Shown piece by piece: positions 1 to 64,000 of a stretch of DNA of 64,000 bases; positions within the stretch are counted from its first letter, which is position 1, and each line of letters starts with the position of its first letter. Below the pieces are notes generated by a model. The model saw nothing but the letters and a program-made list of their open reading frames with translations. It ran no database searches and had not been told where the DNA came from. The stretch comes from Palleronia pontilimi. Its GTDB lineage: Bacteria; Pseudomonadota; Alphaproteobacteria; Rhodobacterales; Rhodobacteraceae. A program made the position numbers and the translations under genes. Location of the stretch: positions 124,001 through 188,000 of the forward strand of contig NZ_JAEKPD010000010.1 in the NCBI RefSeq assembly GCF_016412875.1. Reading direction: 5' to 3'.

Positions 1-505
1 CTTCGACGGCTACGCCGTGGGCGGCCTGGCCGTGGGCGAGGGGCAGGAGGCCATGTTCGGCGTGCTCGACTACGCGCCCGCCATGCTGCCCGCCGACCGG
101 CCGCGCTATCTGATGGGTGTGGGCAAGCCCGACGACATCGTGGGCGCCGTGAAGCGCGGCATCGACATGATGGATTGCGTGCTGCCGTCGCGCTCGGGTC
201 GGACGGGCCAGGCGTTCACGCGGCACGGCGTGGTCAACATCAAGAACGCCCGCCACGCCGACGATCCGCGCCCCCTGGACGAAAACTGCGGCTGTCCCGC
301 CTGCAGCAGCTATTCGCGCGCCTACTTGCACCATGTCTTCCGCGCGCGCGAGATGATCTCGGGGATGCTGCTGACCTGGCACAACCTTCACTATTTCCAG
401 GACATCATGGCAGGCATGCGCGACGCCATAGCGGCCGGTGCTTTCGATGCGTGGGAGGCCGAATTTCACGCCGCGCGCGCCCAAGGAGATATCGCGCCGA
501 TCTGA
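1..505 (+). CDS. tgt: Queuine tRNA-ribosyltransferase, C-terminal part (cut by window edge)
   Basis: This enzyme exchanges guanine-34 for the queuine precursor preQ1 in tRNAs with GUN anticodons. Only the last 167 or so residues are present; the start lies before the window. The fragment contains the active-site segment [12 protein letters not shown], whose Asp corresponds to the family nucleophile, followed by the zinc site CGCPAC and the SYSRAYLHH stretch that supplies the zinc-binding His. The natural stop is TGA at 503-505 just after IAPI. It is transcribed toward lon, with about 290 bp between them. Identification is firm from these motifs; nothing looks broken apart from the edge. Confidence 0.95.
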
Positions 506-795
506 CGCAGGCCGCATGCCCCGGCGCCCGGCACGCGAACCGAAACGTGATCGACCCGTGAGCGGGACGCCCGCTTCGTGCAGCCGTCAAAACGCGGAAC
601 TCGGGCGCCAGATTGCGGAGATTCTACCCATTGGGCGCTTGCGGGACAGGCTGCGAAAGGTCACAATCGTTGGCATCCCCGACCCGACAGATGGTTGAAG
701 CGGCCCCCGACCGCCCCCAGATATGCCCAGACCGGAGGATGTCTCAGGATCGCCGCCAAGTGGGATCGGACATCCTTGCCAAAAAGGAAAAGTAA
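506..795. other. Intergenic region tgt-lon, no gene seen
   Basis: This 290-bp spacer is the longest gene-free stretch in the window. I see no credible coding frame or strong hairpin. The lon promoter is expected here, but I could not pick a convincing -35/-10 or RpoH-type pair by eye. The only clear signal is the lon ribosome binding site, an AAGGA-containing A-rich stretch just before the ATG at 796. Confidence 0.5.
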
Positions 796-3198
796 ATGAC
801 CGAGCACTCCTATCCCGTGCTGCCCCTGCGCGATATCGTGGTCTTCCCCCACATGATCGTGCCGCTTTTCGTGGGCCGCGAGAAATCCGTCCGCGCGCTG
901 GAAGACGTCATGGCGGACGACAAGCAGATCCTGCTGGCCAGCCAGATCGATCCCAGCGCGGATGATCCGGACGAGGACGGCATCTATCGCGTCGGCGTGT
1001 TGGCCAACGTGCTGCAGCTTCTCAAGCTGCCCGACGGCACCGTGAAGGTGCTGGTTGAGGGCCGCACCCGCGTGAAGATCGAAAACTACATCCCCAACGA
1101 CAGCTTCTTCGAAGCGAACGCCATCGAGCTGGAAGAATCTCCCGGCGACCCGCAGGTCGTGGAAGCCCTGCTGCGGTCCGTCGGCGAAGAGTTCGAGCGG
1201 TACTCGAAGGTCAAGAAGAACATCCCCGAAGAGGCGCTGTCGGCCGTGGGCGAGACCCGCGAGCCCGCGAAGCTGGCCGACCTCGTGGCCGGTCACCTGG
1301 GCGTCGAGGTGGAACAGAAGCAAGGCTTGCTGGAAACGCTCGACGTGGGCGAACGGCTCGAGAAGGTCTATGGCATGATGCAGGGCGAAATGTCCGTCCT
1401 GCAGGTCGAGAAGAAGATCAAGACCCGCGTCAAAAGCCAGATGGAGCACACCCAGCGCGAGTATTATCTGAACGAGCAGATGAAGGCGATCCAGAAGGAG
1501 CTGGGCGATGGCGACGAAGGTTCGGGCGAATTGGCCGAGCTGGAAGCGCGGGTCGCCGAGACCAAGCTGTCGAAGGAAGCGCGCGAGAAGGCCGAGGCCG
1601 AGCTGAAGAAGCTCAAGAACATGTCGCCCATGAGCGCCGAGGCCACGGTCGTGCGCAACTACCTGGACTGGATGCTGTCGATCCCGTGGGGCACCAAGAG
1701 CCGCGTGAAGAAGGATCTCGATCGTGCCCAGAAGATCCTGGACGACGATCACTACAGCCTTGAGAAGGTGAAGGAACGGATCGTCGAATACCTGGCGGTG
1801 CAGCAGCGCAGCAAGAAGCTGAAAGGCCCGATCATGTGCCTTGTCGGCCCTCCGGGTGTGGGCAAGACGTCGCTGGGCAAATCGGTCGCCAAGGCCACCG
1901 GGCGTGAATTCATCCGCATCAGCCTGGGCGGCGTGCGCGACGAATCCGAGATCCGCGGCCACCGCCGGACCTATATCGGCTCGATGCCCGGCAAGATCAT
2001 CCAGGCGCTGAAGAAGGCGAAGACGACGAACCCGCTGATCCTGCTCGACGAGATCGACAAGATGGGCCAGGATTTCCGGGGCGACCCGGCGTCGGCGATG
2101 CTGGAAGTGCTCGACCCAGAGCAGAATTCGAGCTTCGTGGATCACTATCTCGAGGTGGAATACGACCTGTCGAACGTGATGTTCCTGACCACGGCGAACT
2201 CGTACAACATGCCGGGCCCGCTTCTGGACCGCATGGAGATCATCCCGCTTTCGGGCTACACCGAGGACGAGAAGTCGCAGATCGCCAAGCGTCACCTGCT
2301 GGACAAGGTCACCAAGAACCACGGCTTGAAGAAGGGCGAGTTCGAGGTTGCCGACGATGCGCTGACCGCCATCATCCGCACCTATACCCGCGAAGCGGGC
2401 GTGCGGAGCCTTGAGCGTGAGCTGGCCAAGCTGGCGCGCAAGGCCGTGACCATGATCGTGCGCAAAGAGACCGAAAAGGTCGTGGTGACCACGGACAATC
2501 TGCAGGATTTCCTGGGCGTGCCGAAGCATCGCTACGGCCTAGCCGAGGAAGAAGACCAGATCGGCGTCGTCACCGGGCTGGCCTATACCAGCGTCGGCGG
2601 CGAGTTGCTGTCGATCGAGGCGCTGCGCCTGCCGGGCAAGGGTCGGATGAAGACCACCGGCAAGCTGGGCGACGTGATGAAGGAAAGCATCGACGCCGCG
2701 TCGAGCTACGTGCGCTCGATCAGCCCGAAGATCGGGGTGAAGCCGCCGAAGTTCGACACGTTGGACATCCACGTCCACGTGCCAGACGGCGCGACGCCCA
2801 AGGACGGTCCGTCCGCCGGTCTGGCGATGGTCACCGCGATCGTGTCGGTGCTGACCCAGATCCCGGTGCGCAAGGACATCGCCATGACGGGCGAGGTCAC
2901 GCTGCGCGGCAATGCGTCGGCCATCGGCGGGCTGAAGGAGAAGCTTCTGGCGGCTCTGAGGGGGGGCATCAAGACGGTGCTGATCCCGAAAGAGAACGAA
3001 AAGGACCTGGCCGAGATCCCCGACAACGTGAAGGAGGGTCTGAAGATCATCCCGGTCACGCACGTGTCGGAAGTGCTGGAGCACGCCCTGGTCAAGGCGC
3101 CCGAATCCGTCAGCTGGGACGAGGCCGACCAGGAAGCCGCCGACGCGAAGGCGCGGATGGGCGGTGGACAGGACCCGGCCCAGACGGTCACGCACTGA
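796..3198 (+). CDS. lon: ATP-dependent Lon protease (LonA type)
   Basis: Lon is a cytoplasmic AAA+ serine protease that degrades damaged and regulatory proteins. The 800-residue length matches LonA. Domains in order are an N-terminal substrate-binding LAN domain (about 1-205), a coiled-coil linker with many Lys/Glu (about 205-300), the AAA+ module with Walker [10 protein letters not shown] at about 351-359 and Walker [10 protein letters not shown], and the C-terminal protease. The catalytic Ser is at about 673 in [10 protein letters not shown] and the dyad Lys lies in [10 protein letters not shown]. The ATG start is preceded by a purine-rich AAGGA site. A strong intrinsic terminator follows 25 bp downstream, so lon appears to be transcribed alone. 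Confidence 0.98.
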
Positions 3199-3223
3199 TC
3201 GAGCGGCTCGGATGAAGTAACGG

Positions 3224-3254
3224 GGCGCAGCCTGAGAGGGCTGCGCCTTTTTTT
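3224..3254 (+). terminator. Intrinsic terminator after lon
   Basis: A 9-bp perfect GC-rich stem (GGCGCAGCC at 3224-3232 with GGCTGCGCC at 3239-3247) closes a 6-nt loop and is followed immediately by seven T residues. It lies 25 bp beyond the lon stop codon. Confidence 0.93.
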
Positions 3255-3417
3255 GTTCCGGAGATCCGGTCGGCGTCCTGTGCGAGGACCTCCTTCGGAC
3301 CTTGCTCGCGACAAAAATCGCTTGTTTGGGCATCTGGCCCTGTTCACGGGCGGCATTTGCGGGAAAAATAGGGATACCGGTCCGTCCGGTACGCTCATGG
3401 ATGAAAAGGCAGCCCGC

Positions 3418-3825
3418 ATGGCCAAGAAGACAAGCAGCCCGATGCCGAAGACCCCTGCGCCCGGCGCGCCGCCCAAGCCCGAGCTTGCGCCGATCCCGGC
3501 CGCGCCGCCCCCTGCACTGGTGAAGCCCGCCGAAAAGGTCGCGGCCGGTCCCGAGGTGAAGAAGAAGGACGTGATCGAGCGCGTGATCGCCCAGCTCCCG
3601 GACGTCAAGAAGAAGGACGCCAAGCCCGTGATCGAGGCGACGCTGGCGGTCATGGGCCAGGCGCTCAGCGATGGCGAGCAGCTGAACCTGCAACCCTTCG
3701 GCAAGCTCCGCGTGCAGCGTCGCAAGGATCTGCCCAACGGCCAGGCGCTGACGCTGAAGCTGCGCCGCTCGTCCCAGGCCCTTGAGGAAACCGAAGGTCT
3801 TGCAGACCCCGAAGCGGACAGCTAA
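3418..3825 (+). CDS. HU-family (HU/IHF-like) DNA-binding protein
   Basis: Predicted nucleoid-associated protein of 135 residues. The C-terminal half (about 50-130) carries the HU-like pattern: a helical DVIERVIAQLPDVKKKD segment, a second helix, then the beta-arm region NLQPFGKLRVQRRKD, which resembles the family's PGFGxFxVxxR segment. The N-terminal 45 residues are a Lys/Pro/Ala-rich, probably disordered extension not found in classical 90-residue HU. ATG 3418 is preferred; ATG 3397 and an upstream codon at 3253 are in-frame alternatives. It stands between the lon terminator and tRNA-Val. The exact DNA specificity cannot be told from sequence. Confidence 0.85.
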   Translation: MAKKTSSPMPKTPAPGAPPKPELAPIPAAPPPALVKPAEKVAAGPEVKKKDVIERVIAQLPDVKKKDAKPVIEATLAVMGQALSDGEQLNLQPFGKLRVQRRKDLPNGQALTLKLRRSSQALEETEGLADPEADS

Positions 3826-3838
3826 ACACCGCGTCAAC

Positions 3839-3913
3839 GGGTGATTAGCTCAGTGGTAGAGCGCTTCGTTCACATCGAAGATGTCAGGAGTTCAAATCTC
3901 TTATCACCCACCA
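3839..3913 (+). tRNA. tRNA-Val (anticodon CAC)
   Basis: A full cloverleaf can be folded by eye. The 7-bp acceptor stem is GGGTGAT with ATCACCC, the D-arm is GCTC/GAGC, and the anticodon stem is CTTCG/CGAAG closing the loop TTCACAT, which gives anticodon CAC (reads GUG, valine). The T-arm has loop TTCAAAT, and the CCA end is encoded. Length is 75 nt. It is followed by its own terminator. Confidence 0.96.
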
Positions 3914-3934
3914 TTTTCGCCGCTCAGGCGGCCG

Positions 3935-3961
3935 ACGGGCACCCATTGCGGTGCCCGTTTT
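3935..3961 (+). terminator. Intrinsic terminator after tRNA-Val
   Basis: A perfect 9-bp stem (ACGGGCACC at 3935-3943 with GGTGCCCGT at 3950-3958), a 6-nt loop and a short T run (3958-3961). It lies 22 bp after the tRNA and just upstream of the next gene. Confidence 0.85.
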
Positions 3962-3975
3962 CGTAAGGGGGCGCG

Positions 3976-4749
3976 ATGCCGCATCTTCTGATCACCGGGG
4001 GCGCGAAACGCATGGGGGCGGCGGTGGCACGCCATTTCGCGGCGCGCGGCTGGCAGGTCACCGTGAATTACCGCAGCTCGGCGGACGCGGCGCAGGCGCT
4101 GGCCGATGAGCTGAACGCCACGCGGCCGTGCTGCGCCATCGTCCAGGGCGACCTGGCCCGGCGCACGGGCATAGATGCGACCTTCGACGGAGCGGTCGCG
4201 GCGTTCGGGCCGGTGGATCTGCTGCTGAACAACGCGTCGACCTTCAACAACGACGACATCTTCGGGCTGGACGACGCGACGTTCGACGATCACCTGGCCG
4301 TCAACCTGAAGGCCCCGATCTACCTGTCCGAGCGGATGGCGGCGCAGGGCGGCGATGGCGACCGGCTGATCGTCAACATGCTCGACAACAAGCTGTTCGC
4401 GCTGAACCCCGATTTCTTCAGCTACACGATCAGCAAGGCCGCCCTTCTGTCCGCGACGCACATGATGGCGCTGCGATTCGACGGCCGACCGCGGGTCTGC
4501 GGGATCGCGCCGTCGGTGACGTTGATCTCGGGCAAGCAGAGCCAGGAGAATTTCGAAAAGTCCGCGCGGATCAATCCGCTGGGCCGCAGGGTCTTTCCCG
4601 AAGACATCGCGGACTGCGTTCAGTTCATGTGGGATGAAAAGGGCCAGAACGGGCAGGTCACGGCGCTGGATGGCGGTCAGACGCTGCTGGCGCTGCCGCG
4701 CGACGTGGCTTTCCTGGTCAAGGAGGGGCGGATTGATGAAGAGCTTTAA
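3976..4749 (+). CDS. SDR-family oxidoreductase, FolM/pteridine-reductase-like
   Basis: Short-chain dehydrogenase of 257 residues, probably an NADPH-dependent reductase of dihydropterins or dihydrofolate. The N-terminal cofactor motif TGGAKRMG fits TGX3RXG, the signature that separates pteridine reductases/FolM from ordinary TGXXXGXG SDRs. The NYRSS segment after the second strand suits NADPH. NNAS and the catalytic YTISK (YxxxK) are present. It overlaps by 14 bp the following folB, a folate-pathway gene, which supports a role in tetrahydropterin/folate metabolism. ATG 3976 sits 14 bp after the tRNA terminator. The general SDR assignment is certain; the substrate is inferred. Confidence 0.85.
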   Translation: MPHLLITGGAKRMGAAVARHFAARGWQVTVNYRSSADAAQALADELNATRPCCAIVQGDLARRTGIDATFDGAVAAFGPVDLLLNNASTFNNDDIFGLDDATFDDHLAVNLKAPIYLSERMAAQGGDGDRLIVNMLDNKLFALNPDFFSYTISKAALLSATHMMALRFDGRPRVCGIAPSVTLISGKQSQENFEKSARINPLGRRVFPEDIADCVQFMWDEKGQNGQVTALDGGQTLLALPRDVAFLVKEGRIDEEL

Positions 4750-5071
4750 GGTCGTCCTGGAAGAGCTTGAGATCAATATGTATCTGGGCATCCACCAGTT
4801 CGAGAAGGACGCCATGCAACGGGTATTGGTCAGCGCCGAGATCGATATCGAAGTGGATGCCGTCGATGGCGATCTGTATTTCGACTACGACGCGGTGGCC
4901 GATCATATCCGCAGCTTCAACGGCGAGCGCGTCGCCACCCAGGAAGAGCTGACCAGCGCGATCCACGGCTTCATCTCGGGCTTCGACACGGTGCGCCACG
5001 CGCGGGTGCATTCGAAAAAACCCGACGTCTATGGCGATTGCAAGGCCGTCGGCATCGTGTTTCAGGGCTGA
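4736..5071 (+). CDS. folB: Dihydroneopterin aldolase
   Basis: FolB converts dihydroneopterin to 6-hydroxymethyl-dihydropterin and glycolaldehyde in folate synthesis. The 111-residue length is typical of the homo-octameric T-fold family. The segments LEELEINMYLGIHQFEKD (N-terminal GIHxxE pattern) and the later SKKPD fit FolB/FolX. ATG 4736 is chosen because AAGGAGGGG lies 8 bp upstream; the gene overlaps the preceding SDR by 14 bp, indicating translational coupling. Its 3' end overlaps the convergent znuB by 10 bp. Confidence 0.88.
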   Translation: MKSFKVVLEELEINMYLGIHQFEKDAMQRVLVSAEIDIEVDAVDGDLYFDYDAVADHIRSFNGERVATQEELTSAIHGFISGFDTVRHARVHSKKPDVYGDCKAVGIVFQG

Positions 5072-5850
5072 CGCGCGACCGTCCGCGTCACGACGAAGAT
5101 CAGCGCGGCGCAGCTGACGATGCTGGGCCCCGCGGGCGTGTCGAGATGCAGCGACGCGGCCAGCCCGCCCAAAACCGCCAGCGCGCCCAGCACAGCAGTC
5201 CAAAGCACCATCCGCTCGGGCGTGTTCGCCAGGGGGCGTGCGGCGGCGGGGGGCAGCACGAGCATCGCGGCGATCAGCAGCGCGCCGACCACCTTCAGCG
5301 CCAGCGCGACGGTCAGGGCAAGGCCCAGCGTCAGCCAAAGCGACTCGCGCACCGGGTCGATCCCCGCCGCGCGCGCCATGTCGGCATCGAGCGTTGCCGT
5401 CAGCAGCCGCTGCCAGCGCCACGCAAGGGTCGCAACCACCACCAGCGCGCCGCCCCAAATGACCAGCAGGTCCGCGGGGCGCACCGACAGTATGTCGCCG
5501 AACAGAAGCGATTCGAGATCGACGCGCAAAGATGGCAGGAACGACACTGCCACCAGCCCCACCGCCAAGGCTCCGTGCGACAGGACCCCCAGCGCGGTGT
5601 CGGCGCTTTGGCCCCGGGACACCAGCCGCAGCATCACCAGCGACAGCGCAAGCGCCGTCAGGATCACCACCGGTGTCACCGGAAGCCCCGCGACCAGGGC
5701 CAGGGCCACGCCCAGGATCGCTCCATGCGACGTGGCGTCGCCGAAATAGGCCATCCGCCGCCACACGGTGAAGCAGCCCAAGGGCGCCGCGGCCAGGACC
5801 ACGCCCAGACCTGCCAGCCCCGCGCGCAGCAGGAAATCGTCCCAGATCAC
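5062..5850 (-). CDS. znuB: High-affinity zinc ABC transporter, permease subunit ZnuB
   Basis: Inner-membrane permease of the ZnuABC zinc importer (262 residues, roughly eight to nine hydrophobic helices). It shows the ABC-3 family pattern: FLLRAGLAGLGVVLAAAPLG at the N terminus, YFGDATSHGAILG in the middle (His/Asp-rich coupling region), and several Ala/Leu/Val-rich helices. A GTG start at 5850 is preferred because it overlaps the znuC stop as GTGA; longer upstream frames run through znuC. It forms one unit with zur and znuC. The 3' end overlaps folB on the other strand. Confidence 0.93.
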   Translation of the reverse strand: MIWDDFLLRAGLAGLGVVLAAAPLGCFTVWRRMAYFGDATSHGAILGVALALVAGLPVTPVVILTALALSLVMLRLVSRGQSADTALGVLSHGALAVGLVAVSFLPSLRVDLESLLFGDILSVRPADLLVIWGGALVVVATLAWRWQRLLTATLDADMARAAGIDPVRESLWLTLGLALTVALALKVVGALLIAAMLVLPPAAARPLANTPERMVLWTAVLGALAVLGGLAASLHLDTPAGPSIVSCAALIFVVTRTVARQP

Positions 5851-6587
5851 CGATGCGATCCGTGGTCGTGGTCGTGGTCGTGATGGGTGTGGGAATGTTC
5901 GTGCTTGTAGAGCGCCAGCGCACCTTGCGTCCCGCTGCCGAACAGTGCGCGGTACTCGGGGGCCGAGGCGACCGTTTCGGGGGCGCCGTGGCAACAGATA
6001 TGGCCATTCAGGCAGATCACGCGATCCGATGCCGCCATGACCACGTGCAGATCGTGACTGACCATCAGGACGGCACAGCCGCGCGTGTCGCGGATGGCTT
6101 CGATCCGGCGATAGAAGGCCGCGGCGCCAGGCTGGTCCAGGCCCGTCGTGGGTTCATCCAGGATCAGCAGATCCGGCGCGTCGAGCAGCGCGCGCGCCAG
6201 CAGCAGGCGCTGCAGCTGACCGCCCGACAGGGTCGCGACCGGGCGATCCTGCATACCCGACAGGTCGGCATCGGCCAGCGCCGCTGCGACAGTCTGCGGC
6301 GATTGCCTGCGGGGCAGGGACAGGAAGCGCGCGACGTTCATGGGCAGGGTCGCGTCGATGCTCAAACGCTGCGGCACGTATCCGATGCGCAGGTCCGGGT
6401 GGCGGGTGACGCGGCCGCTGACCGGGGCCAGCGCCCCCAGGATCGTGCGCATCAGCGTGGTCTTGCCCGAGCCGTTGGGACCAACCACGGTGACGATTTC
6501 GCCGCGCCGCAATTCCAGCGACACGTGATCGAGCACTTGCCGCGCGCCTTGCAGCACGTGCACCTGGTCCAGCGTCACAAGGGTCAT
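5847..6587 (-). CDS. znuC: Zinc ABC transporter ATP-binding protein ZnuC with His-rich tail
   Basis: Cytoplasmic ATPase of the ZnuABC importer, 246 residues. The Walker A motif is GPNGSGKTT at about 37-45, the signature LSGGQLQRLLLARAL lies mid-protein, Walker B is LLILDEPTTGLDQ, and the H-loop is MVSHDLHVV. The last 18 residues contain nine histidines (HEHSHTHHDHDHDHGSHR), a probable zinc-binding tail. The ATG overlaps the zur stop (ATGA) and the stop overlaps the znuB GTG, so all three minus-strand genes are translationally coupled. Confidence 0.96.
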   Translation of the reverse strand: MTLVTLDQVHVLQGARQVLDHVSLELRRGEIVTVVGPNGSGKTTLMRTILGALAPVSGRVTRHPDLRIGYVPQRLSIDATLPMNVARFLSLPRRQSPQTVAAALADADLSGMQDRPVATLSGGQLQRLLLARALLDAPDLLILDEPTTGLDQPGAAAFYRRIEAIRDTRGCAVLMVSHDLHVVMAASDRVICLNGHICCHGAPETVASAPEYRALFGSGTQGALALYKHEHSHTHHDHDHDHGSHR

Positions 6588-7051
6588 TCAGCGGCGTCCG
6601 CGCAGGCCGGACACAGCCCGACGGCTTCCATCACCACGCCTTCGATGGTGAAACCCTGCTCGCGCGCGGCCTTGTTGAGCGGGCGGGGCGCGTCGGCCTC
6701 GGCTACCCGGTCGCAGGCGCGACAGATCAGGAAGGCGGGCAGGTGCGCGTCGCCCGGATGCGCGCAGGCGACATAGGCGTTCAGCTTCTCCAACCGGTGG
6801 GCGAAGCCGTTCGACACCAGGAAGTCTAACGCGCGATAGGCGACGGGCGGCGCCTTCGCGCCATCGCCCGCCAGCTGCGCGAGGATGTCATATGCCCCCA
6901 GCGCCTTCGGTGCACGCAGAAGAAGGTCCAGCACTTCGCGTCGTGTTGGCGTGAACTGCAGGCCACGTTCGGCGCATAGCGCATCGACCGCGGCTAGCGT
7001 GCGGTCGTGGCAGGCGGCGTGGTCGTGGCGATGGAAGGGGTCACAGGACAT
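6584..7051 (-). CDS. zur: Zinc uptake regulator Zur (Fur family)
   Basis: Zinc-sensing transcriptional repressor of 155 residues. It has a winged-helix domain (FTPTRREVLDLLLRAPKALGAYDIL, VAYRALDFLVSNG) and then a metal-binding and dimerisation part with two CxxC pairs (CRAC and CPAC) that form the structural zinc site. The His/Cys-rich N terminus MSCDPFHRHDHAAC is also metal-friendly. ATG 7051 is used; a longer frame extending into znuA is an artefact. It is the first gene of zur-znuC-znuB and divergent from znuA over a 42-bp gap that holds a candidate operator. Confidence 0.93.
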   Translation of the reverse strand: MSCDPFHRHDHAACHDRTLAAVDALCAERGLQFTPTRREVLDLLLRAPKALGAYDILAQLAGDGAKAPPVAYRALDFLVSNGFAHRLEKLNAYVACAHPGDAHLPAFLICRACDRVAEADAPRPLNKAAREQGFTIEGVVMEAVGLCPACADAAE

Positions 7052-7056
7052 TTGCG

Positions 7057-7073
7057 GTTGATATGATATAACA
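7057..7073. promoter_or_regulatory. Candidate Zur operator between zur and znuA
   Basis: The 42-bp divergent spacer contains the AT-rich imperfect dyad GTTGATATGATATAAC (7057-7072) in an otherwise GC-rich region. One half-site, TATAACA (7067-7073), matches the arm of the proteobacterial Zur box (TGTTATA-n-TATAACA); the other arm is degenerate. Position between the regulator and its usual target supports a Zur site controlling both directions. Confidence 0.6.
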
Positions 7074-7093
7074 TTGCGGGTAGCAAGTCCGCC

Positions 7094-7936
7094 ATGTTCA
7101 GAGCTATCCTGTTTTTCCTGATGCTGACCGGTGCCGCGCGGGCCGAGGGCATCGTCGTCGACCTGCCCATTGTCGGTGCCCTGGTGGGCGCGGTCGTCCA
7201 GGATCGCCCCGTAACCGTTCTGGCCGAGGGACAATCGGACCCGCACGGGCTGTCCTTGCGCCCCTCGCAGGCGCGGGCTTTGGCCGAGGCCGACCTGATC
7301 GTGCACCTGGGCAGCGGCCTGAGTCCCGCGCTTGAGCGGGCGATCGCGGAAGCGGGCGTGCCAACGGTGAACCTGGCCGACGTGGTGGGCGCGGCACATG
7401 CCCATACGGAAGACGCGGAAGAGGCGGATCACGGGCATGGCGACGAGGACCCGCACCTGTGGCTCGATGCGGATCACGTGGCGCCGTGGATAGGGGCCAT
7501 CGGGCGCGCACTGGGACATTCCGCGCCGCACGATGCCGGCACCTATTCCGCGCAAGTCGAGCGGGCGCTGGACTCGGTGCGGAGCGGTTTGTCCGATCCG
7601 CCGCGGCTTTTGCTGGCCCATGACAGCTGGTCGCGGCTGCTCGCCCATCTGGAATTACCGCGCTATCCCGCCATCAGCGACAGCCACGCCAGCGCGCCTG
7701 GCGCGCAACATCTGAGCGCGCTGCGCGACCGGATCGCGGCGGGCGAGGTGGATTGCATTCTTGCCGCGCCCGGCGACCCCATGTCGCAGGCCGAGGCGCT
7801 GAGCGCGGATTTCGACCTGCCCGTGGTCACCGCCGATCCGCAAGGCGACCCGACGTTGGACGGTCTGGCGCGCTACGTGTCGATCTTTACCGGCTTCGCG
7901 GACGCTTTGGCCGATTGTCAGGCGAAGGCGATGTGA
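7094..7936 (+). CDS. znuA: Zinc ABC transporter substrate-binding protein ZnuA
   Basis: Periplasmic zinc-binding protein that delivers Zn2+ to ZnuBC, 280 residues. An N-terminal signal peptide (FRAILFFLMLTGAARA) is followed by the cluster A-I fold. Metal ligands are visible as DPHGLSLRPSQ, the mobile His/Asp/Glu-rich loop HAHTEDAEEADHGHGDEDPH at about 100-120, and later LLAHDSW and SDSHAS. Divergent from zur. Its 3' end overlaps the convergent molybdenum-hydroxylase-like gene by 19 bp. Confidence 0.94.
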   Translation: MFRAILFFLMLTGAARAEGIVVDLPIVGALVGAVVQDRPVTVLAEGQSDPHGLSLRPSQARALAEADLIVHLGSGLSPALERAIAEAGVPTVNLADVVGAAHAHTEDAEEADHGHGDEDPHLWLDADHVAPWIGAIGRALGHSAPHDAGTYSAQVERALDSVRSGLSDPPRLLLAHDSWSRLLAHLELPRYPAISDSHASAPGAQHLSALRDRIAAGEVDCILAAPGDPMSQAEALSADFDLPVVTADPQGDPTLDGLARYVSIFTGFADALADCQAKAM

Positions 7937-10146
7937 TCGGCTAGGGGCAGCGCGCGGATGCGCTGACCCGTCGCGGCGAAAATCGCGTTGGCCAGGGCAG
8001 GGGCCGCGGGGGGCACCGTGGGCTCGCCGATGCCTCGGATCCGGTCGGTGGTCTCCAGCGCCCTGACGACCAAGTCGGGGCATTGCGGCATGCGCAGCGC
8101 GCGGTAGCTGTCGAAATTGGTCTGCTGCGGCACGCCGTCCTTGTAGGTCAGCTTGGCGAACATGGCGTGCCCGAGACCCCAGGCCAGACCGCCCTGCATC
8201 TGGTTTTCGCAATTGACCGGGTCGAGCACGCGGCCCAGTTCGGCGACCGCGAAGGCGCGGATCAGCTTGATGCCCCGCGCCGTGGTCGCGACTTCGACCA
8301 CCTCGGCCACCGACACGCCGAAGGATAGGCAGAACGCGACGCCCCGGCCATGGCCGTCGGGCAGGGAGCTGCCCCAGTCGCTGAGCGCGCCCACCTCTTC
8401 CAGAACGCGGATCGACGGCGCGTGGGTGCAGAGGCGCAGGCGCTCGGCCAGAGGATCGGCGCCCGCCGCGTGGATCAGCTCGTCCAGCGCGCTTTCGTGG
8501 AAAAAGACGTTGGCCGATGCGCCCACCGAGCGCCACGAGCTGACGCCCACCGCCTCGGGCGCGCGGTAGCCCGTCACGCGGATCGCGGGCGGGGCGAAGG
8601 GCTGGTCCCACGCCCCCGCGACGATGGCGACGTCCGGACCCGCCGAGGGAAAGCCAAGCCGACCCATCTGTGACGCCGCGGTGGAGGGCGCGGCGATGGC
8701 AAGGTCCAGCGCCTGCACGCGGCCATCCGCGACCCAGCCGCGCGCTTCCGCCAGGGCGGCGGGGCGCGGGAAATCGTGGGTCATGTCCTCTTCGCGGGTC
8801 CAGGTCAGCTTGACGGGGCGGCCTTGGGTCCGTGTCGCCAACTCGGCGGCCTGCAGGGCGTAGTCCAGTTCCAACCGGCGGCCGAACGAGCCGCCGCCGG
8901 GCAGCACGGTGACCTCGACCGCGTCTTTTGCCACGCCCACAAGATCGGCGGCCTTGTCGCGCAGGAACAGCGGCACCTGGGTCGAGGTCCAGATCCGCAA
9001 GACGCCGTCGGCGAATTGCGCGGTGGCGCTCATCGGCTCGAGCGGCGCGTGGGCCAGATAGGGCACGGTATAGGTCTGCGCCATATCGGCGGCGCGGTCG
9101 GGAAGGGTGCCGTCGTCGCGAAAGCGACTGTCGCGGGCGTCGGCGGTGATGGCGGCGGCCAGGCGGCCGAAGGTTCGGCTGCTGTCCTCGCCCGCGACAT
9201 CGGACCAGATGATCCGCAGCGCCTTGGCGGCCTTCATCGCGGGATAGGTCGAGGTCGCGATGACGGCGATGCCGCTTGTCAGACGCACCACGTCCTCGAC
9301 GCCGCGGACGGCCCGCGCGGCGCTGTCGTCGATCTTTGTGGCGATGCTGCCCTGCACCGGCGGCTGGCGGATTGCCGCGTAAAGCATCCCCGGCAGGTCG
9401 AAATCTATCCCGAAGCGGGCCTGGCCGGTGGACTTGGCGCGCGTCTCGAGACCTGTGAACTCGGTCCCGAGAAGGCGCCACTCCGACGGGTCGCGCAGGG
9501 CGACCTCGTCGGGGACCGGGATACGGGCGGCGGCAAGCGCCAACGCGCCATAGGGCAGTCGGGTGCCGTCGGGCAGGACCACGTGGCCCGCCTCGGTGTG
9601 CAGGGTGTCGCGGTCGAGGCCGGTCTCGGCGGCGGCGGCCGAGACGATCACTTCGCGCGCCACCGCGCCCGCGGCGCGCAGCTTGTCGAAGGCGTCGGGC
9701 ACGGTGGATGACCCGCCGGTGATCTGCAGGCCCAGCACCTTGGCCAGGGCACCGCCCGCCGCGCGCCCGGTGCGCGCAAGGTAGCCGTCGTCGGTGGCCG
9801 CGATCGGCAGACCTTCGCCCGCCACCACGGCGTTGTAATAGGCCGGGCTGGGGGGGCCGGGCACGGTGCGGATGGACTGCCAGTCCAGGTCCATCTCTTC
9901 GGCCAGAAGTGCCGCCTGCAGGCTGGTCGCGCCCTGTCCCAGCTCGGCGCGGGGGGTGACGAGCGTGACGCCTGTGGCGTCCAGGATGACGTAGGGCGTG
10001 ATCGCCGCCTCGCGCTCGGACACGAAGTCGAGCAAGGGGTTCTTCGGGTCGCGCACCACCAGGTAGGTGCCGAAAGCCACGCCGCCCGCGACGGCGGCGC
10101 TGCCGATCAAGAAGGTGCGGCGGGCGATGCGGGCGGCACGGCCCAT
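7918..10146 (-). CDS. Molybdenum hydroxylase large subunit (IorB-like, xanthine dehydrogenase family)
   Basis: Predicted molybdopterin-cytosine-dinucleotide-binding oxidoreductase subunit of 742 residues, related to the beta subunit of isoquinoline 1-oxidoreductase and aldehyde dehydrogenases of that type. A Tat-like leader (ARRTFLIGSAAVAGG) at about 8-22 suggests periplasmic export. Family features include PRAELGQGATSLQAALLAEE near residue 70, GGGSFGRRLELDY, and the C-terminal GIGEPTVPPAAPALANA, whose Glu would be catalytic. No [2Fe-2S] small subunit (IorA) or XdhC-like maturation gene is near, so the partner must be elsewhere. Its ATG directly follows the yceD stop. The substrate is unknown. 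Confidence 0.87.
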   Translation of the reverse strand: MGRAARIARRTFLIGSAAVAGGVAFGTYLVVRDPKNPLLDFVSEREAAITPYVILDATGVTLVTPRAELGQGATSLQAALLAEEMDLDWQSIRTVPGPPSPAYYNAVVAGEGLPIAATDDGYLARTGRAAGGALAKVLGLQITGGSSTVPDAFDKLRAAGAVAREVIVSAAAAETGLDRDTLHTEAGHVVLPDGTRLPYGALALAAARIPVPDEVALRDPSEWRLLGTEFTGLETRAKSTGQARFGIDFDLPGMLYAAIRQPPVQGSIATKIDDSAARAVRGVEDVVRLTSGIAVIATSTYPAMKAAKALRIIWSDVAGEDSSRTFGRLAAAITADARDSRFRDDGTLPDRAADMAQTYTVPYLAHAPLEPMSATAQFADGVLRIWTSTQVPLFLRDKAADLVGVAKDAVEVTVLPGGGSFGRRLELDYALQAAELATRTQGRPVKLTWTREEDMTHDFPRPAALAEARGWVADGRVQALDLAIAAPSTAASQMGRLGFPSAGPDVAIVAGAWDQPFAPPAIRVTGYRAPEAVGVSSWRSVGASANVFFHESALDELIHAAGADPLAERLRLCTHAPSIRVLEEVGALSDWGSSLPDGHGRGVAFCLSFGVSVAEVVEVATTARGIKLIRAFAVAELGRVLDPVNCENQMQGGLAWGLGHAMFAKLTYKDGVPQQTNFDSYRALRMPQCPDLVVRALETTDRIRGIGEPTVPPAAPALANAIFAATGQRIRALPLADHIAFA

Positions 10147-10689
10147 CTAGTCGTCCGATCCCTTCAGGGCATCGCGCAGTCCCGCGAAGGGCCTGGCGTC
10201 GTCGTCGCTCATCGCCGTGCGGCCAGGCTCGGTCACGCTGACCTGGCCGATCTCGGCACCGGGCGCGCGCGGAAAGGGCGGCACAGCCAGCAGCAGCGCC
10301 TCGGCCATCACAGCCGCCAGGTCCAGCGTGTCGGGCAGCGGCTCGATGCTGTCGTCTTCGGGCATTTCCTGCTCGGCGGGCAGATCGGCCACCTGCAGAT
10401 CGGCCTGATAGGCGCGCGTCACGGGATCATCCACGCGCGTCGTCACCGGCTCGAGCGTTATGCCGCAGGGCTGCACCATGGTGGCGCCCAGCGTGGCCTC
10501 GAGCCGCCAGTCGGCACGGCCTTCGGGGATCAGCTGCCCGGTGAAGCGCAGCTTGCGCAGGGCGCTCAGATCAAGCTCGTCGGCCAGTGCTGCGCGGACT
10601 GTCGCGTCGGGGACCAGATCGAAACTGTAGGGCCGTGAGCGGTCGATCGCACCAAGGCGCAGACGCTCGGACGTGGCTTTGGACGACAT
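10147..10689 (-). CDS. YceD/DUF177 family protein
   Basis: Protein of 180 residues in the YceD (DUF177) family, linked to 23S rRNA/large-subunit accumulation. The recognisable core is ALRKLRFTGQLIPEGRADW followed by MVQPCGITLEPVTTRVDD, where the family's conserved Cys sits, and a later acidic segment EMPEDDSIEPLP with DTLDLAAVMAEALLLAVP. The start at 10689 is chosen over an ATG 12 bp upstream because GGAG lies just before it. Relatives are often followed by rpmF and plsX; here the next gene is the molybdenum hydroxylase subunit instead. Divergent from bamE. Confidence 0.82.
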   Translation of the reverse strand: MSSKATSERLRLGAIDRSRPYSFDLVPDATVRAALADELDLSALRKLRFTGQLIPEGRADWRLEATLGATMVQPCGITLEPVTTRVDDPVTRAYQADLQVADLPAEQEMPEDDSIEPLPDTLDLAAVMAEALLLAVPPFPRAPGAEIGQVSVTEPGRTAMSDDDARPFAGLRDALKGSDD

Positions 10690-10779
10690 GCGCGTCTCCA
10701 TTCTTGATGTGGGGGTCCGCTTTGCTGTAGCAGGTGTTAGGCCGAGCGAAGACGGCAAGACAAGAGGGCGGACAGAAAT

Positions 10780-11226
10780 ATGACGGCAGCTTTTCGGCGC
10801 ATCGCGCTGGCGGTGGCGATCCTGGGGCTGGCCGCCTGCTCGTCGGTGTATCGCAACCACGGCTACGTGCCGCCGGACGAAGACCTGGCCGCGCTGAACG
10901 TGGGCGTGTCCACCCGCGCCGACGTGACCGAGGCGATCGGACGGCCGACGGCGCTGGGCGTGCTGGACGAGGATGGCTGGTATTACGTGCAAAGCCGCTT
11001 CCGCCTTTCGGGGATCCGCCCCGCCGAAGAAATCGACCGCGAGGTCGTGGCCGTGTCGTTCAGCGATGCGGGCACCGTCAGCAATGTCGAGCGGTTCGGA
11101 CTCGAACAGGGCCGAGTCGTGGCCCTGTCGCGGCGCGTGACCGATGAGAACGTGCAAGGCATCGGCTTCCTGCAGCAGCTCTTCGGCAACCTCGGCAACT
11201 TCAACGCGGCCGATTTCCTGGAATAG
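10780..11226 (+). CDS. bamE: Outer membrane protein assembly factor BamE (SmpA/OmlA) lipoprotein
   Basis: Lipoprotein of the BAM beta-barrel assembly machinery, 148 residues. A signal peptide with lipobox LAAC (Cys at about 22) is followed by the BamE fold: VPPDEDLAALNVGVSTRADVTEAIGRPT at about 30-60 is the family's conserved helix-turn segment, then WYYVQSRF and DREVVAVSF strands. The C-terminal tail includes a Gly/Phe/Asn-rich stretch (QQLFGNLGNFN) common in alphaproteobacterial members. Divergent from yceD, an arrangement often seen in Rhodobacterales. Confidence 0.88.
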   Translation: MTAAFRRIALAVAILGLAACSSVYRNHGYVPPDEDLAALNVGVSTRADVTEAIGRPTALGVLDEDGWYYVQSRFRLSGIRPAEEIDREVVAVSFSDAGTVSNVERFGLEQGRVVALSRRVTDENVQGIGFLQQLFGNLGNFNAADFLE

Positions 11227-11237
11227 GCGGTCCCGCG

Positions 11238-11630
11238 CTAGTCCTTCCGGTCGAAATCCAGCGCGACGCCGTTGATGCAGTAGCGCAGACCGGTGGGCTC
11301 GGGGCCGTCGGGGAAGACATGGCCCAGATGTGCCTCGCATCGGGCACAATGGACTTCGGTGCGCTTCATGAAGAACTTTCGGTCCTCGCTTGTTTCGACG
11401 TTTTCGTCATCGGCGGGCTTGTAGAAGGACGGCCAGCCCGTGCCGCTGTCGAACTTGTGCGCCTGGTCGAAGACCGGCAGCCCGCAGCAGACGCAATTGT
11501 AGGTGCCGGGCCCGTCGGGAAAATCCTCGTGCGTGCCCGCGCGCTCGGTCCCGTGCTGACGGGTGACGGCATAGGCTTCGGGGCTGAGTTGCTCGCGCCA
11601 TTCGGCGTCTGATTTCTCGATCTTTTCCAT
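11238..11630 (-). CDS. msrB: Peptide-methionine (R)-S-oxide reductase MsrB
   Basis: Repairs R-methionine sulfoxide in proteins. The 130 residues cover a complete MsrB domain. Two CxxC pairs (CVCCGLPVF at about 46 and HCARCEAHLGH at about 94) hold structural zinc. The catalytic Cys lies in GLRYCINGVALDF near the C terminus, preceded by HVFPDGP. There is no signal peptide, so it is cytoplasmic. Convergent with bamE, 11 bp apart. Confidence 0.96.
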   Translation of the reverse strand: MEKIEKSDAEWREQLSPEAYAVTRQHGTERAGTHEDFPDGPGTYNCVCCGLPVFDQAHKFDSGTGWPSFYKPADDENVETSEDRKFFMKRTEVHCARCEAHLGHVFPDGPEPTGLRYCINGVALDFDRKD

Positions 11631-11758
11631 GGGCTTTCCTTCTGGTCTGTTGCGTCATCGCGCCATCGTTTCTTGTGGCGCAACGCGGTCGTGTAGTTAG
11701 ATAGACACATGGCGTCCCCATCCAAGGGGGTTGCGGCGTTGTGAAGGATGTTGGGGCG

Positions 11759-12493
11759 ATGATCATTCTGGAACGCGGCGCGCTTCGGGCGCGCGCGGCG
11801 GACGGGCAGAAGGATCTGGCGGCGTCCCATGCCCTTCGCGCGCGGGTCTTTCCCACGGACCGCGCTGGCGGAGACCGCTTCGACGCGCACTGCCAGCACG
11901 TGCTGATCGAGGATTCCGCGACGGGCGTCCTGCGCGGATCGTTCCGCATCTTCGCCATGGCCGATGGACGTGGCGTCGCCCGATCCTATTCCGCGCAGTT
12001 CTACGATCTGGACGCGCTCGAAAGCTATCCCGGCGCGATGCTCGAAATCGGGCGGTTCTGTCTGGATCCCGAATCGCAGGATCCCGATCTTGTGCGCCTG
12101 GCCTGGGGTGCGCTCACGCGCCTGGTGGACGCGCAGGATATCGCGCTGCTCTTCGGCTGTGCGTCGTTTCCCGACACCGATGCCGCGGCCCATGCCGTCG
12201 CGTTCGCGCATCTGGCCGCGCGGCACCTGGCGCCGCCGCGCTGGAGACCGCGCCGCAAGGCCGCGATGACCGTCCCGCTGACACCCGGACCCGTTGCGCC
12301 CGCGCGCGCGATGGCCGCGATGCCGCCCTTGCTGCGCACCTACCTGGGCATGGGCGGCTGGGTCAGCGATCACGCCGTGATCGACCGGACCATGGGCACC
12401 ATGCACGTCTTTACCGGCGTCGAGATCGCCGCCATCCCGCCCGCGCGCGCACGCCTGCTGCGCGCCATCGCGGGCGCCGAGACCGCGCGCTGA
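11759..12493 (+). CDS. olsB: L-ornithine N-alpha-acyltransferase (OlsB-like, GNAT)
   Basis: Predicted first enzyme of ornithine-lipid synthesis, moving a 3-hydroxyacyl group from ACP to ornithine to give lyso-ornithine lipid. The 244-residue protein has OlsB hallmarks: LRARVF near the N terminus, HVLIED, MLEIGRFCLDP at about 95, LLFGCASFPDTD at about 130, and a C-terminal PPLLRTYLGMGGWVSDHAVID. ATG 11759 is chosen; a GTG at 11741 would add six residues. The partner OlsA acyltransferase is not adjacent. Confidence 0.82.
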   Translation: MIILERGALRARAADGQKDLAASHALRARVFPTDRAGGDRFDAHCQHVLIEDSATGVLRGSFRIFAMADGRGVARSYSAQFYDLDALESYPGAMLEIGRFCLDPESQDPDLVRLAWGALTRLVDAQDIALLFGCASFPDTDAAAHAVAFAHLAARHLAPPRWRPRRKAAMTVPLTPGPVAPARAMAAMPPLLRTYLGMGGWVSDHAVIDRTMGTMHVFTGVEIAAIPPARARLLRAIAGAETAR

Positions 12494-12532
12494 CGCGTTG
12501 ACCTTTGGCGCGCGCGCGCATACGTGCCGCCC

Positions 12533-14341
12533 ATGGCGCGCGCACCCCTTCTTCAACTCAACGATATCTCGCTGACCTTCGGCGGCGATCCGGTCTTCGA
12601 CGAGCTGAGCCTGGTGATTCAACCGGGCGACCGGGTGGCGCTGGTGGGCCGCAACGGGTCGGGCAAATCGACGCTGATGAAGGTCATGGCGGGCCTGGTC
12701 GAGCCGGACCGGGGCGACGTGATCCTGCCGCCGGGCACCACCGTCGGCTACATGGAGCAGGACCCGTCCATGGAAGGGTTCGCCACGCTGGGCGATTTCG
12801 CGGCGTCCGAGCTGGACGAGGCCGAGAGCTACAAGGTCGACATGGTGGCCGAGGGGCTGAAATTCGATCCCGACGGCGATCCGGCGACGGCGTCGGGTGG
12901 CGAGCGGCGGCGCGCGGCGCTGGCCAAGCTGCTGGCCGAAGCGCCCGAACTGATGCTGCTGGACGAGCCGACGAATCACCTGGATATCCAAGCCATCGCC
13001 TGGCTCGAGGATCAGCTGAAGCAGACGCGGGCGGGCTTCGTGCTGATCAGCCACGACCGGGCCTTCCTGCGGGCGCTGACACGCGCGACCCTCTGGATCG
13101 ATCGGGGCCAGGTGCGCCGCCAGGAAAAGGGCTTCGGCGCTTTCGAGGAATGGCGCGATGCCACCTGGGCCGAGGAAGACACCCAGCGTCACAAGCTGGA
13201 TCGCAAGATCAAGGCCGAGGCGCGGTGGGCCGTGGAAGGCATCAGTGCCCGGCGCAAGCGCAACCAGGGGCGGGTCCGCGCGCTGCAGGACTTGCGCGAG
13301 CAGCGCGCCGACATGATCCGCCGCCAGGGCACCGCGGCCATGGAAGTGGCGGGCGGACCGACATCCGGCAAGCGGGTGATCGAAGCGAAGGGCATTTCGA
13401 AATCCTACGGCGACACGGTGATCCTGCAGCCGCTCGACATCCGCATCCAGCGCGGCGACCGGGTGGCCTTCGTCGGGCCGAACGGCGTCGGCAAGACCAC
13501 GCTTCTGAAGATGCTGACGGGCGAGCTTCAGCCCGATACCGGCACCGTCATCCAGGGGACGAACCTGGAAGTCGCCGTCTTCGACCAGGCGCGCGCGCAG
13601 CTCGATCCGGAAATGACGCTGTGGGACAGCCTGACCGGCACGCCAGAGATGCGGGTCGGCGGCGCCGCCGATCAGATCATGGTGCGCGGCCAGCCGCGGC
13701 ACGTGGTCGGTTATCTGAAGGATTTCCTGTTTTCCGAAGCGCAGGCCCGCGCGCCGGTCAAATCGCTGTCGGGGGGCGAAAAGGCGCGGCTTCTGCTGGC
13801 GCGCATCCTTGCCAAGCCGTCCAACCTGCTGGTGCTGGACGAGCCGACGAACGACCTGGATATTGAAACGCTGGATCTGCTGCAGGACCTGCTGGGCGAA
13901 TACGATGGCACCGTGCTTCTGGTCAGCCACGACCGCGATTTCCTGGACCGGGTGGCGACGCAGACGGTGGCGTTCGAAGGGCAGGGACGCGCCACGATCT
14001 ACGCAGGCGGCTGGAGCGATTACCAGAATCAAAAGCCCGCCGCGGCCGACGTGACCGAACCGCGCGGCGCGAAGCAGGTGCCCGATTCGAAGTCGTCCGG
14101 CGCGCCGACACCCACGCCCAGCCTGAGTTTCACCGATCGGCATCGGCTGAAGGAACTGCCCGAAGTCATATCGCGGCTCGAGGCGGAGATCGACAAGCTC
14201 GAGACGCTGCTGGGCGATCCCGAGCTTTTCACCCGCGAACCGGTGAAATTCCGCAAGGCGACCGAGGCGCTTGTCGCGCGCCAGGCGGCGCTGGGCAAAG
14301 CCGAAGACGAGTGGCTCGACCTGGAAGCGCGGGTCGAATAG
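12533..14341 (+). CDS. ABC-F family ATP-binding protein (Uup-like)
   Basis: Soluble ABC-F protein of 602 residues with two tandem nucleotide-binding domains and no membrane segment; such proteins act on ribosomes. NBD1 has Walker A GRNGSGKS (about 39-46), ASGGERRRAALAKLL and LLDEPTNHLD. NBD2 has GPNGVGKT (about 315), LSGGEKARLLLARIL and LVLDEPTNDLD. A C-terminal coiled coil (LPEVISRLEAEIDKLETLL onward) follows a Pro/Thr linker, the layout of Uup. ATG 12533 is preferred; an in-frame GTG at 12524 is possible. Not antibiotic-resistance type as far as the sequence shows. Confidence 0.92.
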   Translation: MARAPLLQLNDISLTFGGDPVFDELSLVIQPGDRVALVGRNGSGKSTLMKVMAGLVEPDRGDVILPPGTTVGYMEQDPSMEGFATLGDFAASELDEAESYKVDMVAEGLKFDPDGDPATASGGERRRAALAKLLAEAPELMLLDEPTNHLDIQAIAWLEDQLKQTRAGFVLISHDRAFLRALTRATLWIDRGQVRRQEKGFGAFEEWRDATWAEEDTQRHKLDRKIKAEARWAVEGISARRKRNQGRVRALQDLREQRADMIRRQGTAAMEVAGGPTSGKRVIEAKGISKSYGDTVILQPLDIRIQRGDRVAFVGPNGVGKTTLLKMLTGELQPDTGTVIQGTNLEVAVFDQARAQLDPEMTLWDSLTGTPEMRVGGAADQIMVRGQPRHVVGYLKDFLFSEAQARAPVKSLSGGEKARLLLARILAKPSNLLVLDEPTNDLDIETLDLLQDLLGEYDGTVLLVSHDRDFLDRVATQTVAFEGQGRATIYAGGWSDYQNQKPAAADVTEPRGAKQVPDSKSSGAPTPTPSLSFTDRHRLKELPEVISRLEAEIDKLETLLGDPELFTREPVKFRKATEALVARQAALGKAEDEWLDLEARVE

Positions 14342-14371
14342 GCCGGATTGCACCTTCCGCAGATTTGGGGG

Positions 14372-14400
14372 TTGCATAATTGCTCAATCATTCATTTAAC
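14372..14400 (+). promoter_or_regulatory. Candidate sigma-70-type promoter upstream of the outer-membrane protein gene
   Basis: TTGCAT (14372-14377), a 17-bp spacer and TTTAAC (14395-14400) lie in an AT-rich patch inside GC-rich DNA. This would give a leader of about 170 nt before the start at 14579. The match is by eye only. Confidence 0.4.
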
Positions 14401-14436
14401 TTGGGGGCGCGATCGGCGAATTCACGCCGATAACCT

Positions 14437-14452
14437 ATTGCACTAATGCAAT
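14437..14452. promoter_or_regulatory. Perfect inverted repeat in the leader of the outer-membrane protein gene
   Basis: ATTGCA, 4-nt spacer CTAA, TGCAAT form a perfect 6+4+6 dyad (14437-14452) about 130 bp before the start codon and downstream of the candidate promoter. It may be an operator or a small RNA hairpin; no regulator can be named. Confidence 0.4.
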
Positions 14453-14578
14453 CATGCGCCGAGAAGTGTTTCATTGCGGCGAACTTCGCTTGCTGATGGA
14501 CTGCTTGTGCCCTCATTAAGGGACAACGGCGCGGCGAAGATCGCGACGTGGAAATCATACATGACTATGGAGCATGAC

Positions 14579-15205
14579 ATGAAAATTTTTGGAATTACGA
14601 CTGTTGCCATTCTGGCCGGTTCGACCGCCTTCGCTGGCGGCATGGATATCGCGCCGGCGCCGGCGCCGGTCCCGCTGGCCCCGCTGCCGGCCGCCACGCC
14701 GAACTGGACCGGTGGCTATGCCGGTCTGTCGCTGGGCTACGGCACGGGCAGTGCCGAGGTTGAGGACGACGAGGACACCACCGCCGTGGACGAAAGCGCC
14801 GACATCGACTTCGACGGCGCCATCGGTGGCGTGTTCGCCGGTTACAACTACGATCTCGGCAACGCGGTCGTGGGTGCCGAACTGGACCTGAACGCAGCCA
14901 ACTTCGATCTGGACGACGACGTCGGTTCGATCGACGAAGTGCACCGCCTGAAGCTGCGCGGCGGCTTCAAGGCCGGCTCGGCGCTGATCTACGGTGTTGC
15001 CGGTGCCGCATACGCCTCTGCCGAAGTGCTTGGCGACGACTTCAGCGACACGGGCTGGCTGGTCGGCCTGGGCGTCGACTACCTTGTGACCGACAACATC
15101 GTCGCCGGTGCGGAAGTTCTGTACCACCAGTTCGACGATTTCGACGACACGGGTATCGACGTTGACGCGACGACCCTGCAGGCGCGCGTTGCCTACAAGT
15201 TCTGA
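14579..15205 (+). CDS. Outer-membrane beta-barrel protein (OmpA/Opa-like porin family)
   Basis: Exported protein of 208 residues. Signal peptide (KIFGITTVAILAGSTAFAGG), a Pro/Ala linker (PAPAPVPLAPLPA) and then an eight-strand-type beta-barrel. It opens with NWTGGYAGLSLGYG, typical of the Omp25/opacity-like family, shows alternating strands and acidic loops, and ends in Phe (ARVAYKF), the signature for BAM-dependent assembly. Acidic loop residues are abundant (EVEDDEDTTAVDES). ATG 14579 is chosen with GGAG just upstream. Likely an abundant surface protein given its own promoter region and strong terminator. Confidence 0.88.
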   Translation: MKIFGITTVAILAGSTAFAGGMDIAPAPAPVPLAPLPAATPNWTGGYAGLSLGYGTGSAEVEDDEDTTAVDESADIDFDGAIGGVFAGYNYDLGNAVVGAELDLNAANFDLDDDVGSIDEVHRLKLRGGFKAGSALIYGVAGAAYASAEVLGDDFSDTGWLVGLGVDYLVTDNIVAGAEVLYHQFDDFDDTGIDVDATTLQARVAYKF

Positions 15206-15230
15206 TCCGAACCATCGGATCTGAAAATCC

Positions 15231-15261
15231 GGGGCGGATGCGCAAGCGTCCGCCCCTTTTT
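15231..15261 (+). terminator. Intrinsic terminator after the outer-membrane protein gene
   Basis: An 11-bp stem (GGGGCGGATGC at 15231-15241 with GCGTCCGCCCC at 15246-15256, one G-T pair), a GCAA tetraloop and five T residues. Confidence 0.93.
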
Positions 15262-16079
15262 CATGCGCCGCCCGCCCGCAGAAGCGCCTCGACATCCGCG
15301 CCGGGCATGGCGGTGGTCAGATCCGTAAAATCGCCGTCCGAAAACATCGCGTGCGCGCACCGCGCGATCGCTCCGTGGGTCACGCGCGCCAGCGCCGAGC
15401 CCAGCGAGACGCGCGCGACACCGATCTTTGCAAACTCGTCCAGCCTGTGTGACGCCAGCGGCCCGGCCGCCAGGGCGTTCACCGGCTTGCGTGTCGCCGC
15501 GACAACGCGGCCAAGGGCTGCCAGGTCGCCCGGCATGGGCACGTAGAGCACGTCTGCGCCTGACTCGTCGAAAGCCCGGAGGCGCGCCACAGCCTCGTCC
15601 AGGTCATAGGCCCCGGTCATCACGCCATCGGCGCGGGCGCAGAAGACGAAATCGCGGGGCAGGGCGCGGGCCGCCGCGGCGCCCGCCACGATTCGCTGGA
15701 TCGCGAGATCGCGGGAATAGCTGTCGCCGCCCGGCCCCGGCACATCCTCGATGCAGATGCCTGCCAGTCCGATCTCGGCGGACAGGCGCACGGTTTCGGC
15801 CACGGTGTCGGGATCTTCCCCCCAGCCATCCTCGAAATCGCCCTGTACCGGAAGGGACGTGGCAGCGACCAGGTCCTGCGCGTGGGCCAGTGCCTGGTCG
15901 CGGGTCACGCTGCCGTCGGGCAGGCCCAGCGTGAAGGCATGCGCGGCCGAGGACGTGGCCAGCGCCTGCGCACCTATGGCGGCCAGCATCCGCGCCGAGC
16001 CCGCATCCCAAGCATTGGCCAGGATGAAGGGATCGCCCGGCCGGTGCAGGGCGCGAAAGGTTTCGCCTGGATCAGTCAT
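15261..16079 (-). CDS. Isocitrate lyase/PEP mutase family protein
   Basis: TIM-barrel enzyme of 272 residues in the PEP mutase/isocitrate lyase superfamily. Visible family segments are ILANAWDAGSARMLAAIGA at the N terminus, GDFEDGWGEDP and GICIEDVPGPGG (metal-binding Asp/Glu loops), and CARADGVMTG. The lyase-specific KKCGH catalytic loop is absent, so it is not a standard isocitrate or methylisocitrate lyase; a carboxyvinyl-phosphonate/PEP-mutase-like or oxaloacetate-hydrolase-like activity is possible. It overlaps the stop of the upstream RraA-like gene by 8 bp, so the two are co-translated. Confidence 0.85.
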   Translation of the reverse strand: MTDPGETFRALHRPGDPFILANAWDAGSARMLAAIGAQALATSSAAHAFTLGLPDGSVTRDQALAHAQDLVAATSLPVQGDFEDGWGEDPDTVAETVRLSAEIGLAGICIEDVPGPGGDSYSRDLAIQRIVAGAAAARALPRDFVFCARADGVMTGAYDLDEAVARLRAFDESGADVLYVPMPGDLAALGRVVAATRKPVNALAAGPLASHRLDEFAKIGVARVSLGSALARVTHGAIARCAHAMFSDGDFTDLTTAMPGADVEALLRAGGA

Positions 16080-16758
16080 GGCGGGTCGCCTCGCTGTGCA
16101 GCATGTCCAGGATTGCCGGTGGCACCCGCATCCCTTCGCGCACCTCTGCATCCAGCGCCTGCTCCAGCGCGCGCACCTGGTCGAGCCGCGCGATGACGGC
16201 GTCGATCCGGGCGATGGGCACGACCACGACGCCATCGCTGTCGGCCACGATCATGTCGCCGGTCGCGACCTGCAATCCGCCGAATTGCAGCGCGCCGCCG
16301 ACCGTGCCCGGCCCGGTCGTGAAGGGCGAGGCAGGCGTCAGCCCGGTGGCCCAGCAGGGCAGGCCGACTTCTTCTATCCCGGCAAGGTCCCGCACCGGCC
16401 CGTCGGTGACGAAGCCCGCCGCGCCGCCGTTGCGGGCCATGCCGCAGACCCGATCACCGGCCGCCGCACATCCCTGCCAGCCCTGTGCGCCGCCGATCAG
16501 CACGTCGCCGGGTTGCAGGAAATGGAGCGCGGCCAGCGTCGCCAGCAGATCGGCGGGCTGGTTTTCGGCCGTGAGCGCCGGTCCCGCCACCCGGTGCCGG
16601 TGCCCGCCCACGGGCGCGATGCGGCGGTCCAGCGCGCCGCGCCCGAACATGGCGTCCACGACGAACCCCGTGGGCGTGTCCTGGAAGGCGGCGATCTGGG
16701 CCGCGGTCGGTCGCGGGCGATCGGTCATCACGATCAGCTTGACGGGTTCTTCGATCAT
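16072..16758 (-). CDS. RraA-like / HMG-CHA aldolase family protein
   Basis: Protein of 228 residues in the RraA-like superfamily, which includes class II pyruvate aldolases (4-hydroxy-4-methyl-2-oxoglutarate aldolase, oxaloacetate decarboxylase). Family motifs are [20 protein letters not shown], then [13 protein letters not shown], where the aldolase Arg-Asp pair lies, and [15 protein letters not shown] near the C terminus. The start at 16758 has GGAGG six bases upstream. Its pairing with a PEP-mutase-like gene suggests a shared C3/C4 keto-acid pathway. True RraA (RNase E inhibitor) is less likely because the aldolase residues are kept. Confidence 0.82.
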
Positions 16759-16825
16759 CTGTGCCTCCGGTTGCGCTGTCGCCAGCTTGCGCGGGGCGGG
16801 TTCGGGTTGCAACGCTGCGCCACGC

Positions 16826-16872
16826 GTGGGGGCCAGCCCCCACACCCCCGAGGTATTTCGGGAAAGATGAAG
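16826..16872 (+). repeat. Intergenic repeat, copy 1 (G-rich hairpin plus conserved 22-mer)
   Basis: A palindromic GTGGGGGC...GCCCCCAC (16826-16843) is followed by C-rich sequence and a 22-nt element beginning AGGTATTTCGGG and ending AAGATGAAG (16851-16872). The same 22 nt recur exactly at 55190-55211, also after a GGGGGC/GCCCCC hairpin. It lies between the divergent RraA-like gene and cysS. Confidence 0.8.
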
Positions 16873-16931
16873 CAGGCGAGGGGCCGAGCGGGGGGCTTGC
16901 GCGGACGCGCGGGACTTGCCAAGAGGCGGCC

Positions 16932-18404
16932 ATGACACAGATCCGCCTGACCAATAGCGCGACGCGCCGCAAGGAAGATTTCACACCGCTCGATCCCGGC
17001 AACGTGCGGATGTATGTCTGCGGGCCGACGGTCTATGACCGCGCGCACCTGGGCAACGCGCGGCCCGCCATCGTGTTCGACGTGCTTTATCGGCTGTTGC
17101 GGCATGTCTACGGGGCGGACCACGTGACCTACGTGCGCAACATCACCGACGTGGACGACAAGATCAACGCGCGGGCGGCCGAGACGGGGCGCTCCATCGG
17201 CGACATCACCGCCGAGACGACGCAGTGGTACCTGGAGGACATGGCGGCCATCGGCAACCTGGAACCGACCCATATGCCGCGCGCGACCGAATATATTGCG
17301 CAGATGGTGGCGATGATCGAGGACCTGATCGCCAAGGGCCATGCCTATGCCGCCGAGGGCCACGTGCTGTTCCGCGTGCGGTCCTACGAGAAGTACGGCG
17401 CCCTGTCGGGTCGGTCGGTGGACGACATGCGAGCGGGCGCGCGGGTTGAGGTCGCGCCCTACAAGGAAGACCCGATGGATTTCGTGCTGTGGAAGCCGTC
17501 TTCCGATGGGCAGCCGGGCTGGGACTCGCCCTGGGGCAACGGGCGGCCGGGCTGGCATATCGAGTGCTCGGCCATGGCCGCAGAACTGCTGGGCGACAGC
17601 TTCGACATCCACGGCGGCGGCAACGACCTGATGTTTCCGCACCACGAGAACGAGATCGCGCAATCGGCCTGCGCCCATGGTGGCGCGCAGATGGCGCAGG
17701 TCTGGCTGCACAACGAGATGCTGCAGGTCGAGGGCAAGAAGATGTCCAAGTCGTTGGGCAATTTCTTCACGGTGCGGGATTTGCTGGACAAAGGTGTTCC
17801 GGGCGAGGTGATCCGCTTCGTGATGCTGTCCACGCATTACCGCAAGCCGATGGACTGGACGGAGGAGCGCGTGCGCGAGGCGGAAAGGACCCTTCGGCGA
17901 TGGCGTGAGCTTTCGAGCGGCGGCTCAACCGGCGTTGAGGATGAGCGTTTACTCGCTTGCTTGAAGGACGACCTTAACTCAGTGGGTGCGATTACGTTGC
18001 TTCACGAAATTTCTAAAGGCGTGGACGAAGCGAAGATTGACCCTGGAGTACTCAGGGCGAGCGCGGCGCTTCTCGGTCTCTTGAAGGATGACATGGGCGA
18101 GTGGCTCATCGGTCGTGAATTTGAGAATGAGGCGACCCGCCTTATCGATGAACTTTTAAAGCTCCGCCTTGCGCTGCGTGAGAAGAAGGATTTTGAGCGT
18201 GCGGACGCAATTCGAGATGATCTTGATCAAATTGGGCTTCAAGTAATCGACGGTCTAAAACAAGGCGATGAACCTGCGCGGGCTTTTGTCGGGAAACCGG
18301 GTGAGCTTGCACGACTTTCGGGCAAAGGAGATGTCTCCGGTCAGAGCCGTTGGCTTACTAAGGAAGCTCGTAGATTAGGTCGGAAATGGGGCGTCGATGG
18401 TTGA
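16932..18404 (+). CDS. cysS: Cysteinyl-tRNA synthetase (mosaic 3' third)
   Basis: Class I aminoacyl-tRNA synthetase charging tRNA-Cys; 490 residues against 461 in E. coli. It shows [15 protein letters not shown] (zinc Cys and HIGH-like site), [19 protein letters not shown], and KMSKSLGN at about 270. The first two thirds are GC-rich like the neighbourhood. From about 17905 to 18385 GC falls to about 52% (220 of 420 bases in 17941-18360, counted by hand) and rare codons such as TTA and AGA appear, so the anticodon-binding C-terminal domain seems to come from another source. The extra basic tail ([16 protein letters not shown]) explains the length. The frame is intact. It overlaps cimA by 8 bp. 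Confidence 0.94.
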
Positions 18405-20013
18405 CCGCCTCTACCTCTATGACACCACCCTGCGCGACGGGCAGCAGACGCAGGGGGTGCAGTTCTCGACCGCCGACAAGATGCGCATCGCGGCCATGCT
18501 CGATGAGCTGGGCGTCGACCATATCGAGGGAGGCTGGCCCGGGGCCAATCCCACCGACAACGCCTTCTTCGAGGCGGCGCCGAAGACGCGCGCCACCATG
18601 ACCGCGTTCGGGATGACCAAGCGGGCCGGGCGCTCGGCCCAGAACGACGACGTGCTGGCAGCCGTCCTGAATGCCCGTACGCCGTCGGTCTGCATCGTCG
18701 GCAAGACCCATGACTTTCACGTCCGCAAGGCACTGGGCATCACGCGCGACGAGAACGTCGAGAACATCCGCGCGTCGGTGGCGCATCTGGCGGCTCAAGG
18801 TCGCGAGGCGCTGTTCGACGCCGAGCATTTCTTCGACGGCTACGCCTCGGACCCGGACTACGCGCTGGACTGCCTGCGCGCGGCCATCGACGCGGGCGCG
18901 CGCTGGGTCGTCATGTGCGACACCAATGGCGGCACGCTGCCCGGGCAGATCGGCGCGGTGACGCGTGCGGTGATCGACGCGGGCATCCCGGGGGATCGGC
19001 TGGGCATCCACACCCACAACGACATGGGCATGGCAGAGGCGGGTGCGCTGGCCGCCATCGACGCGGGCGCGCGGCAGGTGCAGGGCACGCTGAACGGGCT
19101 GGGCGAGCGGTGCGGCAATGCAAACCTCATCACCCTGATCCCGACGCTGCTGCTGAAAGAACCCTACGCCAGCCAGTTCCGAACCGGCGTGACGCAGGAT
19201 GGGTTGAAAAGCCTGACCCGCATCAGCCGCACGCTGGACGATATCCTGAACCGGGTGCCGCGCCCCAGCGCGCCTTACGTCGGCGCGTCGGCTTTTGCCC
19301 ACAAGGCGGGGCTTCACGCCAGCGCCATCGCCAAGGATCCCACGACCTACGAGCACGTGGACCCGGGCGCGGTGGGCAATGCGCGCATCGTGCCCATGTC
19401 GAACCAGGCGGGCCAGTCCAATCTGCGGGCGCGGTTGAAGGCCATGGGGCTGACGGTCAAGAAGGGCGATCCGGCGCTGGCGCGGATCCTGGAACAGATC
19501 AAGGCGCGCGAGGCCGAGGGCTACAGCTACGACACCGCGCAGGCGAGCTTCGAGATGCTGGCGCGGCGCGAGCTCAGGCTGGTGCCGGAGTTCTTCGAGG
19601 TGAAGCGCTACCGGGTCACGGTCGAGCGGCGCAAGAACAAGTACGACCGGATGATTTCACTGTCGGAAGCGGTGGTGGTCGTGAAGATCGGCGACGAGAA
19701 GAAGCTTTCGGTCAGCGAATCGATGGATGAGACCGGCAGCGACCGGGGGCCGGTGAACGCGCTGTCGAAGGCGCTCGCCAAGGATCTCGGGCCCTACCAG
19801 GACGCCATCGACGACATGCGGCTGGTGGATTTCAAGGTGCGGATCACCCAAGGCGGGACCGAGGCCGTGACCCGCGTCATCATCGACAGCGAGGACAGCG
19901 AGGGGCGGCGGTGGTCCACGGTGGGCGTGTCGCCCAACATCGTGGATGCGAGTTTCGAGGCGCTTCTGGACGCGGTGAACTGGAAGTTGACGCGGGATGC
20001 CGATGCGATTTGA
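18397..20013 (+). CDS. cimA: (R)-citramalate synthase
   Basis: Condenses acetyl-CoA and pyruvate to citramalate, the threonine-independent entry to isoleucine synthesis. The 538-residue protein has the LeuA/CimA layout: N-terminal TIM barrel with [15 protein letters not shown], metal site [11 protein letters not shown] and GERCGNANL, then a C-terminal allosteric LeuA dimer domain (from about 400). [12 protein letters not shown] and [13 protein letters not shown] are CimA-type rather than 2-isopropylmalate synthase-type. The ATG lies inside the last codons of cysS. A pair of hairpins follows the stop. Confidence 0.93.
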
Positions 20014-20020
20014 ACGGCCC

Positions 20021-20063
20021 CGATTTCCTCAAGGAAATCGTGACGGATTTCTCGAGAAATCCG
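20021..20063. repeat. Two adjacent perfect hairpins in the cimA 3' region
   Basis: CGATTTCC-TCAA-GGAAATCG (20021-20040) and CGGATTTC-TCGA-GAAATCCG (20044-20063) are two perfect 8-bp stems with tetraloops, separated by only three bases. They share the ATTTC core. No T run follows, so they look like an mRNA-stabilising or REP-like element rather than a terminator. Confidence 0.75.
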
Positions 20064-20079
20064 CGCCCGGTGCCGCGCG

Positions 20080-20823
20080 ATGAGCGTCAATGCCTGCGCC
20101 GCGCTGGTCGAGACCGGCGATCCGGACCGCTTCCTGGCCGCCATGGCCGCACCGCCCGACGCCCGGCGGGTGCTGTTCCCGCTCTACGCGCTGAACCTCG
20201 AGATCGCGCGCGCGCCCTATGTCACGTCCGAGCCCATGCTGGCCGAAATCCGCCTGCAATGGTATCGCGACGCGCTGGACGAGTTGCGCACCGGCCAGTC
20301 CCCGCGCCGCCACGAAGTCGTGACGTCGCTGGCCGCGATCCTCGACCCAGTCGCCTGCGACACGCTCAGCCGCATCGCCGACGCGCGCCGCTGGGATATC
20401 GCCCGCGCGCCGTTTCTGAGCGAGGCGCAGTTCCGCGCGCATCTGAACCAGTCCACCGGCAACCTAGTCTGGACGGCCGCCCGGCTGCTTGGCGCCGGGG
20501 ACGAAGAAGGGCCGGTGCGCAAGGTGGCCTTCGCCGAAGGGCTGGCGCGCTGGTTCCAGGCGGTGCCGGACCTGGCGGCGCGCGGCATGCGGCCGCTGGT
20601 CGATGACGGCCCGAACGCGATCCGCCGTCTGGCGGAAGCGGCCCTGGGTGACATCGCGGGGGTGCGCCTGTCGAAACCCGCGCGCGTGGCGACGCTCTCT
20701 GCGTGGGAAGCCGAGCCCTTGCTGCGCCAGGCGGCCGCTGACCCCGCAAGGGTGGCTGCAGGCAGGTTGGCGCTGTCGCCGTTTCGTCGCCGCGCGCGTT
20801 TGCTCCGAAAAGCGGCCATCTGA
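20080..20823 (+). CDS. Squalene/phytoene synthase-like protein (NDUFAF6-type)
   Basis: Protein of 247 residues with the trans-isoprenyl diphosphate synthase fold: FPLYALNLEIARAPYV, EIRLQWYRDALDELRTG and HLNQSTGNLVW. The Asp-rich DxxxD prenyl-diphosphate motifs of real squalene/phytoene synthases are not in place, which is the pattern of the NDUFAF6 group, whose mitochondrial member is a complex I assembly factor. It starts just after the hairpin pair beyond cimA, and the nuo operon lies 12 kb downstream. A catalytic isoprenoid role is thus unlikely but cannot be excluded; no carotenoid or hopanoid genes are nearby. Confidence 0.78.
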   Translation: MSVNACAALVETGDPDRFLAAMAAPPDARRVLFPLYALNLEIARAPYVTSEPMLAEIRLQWYRDALDELRTGQSPRRHEVVTSLAAILDPVACDTLSRIADARRWDIARAPFLSEAQFRAHLNQSTGNLVWTAARLLGAGDEEGPVRKVAFAEGLARWFQAVPDLAARGMRPLVDDGPNAIRRLAEAALGDIAGVRLSKPARVATLSAWEAEPLLRQAAADPARVAAGRLALSPFRRRARLLRKAAI

Positions 20824-20924
20824 GACCGCCTCGCTGCGCATGGGGCGGATTGATGATAGGGTTGCGTCGCCGGGACCGCCGGTCGCGCCCTGAGTCCCGT
20901 TCCTTCCATGACAAGGAATCTTCC

Positions 20925-21539
20925 ATGCCCGATCTTATCTGGATAGAATACAGTCTGCGTATCGAACGAAAGACCGAAATCACCGGCGACGAGCCGCGGT
21001 TCGAGTTCTTCTTTCTGAACGTGATCGACGGGGAACCGCACGCGACCGTCGTCGATACCGGCATCATCGAGGTCAACATGTCCGAGATGAACTCGCCGGT
21101 GCCGACGGCGGGCGCCAGCGACATGCACCTGCATCCGCCGATCCCGCCCAGCGAAGCGGATCCTTATCTCGGGATGGCGGTGCGGGCCTACGAGTACGAC
21201 GACACCACCGCGGCCCAGCGCCGCGAGTCGCAGGACGCGACACTGGCGCGGATCGAGGAACAGACCCGCGAAAGGCTGCGCGGTGGCGAAAGGCCGCCCG
21301 GACCGGACACGTTCTGGCAGATCGTGTCGCGGGGCGTCGGCGTGTCGCGCCGGGGCGACGAGGATGAGCACATGGGGCATTCGGCCCGCGTCTACCCGCG
21401 GCTGGGTCGCGAGCTCGTGCGCGACGGAATTCGCCGCACAATCGCGCCCGCTGGTGGGGCCGAGGACGACATGCTGCGCTTCGGCGCCCATGGCGGGAGA
21501 TGGCGGATGCCGTTCTTCATGACCCACCAGTCGCTCTAG
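20925..21539 (+). CDS. Unknown protein, 204 aa
   Basis: I do not recognise this family. The product is soluble, with no signal peptide or membrane segment. The N-terminal half has strand-like segments (LIWIEYSLRIERKTEI, RFEFFFLNVIDGEPH); the middle has MHLHPPIPPSEADPY and an Arg/Glu-rich helix (RRESQDATLARIEEQTRERLRGG); the C terminus is Gly/Arg-rich and ends RWRMPFFMTHQSL. ATG 20925 is preferred, with AAGGA about 8 bp upstream; a longer frame begins at 20850. Composition matches its neighbours. It lies 100 bp after the NDUFAF6-like gene on the same strand. Confidence 0.7.
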   Translation: MPDLIWIEYSLRIERKTEITGDEPRFEFFFLNVIDGEPHATVVDTGIIEVNMSEMNSPVPTAGASDMHLHPPIPPSEADPYLGMAVRAYEYDDTTAAQRRESQDATLARIEEQTRERLRGGERPPGPDTFWQIVSRGVGVSRRGDEDEHMGHSARVYPRLGRELVRDGIRRTIAPAGGAEDDMLRFGAHGGRWRMPFFMTHQSL

Positions 21540-21546
21540 ACCGGGG

Positions 21547-22773
21547 TCAGGCGATCCGGGCGCTGCCGCGCCGGATCCAAAGCCACAGCAGCGACCCGAA
21601 GGCCAGCACCAGGAACGGCAGCATGGCCAGGTTGACCGCGCTCCAGCCCTGTTCCGCCGTGCCGCCCGCGCAGTTCATCAGCCCGCCCGAGGAGAGCGAC
21701 GCCAGCGTCACGCAGCCGAAGACCAGCGCGTCGTTCATGCCCTGGACGCGTCCGCGCTCTTCAGGACGGTGGCTGTCGGCCAGCATGGCCGTGGCACCGA
21801 TGAAGCCGAAATTCCAGCCCAGCCCCAGCAGCACCAGCGCGCCGAAGAAGTTCGTCAACTCGACACCCGCCAGCGCCACGGCCCCCGCCGCCGCCAGCAG
21901 GGCCAGACCGATGCCCACGATCCGCTCGACCCCGAAACGCGCGATCAGGTGGCCGGTGAAGAAGCTCGGCGCATACATGGCCAGCACGTGGGCCGACACG
22001 ATATCGGCCGCGTTCGCCTTGTCGAAGCCGCAGCCCACAACCGCCAGCGGGGTCGAGGTCATCACCAGGTTCATCAGCGCGTAGCTGACCATGGCGCAGA
22101 TGATGGCGACCGCAATGCGGGGCGTGCGGAGCAGCTCCAGCTTGGTGCGGCCCTTTGGGGAATTCTCGTCCGGCGGTGTCGGCTTGGGGATGTCGAGGAA
22201 CACGAACAGCCCGGCGCCCAGCACGTTCACCACGATCACCGCCAGGTAGGTGCCAAGGAACGGCACGACCATCGCATCCGCCGTCAGCTTCACCAGTTGT
22301 GGCCCGATCAGCGCCGACAGCAGGCCGCCCGCCATGACGTAGCTGATCGCCTTGGGACGGAAGGCGTCGGACGCGGTGTCGGCGGCGGCGAAGCGGTAGA
22401 AGCCGTGCGCGCTCATGTAGCCGCCGGTCAGCAGCGATCCCAGAAGGAAGATCGGGAAGGATTGCTCGATCAGACCCCACGCGCCCACACCCGCCCCCAT
22501 GGCGCCGAAGGCCGCGCCGGTCAGGAAGCCCGCGCGCCGTCCGAAGCGCTGCATCAGCGCCGACAGGGGCTGCGCGGCCAGCATCGATCCCAGCACGATC
22601 AGCGATATGGGCAGCGTGGCAAAACACGGATTGCTGGCCAGCGATTGGCCCGCCAGCCCGCCCAGCACGAAGATCATGGGCATCTGCGCGCCCAGGAACG
22701 CCTGCGCCCCCACGAGGATCGTGACATTGCGCCGTGCGGTCCGGTCGGTATCGGGGAAAATGACGTCGGTCAT
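21547..22773 (-). CDS. MFS transporter
   Basis: Integral membrane protein of 408 residues with about 12 hydrophobic helices in two halves, typical of the major facilitator superfamily. The first half has RFGRRAGFLTGAAFGAMGAG, the usual loop 2-3 motif (GxxxD-RxGRR type); a polar loop (PKPTPPDENSPKGRTK) separates the halves. Its start overlaps the cobB stop (ATGA), so it is translated with the cobalamin genes. Substrate is unknown; a link to corrinoid or cobalt handling is only suggested by position. Confidence 0.87.
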   Translation of the reverse strand: MTDVIFPDTDRTARRNVTILVGAQAFLGAQMPMIFVLGGLAGQSLASNPCFATLPISLIVLGSMLAAQPLSALMQRFGRRAGFLTGAAFGAMGAGVGAWGLIEQSFPIFLLGSLLTGGYMSAHGFYRFAAADTASDAFRPKAISYVMAGGLLSALIGPQLVKLTADAMVVPFLGTYLAVIVVNVLGAGLFVFLDIPKPTPPDENSPKGRTKLELLRTPRIAVAIICAMVSYALMNLVMTSTPLAVVGCGFDKANAADIVSAHVLAMYAPSFFTGHLIARFGVERIVGIGLALLAAAGAVALAGVELTNFFGALVLLGLGWNFGFIGATAMLADSHRPEERGRVQGMNDALVFGCVTLASLSSGGLMNCAGGTAEQGWSAVNLAMLPFLVLAFGSLLWLWIRRGSARIA

Positions 22774-24128
22774 GGCCGCTGGCTTACCGGACGCAACGCG
22801 TGGGGGGAAGCGCGCCCCGCGTGATCGGCAGCATCACCGGACGCGATCGCGGAGTCGATGAGATGCGCGAACGAGCCCGAGACACGACCGCTGACCAGGC
22901 CCATATCGGGCAGTTCGGCCCCTTCGGCATCGCGGGCGTGGAACAGCGGCGTACCCTCGGCACGCCGGGTGGTGGCATAGTGGAATTCATGCGCCATGAA
23001 GCGGCGTTCGGCTCGGGGTCCGGCCAGCGCCGTCAGGGTGCGATAGCCCAGCGTCAGCTTGCGCTCGGCAAAGCTGGTTTCCAGATGCAGAAGCCCGGCC
23101 ATCCGGTGGTGCGTGCCGTCGGCGTCGGTCAACGTCTCGCCCAACACCATGTAGCCGCCGCATTCGCCGTAGATTTCGGTGGTCCGGGACGCCGCGCGCA
23201 GCGAGCCGAGGAACCGATCCGCCGAGGCGATGCGATGCGCGTGCAATTCGGGATAACCGCCGGGCAGGAAGATCATGTCGGCCTCGGGCACGGGGTCGTC
23301 CGCCAGGGGCGAAAAGTAGCATAGTCGCGCGCCCGATCGCTGCCAGTCTGCGACTTGGTGGGGATAGACGAAGCTGAAGGCGGCATCGCGGGCGATGGCG
23401 ATGCGGGTGCCGACCATGTCGCGTGGCAAGTTTGGCAGTTCGGCGTTGCCGGTCCCGAGTGCCCCGGCCAGGGCGTGCAGGGCTGCCAAGTCGACATGGC
23501 GCTCGACCTGGTCGGCCGCGTGATCGAGAAACGCGTCCAGCTCCGCGTGTTCGCCCGCCTGCACCAGCCCGAGGTGGCGCGACGGCAAGGACAGTCCCGT
23601 GTCGCGGGGCAGCGCACCCAGCACGGGCAGACCCTTGGCCGAAAGCGCGGCGCGCAGCATCCTCTCGTGCCGGTCGCTTCCCACCCGGTTCAGGATGACG
23701 CCCGCGATCCGCACCGACGGATCGTGCTGCGCGAAACCGGCCACCAGCGGCGCGACCGACTGCGCCATCCGTCCCGCATCCACGACCAGCACCACCGGCA
23801 GGCCCAGGATGCGCGCCAGATCGGCCGTGGCACCGCGTCCCGTCGGCGGTGCGCCGTCGAAAAGGCCCATCGCGCCCTCCACCACCAGCAGGCCATCGGC
23901 AGCGGCCAGGCTGCGGATGCGGGTGTCGGACATGGCCCAGGCGTCCAGGTTGACGCTGGGCTGCCCGCAGGCGGCTTCGTGGAAGCGCGGGTCGATGTAG
24001 TCGGGGCCGGACTTGGCGCCGGAAACCTTCAATCCGCGCCGTTTCAGCGCCCGCAGGATGCCGAGGGTGACGGTGGTCTTGCCGCTTCCCGAGGCGGGGG
24101 CCGCGACGATCAGGCCGCGCGCCGTCAT
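22770..24128 (-). CDS. cobB: Cobyrinate a,c-diamide synthase
   Basis: Amidates the a and c side chains of (hydrogeno)cobyrinic acid using glutamine and ATP in vitamin B12 synthesis. 452 residues: N-terminal dethiobiotin-synthetase-like ATPase (VAAPASGSGKTTVTLGILRAL, SGAKSGPDYIDPRFH, VVEGAMGLFDG) and C-terminal class I glutamine amidotransferase with nucleophile Cys in YGECGGYMVLGE and a later His in AHEFHYAT. ATG 24128 overlaps the cobA stop (ATGA); a longer frame running into cobA is not needed. Co-oriented with cobA upstream and the MFS gene downstream. Confidence 0.94.
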   Translation of the reverse strand: MTARGLIVAAPASGSGKTTVTLGILRALKRRGLKVSGAKSGPDYIDPRFHEAACGQPSVNLDAWAMSDTRIRSLAAADGLLVVEGAMGLFDGAPPTGRGATADLARILGLPVVLVVDAGRMAQSVAPLVAGFAQHDPSVRIAGVILNRVGSDRHERMLRAALSAKGLPVLGALPRDTGLSLPSRHLGLVQAGEHAELDAFLDHAADQVERHVDLAALHALAGALGTGNAELPNLPRDMVGTRIAIARDAAFSFVYPHQVADWQRSGARLCYFSPLADDPVPEADMIFLPGGYPELHAHRIASADRFLGSLRAASRTTEIYGECGGYMVLGETLTDADGTHHRMAGLLHLETSFAERKLTLGYRTLTALAGPRAERRFMAHEFHYATTRRAEGTPLFHARDAEGAELPDMGLVSGRVSGSFAHLIDSAIASGDAADHAGRASPHALRPVSQRP

Positions 24129-24976
24129 GCGCTTTCGGCAGGGCGTCCGCGTCCAAGCGGGTCGGTGTCGCGCGCGCTTTCGCCGCGCGCCTGCGCCTGC
24201 CAGTCCAGCGCCTGGCGCATCAGCACCGATCGCCCAACGCAGATGATCGCCGGCGGCTCGAGCCCCGCGGCGTCGATGTCGGCGGGGCAAGCGGCCAGCG
24301 TCGTTTCCAGCACGCGCTGGTCGTCGGTCGTGGCTTGCGTGACGACGGCTACCGGCTCGGATGGGGCGCGGCCCGCGTCAAGCAAGGCCGCCGCGATCTG
24401 GTCGATATGCTTCATGCCCATGTAGATCACGATGACCTGGCTGCCGCGCGAGATCGCGGCCCAGTCCAGGGTTTGCGGCGTGTTTCCAGACTGGTCGTGG
24501 CCGGTCACGAAGGTCACCGACTGGTTCACGTCGCGGTGGGTGACGGGGATGCCCGCATAGGCCAGCCCGCCGATGCCCGCGCTGATGCCGGGGATGATCC
24601 GGATGGGCACGTCGTGCTGGACCAGCGTTTGCGCCTCTTCGCCACCACGCCCGAAGACGAAGGGATCGCCGCCCTTCAGACGCAGCACGCGGCGGCCCTT
24701 GCGCGCCAGCTCGACCAGCCGCAGCGATATGTCGCGCTGCATCGCACTGGGCTTGCCGCCGCGCTTTCCCGCGTAGATCCGCTCGGCGCCGGGGGCCCAG
24801 TCGAGGATCGTGGGCTCAACCAGCGCGTCATAGACCACCACGTCGGCCTGCCGCAGCGCGTTCAGGGCATGCAAGGTCAGCAGGCCCGGATCGCCCGGAC
24901 CCGCACCGCAGAGCCACACCCATCCGGGCTGGAATTCGGGCCACACGTGGCCGGGCAGGGGCATCGGGTCGGTCAT
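24125..24976 (-). CDS. cobA: Uroporphyrinogen-III C-methyltransferase
   Basis: SAM-dependent enzyme that makes precorrin-2 from uroporphyrinogen III, the branch point to cobalamin and sirohaem. 283 residues with the CobA/CysG pattern: VWLCGAGPGDPGLLTLHA, DALVEPTILDWAP, GKRGGKPSAMQRDIS, LKGGDPFVFGRGGEE and GIPVTHRDVNQSVTFVTGH. It lacks the CysG N-terminal oxidase/ferrochelatase part, so it is a single-function enzyme. Divergent from cbiD with 85 bp between; I see no cobalamin riboswitch in that gap. Confidence 0.95.
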   Translation of the reverse strand: MTDPMPLPGHVWPEFQPGWVWLCGAGPGDPGLLTLHALNALRQADVVVYDALVEPTILDWAPGAERIYAGKRGGKPSAMQRDISLRLVELARKGRRVLRLKGGDPFVFGRGGEEAQTLVQHDVPIRIIPGISAGIGGLAYAGIPVTHRDVNQSVTFVTGHDQSGNTPQTLDWAAISRGSQVIVIYMGMKHIDQIAAALLDAGRAPSEPVAVVTQATTDDQRVLETTLAACPADIDAAGLEPPAIICVGRSVLMRQALDWQAQARGESARDTDPLGRGRPAESA

Positions 24977-25061
24977 GATCTTCTAATACGCCTGTCACCG
25001 CGCAAGGGAAGGGGGTTTCAACGCTTCCGCCCCGTCCGTGGCTACGCCATAGTCGCCCGCG

Positions 25062-26105
25062 ATGACACGCAAACCAGACCGAAAGCTGCGCCGCGGATGG
25101 ACCACGGGGGCCTGTGCCACGGGCGCGGTGCAAGCGGCGCTGCACGCGCTCTGGGGCGGGGCGTTCCCGGTGACCGCCTCCATCGTGCTGCCGAAGGGCG
25201 AGGTGCCGCGCTGGCCGCTGGCCCATGCCGTGGCGGGCGACGGTTGGGCCGAGGCGGGCATCATCAAGGACGCGGGCGACGACCCGGACGTGACCCACGG
25301 CGCGCTGGTGATCGCGCGGGTCGCACCCGGTCCCGGCGGCGTGCGGTTTTTCGCGGGCGAGGGCGTGGGCACGGTCACCAAGGCGGGGCTGCCCATCGCG
25401 CCGGGCGAGGCCGCGATCAACCCCGTGCCGCGCCGGATGATGGAGGCCGAAGTGCAGGCGCTGGCGGCGGAATACGGCCAACGCCCCGATATCGACATCA
25501 CGATCCGGATCCCCGGCGGCGCCGAGATCGCGCGCCGCACTTGGAACCCGCGCCTTGGCATCGAAGGGGGGCTGTCGATTCTGGGCACGACGGGGGTTGT
25601 CCGCCCGTTTTCCTGCGCCGCCTGGATCGCGTCCATTCACCGCGGGATCGATGTTGCGCGCGCCAATGGGCTGGGGCACGTTGCGGGCACAACCGGAGCG
25701 CAAAGCGAACGCGCCACGCAAACGCTTTACGGTCTTTCCGACCATGCGATGCTGGATATGGGAGATTTCGTGGGAGGAATGGTCAAATACCTGGTGCGCC
25801 ACCCGGTCCCGCGCCTGACCGTGGGCGGCGGCATCGCCAAGCTCACGAAGCTGGGGCAGGGCGCGCGCGATCTGCATTCGGCCCGCAGCCAGGTGGATTT
25901 CGGGCGGCTGGCCGATGAGATGGCGCAACCGGCGCTGAGGGATGCGAACACGGTGCTCGAGGCGCTTCAGATCGCGGGACCGCCGCTGGCGGATCACGTG
26001 GCACGGACCGCACGGGATGCGTTGCAACAGATGGTCGGCGACGCCCCGATTGCCGTCGATGTGGTCGTCTGCGACCGCGCGGGCGCGATCCTGGCGCGCG
26101 CCTGA
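25062..26105 (+). CDS. cbiD: Cobalt-precorrin-5B C1-methyltransferase
   Basis: Methylates C1 of the corrin ring. 347 residues with the CbiD opening RRGWTTGACATGAVQAAL, then PKGEVPRWPLAH, GVGTVTKAGLPIAPGEAAINPVPRRM and GTTGVVRPFS, all family features. CbiD belongs to the cobalt-early pathway and here takes the place of CobF next to CobK and CobA/CobB, a hybrid set. The stop overlaps the cobK start (TGATG). Confidence 0.93.
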   Translation: MTRKPDRKLRRGWTTGACATGAVQAALHALWGGAFPVTASIVLPKGEVPRWPLAHAVAGDGWAEAGIIKDAGDDPDVTHGALVIARVAPGPGGVRFFAGEGVGTVTKAGLPIAPGEAAINPVPRRMMEAEVQALAAEYGQRPDIDITIRIPGGAEIARRTWNPRLGIEGGLSILGTTGVVRPFSCAAWIASIHRGIDVARANGLGHVAGTTGAQSERATQTLYGLSDHAMLDMGDFVGGMVKYLVRHPVPRLTVGGGIAKLTKLGQGARDLHSARSQVDFGRLADEMAQPALRDANTVLEALQIAGPPLADHVARTARDALQQMVGDAPIAVDVVVCDRAGAILARA

Positions 26106-26848
26106 TGTCGGGTCTGAGGCTGCTTTTGCTGGCAGGCACGACCGAGGCGCGACAGCTCGCCTCGGCGCTGGGCGGGCGACAGGATTTCAGGGTGACCGCG
26201 TCGTTGGCAGGGGCCACGCGCGCGCCCCAGCCGCTGGGCGTGCCGACCCGGATCGGGGGCTTCGGCGGGCGCGAGGGCTTCGCCGAATACCTGCGTCACG
26301 AGCGGATCGGCGCGGTCCTGGACGCGACCCATCCCTTCGCGGCGTCCATCAGCCACCGGTCCTCCGAAGTCTGCGCCGAGCTGGACGTGCCCTACGCCCA
26401 GATCCTGCGACCGTCCTGGCGGCCGCTCGACGGCGACCGCTGGGAGTTCCTGAACGACGAAACCGATGCCACCCGCTTCATCGAAGCCGATGCGACGGTG
26501 TTCCTGGCCACGGGGCGTCAGACGCTGGACCGTTTCGCCCCGCTGGCCGACCGCACGATCTATGCGCGCCAGATCGATTCGGCCCCCGACTCGTTCCCCT
26601 TTCCCAACGGGGGCTGGGTGATCGGGCGACCGCCCTTTACCGTCGATGACGAAGTGAGGCTCTTCGAGCGCCTGGGCGTCGACTGGCTGGTGGTGAAGAA
26701 CGCGGGCGGCTCGGCCAGCCGCTCGAAGCTGGATGCGGCGCGTCTGCTGGGGATCCGCGTCGCCATGATCCGCAGGCCGATGCAGCCCGACGCGCTGAAG
26801 CTGGAAACCGTGGCCGCCGCGATTACATGGGCCCGCCGCCTTGCCTGA
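26105..26848 (+). CDS. cobK: Precorrin-6A reductase
   Basis: NADPH-dependent reduction of precorrin-6A (or its cobalt form). 247 residues in the CobK/CbiJ family: LLLLAGTTEARQLASALG at the N terminus, VLDATHPFAASISHRSSEVC at about 75-95, FLATGRQTLDRF and LVVKNAGGSASRSKLDAARLL. Coupled to cbiD by TGATG overlap, and overlapped by 8 bp by the following glycosylase gene. Confidence 0.94.
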   Translation: MSGLRLLLLAGTTEARQLASALGGRQDFRVTASLAGATRAPQPLGVPTRIGGFGGREGFAEYLRHERIGAVLDATHPFAASISHRSSEVCAELDVPYAQILRPSWRPLDGDRWEFLNDETDATRFIEADATVFLATGRQTLDRFAPLADRTIYARQIDSAPDSFPFPNGGWVIGRPPFTVDDEVRLFERLGVDWLVVKNAGGSASRSKLDAARLLGIRVAMIRRPMQPDALKLETVAAAITWARRLA

Positions 26849-27470
26849 GCGCGTGATCCGGGGCGCGGGATGCGTGGCGGAAGGGGCCGCGTGGCTTGCG
26901 GATGCCGAGCCGCGTTTCGCCCATGCACTGAAGGTCAGCGGACCCTGGCCCGACCGGCTGCGTCCGGGCGGCTTCCCGGCGCTGGTGCAGGCCATCGTCA
27001 GCCAGCAGGTCAGCGTCGCCTCGGCGGCGGCCATCGGGGGCCGCGTCGAAGAGGCCGGGCTGCACGATCCGGCCGTCGTGGTCTCGGCCAGCGACGAGAC
27101 GCTGAAGGCGTGCGGTCTTAGCCGTCCCAAGCAGCGCTACCTGCGCGCGCTGGCCGAAGCGGGCATCGACTTCGACGCGCTGGCCCGCGCGCCCAGCGAC
27201 GAGGTCATCGCCACGCTGGTCGCCGTGAAGGGCATCGGGGTCTGGACCGCCGAGATCTACGCGCTGTTCGCGCTGGGCCGGGCGGACGTCTTTCCGGCGG
27301 GCGACCTGGCGCTGCAGGAAGGCGCGCGAATGCTGTTCGCGCTGGATGCGCGGCCCACCGACAAGGCGTTGCGCGCGCTGGCCGAGCCGTGGTCGCCCTG
27401 GCGGGGCGTTGCGGCGCGCGGGCTCTGGGCCTACTACGCCCATGAAAAGCAACGCGAGGGGATCCGATGA
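26841..27470 (+). CDS. DNA-3-methyladenine glycosylase (AlkA-like, HhH-GPD)
   Basis: Base-excision repair glycosylase of 209 residues. The helix-hairpin-helix LVAVKGIGVWTAEIYALF at about 125-142 is followed by DVFPAGDLALQEG, whose second Asp is the catalytic residue of the AlkA family; VQAIVSQQVSVASAAA is the usual substrate-side helix. It lacks the N-terminal domain of E. coli AlkA. The start is placed at TTG 26841 (overlapping cobK); GTG 26853 is an alternative. Co-transcribed with cobK and the esterase, apparently by position only. Confidence 0.9.
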   Translation: MPERVIRGAGCVAEGAAWLADAEPRFAHALKVSGPWPDRLRPGGFPALVQAIVSQQVSVASAAAIGGRVEEAGLHDPAVVVSASDETLKACGLSRPKQRYLRALAEAGIDFDALARAPSDEVIATLVAVKGIGVWTAEIYALFALGRADVFPAGDLALQEGARMLFALDARPTDKALRALAEPWSPWRGVAARGLWAYYAHEKQREGIR

Positions 27471-28138
27471 CACGTACTCTGGACAGCAAGAGACGCGACA
27501 GCGCGTCGGGGCGGACAGGCTCGGTGATGGTGTTCCTGCACGGCTACGGCGCGGATGGCGCCGACCTGCTGGGCCTGGCCGACCCGCTGGCGCCGCACCT
27601 GCCCGATACGGTGTTTGTGGCCCCCGACGCGCCCGAGCGCTCGACCGTTAACCCCATGGGATTCCAGTGGTTTCCGATCCCCTGGCTGGATGGATCCGAT
27701 CCGGCGGCGGCCGAGTCGGCGATGGATGCGGCGGTGGCGGATCTGAACGCCTATCTCGATGATCTCATGGTGGACGAGGGGATCGAGGCCGATCAGCTTG
27801 TCTTGATGGGCTTTTCGCAGGGCACGATGATGGCGTTGCACGTGGCGCTGCGGCGCGAATATCCGGTGGCGGCGCTGGTGGGCTTCTCTGGCCGGTTGTT
27901 GCGCCCCGAAAGCCTGGAGGCCGAGTTACGGTCGAAGCCGCCGGTGTTGCTGATCCACGGCGACCAGGACGACGTGGTGCCGCCCGCGTCCCTGCCCGAG
28001 GCCGCGCAGACGCTGCAGGATGCGGGGCTCGACGTCTATGCCCATGTGATGAAGGGCACCGGTCACGGCATCGCGCCCGACGGTCTGAGCGTGGCGCTGG
28101 CCTTCGTGCGCGACCGTCTGGGCCTGGACAAGGCGTGA
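27467..28138 (+). CDS. Alpha/beta hydrolase, carboxylesterase/phospholipase type
   Basis: Cytoplasmic serine esterase of 223 residues in the acyl-protein thioesterase/phospholipase-carboxylesterase family. N-terminal VMVFLHGYGADGADLLGLA gives the oxyanion HG motif; the nucleophile elbow is GFSQGTMMAL (Ser at about 119); the acid is in HGDQDDVVPP and the His in GTGHGIAPDG. Its ATG overlaps the glycosylase stop (ATGA). The natural substrate is unknown. Confidence 0.91.
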   Translation: MTRTLDSKRRDSASGRTGSVMVFLHGYGADGADLLGLADPLAPHLPDTVFVAPDAPERSTVNPMGFQWFPIPWLDGSDPAAAESAMDAAVADLNAYLDDLMVDEGIEADQLVLMGFSQGTMMALHVALRREYPVAALVGFSGRLLRPESLEAELRSKPPVLLIHGDQDDVVPPASLPEAAQTLQDAGLDVYAHVMKGTGHGIAPDGLSVALAFVRDRLGLDKA

Positions 28139-28142
28139 GGCC

Positions 28143-29117
28143 GTGCGCACGCCGCTGAGCGACCTTTTCGGTCTGGACGCGCCGGTCGTCCTTGCGCCCA
28201 TGGCCGGGGTCGCGGGCGGTGCACTGGCCGCGGCGGTCAGCCGCGCCGGTGGTCTGGGGCTTGTCGGGGGCGGTTACGGAGATGCCGATTGGCTGGACGC
28301 GCAGATGGCGCTGGCCGACGCGCCGGTTGGCATCGGTTTCATCACCTGGGCGCTCAACGCCGACACGCTGGCGCAGTCCCTGGCCCACGGACCGCGGGCG
28401 CTGATGCTGTCCTTCGGCGACCCGATGCCCTTCGCGCCCGCGATTCGCGATGCGGGCGTCCCGCTCATCTGCCAGGTCCAGACCGTCGCCCATGCGGCGC
28501 GCGCACTCGACGCGGGCGCGGCGGCGCTGGTGGCGCAGGGCGGCGAGGCAGGCGGCCACGGCGCGTCGCGCGGCACGTTTTCGCTGGTCGCCGAGATCGT
28601 CGACCTGGCGGCGGGTCGGGTGCCGGTGGTCGCGGCGGGCGGGATCGCCGACGGGCGCGGGCTGGCGGCGGCGCTGATGCTGGGCGCGTCGGGCGCGATG
28701 CTGGGCAGCCGGTTCTGGGCCGCGCGCGAAGCCTTAGTGGCGGACGGGCTGGTGGACGCCGCGCTGTCCGCGACCGGCGACGCCACGGTGAAGGGGGCCT
28801 TGCCCGACGCGGCGCGGGGGCTCGCCTGGCCGGACGGCTACGCGATCCGTACGCTGTCGACTGCCTTCACCGACCGCTGGGACGGGCGCGCGGACCTGTT
28901 GCGCGGCGATGACGCGGCCCGCGCGGATTGGGCGCGCGCGATGGCCGACGGCGACGCGGCGCGCGCCACACCGGTCGTGGGCGAAGCGGTCGGATTGATC
29001 CATGCGCGCCTGCCTGCCGCCCGGATCATGGGGGACCTGGTGTCCCAGGCGCGCGGTTGCCTGGCCCGCGGGGCCGGACTTCTGAGCCACGAAGGTGCCG
29101 ACGCCGCGGCTTGTTAA
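28143..29117 (+). CDS. Nitronate monooxygenase family protein
   Basis: FMN-dependent TIM-barrel oxidoreductase of 324 residues related to 2-nitropropane dioxygenase. Hallmarks are VVLAPMAGVAGGALAAAVSR at the N terminus, ALVAQGGEAGGHGAS (with the His near the flavin) and VVAAGGIADGRGLAAALMLGASGAMLG for phosphate binding. Start codon is GTG, four bases after the esterase stop. Such genes are common and the physiological substrate may be propionate-3-nitronate or unrelated. Confidence 0.87.
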   Translation: MRTPLSDLFGLDAPVVLAPMAGVAGGALAAAVSRAGGLGLVGGGYGDADWLDAQMALADAPVGIGFITWALNADTLAQSLAHGPRALMLSFGDPMPFAPAIRDAGVPLICQVQTVAHAARALDAGAAALVAQGGEAGGHGASRGTFSLVAEIVDLAAGRVPVVAAGGIADGRGLAAALMLGASGAMLGSRFWAAREALVADGLVDAALSATGDATVKGALPDAARGLAWPDGYAIRTLSTAFTDRWDGRADLLRGDDAARADWARAMADGDAARATPVVGEAVGLIHARLPAARIMGDLVSQARGCLARGAGLLSHEGADAAAC

Positions 29118-29162
29118 GATCCCGCCGATGCGGAACACTGCGTCCTAGAAAGCGAGACATCC

Positions 29163-31121
29163 ATGTTCCGAACCATCCTGATCGCCAACCGGGGCGAAAT
29201 CGCCTGCCGGATCATAGATACCTGCGCGCGGCTGGGGGTGAAGACGGTCGCGGTCTATTCCGACGCGGATCGGGAAGCGCGCCATGTGGCCATGGCCGAC
29301 CGGGCGGTCCATATCGGCGGCTCGGCGCCCGCTGACAGCTACCTGCGCGGTGATGCGATCGTGGCGGCGGCGCTGGCGACGGGCGCGCAGGCGATCCACC
29401 CGGGCTACGGATTTCTGAGCGAGAACCCGGATTTCGTCGAAGCGGTCGAGGCCGCGGGCCTGGTCTTCATCGGCCCGTCGGCCGCGGCCATGCGCAAGAT
29501 GGGATTGAAGGACGCCGCAAAGGGGCTGATGGCCGAGGCGGGCGTCCCGGTCGTGCCGGGCTACCACGGGACCGACCAATCCGGCGACACGCTCGCCGCC
29601 GAGGCCGATTGCATCGGCTATCCGGTGCTCATCAAGGCCGTCGCGGGCGGCGGCGGCAAGGGGATGCGGCTGGTCGAGAGCGCCGGGGATTTCGCCGACG
29701 CCCTGGCATCGGCCCGGTCCGAGGCGCGCACTTCTTTCGGCAACGATGCCGTCCTGGTCGAGAAGTTCGTCGCCAATCCCCGCCATATCGAGATCCAGGT
29801 CTTCGGCGACGGCCATGGCGCGGTGCATCTGTTCGAACGCGACTGCTCGCTTCAGCGCCGCCACCAGAAGGTCGTCGAGGAAGCACCCGCACCGGGCATG
29901 TCCGATGCGCTGCGCGCCGAGATGGGCGCGGCCGCCGTCCGCGCGGCCACCGCAATCGGCTACGCGGGCGCAGGCACGGTCGAGTTCATCGTCGATGGCG
30001 GCAACGTGGACGGCGACGGGCGGATGAAGACCGGCGGATTCTACTTCATGGAAATGAACACGCGCCTGCAGGTCGAGCATCCGGTGACCGAGGCCGTGAC
30101 CGGCGTGGACCTGGTCGAATGGCAGCTGCGCGTGGCCGCGGGCGAGGGTTTGCCCATGGCGCAAGAGGCGCTGAGCATCACTGGTTACGCGGTCGAGGTG
30201 CGGCTTTACGCCGAAGACGTGCCCTCGGGCTTCCTGCCCGCCACCGGGCGACTCGCCGCGCTTTGCTGGCCCGATGGCCTGCGGGTCGAGACGGGCGTGC
30301 GCACAGGCGATGTCGTGTCGCCCCATTACGACCCCATGATCACCAAGCTCATCGCCCATGCCGACTGCCGCGATGGCGCGTTGCGCACGCTCGCGGGCGG
30401 GCTGGAACGGCTGGTGATCGACGGTCCGGCCACGAACAAGGCGTTTCTGCAGGCCTTGCTGGATCACGAGGGCTTTGTCGCGGGCCGGGTCGATACCGGG
30501 CTGATCGGGCGCGATCTGGACGCGCTGGTCGCGGTTGCGCCGCCGCCGGATACGGTGGTCGGCCTTGCGGCGCTGGCGGCGCTGGGTCTCGACCGGCCCG
30601 GCGACGCGCTGCAGGGGTTCGCGCTGTGGTCCAGGTGGGGTCAGGCCGTCGCAATGCGGCTGGGAGAGCGCGCGTTTACCGCGCGGGTGCAATGCGAAGG
30701 CGGCACGCAGCGGCGCATCTTGCTGGACGGCGCCGAGCTCGACGCGCAGTGGCGAGGGGGCGCCTGGTGGATCGACGGGCTGAAGATGCCGCCGGTCCAT
30801 CACCTGCCGGGCCGCGTGATCGTGCCACAGGGGCCGGGATACGCGTTCGACATCGTCGATCCGCTTGCCCGCGACGTGGCCGCCGGTCCGGGCGCGGATG
30901 TGGTGATCGCGCCGATGCCGGGGCTTGTGCAGGCCGTGCACGTGGACGTGGGCGAGCGGGTCGAGGCGGGCCGGGCGCTGGCTGTGCTCGAGGCCATGAA
31001 GATGGAGCATGTCCTGCGCGCGGGGCGTGACGGGACGGTGGCCGAGGTGCTGGTTTCGCCCGGATCGCAGGTCAGCGCGGGGGACGGGCTGATCCGCCTG
31101 GCCGACAGCGATGCGCCGTGA
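29163..31121 (+). CDS. Acyl-CoA carboxylase biotin-containing alpha subunit (MccA-like)
   Basis: 652 residues combining biotin carboxylase and biotin carrier domains. N-terminal ILIANRGEIACRII and AIHPGYGFLSENPDF, ATP-grasp AVAGGGGKGMRLVES, MEMNTRLQVEHPVTE and EDVPSGFLPATGRL; the C-terminal biotinyl domain has AMKMEH with biotinyl Lys at about 613. KMGLKDAAKGLM and VPVVPGYHG resemble methylcrotonyl-CoA carboxylase alpha (leucine breakdown) rather than propionyl-CoA carboxylase. No beta subunit is adjacent, so the partner is unproven. It needs BirA, encoded at 51946. Confidence 0.9.
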   Translation: MFRTILIANRGEIACRIIDTCARLGVKTVAVYSDADREARHVAMADRAVHIGGSAPADSYLRGDAIVAAALATGAQAIHPGYGFLSENPDFVEAVEAAGLVFIGPSAAAMRKMGLKDAAKGLMAEAGVPVVPGYHGTDQSGDTLAAEADCIGYPVLIKAVAGGGGKGMRLVESAGDFADALASARSEARTSFGNDAVLVEKFVANPRHIEIQVFGDGHGAVHLFERDCSLQRRHQKVVEEAPAPGMSDALRAEMGAAAVRAATAIGYAGAGTVEFIVDGGNVDGDGRMKTGGFYFMEMNTRLQVEHPVTEAVTGVDLVEWQLRVAAGEGLPMAQEALSITGYAVEVRLYAEDVPSGFLPATGRLAALCWPDGLRVETGVRTGDVVSPHYDPMITKLIAHADCRDGALRTLAGGLERLVIDGPATNKAFLQALLDHEGFVAGRVDTGLIGRDLDALVAVAPPPDTVVGLAALAALGLDRPGDALQGFALWSRWGQAVAMRLGERAFTARVQCEGGTQRRILLDGAELDAQWRGGAWWIDGLKMPPVHHLPGRVIVPQGPGYAFDIVDPLARDVAAGPGADVVIAPMPGLVQAVHVDVGERVEAGRALAVLEAMKMEHVLRAGRDGTVAEVLVSPGSQVSAGDGLIRLADSDAP

Positions 31122-31126
31122 TCCGG

Positions 31127-31162
31127 GGTGGGGGCGCCTTGCGCCGGGGTAAATGAAGAAGC
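31127..31162 (+). repeat. Possible degenerate third copy of the intergenic repeat
   Basis: Just after the MccA-like gene, a G-rich self-complementary stretch (GGGGGCGCC-TT-GCGCC) is followed by GGGGTAAATGAAGAAG, resembling the hairpin-plus-ATGAAG layout of the copies at 16826 and 55151. The core is not conserved, so this is tentative. Confidence 0.35.
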
Positions 31163-31310
31163 GGGGAAGGGGGTCGGATGCGTGTCAATCGTGCATCCGG
31201 CGCCGGTTTCCAGCGCGGCAAACTGCCTGTCACGGGCGCGTGCGGCGCTTTGAATGGTCGATCCGCCATCGCTCTGATATGGCCTGCCCTGAGATAGCGC
31301 AGGACATGCC

Positions 31311-31979
31311 ATGATCACTCTGCACCATTGCCATCAGACACGATCGATGCGGACGCTCTGGCTGCTGCACGAGCTCGACGTGGACTTTCAGCTGCGGGTG
31401 CGCCCTTTCGATATGTCGCTTCGCGATCCCGAATACCTGTCGATCAATCCGTCGGGCCGCGTGCCGGCCCTTCACCTGGATGGCGAGGTCATCTGGGAAT
31501 CGGGGGCCATCACCGAAGTGCTGTGCGAACGCTTCGCCGATCGGGGGCTGGGCCGCCCGCCCGGCGATATCGACCGGCCCGATTTCCTGATATGGCTGCA
31601 TTTCGCCGAAACCATCAGCCAGCACGCCGCCGCGCTTACCCAGCAGCACGTGGTGCTGTTCGACGACGCCATGCGCTCGCCGGTGGTGATGAAGCTGGAA
31701 GCGAAGCGGCTGGAGAAGTGCTATGCCGCGATCGAAGCGCGCCTGTCGACCCCGGTGGAGAACCGCGATTACCTGCTGACAAGCGGCTTCTCGGCCGCCG
31801 ATATCTCGGTCGGGCAGGCGGTGTATATGGCGCGGCACTTCGCCCGGCTGGACGGCTTCCCGGAAGTCGCGCGATGGTACGACCAGATCACCGAGCGCGA
31901 GACGTTCCAGAAGGCGCTGCCGCCCCCGGGGGCCGAACTGCTGTACCGGCAGGATTTCTACGAGGCGTGGAAGTCCTAG
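31311..31979 (+). CDS. Glutathione S-transferase family protein
   Basis: Cytosolic GST-like protein, 222 residues. N-terminal thioredoxin fold begins [21 protein letters not shown], where the Ser before MRTLW is the probable catalytic residue; [23 protein letters not shown] is the glutathione-binding segment with cis-Pro and the Glu-Ser pair. The C-terminal half is all-helical (from about 90) with [14 protein letters not shown], the conserved N-capping Asp. Sits alone between the MccA-like gene and the nuo operon; substrate unknown. Confidence 0.9.
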
Positions 31980-32130
31980 ACACGGTGCAGGGATGCCGCA
32001 CTCGCCGTCTTTGTCCGCGATCGCGGTTCGGGGGCGAGGGGGCCGTGCGTGCGCTTCCAAACCAGGTCGATGCCGGTCCTTTGGAAGCGTTCGGAAGCGC
32101 GCCTGCGCCCATCTGACCCGCCGCTTGCCG

Positions 32131-32159
32131 TTGACCCTGCGCAGGCTCGGGTCTAAGTC
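32131..32159 (+). promoter_or_regulatory. nuo: Candidate promoter of the nuo operon
   Basis: TTGACC (32131-32136), 17-bp spacer, TAAGTC (32154-32159), located 62 bp before the chosen nuoA start in the 240-bp gap after the GST gene. The -35 is good and the -10 weak; assignment is by eye. Confidence 0.35.
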
Positions 32160-32220
32160 CAATAGAACAATCGTGGACCGCCGGACGGGCGGAACCGAAG
32201 ACATGAAGGATCCCACGCGC

Positions 32221-32589
32221 ATGGATGTCATCCTCTCTCGTGAATATCTGCCGATCATGATCCTGCTGGGCTTGGCGATCGGGCTGGGCCTGATCCTGAT
32301 CCTGGCGGCCGCCATCCTGGCCGTCAGCGACCCGAACCCCGAGAAAATCAGCGCGTATGAATGCGGCTTCAACGCCTTCGACGACGCGCGGATGAAATTC
32401 GACGTGCGCTTCTACCTGGTGTCGATCCTGTTCATCATCTTCGACCTGGAGATCGCGTTCCTGTTCCCCTGGGCGGTCAGTTTCAACGTCATGACCGACG
32501 CCGCGTTCTGGTCGATGATGGTCTTCCTGACGGTGCTGACCGTCGGATTTGCATACGAATGGAAGAAAGGGGCGCTGGAATGGGAATAG
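32221..32589 (+). CDS. nuoA: NADH-quinone oxidoreductase subunit A
   Basis: Membrane subunit of complex I near the quinone site, 122 residues, three transmembrane helices ([59 protein letters not shown]). The loop [21 protein letters not shown] holds the conserved ECG motif of the ND3/NuoA loop, which moves in the active/deactive transition of mitochondrial complex I. ATG 32221 is preferred; ATG 32203 would add six residues. First gene of the 14-subunit operon; overlaps nuoB by 10 bp. Confidence 0.95.
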
Positions 32590-33113
32590 CGACCGGAGCC
32601 AACACCGCGGGCGTGGATCTTGATCACGCCACGCAGGAACTGAACAACGAACTGACGGACAAGGGATTTCTGCTGACCTCGTCCGAGGACATCATCAACT
32701 GGGCGCGCACCGGATCGCTGCACTGGATGACCTTCGGGCTGGCCTGCTGCGCGGTCGAAATGATGCACACGTCCATGCCGCGCTACGACGCCGAACGCTT
32801 CGGCATCGCCCCGCGCGCATCCCCGCGCCAGTCCGACGTGATGATCGTCGCGGGCACCCTGACCAACAAGATGGCGCCCGCGCTTCGCAAGGTCTATGAC
32901 CAGATGCCCGCGCCGCGCTACGTGATCTCGATGGGAAGCTGCGCCAATGGCGGCGGCTACTACCACTACAGCTACAGCGTCGTGCGCGGCTGCGACCGGA
33001 TCGTGCCCGTGGATATCTACGTGCCCGGCTGCCCGCCGACGGCCGAAGCGCTGCTTTATGGCATCCTGCAATTGCAGCGCAAGATCCGGCGCACCGGCAC
33101 CATCACCCGTTAA
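32580..33113 (+). CDS. nuoB: NADH-quinone oxidoreductase subunit B
   Basis: Carries iron-sulfur cluster N2, the last electron carrier before quinone. 177 residues. The four ligands are visible: the tandem Cys pair in [11 protein letters not shown], Cys in [16 protein letters not shown] and Cys in [16 protein letters not shown] 32580 lies within the last codons of nuoA (10-bp overlap). A longer frame from 32361 is a shadow of nuoA. Confidence 0.97.
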
Positions 33114-33125
33114 GGAGCGTCCAAC

Positions 33126-33734
33126 ATGGCTGAATCGCTGCACGAACTCGGCGAACATCTGAAGACGGCGCGCTCGGACTGTGTCCTGGGCTACGACGTG
33201 GCGTTCGGCGAGCTGACGGTGAACGTCGCGCTGTCGTCCCTTGTGTCGATGGTCGAGTTCCTGAAGACCGACCGCAACTGCCAGTTCACCACGCTGATCG
33301 ACATCACGGCCGTGGACCACCCGGCGCGCGAGGCGCGCTTCGACTTGGTGTACCACTTCCTGTCGATGTACCAGAACCACCGCATCCGCCTGAAGGCCGA
33401 GGTGCGCGAGGACGAGATGGCACCGTCGATCACCGCCGTCCATCCCAGTGCCAACTGGTTCGAGCGCGAGATCTTCGACATGTTCGGGGTGCTTTTCTCG
33501 GGTCACCCGGACCTGCGACGCCTGCTGACCGATTACGGCTTTCGCGGGCACCCCCTGCGCAAGGATTTCCCGACCACGGGGTACACCGAAGTGCGGTATG
33601 ACGAGGTCACGAAGCGCGTGATATACGAGCCCGTGTCGTTGGTGCAGGAATACCGCCAGTTCGACTTCATGAGCCCCTGGGAAGGGGCCGACTACGTGTT
33701 GCCGGGCGACGAGAAGACGAAAGCGCAGGGCTGA
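33126..33734 (+). CDS. nuoC: NADH-quinone oxidoreductase subunit C
   Basis: 30-kDa peripheral-arm subunit, 202 residues, separate from NuoD. The family signature [37 protein letters not shown] is present at about 115-155. The C terminus ends four bases before the sulfotransferase start, not before nuoD as in most operons. The TGACCC following its stop is repeated after the sulfotransferase stop. Confidence 0.97.
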
Positions 33735-33738
33735 CCCG

Positions 33739-34608
33739 ATGGCACCGGTTCTGATGTTCTGCGTGGGGGCGACCAAGGCGGGGACCAGCTGGCTTCACGA
33801 GCAGCTTGCGGCCCATCCGGACTGCCACCTGCGCAGCATCAAGGAATTGCATTTCTTCGACACGATGGACGAGGATCGCCGCACGAAGGAGATCGCGCAG
33901 GTCACGAGGTCGCGCGACGACCTGATCGCGCGGCGCGGCAAGGTCTCGGCGGACCGGTGGGGAAGTTTCGACACGCGCATCGCCGACCGTGATGACTGGA
34001 TCGCGACGCTGCGGGACGGCGGATCCGATGCGTATCTGGACTACCTTCGGGACGGGCAGGGCAAGGCCAAGGTGATCGGCGACGTGACGCCCGCCTACGC
34101 GCTTATGCCGGTCGAGCGGTTGGCGCAGATGGCGCGACTTCTGCCGGATACCCGCTTCGTGTACCTGCTGCGCGACCCCGTTGCCCGGCTCTGGAGCCAC
34201 GTTCGCATGATCGCCAAGCGCCGCGCGGCGCCCGATCCGGCCACGCCCGACCGGGCCGCGCGCATCCTCAAGCGGACGTTCCGCGGCGACGAGACCGAGA
34301 TCGCCATTCGCGGCGACTACGCGGGCGCGCTGCGGCGGCTCGACGCGGCGGTGGATCCCAAGCGTCTGCTGGTGATGTTCTACGAAGAGCTGTTCGGCGG
34401 CGATGGTCTGACACGGCTCTGCGCCTTCCTTGGCATCGCGCCGCGCAAGGGCGACACGGGCACCCGCGTGCACGCCGGCACACCCATGAAGATGACGGAC
34501 GAGCAGCGCGACATGGCGCGCACGTGGCTCGCTCCGCAATACGATTGTATCCGCGACCGGTTCGGGACACTTCCCGACGCTTGGTCCGCAAATATGGTGA
34601 GGGTCTGA
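33739..34608 (+). CDS. Sulfotransferase family protein inserted between nuoC and nuoD
   Basis: Probable PAPS-dependent sulfotransferase of 289 residues. The 5'-phosphosulfate loop is GATKAGTSWLHEQLAAHP at about 8-25; the 3'-phosphate motif is FVYLLRDPVARLWSHVRMI at about 140; an HFF segment (KELHFFDT) near residue 40 and GDVTPAYA are also typical. There is no signal peptide or membrane helix, so it is cytoplasmic. It begins four bases after nuoC and ends three bases before nuoD, so it is read in the nuo transcript. Base composition looks like its neighbours. No acceptor substrate can be inferred. Confidence 0.88.
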   Translation: MAPVLMFCVGATKAGTSWLHEQLAAHPDCHLRSIKELHFFDTMDEDRRTKEIAQVTRSRDDLIARRGKVSADRWGSFDTRIADRDDWIATLRDGGSDAYLDYLRDGQGKAKVIGDVTPAYALMPVERLAQMARLLPDTRFVYLLRDPVARLWSHVRMIAKRRAAPDPATPDRAARILKRTFRGDETEIAIRGDYAGALRRLDAAVDPKRLLVMFYEELFGGDGLTRLCAFLGIAPRKGDTGTRVHAGTPMKMTDEQRDMARTWLAPQYDCIRDRFGTLPDAWSANMVRV

Positions 34609-34611
34609 CCC

Positions 34612-35826
34612 ATGATGGATGGCACGAAGTTTGACGACGCCCTGACGGGCGAACAGAAGATCCGCAATTTCAACATCAACTTTGGCCCGCAACACCCTGC
34701 GGCGCATGGTGTTTTGCGTCTGGTCCTCGAGCTGGACGGCGAGATCGTGGAGCGGTGCGACCCGCATATCGGCCTTCTGCATCGCGGCACCGAAAAGCTG
34801 ATGGAAAGCCGCACCTACCTGCAAAACCTGCCCTATCTGGACCGTCTGGACTACGTGGCGCCGATGAACCAGGAGCACGCCTGGTGCCTTGCCATCGAGC
34901 GGCTGACCGGTACCGAAGTGCCGCGCCGCGCGTCGCTGATCCGAGTGCTGTATTCGGAAATCGGCCGGATCCTGAGCCACCTGCTGAACGTCACGACGCA
35001 GGCGATGGATGTGGGCGCGCTGACCCCGCCGCTGTGGGGTTTCGAGGAGCGCGAGAAGCTGATGGTGTTCTATGAGCGGGCCTGCGGCGCGCGCCTTCAC
35101 GCCGCCTATTTCCGCCCCGGCGGCGTCCACCAGGACCTGCCGCCGCAGCTGATCGAAGACATCGACGCCTGGTGCGACCCGTTCCTGAAGGTGCTGGACG
35201 ATATCGACGGTCTGCTGACCGAAAACCGCATCTTCAAGCAGCGCAATGCCGATATCGGCGTCGTGAACGAGCAGGAAATCCAGGACTGGGGCTTTTCGGG
35301 CGTGATGGTGCGCGGCTCGGGGCTAGCGTGGGATCTGCGCCGCGCGCAGTCCTATGAATGCTACGACGAATTCGATTTCCAGATCCCCATCGGCAAGAAC
35401 GGTGATTGCTACGACCGCTACCTGGTCCGAATGGCCGAGATGCGCGAATCGATCAAGATCATCCGCCAGGCCTGCGAAAAACTGCGCAACGAGCCGGGCG
35501 ACGTCATGGCGCGCGGCAAGATGGCCCCGCCCACGCGTGGCGACATGAAGACGTCGATGGAAGCGCTGATCCACCATTTCAAGCTTTACACCGAAGGCTT
35601 CCACGTCCCTGCGGGCGAGACCTATGCCTGCGTCGAGGCGCCGAAGGGCGAGTTCGGCGTGTACCTGGTGGCCGACGGCACCAACAAGCCCTACCGCGCC
35701 AAGCTGCGTGCTCCGGGCTACCTGCACCTGCAGGCGATGGACCACATGGCGAAGGGACACCAGCTGGCGGACGTTGCCGCCATCATCGGCACGCTTGACG
35801 TGGTGTTCGGAGAAATCGACCGGTGA
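34612..35826 (+). CDS. nuoD: NADH-quinone oxidoreductase subunit D
   Basis: 49-kDa subunit that forms the quinone-binding pocket with NuoB; 404 residues, full length. Opens with [28 protein letters not shown], containing the His of the quinone headgroup loop, and has [18 protein letters not shown] and [18 protein letters not shown]. Two ATGs in tandem (34612, 34615). The stop overlaps the GTG of the next small gene (GTGA). Confidence 0.97.
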
Positions 35827-36302
35827 GACCAGCCCTTGTCCTGATCCTGTGCGCGCTGCCGGTCCCGGTCTTGGCCGAGCAGACCGAAGTGGCGCTTTAC
35901 ACGGTGCTGGCGCGGCAGGGCTGCAGTGTCGGCCCGCACGAGGTCGCCGACACTTTCGCACCCGAAGGATTCACGCCGGAATTCGTGCGCGACACTCTGA
36001 CGGGCCTGCTGATCGACGGCACCGCGACCGAAGACGCGGTCGGCCGTCTCAGCGTGCCGCCCTCTCTCTGCCCGCCCGACACGGCGGCCGCGACGCCGAA
36101 ACAGCAGTTCCTGGGCGAATTCGCCGCAAACGACTGCGCGTTGCATGCCAGCGATCTCGATGCGGTGATGGGCCGCCTGGGCCTGAGCCGCGCCCAGTTG
36201 CAGGCCATCGCGACGCCGCTTTACGACGCGGGCGCGATCGAGGTCCGTGGCCGCCGGGCGACCTTGTCAGACACGCTTTGCGGCGCCGCCGCGACCAATT
36301 GA
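35823..36302 (+). CDS. Small exported protein of unknown function in the nuo operon (nuoD-nuoE)
   Basis: 159 residues with GTG start overlapping the nuoD stop. An N-terminal signal peptide ([17 protein letters not shown]) predicts export. The mature part is helical and has four Cys residues (GCS, LCP, DCAL, LCG) that could form two disulfides. The two halves look alike: [19 protein letters not shown] and [18 protein letters not shown] are each followed by a helix and a short LSD/LSV strand, so it may be an internal duplication of a winged-helix-like unit. No known domain recognised. Position implies co-expression with complex I. Confidence 0.8.
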
Positions 36303-36318
36303 GCCGATAGGATAACCG

Positions 36319-37632
36319 ATGCTACGCCGTCTTCATCCCGACCAGCCCGACAGCTTTGCCTTCACGCCCGCCAACCTGGAGTGGGCCGAGGCGCAGATGA
36401 CCAAGTATCCCGAAGGCCGCCAGGCCAGCGCGGTGATACCGCTTCTGTGGCGCGCGCAGGAGCAGGAAGGTTGGCTAAGCCGCCCGGCCATCGAGGAAGT
36501 GGGCCGGATGCTGGACATGGCCTATATCCGGGTGCTGGAGGTGGCGACGTTCTACTTCATGTTCCAGCTGCAACCCGTTGGAAGCGTTGCGCATATCCAG
36601 GTCTGCGGCACCACGTCCTGCATGATCTGCGGCGCCGAGGACCTGATCGCGGTCTGCAAGAACAAGATCGCGCCGCGGGCGCACCAGCTTAGCGACGACG
36701 GCAAGTTCTCGTGGGAAGAGGTCGAATGCCTGGGCGCCTGCGCCAACGCGCCCATGGCCCAGATCGGCAAGGACTACTACGAGGATCTGACGGCCGACAA
36801 TTTCGCCGCGCTCATCGACCGCATGGCGGCGGGCGAGGTGCCGACGCCGGGGTCGCAACAGGGCCGTTTCGCGTCCGAGCCTGCGCCGGGGCTGACGTCG
36901 CTGGGTGGGGACGCCGATCACGACAGCAATGCCAGCGTGACGCTGGCCACCGAGCTCGGCGATACGATCAAGCGGATTGACGGGACCGAAGTGCCCCTAC
37001 TGACGCCATGGCGCGACACGGTGCAGGCCGGTGCGACGCAACCGCCCGAAAGCCGCGACGACCTTCTGGGCCCCAAAGGCGGCATTGACAGCCCCACGCC
37101 GGGCGCCAAGCCCGCGGCGAATACGCCCGTCACCGACAAGAGCTTGACCAAGCAGGAAACCGACGAGGTCAACAAGGCGCGCCCGGAGGAGGGTAGCGTC
37201 ATCGACGCCCCCGAAAAGGCCGATCGCAACATCCACGAAGCAGGCGCAACGGCAACCGCCATGGGCAGCGCGCGCGAGCGCACGGGCGCGGGCACCGGCC
37301 CCCTGGATGCCGACGCGTCCGCCGACAACGACGCCGCCGCGAACGTGGCCGAGGGCGACGAAACCCGGCCCGCCGCGCTGGACGGCCCGCGCGAGGGGCA
37401 AGCCGACGACCTCAAGGACATCAAGGGTGTCGGGCCCAAGCTGGAAGCGCTTCTGCACGAGATGGGCTTTTACCATTTCGACCAGATCGCGAGCTGGACT
37501 CCGCGCGAAATCGCCTGGGTCGATCGCAACCTGGAAGGCTTCAAGGGCCGTGTCCTGCGCGACGATTGGGTTGGTCAAGCCCGCATTTTGGCGCGGGATG
37601 GGGAGACAGACCCGACTTCGCGCGCTAAATAA
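36319..37632 (+). CDS. nuoE: NADH-quinone oxidoreductase subunit E with long C-terminal extension
   Basis: 24-kDa subunit with the [2Fe-2S] cluster N1a. The thioredoxin-like core (about 1-185) has the ligands [10 protein letters not shown] and [10 protein letters not shown]. The 437-residue protein is more than twice the usual length: a low-complexity Pro/Ala/Asp/Glu linker (about 185-350) leads to a helix-hairpin-helix domain (about 355-430, [20 protein letters not shown] through GFKGR and RDDW). This domain matches the C terminus of the next gene at about 75% identity (47 of 63 aligned residues, counted by hand). Confidence 0.95.
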
Positions 37633-37681
37633 TCTTCCAGGGGGTCGAAAAATGGCCCGTTTGGACAGGGATTAGGTGATT

Positions 37682-38524
37682 ATGACCAAGCAAACTCAGG
37701 GTTCGATGGTAATTGTCGGCGCGATCGCCGGCGCGATCGGCTTCGTCGCGGCCGTGGCGCTGTCGGTTCTGGGCGGCTTCAATCTGTCGCCCGCAATCTT
37801 CCTGGCGGTCCTCGTCGCGGCCGTCGCCGCAGTGTTCTTGTTCCTTGGGTTCCACAAGGGCGCGGACACCGGCAGCCCCGACGCGGACAGCCTGCGTCCC
37901 AGCGCGGACGGCAAGCTTGGCGATCGCACGGTGCCCGCCGGAAGCGCGGGGGTCGAGCCCGGATCGGCCGGGGTCGAGCCGGGCAGCGCAGGCAAGGTCA
38001 AGACGGGCACGCTTTTGGAGGGCGAGCAGGAATTGGCGGCCCGCAAGGGATCCTGGCGCTACGAACCCGCGGGCGACAAGGCCGGAGAGGTCGCCAACGT
38101 CGAGAACGCCAACGCCACCGACAACAGCAAGCTTCCGGGCGCTGAAACCTCATCCGACAGCGGATCGGTGCAGGCGGAAGCGACCGGTGCCGCATCGACT
38201 GGCACGGCGAAGGCGATGGCCGACGATGTGGACCCGCGCGATGTGGGCACCGCGCCCGCCCGCCTGGACGGGCCCCGGGACGGCACCGCGGACGATCTGA
38301 AGAAGATCAAGGGCGTCGGCCCCAAGATGGAAGAAATGCTGCACGGCATGGGCTTTTATCACTACAACCAGATCGCAAGCTGGAATGACCAGGAAGTCGC
38401 CTGGGTCGATGCCAACCTCGAGGGCTTCAAGGGCCGCGTGACCCGCGACGACTGGGTGCCGCAAGCGAAGGTCCTAGCCGAGGGCGGCGAGACGGAATTC
38501 TCGAAGAAAGCCGATCACTCGTGA
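37682..38524 (+). CDS. Membrane-anchored protein with NuoE-like helix-hairpin-helix C terminus
   Basis: 280 residues. Two hydrophobic helices at about 10-55 (IVGAIAGAIGFVAAVALSVL; FLAVLVAAVAAVFLFLGF) are followed by a low-complexity linker with a tandem GSAGVEP repeat and many acidic residues. A C-terminal domain at about 205-275 (ADDLKKIKGVGPKMEEMLHG, GFKGR, RDDW) is nearly the same as the NuoE tail. It resembles the H3TH/flap-endonuclease-like domains also found at the end of some alphaproteobacterial L21 proteins. ATG 37682 preferred over GTG 37676. Function unknown. Confidence 0.83.
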   Translation: MTKQTQGSMVIVGAIAGAIGFVAAVALSVLGGFNLSPAIFLAVLVAAVAAVFLFLGFHKGADTGSPDADSLRPSADGKLGDRTVPAGSAGVEPGSAGVEPGSAGKVKTGTLLEGEQELAARKGSWRYEPAGDKAGEVANVENANATDNSKLPGAETSSDSGSVQAEATGAASTGTAKAMADDVDPRDVGTAPARLDGPRDGTADDLKKIKGVGPKMEEMLHGMGFYHYNQIASWNDQEVAWVDANLEGFKGRVTRDDWVPQAKVLAEGGETEFSKKADHS

Positions 38525-38572
38525 CGGGACGCGCGATATTTGGGCGCATCGACGCGCCCCTGAAATTGCGCC

Positions 38573-38800
38573 ATGGCTAGCGACGACAACCGCCTCGCCA
38601 CGGCGAAACAGGCCCGCAATGTCGGGCTGGTCATGGCGGTGACCATGGTGCTCTGGATGGGCGCGCAGTTCTTTGGCGGCCGCCTGGGCCTGCCCGCACG
38701 CTTCGTGTTCCTGTTCGACCTGGCCGCGCTGGCCGCGTTCTTCTGGGCGCTGGTCGTGACCTACCAGATCTGGCGCAAACGCCAGGACGAGACGAAATAG
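38573..38800 (+). CDS. Small two-helix membrane protein, DUF5337-type
   Basis: 75 residues: a polar N terminus, then two transmembrane helices ([20 protein letters not shown] and [24 protein letters not shown]), and a basic C terminus KRQDETK. I recognise it as the DUF5337 family seen in nuo operons of Rhodobacterales. It lies 50 bp before nuoF. A role as an accessory or assembly component of complex I is inferred from position only. Confidence 0.78.
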
Positions 38801-38850
38801 GTGCCAAGGCCGGAACGGGCCTGCACCGCAAAAGCCTGAGGAAGACCCAC

Positions 38851-40137
38851 ATGCTGGACGACAAGGACCGCATCTTCACCAACATCTACGGCCGCAAGGA
38901 CCGCAGCCTTGCCGGGGCGAAAGCGCGCGGCCACTGGGACGGCACGGCCGACCTCATCAAGAAGGGCCGCGACTGGATCGTGTCCGAGATGAAGGATAGC
39001 GGCCTGCGCGGGCGGGGCGGTGCGGGCTTCCCGACGGGGCTCAAATGGTCGTTCATGCCCAAGGAATCCGACGGGCGCCCGTCCTACCTGGTGGTCAACG
39101 CGGACGAATCCGAGCCGGGCACCTGCAAGGATCGCGAGATCATGCGCCACGATCCGCACACGCTGATCGAAGGCTGCCTGATCGCCAGCTTCGCCATGAA
39201 CGCCCATGCCTGCTACATCTACATCCGCGGCGAATACATCCGCGAGCGCGAGGCGCTGCAGGCCGCCATCGACGCGGCCTACGACGACGGGCTGCTGGGC
39301 AAGAACGCCGCCGGATCGGGATGGGATTTCGACCTCTACCTGGTCCATGGCGCGGGCGCCTACATCTGCGGCGAAGAAACGGCGCTGCTGGAAAGCCTTG
39401 AGGGCAAGAAGGGCATGCCGCGCATGAAGCCGCCCTTCCCGGCGGGCGCGGGCCTTTACGGCTGCCCGACCACTGTGAACAACGTCGAATCCATCGCGGT
39501 CGTGCCGACGATCCTGCGGCGCGGGGCATCGTGGTTTTCCAGCTTCGGGCGCGAGAACAACAAGGGCACGAAGCTCTTCGCGATCTCGGGGCACGTGAAC
39601 AACCCCTGCGTCGTCGAAGAGGCCATGTCGATCACGTTCGAGGAGCTGATCGAGAAGCATTGCGGCGGCATCCGGGGCGGGTGGTCGAATCTTAAGGCGG
39701 TGATTCCCGGTGGATCGTCCGTGCCCTGCCTGCCCGGCAAGATCATGCACGAGGACGCCATCATGGATTTCGACTGGCTGCGCGAGCAGAAGTCGGGCCT
39801 GGGCACCGCGGCGGTGATCGTGATGGATCAGAGCACAGACATCATCAAGGCGATCTGGCGGCTCAGCGCGTTCTATAAGCACGAAAGCTGCGGTCAGTGC
39901 ACGCCCTGCCGCGAGGGCACGGGCTGGATGATGCGGGTCATGGACCGGCTGGTCCGGGGCGACGCGGATCCGGCCGAGATCGACATGCTGCTGGACGTGA
40001 CCAAGCAGGTCGAAGGCCACACGATCTGTGCGCTCGGTGACGCCGCGGCCTGGCCGATCCAGGGCCTGATCCGCCATTTCCGCGACGAGATCGAGGATCG
40101 CATCGCGCATAAGCGCAAGCCCGTCGCCGCCGAATAG
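38851..40137 (+). CDS. nuoF: NADH-quinone oxidoreductase subunit F
   Basis: 51-kDa subunit that binds NADH, FMN and the N3 [4Fe-4S] cluster; 428 residues. FMN/NADH loop [16 protein letters not shown] at about 50-65 and [29 protein letters not shown], and the cluster ligands [12 protein letters not shown] plus [13 protein letters not shown]. Full length; 50 bp after the DUF5337 gene and followed by a 208-bp gap before three small exported proteins. Confidence 0.97.
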
Positions 40138-40345
40138 GGTCGCCCGCGGTCGGCTTCCTGTCGTTGGGCTTTCCTGCGCGGTAGATCCCGGCGCAGGCTG
40201 CCTTGAGACGCGATCCGCATAGATGGCGGCGCGTCTTTCACCCCGGACAGCAAGAAGTCCCGCACGCCCAAAAGATTGCGAAATCCGCCAGCGCGGGGTA
40301 TCGGCATGGGTGGGCGGACGCTTGCGCGACGAAAGGGTCGATGAT

Positions 40346-40693
40346 TTGAAAAGATTTTTCCCGGTGATGATCTGTCTCGGAGTCCTGACCGGCTGCGGTG
40401 CGTTGCCCGGCGTCGGCCTGTTCTCGCGCGCGGTGCCGGAAGAACCCCTGCCGTTTCGCGCCCAGATTTCGACCACACGCGGCAGCCCGGCGTTCACCGT
40501 CACCACCGTGACCAACGGCGCGCCGCTATCGCAATGGCGCGAGTCGGCGCGCTACCAGGGCACGCGGTTCTGCATGCGCCGCTACGGCTCGTCCGAGATT
40601 ACCTGGGATACCAGCGGCGGCCCGGATGACTGGGTGGTTCGGCCCCTCGATGCACGCACGGCGCTGGTCCGCGGACGCTGCGATCCGCGATAA
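40346..40693 (+). CDS. Small lipoprotein of unknown function in the nuo operon (nuoF-nuoG)
   Basis: 115 residues from TTG 40346 (GAAAGGG about 8 bp upstream); ATG 40367 would still leave a lipobox. Signal peptide KRFFPVMICLGVLTGC with lipidation Cys at about 17. The mature part is short and beta-rich: PAFTVTTVTNGAPLSQW, RYQGTRFCMRRYGSSEITW. I do not recognise the family. It lies in the gap between nuoF and nuoG with two other exported proteins. Confidence 0.7.
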   Translation: MKRFFPVMICLGVLTGCGALPGVGLFSRAVPEEPLPFRAQISTTRGSPAFTVTTVTNGAPLSQWRESARYQGTRFCMRRYGSSEITWDTSGGPDDWVVRPLDARTALVRGRCDPR

Positions 40694-40790
40694 CGTCGCC
40701 GTGATGCCCTTGATGCGAGGCACCCTGACCGTTTAATCGGTCCTTAGCTGATTTGTGCGGACATATTGGCACACGCTTTTGGAGTGAAAG

Positions 40791-41201
40791 ATGTCTCTTT
40801 CGAAGATGCTACCCTTGGCCATGCTGGCATCGGTGCTGTCTCAGCCCGTTTTCGCCCAGCAGGTTCCGCTGGAAAAGAACCAGACCGTGCGCGACGGCTT
40901 CTACGCCATCGGTCTTGCCGACGAGATTCGCAAGAATTGCCCCCAGATATCGCCCCGTTTGGTCCGCGCCTATGCTATGCTGAAGGGACTCGAGAAATAC
41001 GCCCGCGACAATGGCTATACCGAAGCGGACGTGAAGGCGCTCGAGGATAACGACGCCGCCAAGGACGCGTTGCGCGCGGAAGTCCGCGCCGAGCTTGCGT
41101 CTCGTGGGGCGACGGCTGGGAACGCGTCGGGCTATTGCAAGGTCGGGCGCGAGGAAATCGCCCGTGGCACAGCTGCGGGTCGCTTGCTGAAAGGAAGCTG
41201 A
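40791..41201 (+). CDS. Exported protein, DUF5333-type, in the nuo operon
   Basis: 136 residues with a cleavable signal peptide (LSKMLPLAMLASVLSQPVFA). The mature part is helical: LEKNQTVRDGFYAIGLADEIRKNCPQIS, LKGLEKYARDNGYTEADVKALE, and a second Cys in SGYCKVGREEI, so one disulfide is likely. I recognise it as DUF5333, found next to nuoG in Rhodobacterales. GGAG lies nine bases before the ATG. Its stop overlaps the next start (TGATG). Confidence 0.78.
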   Translation: MSLSKMLPLAMLASVLSQPVFAQQVPLEKNQTVRDGFYAIGLADEIRKNCPQISPRLVRAYAMLKGLEKYARDNGYTEADVKALEDNDAAKDALRAEVRAELASRGATAGNASGYCKVGREEIARGTAAGRLLKGS

Positions 41202-41548
41202 TGCGACGCATTCTCGCTGCAATGACACTGGGCTGCCTGCTGGGTCTTCCAGCGGGCGCGCAGGACCGTCGGGTCGACGCCCATCCGCCCGGATACGTGC
41301 CCACGACCGTTCCCGCGACCTGGGAGCTGGTCATCGGCCGCAAGGAACTGTTCGAGTTGCGCGACGGGTTCGACCTGTACGTGTACCCGAACATCGTCAC
41401 CGAAGCCGAAGCGCGCGCGATCTTCGCGGCCAGTGCCGGGCAGTACTGCGTGAACACCTTCAATTCGAAGCGGGTCAAGCTGACCAAGACGGTGCGCCAC
41501 AGCGATCGTCGGCTCGATGCGTGGCGGTTTCGCGGCGTCTGCGACTGA
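41201..41548 (+). CDS. Small exported protein of unknown function before nuoG
   Basis: 115 residues, ATG overlapping the preceding stop (TGATG). Signal peptide RRILAAMTLGCLLGLPAGA, then VPTTVPATWELVIGRKELFELRDGFDLYVYPNIVTEAEARAIF and a paired Cys (QYCVNTF and the C-terminal GVCD). No family recognised. Translationally coupled to the DUF5333 protein, so the two probably act together in the periplasm. A terminator-like hairpin follows. Confidence 0.75.
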   Translation: MRRILAAMTLGCLLGLPAGAQDRRVDAHPPGYVPTTVPATWELVIGRKELFELRDGFDLYVYPNIVTEAEARAIFAASAGQYCVNTFNSKRVKLTKTVRHSDRRLDAWRFRGVCD

Positions 41549-41569
41549 CGGCAGCCGCGACAAATGCGC

Positions 41570-41592
41570 AAACCGCGCGATTGCGCGGTTTT
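41570..41592 (+). terminator. Terminator-like hairpin inside the nuo operon, before nuoG
   Basis: Perfect 9-bp stem AAACCGCGC (41570-41578) with GCGCGGTTT (41583-41591), GATT loop, ending in a run of four T. It lies 22 bp after the preceding gene and 83 bp before nuoG. It may attenuate rather than stop transcription of the distal nuo genes. Confidence 0.6.
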
Positions 41593-41674
41593 ACCTTCGG
41601 CCAAATAGCGTTACATGATTGCGCAAGCGGCGCGCACGACCCCGCGCGCCCGGACCCCATGGAGACCAAGGGCC

Positions 41675-43693
41675 ATGAGCGATCTGCGCAAAATCATCAT
41701 CGACGACCACCAAATCGAGGTCGATCCCGCCATGACGCTGATCCAGGCGTGCGAACAGGCCGGGATCGAGATCCCACGCTTCTGCTACCACGAACGGCTG
41801 TCCATCGCTGGCAATTGCCGCATGTGCCTGGTCGAAGTGGTGGGCGGGCCGCCCAAGCCCGCCGCGTCCTGCGCGATGCAGGTCCGCGACTTGCGCCCGG
41901 GCCCCGAAGGCGCACCGCCGCAGGTCAAGACCAACAGCCCCATGGTCAAGAAGGCCCGCGAGGGCGTGATGGAGTTCCTGCTGATCAACCATCCGCTGGA
42001 CTGCCCGATCTGCGACCAAGGTGGCGAATGCGACCTGCAGGACCAGGCCATGGCTTACGGTGTGGATTTCAGCCGCTACCGCGAGCCCAAGCGCGCCGTG
42101 ACGAACATGGACCTGGGCCCGCTGGTGGGCACGCACATGACGCGTTGCATTTCCTGCACCCGCTGCGTGCGCTTCATCACCGAGGTCGCCGGCATGCCCG
42201 AGCTGGGCCAGACCGGGCGCGGTGAGGATGCGGAAATCACGTCCTATCTGGGCGCGACGCTCGATTCGAACATGCAGGGCAACATCGTGGACCTTTGCCC
42301 CGTGGGCGCGCTAACCTCGAAGCCCTATGCTTTCACCGCCCGCCCGTGGGAGCTGACGAAGACCGAAACCATCGACGTGATGGATGCGCTCGGGTCCAAC
42401 ATCCGCGTGGATACAAAGGGCCGCGAAGTGATGCGGATCCTGCCGCGCAACAATGACGGCATCAACGAGGAATGGCTGGCCGACCGCTCGCGCTACGTCT
42501 GGGACGGTCTGCGCCGCCAGCGGCTGGACAAGCCCTATATCCGCGAGAACGGCAAGCTGCGCCCGGCCACCTGGCCCGAGGCCCTGAGCGCCGCCGCCGA
42601 AGGACTGCGGGGCAAGAAGGTGGCCGGTCTGGTGGGCGATCTGGCCCCCACGGAAGCGATTTTCGCGCTGAAGCAACTGATCGAAGGGCAGGGCGGCCGG
42701 GTGGAATGCCGCCTGGACGGTGCCAAGTTGCCCGCGGGCAACCGCGCGGCCTATGTGGGCACCGCGGCGATCGAGGATATCGACACCGCCAAAGCCATCA
42801 TGCTGATCGGCACCGATCCCCGCGTCGAGGCGCCGGTGCTCAACAGCCGCATCCGCAAGGCCTGGTTGAAGGGCGCGGATGTGGGTGTCGTTGGGCAAGC
42901 CGTCGATCTGACCTACGAATACGCGCATCTGGGCGACGGCCCGCAGGCGTTGGACGACCTGATCGGGCGCGACCATTCCGAGGTTCGCGACAAGCCCAGC
43001 ATCGTGATCGTCGGCCAGGCGGCGCTGCGCCGCGACGACGGGGCCGCCGTTCTGGCCGCCGCGCAGGCGCTGGCCGAAAGCACCGGATCGGGCCTGCTGG
43101 TCCTGCACACCGCCGCGTCCCGCGTGGGCGCGATGGATGTGGGTGCCGTGACCGATGGCGGCGTGGATTCCGCGCTGGACGGGGTCGATACCGTTTATGC
43201 GCTGGGTGCCGACGAGATGGACATCCCCAAGGGGCCATTCGTGATCTACCAGGGCAGCCACGGCGACCGGGGCGCGCACCGCGCCGACGTGATCCTGCCG
43301 ACCGCCGCCTGGACCGAGGAACAGGGCCTCTTCGTCAATACTGAAGGCCGACCGCAACTGGCCCTGCGCGCCAGCTTCGCGCCCGGCGAGGCCAAGGAAA
43401 ACTGGGCCGTGCTGCGCGCGCTGTCGGCGATGATCGACTCGCAACTGCCCTACGACTCGCTGGGGCAGCTGCGCCGCGCGATGGTCGAGGCGGTGCCGCA
43501 TCTGGGCCTGGTCGACGACATCGCCGAGAATGAAGGCGACGCGCTGGACAGGGGCGACCTGGGATCCGAGCCCTTCGGACGCGCACTGGACGATCACTAT
43601 CTCAACAATCCGGTTACGCGGGCCAGCCAGCTCATGGCGGAACTCAGCGCGGGCGCGAAGGCGCGTCATCAGACGGCCCTGGCGGCCGAGTAG
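41675..43693 (+). CDS. nuoG: NADH-quinone oxidoreductase subunit G
   Basis: 75-kDa iron-sulfur subunit, 672 residues. The N-terminal ferredoxin domain has [21 protein letters not shown] and SCAMQ (N1b); [18 protein letters not shown] carries the His/Cys ligands of N5, and [12 protein letters not shown] with [11 protein letters not shown] supplies N4. The remainder is the degenerate molybdopterin-oxidoreductase fold. ATG 41675 is chosen since [17 protein letters not shown] is the usual N terminus; the frame stays open further upstream. Confidence 0.97.
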
Positions 43694-43699
43694 GCCGGG

Positions 43700-44113
43700 A
43701 TGCGGGGTGTCGCGGTCTTGGCGGTTTTGGCGGTGGCAGGGTGCGATCCCTCGGTGAACGACGCGCCGGATATCCCCGAGGTCACGCGCGTGATCCCGCC
43801 CGACGGCGCGGTCTATGAAGGGGTGCAGACCCGGCTGCTGGAAAACGACTTGGTGAACTTCCTGGTGGAAATGCGTGGCGCCCGCGCGCCTGCCGACGTG
43901 GACGCCTATGCGCGCTGCGCGGCGGCGCAATATGCCTTGATCCGGGGCTATGGGTTTGCACGCCATATCCGGACGAATGTGAATGAGAAGGGTGGCATTT
44001 GGCGCGGAGATGCGGTTTACACGGTGTCGCCCGCGTTGCCGCGCGGCAGCCGAAATCTCGACGCCGAAGTCGTCGTGGCGACCTGCCGACAGGACGGGAT
44101 CCCCACGGTATGA
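43700..44113 (+). CDS. Small lipoprotein of unknown function between nuoG and nuoH
   Basis: 137 residues, starting six bases after nuoG. Signal peptide RGVAVLAVLAVAGC with lipidation Cys at about 15. The mature part (VTRVIPPDGAVYEGVQTRLLENDLVNFLVEMRGA) is followed by VDAYARCAAAQYALIRGYGFARHIRTN and a second Cys near the end (VVATCRQDG). Family not recognised by name. Lipidation suggests it sits at a membrane surface on the periplasmic side, where complex I has no core subunits. Confidence 0.77.
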   Translation: MRGVAVLAVLAVAGCDPSVNDAPDIPEVTRVIPPDGAVYEGVQTRLLENDLVNFLVEMRGARAPADVDAYARCAAAQYALIRGYGFARHIRTNVNEKGGIWRGDAVYTVSPALPRGSRNLDAEVVVATCRQDGIPTV

Positions 44114-44134
44114 CAAAGACGGAGCAACACGCGC

Positions 44135-45172
44135 ATGTCTGAATTTCTGACGACACCCGGTGGAATCGTCCTGATCGTCGCCGCCCAGGCCGGTCTGGTC
44201 GTGACCTTCGTGATGGTCAGCCTGCTGTTCCTGGTCTACGGCGACCGTAAGGTTTGGGCCGCGGTCCAGATGCGCCGTGGCCCCAACGTGGTCGGCATCT
44301 TCGGCCTGTTGCAGACCGTGGCCGACGCGCTGAAATACGTGCTGAAGGAAATCGTCATCCCGGCGGGCGCCGACCGCACGGTGTTCCTGCTGGCGCCGCT
44401 CATGTCCTTCGTGCTGGCGATGCTGGCCTGGGCCGTGATCCCGTTCAACGAAACCTGGGTGCTGGCCGACATCAACGTGGCCGTGCTGTTCATCTTCGCG
44501 ATCTCGTCGCTCGAGGTGTACGGCGTTATCATGGGCGGCTGGGCGTCGAACTCGAAATACCCGTTCCTGGGCTCGCTTCGGTCGGCCGCGCAGATGATTT
44601 CCTACGAGGTGTCGCTGGGCCTGATTATCATCGGCGTCATCATCACCACCGGGTCGCTGAATTTCGGTGACATCGTGCGCGCGCAAGACGGCAGCTACGG
44701 CCTGTTCAGCTGGTACTGGCTGCCGCATTTCCCGATGGTGTTCCTGTTCTTCATCTCGTGCCTGGCGGAAACTAACCGCCCGCCCTTCGACCTGCCCGAA
44801 GCCGAATCGGAACTGGTCGCGGGCTACCAGGTCGAATATTCATCCACGCCGTTCCTGCTGTTCATGGCGGGCGAATACATCGCGATCTTCCTGCTTTGCG
44901 CGGTCACGTCGCTGCTGTTCTTCGGCGGCTGGCTGTCGCCCATTCCGTTCCTGCCCGACGGCGCGTTCTGGATGGTCCTGAAGATGGCGTTCTTCTTCTT
45001 CCTGTTCGCCATGGTGAAGGCCGTGGTGCCCCGCTATCGCTATGACCAGCTCATGCGGCTGGGCTGGAAGGTATTCCTGCCGTTTTCGCTGGCCTGGGTG
45101 GTCTTCGTCTCCTTTGCCGCACATTTCGAATGGTTCGGCGGCGCCTATGCCCGCTGGGCCGTGGGAGGTTAA
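44135..45172 (+). CDS. nuoH: NADH-quinone oxidoreductase subunit H
   Basis: Membrane subunit linking the quinone site to the proton pumps, 345 residues with about eight helices. Conserved segments are [32 protein letters not shown]-like [14 protein letters not shown], and the acidic matrix loop [21 protein letters not shown]. The C terminus runs to within three bases of nuoI. Confidence 0.97.
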
Positions 45173-45175
45173 TAC

Positions 45176-45670
45176 ATGAGCAACTTCGACTACGCCCGCG
45201 CCGGTCGCTACTGGCTGCTGTTCGACATGTTCAAAGGTCTGGGGCTGGGGTTCAAATACTTCTTCGCGCCCAAGGCCACGCTGAACTATCCCCACGAAAA
45301 AGGGCCGATCAGCCCGCGCTTCCGGGGGGAGCATGCCCTGCGCCGCTATCCCAACGGCGAAGAACGCTGCATCGCGTGCAAGCTGTGTGAAGCGGTATGC
45401 CCCGCGCAGGCCATCACCATCGACGCCGAGCCGCGTGAGGACGGCAGCCGCCGCACCACGCGCTACGACATCGATATGACCAAGTGCATCTATTGCGGAT
45501 TCTGCCAGGAAGCCTGCCCGGTGGATGCCATCGTGGAAGGCCCGAATTTCGAGTTCTCGACCGAGACCCGCGAAGAGCTGTACTACGACAAGGCCAAGCT
45601 GCTGGAAAACGGCGACCGGTGGGAAGCCGAGATTGCGCGCAACCTGGAAATCGACACGCCGTATCGCTAG
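45176..45670 (+). CDS. nuoI: NADH-quinone oxidoreductase subunit I
   Basis: TYKY subunit carrying two [4Fe-4S] clusters (N6a and N6b), 164 residues. Both ferredoxin motifs are complete: [16 protein letters not shown] at about 64-79 and [16 protein letters not shown] at about 103-118. An amphipathic N-terminal helix ([17 protein letters not shown]) anchors it to the membrane. Confidence 0.97.
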
Positions 45671-45702
45671 GCGGTGCCGCAAAGGACACCTGAGGACAGA
45701 TC

Positions 45703-46317
45703 ATGACCCCAGCCGATTTCGCCTTCTACCTGTTCGCCATCGCCGTCGTGGCGGCGGGGCTGTTCACCGTGATTGCGCGCAATCCGGTGCATTCGGTGCT
45801 GTGGCTGATCCTGGCCTTCCTGTCCTCGGCGGGTCTGTTCGTGCTGCTGGGCGCGGAATTCGTCGCCATGTTGCTGATCATCGTCTATGTGGGCGCCGTC
45901 GCGGTGTTGTTCCTGTTCGTCGTGATGATGCTGGACGTGGATTTCGCCGAGCTGAAGGCCGAGATGGCCAAGTACATGCCGCTGGCCCTGCTGATCGGGG
46001 TGGTGATCCTGATGCAGCTGGGCATCGCCCTTGGTGTCTGGCAGGTGTCGCCCCTGGCCGAACAGAACCTGGCCGCCCGGCCGCAGGACTTCTCGAACGC
46101 CGCCAATACCAACCTTCTGGGCCAGCTGATCTACGACGACTACCTGCTGTTGTTCCAGCTGGCGGGCCTGATCCTGCTGGTCGCCATGGTCGGTGCCATC
46201 GTGCTGACCTTGCGCCACCGCACCGACGTGAAGCGCCAGGACATCGTCGCCCAGATCATGCGCGACCCGGCCAAGGCGATGGAACTGAAGGACGTGAAAC
46301 CGGGGCAGGGGCTTTAG
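45703..46317 (+). CDS. nuoJ: NADH-quinone oxidoreductase subunit J
   Basis: Membrane subunit, 204 residues, five predicted helices. Family features: [27 protein letters not shown] at the N terminus, [31 protein letters not shown] (the pi-bulge helix that takes part in coupling) and [16 protein letters not shown]. Followed by a 24-codon reading frame and nuoK. Confidence 0.95.
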
Positions 46318-46320
46318 ACC

Positions 46321-46395
46321 ATGTCGAACACCACCATCATCGTCGTCATCGTGGCCGTCATCATCCTTCTGGGTGGCGGTTTCGCGTTCCTCTGA
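46321..46395 (+). CDS. 24-residue single-helix membrane peptide between nuoJ and nuoK
   Basis: ATG at 46321, TGA at 46393-46395, three bases after the nuoJ stop and 18 bases before nuoK. The peptide MSNTTIIVVIVAVIILLGGG followed by FAFL is almost entirely one hydrophobic helix. It is in the operon direction, fits exactly between two genes and has GC-rich third positions (GTC, ATC, GTG, CTG) like the neighbours, which argues for a real gene. A purine-rich GCAGGGG precedes it. Supernumerary single-helix subunits of complex I are a plausible analogy, but no homolog is known to me. Confidence 0.6.
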   Translation: MSNTTIIVVIVAVIILLGGGFAFL

Positions 46396-46413
46396 CATCA
46401 AAGGGCCCGCGCC

Positions 46414-46719
46414 ATGATCGGACTTGAGCACTACCTGACCGTCGCCGCCGCGCTGTTCGTCATCGGCATTTTCGGCCTGTTCCTGAACCGCAAGAACGTC
46501 ATCATCATCCTGATGAGCATCGAGCTGATGCTGCTGGCGGTGAACATCAACCTAGTGGCGTTCTCGGCGCATCTGGGCGACCTGGTGGGCCAGGTCTTCA
46601 CGCTGTTCGTGCTGACCGTGGCGGCGGCCGAGGCCGCGATCGGCCTGGCGATCCTGGTGTGCTTCTTCCGCAACCGGGGCACCATCGACGTCGAAGACGT
46701 CAACGTGATGAAGGGCTGA
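46414..46719 (+). CDS. nuoK: NADH-quinone oxidoreductase subunit K
   Basis: ND4L-type membrane subunit of 101 residues, three helices. The two conserved helix glutamates are visible in [17 protein letters not shown] and [16 protein letters not shown], which take part in the proton path. Normal length. Confidence 0.96.
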
Positions 46720-46725
46720 CGCGAC

Positions 46726-48951
46726 ATGGCAACGATCATCCTGTTCGCGCCGCTGATCGGCGCGCTGATCTGCGGCTTCGGCTGGCGGATCATCGGTGAA
46801 AAGCCCGCCCAATGGGTGTCCACGGGCCTGCTGTTTCTGGCCGCGTTCCTGTCGTGGATCGTGTTCCTGACCCATGACGGCACCACCCAGCAGATCCCGA
46901 TCCTGCGCTGGATCGAAAGCGGCACCCTGGCCACCGACTGGGCGATCCGGCTGGACCGGCTGACGGCGATCATGCTGATCGTCATCACCACAGTGTCGGC
47001 CTTGGTGCACCTCTATTCCTTTGGCTACATGGCCCACGACGAGAACTTCAAGGAAGGCGAAAGCTACCGCCCCCGGTTCTTCGCGTACCTGTCGTTCTTC
47101 ACCTTCGCCATGCTGATGCTGGTGACCGCCGACAACCTGATCCAGATGTTCTTCGGCTGGGAAGGCGTGGGCGTCGCGTCCTATCTTCTGATCGGTTTCT
47201 ACTACCGCAAGCCGAGTGCCAATGCCGCCGCGATCAAGGCATTCGTCGTGAACCGGGTGGGCGATTTCGGCTTCGCGCTGGGGATCTTCGCGCTGTTCTT
47301 CATGGTCGACAGCGTGAACTTGGACGACATCTTCGCTGCCGGGCCGCAGCTGGCCGAGACGCAGCTGACCTTCCTGTGGCGCGACTGGACCGCGTCCGAG
47401 GTCATCGCCGTGCTGCTGTTCATCGGCGCCATGGGCAAATCGGCCCAGCTGTTCCTGCACACCTGGCTGCCCGACGCGATGGAAGGTCCGACGCCTGTGT
47501 CGGCCCTGATCCACGCGGCGACCATGGTGACCGCCGGCGTTTTCCTGGTCTGCCGCATGTCGCCGATCATGGAATACGCCCCAAGTGCGACCGCCTTCGT
47601 GACGGTGATCGGTGCGTCGACCGCGTTCTTCGCCGCTACCGTGGGTCTCGTTCAGAACGACATCAAGCGCGTCATCGCCTATTCGACCTGTTCGCAGCTG
47701 GGCTATATGTTCGTGGCCGCAGGCGTGGGCGTCTATTCGGTCGCGATGTTCCACCTGTTCACCCACGCCTTCTTCAAGGCGATGCTTTTCCTGGGCGCGG
47801 GGTCGGTGATCCACGGGATGCACCACGAGCAGGACATGCGGAACTATGGCGGGCTGAAGGACAAGCTGCCCTACACGTTCCTCGCCATGCTGATCGGCAC
47901 GCTGGCCATCACCGGCGTCGGCATCCCGCTGACCCATATCGGCTTCGCGGGCTTCCTGTCCAAGGACGCCGTGATCGAATCCGCCTTCGGCGCGCAGTCG
48001 CAGCCGGGCATGTACGCTTTCTGGCTGCTGGTGCTCGCGGCGGCCATGACCAGCTTCTACAGCTGGCGGTTGATGTTTCTGACCTTCTGGGGCGATCCGC
48101 GCGGCGACAAGCACACCCATGAACACGCGCACGAATCGCCCATGGTGATGCTGGCGCCGCTGGGCGTGCTGGCGCTCGGGTCGGTGCTGGCGGGCATGAT
48201 CTGGTACGGGTCGTTCTTCGGGGACCACGCGCAGGTGAACCGCTTCTTCGGCATCCCCGAGCATTCCGAGGCAGCCGAGGACCATGGCGAAGAGGGTGCG
48301 TCAGCGACCGAAGAGCAAGCCGCCAGCGGCTCCGAGACCGCCGCCGGTTCGACGGACGACGCGGGCGAAGGCGTCGGCGAAGCGGTCGAGGAGCTGGCCC
48401 AGGGCGACGTGACCGAGGCCGTGGACGACGCCACCGAGCCGACCGAGGATTCCCACGCGGCCGACGCCACCCATGGCGAGGTCATGGCGGGCGGCTGGGA
48501 AGCAGGCGCCATCTACATGGCTCCCGAAAATCACGTGATGGACGATGCCCACCACGCCCCGACCTGGGTCAAGGTCAGCCCGTTCTTCGCCATGCTGCTG
48601 GGGCTTGGACTGTCGTGGCTGATGTATATCCGCCGTCCCGACTTGCCGGGTCGCCTGGCCGAAAGCCAGCCGTTCCTCTACCAGTTCCTGCTGAACAAGT
48701 GGTATTTCGACGAGATCTACGACGCCGTCTTCGTGAGGCCCGCAAAGAAGATCGGCCGTTTCCTGTGGACGCGCGGCGACGGCGCGGTGATCGACGGCGG
48801 CATCAACGGCGTGGCCATGGGGCTGATCCCGTTGCTGACCCGCTATGCAGGCCGGGCGCAGTCGGGGTATCTGTTCCACTACGCCTTCGCCATGGTGCTG
48901 GGCATCGCCCTGCTGATCACCTGGATGACGCTTGGCGGAGGGGCCGAATAA
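46726..48951 (+). CDS. nuoL: NADH-quinone oxidoreductase subunit L with acidic insertion
   Basis: Antiporter-like proton-pumping subunit with the long lateral helix; 741 residues against 613 in E. coli. The core has [52 protein letters not shown] and [22 protein letters not shown]. Extra length comes mainly from a hydrophilic segment at about 510-587, very rich in Glu/Asp/Ala/Ser/Thr (for example [20 protein letters not shown]), preceded at about 459 by a His-rich loop [12 protein letters not shown]. The C-terminal helix is intact. Confidence 0.96.
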
Positions 48952-50505
<1,554 letters not shown>

Positions 50506-50516
50506 GGATCCCGCGT

Positions 50517-51956
50517 ATGAGCTCTGCCGATTTCGCCATTCTCGCGCCCGAGATCGTCCTGTCGATCTACGCGATGCTGGGCCTTCTGGCCGCAGTTTAT
50601 ACCGTGAAGGACGGGCTGGCCGCGGCGCTGGTCTGGTCCACGGCGACCTTGTTCGTGGTGCTGGCGGCGTGGATCGGGCTTTCGGGATCGGGCGACAACG
50701 TGGCCTTCAACGGGATGTTCCACGACGACGCCTTCTCGCGGTTCGCCAAGGTCACGATCCTGCTGTCGGCGGCCGCCGTGCTGCTGATGAGCCAGGAATA
50801 CATGGCCCGTCGCGGCCTGTTACGGTTCGAGTTCCCGCTGCTGGTGGCGCTGGCCGCCGTGGGCATGATGGTCATGGTCAGCGCGGGCGACCTGATGGCG
50901 CTTTACATGGGGCTCGAGCTGCAATCCCTCTCGCTCTATGTCGTCGCTGCCCTGCGCCGCGACAGCGTGAAATCCACCGAGGCGGGACTGAAATACTTCG
51001 TGCTGGGCGCGCTGTCGTCGGGCCTGCTGCTCTACGGCGCGTCGCTGACCTACGGCTTCGCGGGCACGACGCTCTTCTCGGGCATCATCGCCTCGGCGGG
51101 CGAGGGCACGGCGTCGCTGGGCCTGCTTTTCGGCTTGGTGTTCATCGCCGCGGGCCTGGCCTTCAAGGTCAGCGCCGCGCCCTTCCACATGTGGACACCC
51201 GATGTCTACGAAGGCTCGCCCACGCCGGTCACCGCCTTCTTCGCCACCGCCCCCAAGGTGGCTGCCATGGGCCTGATGGCGCGCGTCGTCCACGACGCCT
51301 TCGGCGGCGTCAGCGCGGACTGGACGCAGGTGCTGGCGGCGCTGTCGGTGGCGTCGATGTTCCTGGGCGCCATCGCGGCCATCGGGCAGACCGATATCAA
51401 GCGGCTGATGGCCTATTCGTCGATCAATCACATGGGCTTCGCGCTGATGGGGCTGGCCAGCGGCAGCGCCTTCGGGGTGCAGGCGATGCTGGTCTACATG
51501 GCGATCTACGTCACCATGAATATCGGCACCTTCGCCTTCATCCTGACCATGGAAAAGGACGGCGTTCCGGTCGTGCGTATCGACGCGCTGAACAATTACG
51601 CCAAACGCGAGCCGACGAAGGCGCTGGCGGTCCTGATCCTGATGTTCTCCATGGCAGGCGTGCCGCCGCTGGTGGGCTTTTTCGGCAAGTTCTACGTGCT
51701 GACGGCCGCGGTGGATGCGGGCATGGCGTGGCTTGCGGTGCTGGGCGTGATCGCATCGGCCATCGCCGCGTATTACTACCTGCGGATCGTCTACTACATG
51801 TATTTCGGCGTCGAGTCGGATGCACTGAATGGCGGCAAGTCCCCGATCCTGTGGGGCTTCCTGATGGTATCGGCGGCGGCCATGGTGGTGGGCGTCATCA
51901 ACCTCTTCGGGATCGAGGGCGCGGCGGCGCTGGCGGCGGAAACCCTTGTCAACTGA
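50517..51956 (+). CDS. nuoN: NADH-quinone oxidoreductase subunit N
   Basis: Third antiporter-like subunit, 479 residues. Conserved [48 protein letters not shown] and [20 protein letters not shown]. It is the last of the 14 core genes; its stop lies inside the birA start region (11-bp overlap), so birA is translationally coupled to complex I. Confidence 0.97.
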
Positions 51957-52683
51957 GCCCGTCTGGCCCGAAGGCTACGCCCAGATCGTTCGCGAAACCG
52001 TCGACAGCACCAATGCCGAGGGGCTGCGGCTGGCGGGTGAGCTGGAATATCCGACTTGGATCCTCGGACTTGAGCAGACCGGTGCGCGCGGGCGCCGCGG
52101 CCACGGCTGGCAGACCCCGCGGGGCAATTTCGCGGCCACGCTGATGCTGCGCCCCACGGGCACCGCCGGTTGGGCCGCCCTGCGCAGCTTCATGGCGGCC
52201 AATGCGCTGTTCGAGACGCTGGCGCTGTATATGGACCGGTCGCGGCTGGCGCTGAAATGGCCCAACGACGTGCTGCTGGACGGGGGCAAGGTGGCTGGCA
52301 TCCTGCTCGAGACGACCAGCAACGGCAGCCAGATCGATTGGCTGGCCATCGGGATCGGCGTGAACCTGGCGCACGTGCCGCCGGGCATCCGGGACGCCGC
52401 CTTCCCGCCCGTCGCGATGGACGAGGCCCCCGATCCCGAAGACTTCCTGCTGCGGCTTGCGGGTCATTACGCGACGCAGGAAAGCATCCTGGAGCAGCTG
52501 GGCTTCGAGCCGATCCGCGAGAAATGGCTGCGCCACGCCGCCCGCCTGGGCGAGGTCATCACCGCCGATACCGGGCAGGAAGAACTGACCGGCGTCTTCC
52601 GCACCATCGACGAGGCCGGGCAGCTGATCCTGGACACCCCCCAGGGCGAGCGCCGCATCGCCGCCGCCGATATCTTCTTCTAG
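51946..52683 (+). CDS. birA: Biotin--[acetyl-CoA-carboxylase] ligase
   Basis: Attaches biotin to carboxylase carrier domains. 245 residues, catalytic and C-terminal domains only; the DNA-binding repressor domain of E. coli BirA is missing, so it cannot regulate biotin genes. Motifs: [29 protein letters not shown] (biotinyl-AMP loop), [20 protein letters not shown]. The TTG start at 51946 overlaps nuoN by 11 bp. A likely target encoded in the window is the MccA-like subunit. Confidence 0.93.
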
Positions 52684-52695
52684 GGGGCGGGGAGG

Positions 52696-53472
52696 ATGCT
52701 TCTGGCGATTGATTGCGGCAACACGAACACGGTGTTTGCGCTGTGGGACGGGACCGAGTTCCTGGCCACCTGGCGCTGCTCGACGGAATGGCGACGGACG
52801 GCGGACGAATATTACGTCTGGCTGAAGACGCTGATGAAGCTGGAAGGCATCGACGTGACGGTGACCGAGGTCATCGTCAGTTCGACCGTGCCCCGCGTGG
52901 TCTTCAACCTCCGGATCCTGTGCAACCGCTACTTCGACTGCCGCCCCTACGTCGTGGGCAAGCCGGACTGCGCGCTGCCCATCGGCGTCCGCGTGGACGA
53001 AGGCACGGCAGTGGGGCCCGACCGGCTGGTGAACACCGCGGGCGGGTTCGATCTGCATGGCGGCGATCTGATCGTGGTGGATTTCGGCACCGCGACCACC
53101 TTCGACGTGGTGGGACGTGACGGCGCCTATGAGGGTGGCGTGATCGCACCGGGTGTGAATCTGTCGCTGCAGGCCCTACATGAGGCAGCAGCGGCCTTGC
53201 CCCTGGTGGACATCACTAAGCCGAACCAGGTGGTGGGCAAGAACACCGTCGATTGCATGCAATCAGGGATATTCTGGGGCTATGTGGGCCTCATCAACGG
53301 GGTGGTCGAGCGTATCCGCGAGGAGCGCGCCCGCCCCATGAAAGTTATCGGAACGGGCGGGCTGGCGCCATTATTCCAGCAAGGGGACGCGTCGTTCGAC
53401 GTGTTCGAAGACAATCTGACGATGCACGGACTGACCGTGATCTATCGCCATAACAAGGACTTGGAAAACTAG
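52696..53472 (+). CDS. coaX: Type III pantothenate kinase
   Basis: First step of coenzyme A synthesis. 258 residues with the ASKHA fold: LLAIDCGNTNTVFALWDG (phosphate 1), GPDRLVNTAGGF, LIVVDFGTATTFDVV (phosphate 2) and VIGTGGLAPLF (adenosine). Type III enzymes are not feedback-inhibited by CoA and need a monovalent cation. Twelve bases after birA and one base before rnj, so part of the same run of genes. Confidence 0.95.
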   Translation: MLLAIDCGNTNTVFALWDGTEFLATWRCSTEWRRTADEYYVWLKTLMKLEGIDVTVTEVIVSSTVPRVVFNLRILCNRYFDCRPYVVGKPDCALPIGVRVDEGTAVGPDRLVNTAGGFDLHGGDLIVVDFGTATTFDVVGRDGAYEGGVIAPGVNLSLQALHEAAAALPLVDITKPNQVVGKNTVDCMQSGIFWGYVGLINGVVERIREERARPMKVIGTGGLAPLFQQGDASFDVFEDNLTMHGLTVIYRHNKDLEN

Positions 53473-53473
53473 T

Positions 53474-55141
53474 ATGAGCAAGGAACGACTGATCTATCTC
53501 CCCCTCGGAGGCGCGGGGGAGATCGGAATGAATTGTTACGTCTATGGCTACGGCGCACCGGACAAGGAACGGCTGATCGTGGTCGATCTGGGCGTGACGT
53601 TCCCGGACATGGACACGACACCGGGGGTGGACCTGATCTTCCCGGACGTGACGTGGCTGGAAGAGCGCCGCGACCGGATTGAAGGCATCTTCATCACCCA
53701 CGCCCACGAGGATCACGTGGGTGCCATCGGCCATTTGTGGTCGAAGCTGGACGCGCCGGTCTATGCCCGCGCCTTCACGGCCCACCACGCGCGCCGCAAG
53801 ATGGAAGAGCAGGGGCACAATCCCGACAAGGTGCAGGTCATGGGCATCTGGCCCGAGATGCGTCAGTTCGGGCCGTTCAATATCGGTTTCCTGCCGGTGT
53901 CGCACTCGATCCCCGAAAGCTCGGCCATGGTGATCGAAACCAAGGGCGGCCGCGTAATCCATACCGGCGATTTCAAGATCGACTACGACCCCGGCGTGGG
54001 CGAGGCCTTCGATCGCGACCTGTGGGCCGAGGCATCGAAAGGCGGCGTGAAGGCGCTGGTCTGCGATTCGACCAACATCTTCTCGGGGACGGAAGGGCGC
54101 AGCGAATCGTCGCTGGCGCCCGAGATCACCCGCATGGTGGCCGAACAGCCGGGCATGGTGGTGGCGACCACTTTCGCGTCGAACGTGGCGCGGGTGAAGA
54201 CGCTGGCCGAAGCGGGCATCGCCGCGGGCCGATCGGTCTGCCTGATGGGCCGTGCCATGCGCCGGATGATCGAGGCTTCGGTGGAAACCGGGGTGCTGCA
54301 CGACTTCCCGTCGACGATCCAGCCAGAGGACGCGCGCGAATTGCCGCGCGAGAACTTGATGCTGATCGTCACCGGTAGCCAGGGCGAACGACGGGCCGCC
54401 TCGGCGCAGCTGGCGCGCGGCAAGTACATGGGCCTGACCCTGGCCGAGGGCGACACGTTCCTGTTCTCGTCGAAGACCATTCCCGGCAACGAGCGGGGCG
54501 TGATCTCGATCATGAACCAGTTTTCCGAGCAGGGCGTGGACGTCGTGGACGATGATGGCGGGCGCTACCACGTGTCGGGCCACGCCAACCGGCCCGATAT
54601 CCAGGCGATGCACGATCTGGTGAAGCCGCAGATGGTGATCCCGATGCACGGCGAACACCGGCACCTGCGCGAACACGTGAAGCTGGCCAAGTCCGGTGGC
54701 CGCGCCGGTGTGCTGGCGCCCAACGGCACCTGCGTCTCGCTGTCGGGCAACAAGCCCGAGGTCGTGGAATATGTCGAGACAGGCCGCGTTTACCTGGACG
54801 GGGCGGTGCAGGTCGGTGCGCTGGACGGCATCGTGCGCGACCGGATCCGCATGGCGCTGAATGGCCACGCGGTGGTGACCATGATCATCGACGAAGACGA
54901 CGCTCCGCTGGGCGATCCGTGGGTCGAGCTGATGGGCCTGCCCGACAAGGGCCGGTCGAACACGTCGCTGGTCGACGTGATGGAAGCCGATCTCGGCCAG
55001 TTCCTGCAGCGCGCCAATGACAAGACGCTGATGGACGACGCCAAGCTGGAGGACGAGCTGCGCAAGGTCGCGCGGCAGACCGCGCTGGACGAGATCGGGC
55101 GCAAGCCCGAGGTGACAGTCGTGGTGTCGCGCCTGAACTGA
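53474..55141 (+). CDS. rnj: Ribonuclease J
   Basis: Metallo-beta-lactamase/beta-CASP ribonuclease with 5'-exonuclease and endonuclease activity for mRNA decay and rRNA processing. 555 residues. N-terminal LPLGGAGEIGMNCYVYGYG, metal ligands in THAHEDHVGAIGHLW (His76, His78, Asp80, His81), VSHSIPES, HTGDFKIDYDP, then beta-CASP motifs including ITGSQGE-like IVTGSQGERRA and HVSGHANRPD; MHGEHRHLREH supplies late His ligands. One base after coaX. The last gene of the nuo-birA-coaX-rnj run; a repeat/hairpin element follows. Confidence 0.95.
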   Translation: MSKERLIYLPLGGAGEIGMNCYVYGYGAPDKERLIVVDLGVTFPDMDTTPGVDLIFPDVTWLEERRDRIEGIFITHAHEDHVGAIGHLWSKLDAPVYARAFTAHHARRKMEEQGHNPDKVQVMGIWPEMRQFGPFNIGFLPVSHSIPESSAMVIETKGGRVIHTGDFKIDYDPGVGEAFDRDLWAEASKGGVKALVCDSTNIFSGTEGRSESSLAPEITRMVAEQPGMVVATTFASNVARVKTLAEAGIAAGRSVCLMGRAMRRMIEASVETGVLHDFPSTIQPEDARELPRENLMLIVTGSQGERRAASAQLARGKYMGLTLAEGDTFLFSSKTIPGNERGVISIMNQFSEQGVDVVDDDGGRYHVSGHANRPDIQAMHDLVKPQMVIPMHGEHRHLREHVKLAKSGGRAGVLAPNGTCVSLSGNKPEVVEYVETGRVYLDGAVQVGALDGIVRDRIRMALNGHAVVTMIIDEDDAPLGDPWVELMGLPDKGRSNTSLVDVMEADLGQFLQRANDKTLMDDAKLEDELRKVARQTALDEIGRKPEVTVVVSRLN

Positions 55142-55150
55142 CATGTTGGA

Positions 55151-55211
55151 GGGGGCCTTGCGCCCCCGCCGCTGGCGCGGCCCCCCGCAAGGTATTTCGG
55201 GAAAGATGAAG
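55151..55211 (+). repeat. Intergenic repeat, copy 2 (G-rich hairpin plus conserved 22-mer)
   Basis: GGGGGC-CTTGC-GCCCCC hairpin (55151-55167), a C-rich spacer, and the 22-nt element starting AGGTATTTCGGG (55190-55211), identical to 16851-16872. It sits nine bases after the rnj stop, before a convergent gene, so it may also end the operon transcript. Confidence 0.8.
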
Positions 55212-55212
55212 T

Positions 55213-55848
55213 CTAGTCACTGTCGTGGCAGAGGTAGACCGCGCCGCCGACGGCCACGACGCTGACGGCGGCGGCCCCGGCCAGGGCAGGGGCTGCCAGG
55301 GCTGCCGACAGGGCCGTGCCCGCGCCCGTGCCCAGGCTGGACAGCACCGACGCCGCGCTGCCCGACACCATGGCGGCACCGGACGCGTGCAGCACGGCGC
55401 TGGTGCGGCTTTCGCCCTCGCGGCGGTTGGTGACGATATCGGTGGCCGCGCCGGCGACGTTGAGCGCCCCGTCCTTTGCGGCATTCACGCGGTCGCAGGT
55501 GGTCACCGCGCAGCGGCCGCGGAACGTCCGCTCGCCCGGAACCAGCAGATAACCCAGCAAATCGTCGGGCAGCAGGCAGTAGCCGCTGAGATCCTCGTCG
55601 GGAACTTCGTTTGCCAGGAATGCGATCAGCGTTTCGCTGTCGCAGGCAGGCGGGCGGCCGAGCACCTTGTCGACGCCCAAGCCCGCCCAGCGCGCGCCGC
55701 GTTCCCGCAGGGACGGCGTTTCCGGCGCGACCGCCAGCGCGTCGCGGTCGATGAGGATCTCGGTGGAATTGACGTCGGCGCGGCAGATGTCTTCGGCCAG
55801 GGCCGGGAAAGCGCAGCAAAGAAGGGCTGTCAGAAGGGCATATCTCAT
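55213..55848 (-). CDS. Exported protein of unknown function, 211 aa
   Basis: Signal peptide RYALLTALLCCAFPALA, then a Cys-containing mature part (DICRADVNSTEILIDRD, PPACDSETLIAFLANEVPDED, SGYCLLPDDLLGYLLVPG, GRCAVTTCDRV) with at least six cysteines. A long Ala/Gly/Ser-rich C-terminal stretch (AALAAPALAGAAAVSVVAVG) could be a membrane helix ending GAVYLCHDSD. ATG 55848 is used; TTG 55857 is possible. No family recognised. Convergent with rnj, just before the helicase gene's end. Confidence 0.72.
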   Translation of the reverse strand: MRYALLTALLCCAFPALAEDICRADVNSTEILIDRDALAVAPETPSLRERGARWAGLGVDKVLGRPPACDSETLIAFLANEVPDEDLSGYCLLPDDLLGYLLVPGERTFRGRCAVTTCDRVNAAKDGALNVAGAATDIVTNRREGESRTSAVLHASGAAMVSGSAASVLSSLGTGAGTALSAALAAPALAGAAAVSVVAVGGAVYLCHDSD

Positions 55849-55858
55849 GCCCTTCAAA

Positions 55859-57325
<1,467 letters not shown>

Positions 57326-57386
57326 GTGCGTCCGATTTTCTGCGGCCTCGGCCGCAAGTTCAGGACGAATTGGCCGCCCCGCTTCC

Positions 57387-57407
57387 CGACCGCGCGCATC
57401 GCGGTCG
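57387..57407 (-). promoter_or_regulatory. Hairpin in the leader of the RNA helicase gene
   Basis: CGACCGCG (57387-57394) with CGCGGTCG (57400-57407), 5-nt loop, about 60 bases upstream of the helicase start in the 113-bp gap. Helicase leaders are often structured for cold or autoregulation; here that is only a possibility. Confidence 0.35.
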
Positions 57408-57438
57408 CGCGGGTAGCTACCGCGGATGGCCCACTCCG

Positions 57439-58194
57439 TCAATCGTGACGGATCGGCGCAGGGATCGGCGGAGTTTGGCGGTCGCCCCAGACGAGCCCGC
57501 GATAGTCGAAACCGCGCTCGATCGTCGGCTTCACGATGCGGAAATAGGGTGACAGGTCGAAATCCCGGGGCACGAACAGCGAATGGTGGCGGATATGAAG
57601 GATCTCGGCCCGACCGTCGGGGGCCAGACCATGGTTCAGCGGCAGGATCGGATAGCGCACGCATTGGAAGGCCTCAGCGATGACGGTCGAGCACAAGGCC
57701 CGTGTCGGATCGCCCGAGCCCAGTGCCAGCATCCGCCGCCGGAAGCGCCGGGGAACGGGCGGGCGCGGCATCAGGTAGCGGGCCAGGTCCACGATGTTCT
57801 TCAGGTCGTACATCTTGCCCACGGCGGCCCGCATGTGCCCGACCACCCTGTCGCGCGCGGCGGAGTCCAGATCGACGGGTCGGCAGATCCGTGTGTTCAT
57901 ATGGCCGTATTTGCTCAGCGGCGCGTAATGCACGCCGCCCTGCAGGTCCGCCTCGATCAGGTCGCGGTCCGGCCCGTCGCCCACGAAGAAGGCGGCATGC
58001 GACCAGGTCGAGGTCGTCAGGTACTTGATCGCCGTCGAAATGCGCGTGTCGCCCTCGACAAGCAGCACATCGGCGGGCTGCATTTCGGCGCACAGCTCGT
58101 CATGCGGGGTCACGTCGAAGCTTTCATACACCGCGACACGCTGTTCGAGGTATCGGGCCAGCACCCGGCCCAGTCGGGTTCGGATCGGTGTCAT
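57439..58194 (-). CDS. YiiX/YebB-like NlpC/P60 cysteine hydrolase
   Basis: 251 residues in the permuted papain-like hydrolase family. The conserved opening is DVLLVEGDTRISTAIKYLT followed by STWSHAAFFVGDG, whose His is catalytic, and the nucleophile Cys is in ALCSTVIAEAFQ at about 180. The acidic/aromatic segment DLIEADLQGGVHYAPLSKY lies between. No signal peptide, so probably cytoplasmic or membrane-associated. ATG 58194 chosen; the frame is open 13 codons further up. Substrate unknown (peptide or lipid amide). Confidence 0.82.
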   Translation of the reverse strand: MTPIRTRLGRVLARYLEQRVAVYESFDVTPHDELCAEMQPADVLLVEGDTRISTAIKYLTTSTWSHAAFFVGDGPDRDLIEADLQGGVHYAPLSKYGHMNTRICRPVDLDSAARDRVVGHMRAAVGKMYDLKNIVDLARYLMPRPPVPRRFRRRMLALGSGDPTRALCSTVIAEAFQCVRYPILPLNHGLAPDGRAEILHIRHHSLFVPRDFDLSPYFRIVKPTIERGFDYRGLVWGDRQTPPIPAPIRHD

Positions 58195-58303
58195 GCCGCT
58201 GCCTTTCGCCCTTTTTGACGGCTGCCGGATCATAGCACAGTGGCCTCAAAACGGCGCGTTTTCGGGCGTGGCGCCAAGGGGACGCGGTCCCCGCTACCGG
58301 CGG

Positions 58304-59161
58304 CTACAGGACCTCGGCGAACCGGGCGGGGATCTCGATCAGGATGCCGCGCTCCACGTTGGCCCCTTCGGCGATATGTCCCACGCGGGTGCGCACGCGG
58401 CCGGGGCGTGGCGAGGCGAGCTGGGCGCGCGCCGTTTCGATCGCCGGATCGCCGGGGGCAGGAGTGGCTGCGTTGACTTCGTCGAACCGGTTGAGGCGGC
58501 CCTTCACATGGCGGTTCAGCGACTCGTGCGTACCGCCGTCGATGCGCTCGACCAGCCGGGCGTCGGCGATGTCCTGGTCATGCAGCGCCAGGTGAAACAA
58601 GACCAGCCGGTCCGAGATGCGCACTTCCTGGAAATCGGCGCGGTGATAGCCCCGCTCTCAGGTGGCCGGGTGGAAGACGACGCAGGGCTTGGTGAATTCA
58701 CGCGTGATGACGCCGTGCCTGCGCTGCGCGAGGATCGATCCCGCTTCCTGCGACAGGGCAGACTCGTTCGCGATGTCGTGGATGACGTCAATGCCAAGCG
58801 CCGAGATGCAGCCCTGGTCGCGTTCGGCAAGGATCGCGTCCGCAAGCGACAGTCCCGATTGCGGGTCCGCGACGAGAAACTCGTCGGTATCGGCCCTGAC
58901 CACGGCCTTGTATTGGCCCAGCAGGAAGGCCGCGAAATCCGAGCAGAGCGCGGCCGACCAGTCGTTGCGCGGGCCGCGCGGCATGGGTCCGTCGAATGTC
59001 AGCACGTTCACCCCGGGCGGAAGCGCGGGCATCGTCCAGTCGCTGCCGTGGCGCAGCACGAACAACGCCTGAAGGCCAAAGGCGGCGCCATAGTGATCGA
59101 TACATTTGCGCAGGAAATAGCTGTCGTTGCGCACCAGCGTGAAGGCGGCGATGTCACTCAT
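58304..59161 (-). pseudogene. Family 2-like glycosyltransferase interrupted by one in-frame TGA
   Basis: Reading from ATG 59161, 167 codons (MSDIAAFTLVRNDSYFLRKC onward, with HGSDW, VVRADTDEFLVAD as the DxD region) end at TGA 58660-58658. The same frame then continues open for another 117 codons to the stop at 58304: ERGYHRADFQEVRISDRLVL, with FHLALHDQDIADARL. The stop sits at CVVFHPAT-stop-ERGYHRADF, where a Trp (TGG) would fit, so a single G-to-A change explains it. No frameshift is needed. The N-terminal 167 residues may still be made. Sequencing error is possible. Confidence 0.78.
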
Positions 59162-59256
59162 GAGAGGCATACTCGTCGAAGCCACGGGCGGCGGGATTTT
59201 TGCGCAAACGCTGGCCGAGCACAAGCGCGGCCCTCGCGCCGGGTCCGCATGCGGGC

Positions 59257-59709
59257 TCAGTCGACGAGGATGCGGCCCTTGCGCAGGATCGCGGACATGA
59301 GGGTGCCCGGATCGCGCACCGGCTCGAGCGCGCCGCGTACGGTGACGCGCTGGCCTTCTTCGAGCGTGTCGATGGGATCGTCCAACATCACGGTCAGCGC
59401 AGTGCCGTGGCTGGGGTCGCCGCAGAACGGGCAGAAGCCGAGGTCCGAGACCAGAATGAATTCGCGCGCCTGGCCGCCATCGGTGACGGGCACAGCGTAG
59501 CCCGACAGGTCGAACTCGGCGATGCCGTCGCGCATCTGGGGCGGGAAGATCTTGGTAACGAACCAGTCGTCGGCCGTCTCGACCTCTTCGGTCTGGATGG
59601 CGCGCAGCAGGTCCCATCCCTGTACAGGGTCGGTTCCGGCGAGCCCCGCGGCGGGGGAGAGCGCGGTGGCTAGGGCGATACCCGAGACGGCCAGGGGGCT
59701 TGAAGGCAT
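59257..59709 (-). CDS. Exported protein of unknown function, 150 aa
   Basis: Signal peptide PSSPLAVSGIALATALSPAAGLAG, then a compact beta-rich domain with FDLSGYAVPVTDGGQAREFILVSDLGFCPFCGDPSHGTALTV; the CPFC pair could bind metal or form a disulfide. The rest, GQRVTVRGALEPVRDPGTLMSAILRKGRI, looks like an OB-type fold. Similar in style to DUF3299-like lipoproteins, but I cannot name the family. ATG 59709 has GAGGA eight bases upstream. Located 98 bp downstream of prfC on the same strand. Confidence 0.75.
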   Translation of the reverse strand: MPSSPLAVSGIALATALSPAAGLAGTDPVQGWDLLRAIQTEEVETADDWFVTKIFPPQMRDGIAEFDLSGYAVPVTDGGQAREFILVSDLGFCPFCGDPSHGTALTVMLDDPIDTLEEGQRVTVRGALEPVRDPGTLMSAILRKGRILVD

Positions 59710-59807
59710 GAGGGGATCCTCTTCTGCACACAAAATTAAGCGAAAAGGTAACGGAATCGCTTTAAGATTCCAGACGTATTCTGGTCAGTTGGCGGCTCTT
59801 CGCCGGC

Positions 59808-61415
59808 CTAGACCATCATTTCCTTTGTGGCCGTGAGCTTGACCTCGGGATAGTCGCGCTCGACCCGGTCGATGTCCCATTGCAGGCGGGTGAGATAGAC
59901 GAGGTCGCCGTCGCTGTCGTGGGCGATGTGCTGCTTGTTGGCCTGCACGAATTTGTCCACCGCCGCGTCTGCCCCTGACACCCAGCGGGCCGAGGTGAAT
60001 TGCGACGACTCGAACCGGACGGGCAGGCCGTATTCCAGCTCGATCCGGCTGGCCAGCACCTCGAATTGCAGCGCGCCGACGACGCCCACGATGAAGCCCG
60101 CGCCCATCATCGGCTTGAATACCTTGGCGGCGCCTTCCTCGGCGAACTGGCTAAGCGCCTTGTCCAGGTGCTTGGCCTTCATCGGGTCGCCCGCGCGGCA
60201 GTTCTGCAAAAGCTCGGGCGCGAAGGACGGGATGCCGCTGACGCGCAGGCTTTCACCCTCGGTCAGCGTGTCACCGATGCGCAGCTGGCCGTGGTTGGGG
60301 ATGCCCATGATGTCGCCGGCCCAGGCTTCTTCCGCCAGTTCGCGGTCCGAGGCCAGGAACAGCACCGGGTTGCTGATCGCCATGGGTTTCTTGGACCGCA
60401 CATGGGTCAACTTCATGCCGCGCTTGAAATGGCCCGATGCCATGCGCACGAAGGCCACGCGGTCGCGGTGCTTGGGGTCCATGTTGGCCTGCACCTTGAA
60501 CACGAAACCGGTGACCTTGTCCTCGTCGGGCGAGATCTGGCGCGGCTGGGCCTTTTGCGGCTGCGGCTCTGGGCCGAAATCGCCGATGCCGGTCATCAGT
60601 TCCTTGACGCCGAAGCTGTTGATGGCGCTGCCGAACCAGATCGGCGTCAGCGTGCCGTCCAGAAGCGCCTGCTGGTCGAATTTCGGCAGCAATTCGCGCG
60701 CCATCTCGACCTCGTCGCGCAGCTGCTCCAGCAGCGCTGCGGGCACATGCTCGGCCATCTTCGGGTCGTCGAGCCCTTCGAGCCGGATCGATTCCGCCAC
60801 CTTGTTGCGGTCAGCGCGGTCCATCAGCTCCAGACGATCGTTGAGCATGTCGTAGCAGCCCAGGAAGTCGCGGCCCTGACCGATGGGCCAGGAGGCGGGT
60901 GTGACGTCGATGGCCAGGTTTTCCTGGATCTCGTCGATGATCTCGAACGTGTCGCGCGCCTCGCGGTCCATCTTGTTGCAAAAGGTCAGGATCGGCAGGT
61001 CGCGCAGGCGGCAGACCTCGAAAAGTTTCTGGGTCTGGCTTTCCACGCCCTTGGCGCCGTCGATCACCATGACCGCGGCGTCGACGGCGGTCAGCGTGCG
61101 ATAGGTGTCTTCGGAAAAGTCGCTGTGGCCCGGTGTGTCCACCAGGTTGAAGCGGTAGTTCCCGAAATCGAAGGACATGGCCGAGGCCGAGACGGAAATC
61201 CCACGGTCCTTTTCCATCTGCATGAAGTCCGACCGCGTGCGCCGCGCCTCGCCCTTGGCGCGGACCTGACCGGCCATCTGGATCGCGCCGCCATAGAGCA
61301 GGAATTTCTCGGTCAGCGTGGTTTTGCCGGCATCGGGATGGCTGATGATGGCAAAGGTCCGGCGGCGCGCGATTTCGGGCGGCAGGGGGGCGGCGTTATG
61401 GGTGCGATCCAGCAT
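59808..61415 (-). CDS. prfC: Peptide chain release factor 3
   Basis: GTPase that recycles RF1/RF2 from the ribosome; 535 residues (E. coli 529). G motifs: ISHPDAGKTTLTEKFL (P-loop), GISVSASAMSF, NLVDTPGHSDFSEDTYRTL, FCNKMDREARD. Then SAINSFGVKELM, an RF3-specific domain 2 (GFVFKVQANMDPKHRDRVAFVR), and a C-terminal domain with VVGALQFEVLASRIELEYGL. ATG 61415 chosen (MLDRTHNAAPLPPEIARRRTF); two more in-frame ATGs lie upstream. Confidence 0.96.
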   Translation of the reverse strand: MLDRTHNAAPLPPEIARRRTFAIISHPDAGKTTLTEKFLLYGGAIQMAGQVRAKGEARRTRSDFMQMEKDRGISVSASAMSFDFGNYRFNLVDTPGHSDFSEDTYRTLTAVDAAVMVIDGAKGVESQTQKLFEVCRLRDLPILTFCNKMDREARDTFEIIDEIQENLAIDVTPASWPIGQGRDFLGCYDMLNDRLELMDRADRNKVAESIRLEGLDDPKMAEHVPAALLEQLRDEVEMARELLPKFDQQALLDGTLTPIWFGSAINSFGVKELMTGIGDFGPEPQPQKAQPRQISPDEDKVTGFVFKVQANMDPKHRDRVAFVRMASGHFKRGMKLTHVRSKKPMAISNPVLFLASDRELAEEAWAGDIMGIPNHGQLRIGDTLTEGESLRVSGIPSFAPELLQNCRAGDPMKAKHLDKALSQFAEEGAAKVFKPMMGAGFIVGVVGALQFEVLASRIELEYGLPVRFESSQFTSARWVSGADAAVDKFVQANKQHIAHDSDGDLVYLTRLQWDIDRVERDYPEVKLTATKEMMV

Positions 61416-61498
61416 GGGCGGCATATAAGCGGGCACGGTCCCGCGCGCAATCGCCCGCGATCCGTGCTATGATGGACGGTCAACGACAGGAGGATGTC

Positions 61499-61873
61499 AT
61501 GAGCCTTATGGATATCGCCAACGAGCTGGTCGACCGGGTCCGCAACGGCGACGGAACGCAGCTTCTGGAAACGATCTACGCCAAGGACGCCGAGTCGGTC
61601 GAAGCCTCCAGTCCCGAGGGGGAAGACCGGGTGTCCAAGGGTCTGGACGCGCTACGCGGCAAGCACGCGTGGTGGGACGAGCACATGGAGACGCACAGCA
61701 TGGGCGTCGAAGGCCCGTTCCCCCATGGCGACGACAAGTTCGCCGTGATCTACGACGTGGATGCCACGAACAAGCAGACTAAGGATCGCATGAAGATGCG
61801 CGAAGTGGCGGTTTACACGGTTCGGAACGACAAGATCGCGCGCGAGGAGTTCTTCTACACGTCGGGCGGCTGA
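61499..61873 (+). CDS. SnoaL-like / NTF2-family protein
   Basis: Small cytoplasmic protein of 124 residues with a predicted cone-shaped alpha+beta fold: LMDIANELVDRVRNGDGTQLLETIYAKDAESVEA, then KGLDALRGKHAWWDEHMETHSM, and strands FAVIYDVDATNKQTKDRMKMREVAVYTV ending EEFFYTSGG. This layout is typical of nuclear-transport-factor-2/SnoaL-like proteins of unknown role. ATG 61499 has ACAGGAGG upstream. Divergent from prfC. Confidence 0.82.
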   Translation: MSLMDIANELVDRVRNGDGTQLLETIYAKDAESVEASSPEGEDRVSKGLDALRGKHAWWDEHMETHSMGVEGPFPHGDDKFAVIYDVDATNKQTKDRMKMREVAVYTVRNDKIAREEFFYTSGG

Positions 61874-61880
61874 CCGGCGA

Positions 61881-62957
61881 CTAGCAGGCGGATGCGCGGC
61901 GCAGCTGGTCGACGATGACCGCGCCCGCGCCGGGGGGAATCACGTATTCCTTGGCGTGGGTGTCGCTTTCGGTCATCCTGGCGCCCAGTTCCGCCGGAAG
62001 CGCGGACCGGGTGCGGGTATCGACCAGCAGCGTTTCGGCTGCAATGCCTTCGGCATAGATGATCTCGTGCCGGTCGAAGAGCAGCTGGAAGTAGTCCACG
62101 AAGCCGCCATCGGTGCGCGTCACGCTGGTGCCGTTCAGCAGGTGCTTGGCCTTGATCAGCACCTCCGCGCGACCCGCGCGCAGGTGATCCTGCCGCTGGT
62201 AGACGAACAGCCGATGGTTGGGGCTGACGATCAGGTCGTTTTCGTTGTTCAGCACGCCCTTCGCGATGCGGATCGGCGCGAAAACCCCGGACGCGCGGAC
62301 CGTCTGCCGGCCGATCCAGCGGATCTTCTGGGGGCCGTGGTCACGGGTCAGAACCAGATCGCCCACTTTCAACGCCTCGATCGGTGTTTGGCAGCCGTTG
62401 GACATGGCGATGTGGGTGCCGCGGGTGAAGGACACGCAGGCTGCCTCGGCAAAGCGGGCGGCGGCGGCGTCGCGGTCGATGCGAACCAGCGTGTATTCGC
62501 GCCGGGCTTGCAGCGGGCTGAGCGGGAAAAGGTGGACCTGGGCGATGGTGCAGCGGTCGCGGTTCATCTCGACCACAACGACGATCTCGACCAGCGTGCC
62601 GTCGGTGGACATGAAGGTGGCGACGCAATCCAGGTGCAACTCGGCGCCGGGCATCCCCGTCTCGGATTGCAGAGCGATGACCATTTGCTTCTGGTCGGCC
62701 AAGTGACCGATGGCCAGTCGGACGCGGTCCACATCCGCCAGAAGCTGGTAGCTGTCGCCCAGGATCAGGTCGTCCGCGATGGACATCGGGTCGCCCAGGT
62801 TGGCCCCGTCCACGGCCGTGAAACAGGCCGCGGAGTAGACGGGCAGGCTTTGCGCGGGCTGGAGCGCGACGGATGAATGCACGGTCATGGCGGCAGCTTC
62901 CATGGATGGCGGGTGAAGATCCGACACCGATCCTTCCCCAAGGAACAGGCGGCGCAC
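61881..62957 (-). CDS. Hint-domain (hedgehog/intein-like) protein
   Basis: About 358 residues from GTG 62957; ATG 62903 or 62888 are shorter alternatives (340 or 335 aa) because no start has a clear ribosome binding site. The N-terminal 170 residues are unlike anything I can name. The C-terminal part is a Hint module beginning with the nucleophile Cys of AACVSFTRGTHIAMSNG, then IEALKVGDLVLTRDHGPQKIRWIG, block-B SPNHRLFV, and AEVLIKAKHLLNGTSV. There is no His-Asn splice end and no downstream extein, so it can at most self-cleave. Such proteins are common in the Roseobacter group; function unknown. Confidence 0.83.
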   Translation of the reverse strand: MRRLFLGEGSVSDLHPPSMEAAAMTVHSSVALQPAQSLPVYSAACFTAVDGANLGDPMSIADDLILGDSYQLLADVDRVRLAIGHLADQKQMVIALQSETGMPGAELHLDCVATFMSTDGTLVEIVVVVEMNRDRCTIAQVHLFPLSPLQARREYTLVRIDRDAAAARFAEAACVSFTRGTHIAMSNGCQTPIEALKVGDLVLTRDHGPQKIRWIGRQTVRASGVFAPIRIAKGVLNNENDLIVSPNHRLFVYQRQDHLRAGRAEVLIKAKHLLNGTSVTRTDGGFVDYFQLLFDRHEIIYAEGIAAETLLVDTRTRSALPAELGARMTESDTHAKEYVIPPGAGAVIVDQLRRASAC

Positions 62958-63149
62958 CCAGTCGAAACCTGATACGTCATCTGCCGTGATCTTTCAATTT
63001 TTCAACGTGGTCTTGCCTGACTTTTTGCGACTTTGGCCACGCGGCGTGGCCATTGCGGGCATTCGTGCCAGATTACGGGATGATCGGCGACAATCGGGCT
63101 GGACCACGGGGCGCCGCGAGACAGCGAAATAGAAACAAAAGGAGCGTTC

Positions 63150-63929
63150 ATGGATCTGGGTATCAAGGGAAAGCGTGCGTTGGTCACCGCGTCGTCGAAA
63201 GGGTTGGGGCTTGGCTGCGCCCGTGCGCTGGCGGAAGCGGGCTGCGACCTGGTGATGAACGCGCGGGGGGCCGAAACGCTCGAAGCGTCGGCGCAGGCGA
63301 TTCGCGACACCTACGGTGTGGAAGTCACCACCGTGGCCTGTGACATCACGACCGAGGAAGGCCAGATGCGGGTGCTGCAACAGGCCAGCAACCCCGACAT
63401 CCTTGTCACCAACGCGGGCGGCCCGCCGCCGGGCATGTGGTCGGACTGGACTCGCGACGACTTCATCGCGGCGCTCGATGCCAACATGCTGACGCCCATC
63501 GCGCTGATGAAAGCCTGCCTTCCGGCGATGATGGAGCAGGGCTGGGGCCGCGTCGTGAACATCACGTCGGTGTCGGTCAAGGCGCCGGTTCCCGTGCTGG
63601 GGCTGTCGAACAGCGCGCGGGCGGGCCTGACGGGCTATGTCGCGGGCACGTCGCGGCAGGTGGCGGGCAAGGGTGTCACGATCAACAACCTGCTGCCGGG
63701 TATCCACGGCACGGACCGCGCCGATGCGCTCGATAAGGGCGTCATGGAAAAAGAGGGCGTCAGCTTCGACGAGGCCCGTGCCCAGCGGCAGGCCACGATC
63801 CCCGCGGGCCGCTACGGCACGCCCGAAGAGTTCGGCCAGGCCTGCGCGTTCCTGTGCTCGACCCATGCGGGCTTCATCGTCGGCCAGAACGTCCTGCTGG
63901 ATGGCGGCGCGACGAACCTGTCGATGTGA
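63150..63929 (+). CDS. SDR-family oxidoreductase lacking the YxxxK catalytic pair
   Basis: Short-chain dehydrogenase of 259 residues. N-terminal KRALVTASSKGLGLGCARAL (TxxxGxG cofactor loop), VTTVACDIT, TNAGGPPPG and NITSVSVKAPVP with the catalytic Ser are present. The usual YxxxK is replaced by LSNSARAGLTG, that is Ser and Arg at the Tyr and Lys sites; the C terminus GYGTPEEFGQ-like GRYGTPEEFGQACAFLCS and GQNVLLDGGATN are normal. Relatives annotated as 3-oxoacyl-ACP reductase share this replacement. AAGGAG lies upstream of the ATG. Substrate unknown. Confidence 0.88.
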   Translation: MDLGIKGKRALVTASSKGLGLGCARALAEAGCDLVMNARGAETLEASAQAIRDTYGVEVTTVACDITTEEGQMRVLQQASNPDILVTNAGGPPPGMWSDWTRDDFIAALDANMLTPIALMKACLPAMMEQGWGRVVNITSVSVKAPVPVLGLSNSARAGLTGYVAGTSRQVAGKGVTINNLLPGIHGTDRADALDKGVMEKEGVSFDEARAQRQATIPAGRYGTPEEFGQACAFLCSTHAGFIVGQNVLLDGGATNLSM

Positions 63930-64000
63930 TCGGCTGGCGGTCAGGTTTTGGTTATGGGGGACACAACCCGTTGGCCTTGTTTCCCCTTTTCCGGTCTGCG

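Follow-up and report, generated by a model that had tools for sequence, protein, structure and literature searches.

In Paracoccus denitrificans and Rhodobacter capsulatus, the nuo/nqo operons contain unidentified reading frames. The operon described here, from Palleronia pontilimi, belongs to the same bacterial group and likewise has extra genes between its nuo genes. It differs in that a named enzyme family lies at the nuoC-nuoD junction, and in that the presence and loss of this gene have been counted among relatives. The gene is found near the middle of the stretch of DNA that was analyzed (64,000 nucleotides, hereafter referred to as the window) and encodes a sulfotransferase.

Among proteins of known structure, the closest counterpart of the window protein is 3RNL from Alicyclobacillus acidocaldarius (PF13469), which resembles it in fold (Foldseek E 1e-9, TM 0.66 by query length) and shares both PAPS motifs as well as a KExHxF stretch, but is only 21% identical. 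The heparan sulfate 3-O-sulfotransferases (1T8T, 6XL8 and 3UAN) reach TM 0.56-0.62 by query length with the same order of motifs; they differ in that the window's enzyme is bacterial and 17-20% identical to these three. Over all 3-O-sulfotransferase entries the identity is 14-20%, and phmmer matches are at E 0.0013-0.0097 only. The tyrosylprotein sulfotransferases (3AP1, 5WRJ and 5WRI among them) have the superfamily fold in common with the window protein, with 15-19% identity and TM values of 0.42-0.50 by query length, i.e. below those of the heparan sulfate enzymes. In the portions of the open-licence literature that were accessible (PMC8115037, PMC4859585, PMC12361115 and PMC9696053 among it), no description of a sulfotransferase at nuoC-nuoD was found, which is a weak absence.

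The sulfotransferase gene between nuoC and nuoD

The features of the junction in the window are as follows:

33126-33734, + strand: nuoC (PF00329, E 5e-46)
33727-33737, + strand: upstream copy of the putative flanking repeat, formed by the last codons of nuoC (..AQG stop) and the 3 nt that follow (from the sequence; same end in L031 and L032)
33739-34608, + strand: sulfotransferase, Sulfotransfer_3 (PF13469), 289 aa (Pfam, motifs, AlphaFold model)
33766-33795, + strand: 5'-phosphosulfate loop GATKAGTSWL, residues 10-19, intact
33841-33861, + strand: KELHFFD motif, residues 35-41, containing E36 (from the alignment)
34171-34200, + strand: 3'-phosphate motif RDPVARLWSH, residues 145-154, intact
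34599-34611, + strand: downstream copy of the putative repeat, formed by the end of the sulfotransferase (RV stop) overlapping an SD-like GAGGG before nuoD (from the sequence)
34612-35826, + strand: nuoD (PF00346, E 1e-117)

The first-pass annotation had placed a PAPS-type sulfotransferase with both of its phosphate motifs intact exactly between nuoC and nuoD, and the coordinates, the translation and the predicted fold all bear this out. The frame is intact and lies 4 nt from the end of nuoC and 3 nt from the start of nuoD. Its GC content (0.675) and GC3 (0.855) are like those of the neighbouring genes, and the host genome (3.72 Mb in 64 contigs) has one further, weaker match to Sulfotransfer_1. 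Pfam assigns the protein to Sulfotransfer_3 (PF13469; 66.9 bits against a curated cut-off of 27, E 4e-18) and to Sulfotransfer_1 (PF00685; 32.4 bits against a curated cut-off of 22, E 8e-8); no NCBIfam model was found for it.

Residue conservation was counted over 46 aligned junction sulfotransferases, which include that of the window and leave out the truncated gene of L133. In the 5' loop, G10 and W18 are present in all 46, K13 and T16 in 45, and G15 in 44. In the 3' motif, R145, D146, P147, R150 and S153 are invariant, while L151 and W152 are kept in 42 and 43 of the 46, respectively. E36, retained in 45 of 46, aligns with the Glu within EPHFFD in heparan sulfate 3-O-sulfotransferase 3A1 and is presumably the catalytic base. 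The AlphaFold model made from the alignment of junction proteins has a mean pLDDT of 95 and a pTM of 0.92. Searched against the PDB by Foldseek, it gives 40 matches at E ≤ 0.001, every one a sulfotransferase or sulfotransferase domain, with the bacterial 3RNL ranked best and mainly heparan sulfate and tyrosylprotein sulfotransferases behind it. APS kinase, which is needed for PAPS, is encoded in the window's genome and in 118 of the 121 genomes searched (78/80 and 40/41, one by a weak match only); it was considered as a marker of sulfotransferase use and set aside as near-universal and hence not discriminating.

Concerning expression, the end of the sulfotransferase lies within -4 to +4 nt of the nuoD start at 36 of 46 loci, and its start within -4 to +8 nt after nuoC at 25 of 46. 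Genes at this junction are thus usually close enough for translational coupling to be possible, and the tight spacing suggests expression together with the nuo genes. A scan for the sigma-70 pattern found no promoter-like site around the sulfotransferase, which says little given that 0.7 are expected by chance, and the one terminator-like site lies inside nuoC (33473-33489), with 2.2 expected by chance in the region.

The gene had been thought to be flanked by a short direct repeat left by the insertion of a cassette. The strings themselves, AGGGCTGACCC at 33727-33737 and AGGGTCTGACCC at 34600-34611, are both present in the window. What does not hold is their reading as an insertion scar. A mobile cassette would leave a flanking duplication that is absent from empty sites; the two closest relatives lacking the sulfotransferase, L031 and L032, have the identical nuoC end CAGGGCTGAC, which is the upstream copy. 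At 28 of 126 loci, a count that keeps five duplicates, nuoC ends in AKG or AQG, and an SD-like motif precedes nuoD at 41 of 46 loci with the sulfotransferase and at 66 of 74 without it. Flank likeness as high as that of the window occurs in 0.6% of 20,000 pairs of 30-mers drawn at random from the window and in 9 of 2162 (0.4%) mismatched flank pairs from other loci. Over the 47 sulfotransferase junctions, matched and mismatched flanks have mean scores of 5.21 and 5.23, respectively (permutation p 0.55). The annotation had stated that the insertion model would fail if the repeat were absent in close relatives, and the other 46 loci all fall below the flank score that the window's alone attains. 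As a feature that was picked out after reading, the repeat is only weakly unusual, and the likeness is best read as a chance one between two purine-rich gene ends.

Distribution, phylogeny and selection

An initial search of 60 genomes, that of the window included, found 20 that match the sulfotransferase at E ≤ 0.001. Among the better matches, the gene lies between nuoC and nuoD in G032, G008, G023, G016, G026, G033, G011 and G006, adjoins nuoD in G034, and is not between the two genes in G018, G025 and G024. Within the genus, all 14 genomes have nuoC; the junction sulfotransferase is intact in 4 (the window's genome, G000, together with G006, G008 and G011), broken in 1 (G009) and missing from the junction in 9.

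Of the 394 genomes of the family, 377 yielded a nuoC. Of the 121 family genomes sampled at the junction, 47 carry the sulfotransferase there (one of them, L133, truncated) and 74 have no working copy, in a sample that leans to similar nuoC, since it was made up of 28 new loci among the matches listed by nuoC likeness and of 80 further regions. Three of the 121 are known only through the sulfotransferase search; when they are excluded, the count becomes 44 of 118. A total of 125 genomes were examined at nuoC, and L051, L055, L065 and L082 were left out as nuoD was out of reach; a sulfotransferase is present in three of these (L055, L065 and L082), and their exclusion therefore lowers the count. 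L009 is not a nuo locus, the duplicates L008, L033, L034, L035 and L044 were not counted, and L037 was set by hand as having no working copy. The presence of the gene at the junction is plainly beyond chance. The annotation had held that its novelty would fall if nearly all relatives carried the gene at this place with no role in respiration; the gene is indeed widespread here, but 47 of 121 is short of nearly all.

In a profile search of the 394 family genomes, a sulfotransferase of this kind occurs anywhere in the genome in 242 (E ≤ 0.001). A search of GTDB with the alignment of 46 junction proteins gave 544 confirmed relatives; among the best 80 of these, 78 lie between nuoC and nuoD, one lies beside nuoD at a contig end and one (Donghicola) is elsewhere. 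The genera represented in these 80 include Oceaniglobus, Tranquillimonas, Rhodovulum, Celeribacter, Pseudorhodobacter, Nioella, Pacificibacter and Boseongicola. Among 289 genomes drawn from the class, matches at E ≤ 1e-30 were found in 7, of which 4 do not belong to the family; no nuo gene was found near these 4, or near the family gene L304, within loci of 3-4 kb.

Some loci depart from the usual arrangement. In L265 and L277, the sulfotransferase is immediately upstream of nuoC, not downstream. L082 (G220) has nuoC together with a sulfotransferase frame that contains a stop, and no nuoD was seen in the 19 kb fetched. Two sulfotransferases in tandem lie between nuoC and nuoD in L292-L296, L122 and L191; L293 and L292 are the refetched loci L055 and L065 of genomes G411 and G348.

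A quick tree was built from 174 sulfotransferases, which remained from 228 hits of enough coverage after near-identical ones were removed. They comprise 139 junction rows (placed between nuoC and nuoD or, where the locus is cut and contains one of these genes, no more than 2.5 kb from it), 3 at other places near the operon and 32 elsewhere. In this tree 55 of 171 inner branches are well supported, and some branches are long. The window protein falls in a clade of 121 rows (SH-aLRT 98), 119 of them at the junction. This one clade thus has 119 of the 139 junction rows and 2 outsiders only, a clustering that is favoured by the thin sampling of the 32 non-junction rows, which were mostly chosen by likeness to junction ones. 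The junction sulfotransferases are not monophyletic, as at least 9 label changes are needed, compared with a shuffled mean of 33. A second group of 12 rows (SH-aLRT 94) comprises 11 junction genes and 1 just before nuoC, and includes those of G006 and G011; the same site in congeners is therefore occupied by two sulfotransferase groups, G000 and G008 having one and G006 and G011 the other. In the tandem loci L122, L191, L292 and L296, the second-group copy is next to nuoC and the main-clade copy next to nuoD, a constant order that suits an old pair in place with differential loss; the tandem loci L293, L294 and L295 have another make-up. In a further group of the tree, junction and non-junction genes are mixed, and therefore replacement occurs too.

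Within the main clade, sulfotransferase distances agree in part with those of nuoC and nuoD. The Mantel r over 110 loci is 0.37 (p 0.0005, 2000 permutations), and 39 of the 110 loci have the same nearest neighbour as in nuoC+nuoD, where 1.0 is expected and 5 is the maximum in 500 shuffles. The sulfotransferase protein distances are 5.4 times those of nuoC/nuoD (median, main clade). On the nuoC+nuoD tree, presence of the gene changes at least 25 times, 10 of these being forced by well supported branches; the shuffled mean is 37, and none of 500 shuffles is as low. Because the Mantel correlation is modest and so many changes in presence are needed, the gene has probably also been exchanged among members of the family by recombination. 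The rows nearest to the window sulfotransferase are Tranquillimonas-, Kandeliimicrobium- and Oceaniglobus-like genes. Transfer of the window gene from a distant genus was considered and not adopted, as a constraint joining the G000 and G008 genes is not rejected (71 rows, p-AU 0.64); a common origin within the genus is thus possible.

In the 14 closest pairs, which have loci in common and do not include that of the window, dN/dS of the sulfotransferase is 0.09-0.24. This is above most nuoC/nuoD values yet well under 1, and dS in these pairs is mostly within about twofold of that of nuoC/nuoD. The low ratios in close pairs indicate that the family is kept by purifying selection. Decay in place is also seen, with a broken copy in the congener L037 and a fragment in L057. 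A possible tail of a lost copy before nuoD stands out in L084 alone of 49 loci (p about 0.002, uncorrected for the 49 loci and against a null that itself contains real tails).

Origin and role of the junction gene

We propose that the gene encodes a soluble PAPS-dependent O-sulfotransferase and that it has long been an optional cargo of the nuoC-nuoD junction in the Rhodobacteraceae sensu lato, an account that we regard as probable with the following history and mode of expression. The gene would have settled in the junction early in the family and would have been inherited there in good part together with nuoC and nuoD while diverging fast, so that one early gain would be followed by many losses, with repeated breakage, doubling or replacement by other genes. 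It would most likely be transcribed and translated from the nuo message, with steady expression in growing cells, and the enzyme, if active, would most likely act on a substrate outside complex I, such as a surface glycan, a lipid or a small molecule. A substrate other than complex I is suggested by the patchy presence of the gene, its fast divergence and its replacement by unrelated genes.

This account has to be weighed against several others. The cassette insertion proposed in the annotation, i.e. a recent event in this organism that left a short target duplication at the junction, can draw on the existence of two strings of 11-12 nt in the window and on a likeness that is nominally at the 0.4-0.6% level, but it is refuted in substance by the comparison with relatives, and we give it hardly any credence: the upstream string is the nuoC end also seen in L031 and L032, which lack the gene, matched flanks show no excess of likeness over mismatched ones across 47 loci, the GC and GC3 of the gene are like those of its neighbours, and the gene is widespread at the site (47 of 121 genomes). 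A better case can be made for the junction as a hot spot into which sulfotransferase genes from elsewhere moved on many independent occasions, with no single resident lineage. The 25 or more changes in presence on the nuoCD tree would fit such a history, as would the several sulfotransferase groups at the junction, one of which mixes junction and non-junction genes, the 9 or more label changes, and the genes just before nuoC in L265 and L277. We still consider it unlikely, since 119 of the 139 junction rows are in one clade with 2 outsiders only, the agreement with nuoCD distances exceeds every permutation, the four tandem loci with two groups in constant order fit an old pair with differential loss, and decayed copies are found in place.

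As for function, a link between sulfation and complex I had been suggested, and it finds no support here, as nuoC and nuoD are present with or without the sulfotransferase. A subunit or accessory factor would be expected wherever the complex is; at the junction the gene occurs in 47 of the 121 genomes with nuoC and nuoD, copies elsewhere being possible. A direct service to complex I or the respiratory chain, in which the enzyme would modify, for instance, a subunit, a quinone-related lipid or an assembly partner and would owe its place in the operon to this role, is in keeping with the near exclusiveness of the main clade to the junction and with the tight spacing. It is nevertheless disfavoured and, in our judgment, very unlikely: 74 of the 121 genomes with nuoC and nuoD have no working junction copy, 9 of the 14 congeners lack one and another has a broken one, unrelated genes (GFA, lumazine-binding-like and thioesterase-like) fill the slot elsewhere, and protein distances exceed those of nuoC/nuoD about fivefold. 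It is conceivable, if rather doubtful, that fast-evolving accessory factors (among them the sulfotransferase and a two-helix protein) have a dedicated slot at the nuoC-nuoD junction of Rhodobacteraceae, from which they adjust the respiratory membrane to local conditions; gaining or losing a gene there would then be an adaptive switch attached to complex I expression, and the sulfotransferase would sulfate a membrane lipid or some other constituent of the energy-coupling membrane.

Seen as a cargo gene, the sulfotransferase no longer appears as a fresh insertion in a single genome that couples sulfation to respiration, but as part of a family-wide pattern, in which one operon junction retains a fast-evolving enzyme family through many losses and replacements. 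The genus, having intact, broken, alternative and no copies, offers a natural comparison for the function of the sulfotransferase, and the same comparison asks whether operon cargo matters for complex I.

Other genes at the nuo junctions

The gap between nuoC and nuoD ranges from -4 nt (17 of 121 genomes) up to 1995 nt. In 38 of the 121 genomes, 24 of which seeded its profile, the junction contains a small two-helix protein (mostly 57-70 aa) with two hydrophobic stretches, ..PMLKLLPHFGINKYWA..LLWIMAMKLQE.. (L127, L072 and L141 among others). In 13 of the 38 its neighbour is a sulfotransferase, and in 1 (L037) it is the broken copy. When 149 family genomes were searched, 34 matched; among the 30 loci listed, 29 are between nuoC and nuoD, and the thirtieth adjoins nuoC at a contig end. 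Likeness to it was also seen elsewhere in the nuo operon of L145 (6312-6596), and it was not found in the window's genome. Two members were scanned against family collections: neither belongs to an NCBIfam family, and in Pfam one has no match and the other only a match to Wzy_C under the cut-off. The two-helix protein thus seems tied to the nuoC-nuoD junction. Other junction genes named by Pfam are GFA-like (PF04828), lumazine-binding-like (PF12893) and thioesterase-like (PF22636).

Gaps longer than 150 nt are found at C-D in 60 of 80 loci, at D-E in 52 of 80, at E-F in 79 of 79, at F-G in 77 of 78, at G-H in 71 of 77 and at I-J in 68 of 76. By the same measure, the tight junctions are A-B (1/72), K-L (1/72) and L-M (2/67); B-C, H-I and J-K are intermediate, and the figures for M-N are unreliable.

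In the window, nuoE (36319-37632) has a long C-terminal extension with a helix-hairpin-helix-like stretch. NCBIfam PRK12373 extends over nearly all of nuoE, and the C-terminal part of this model has a match in the next frame, 37676-38524, too. Further small frames lie between nuo genes at 35823-36302, 40223-40693, 40791-41201, 41213-41548 and 43700-44113, among which only that at 40791-41201 exceeds a family cut-off (DUF5333).
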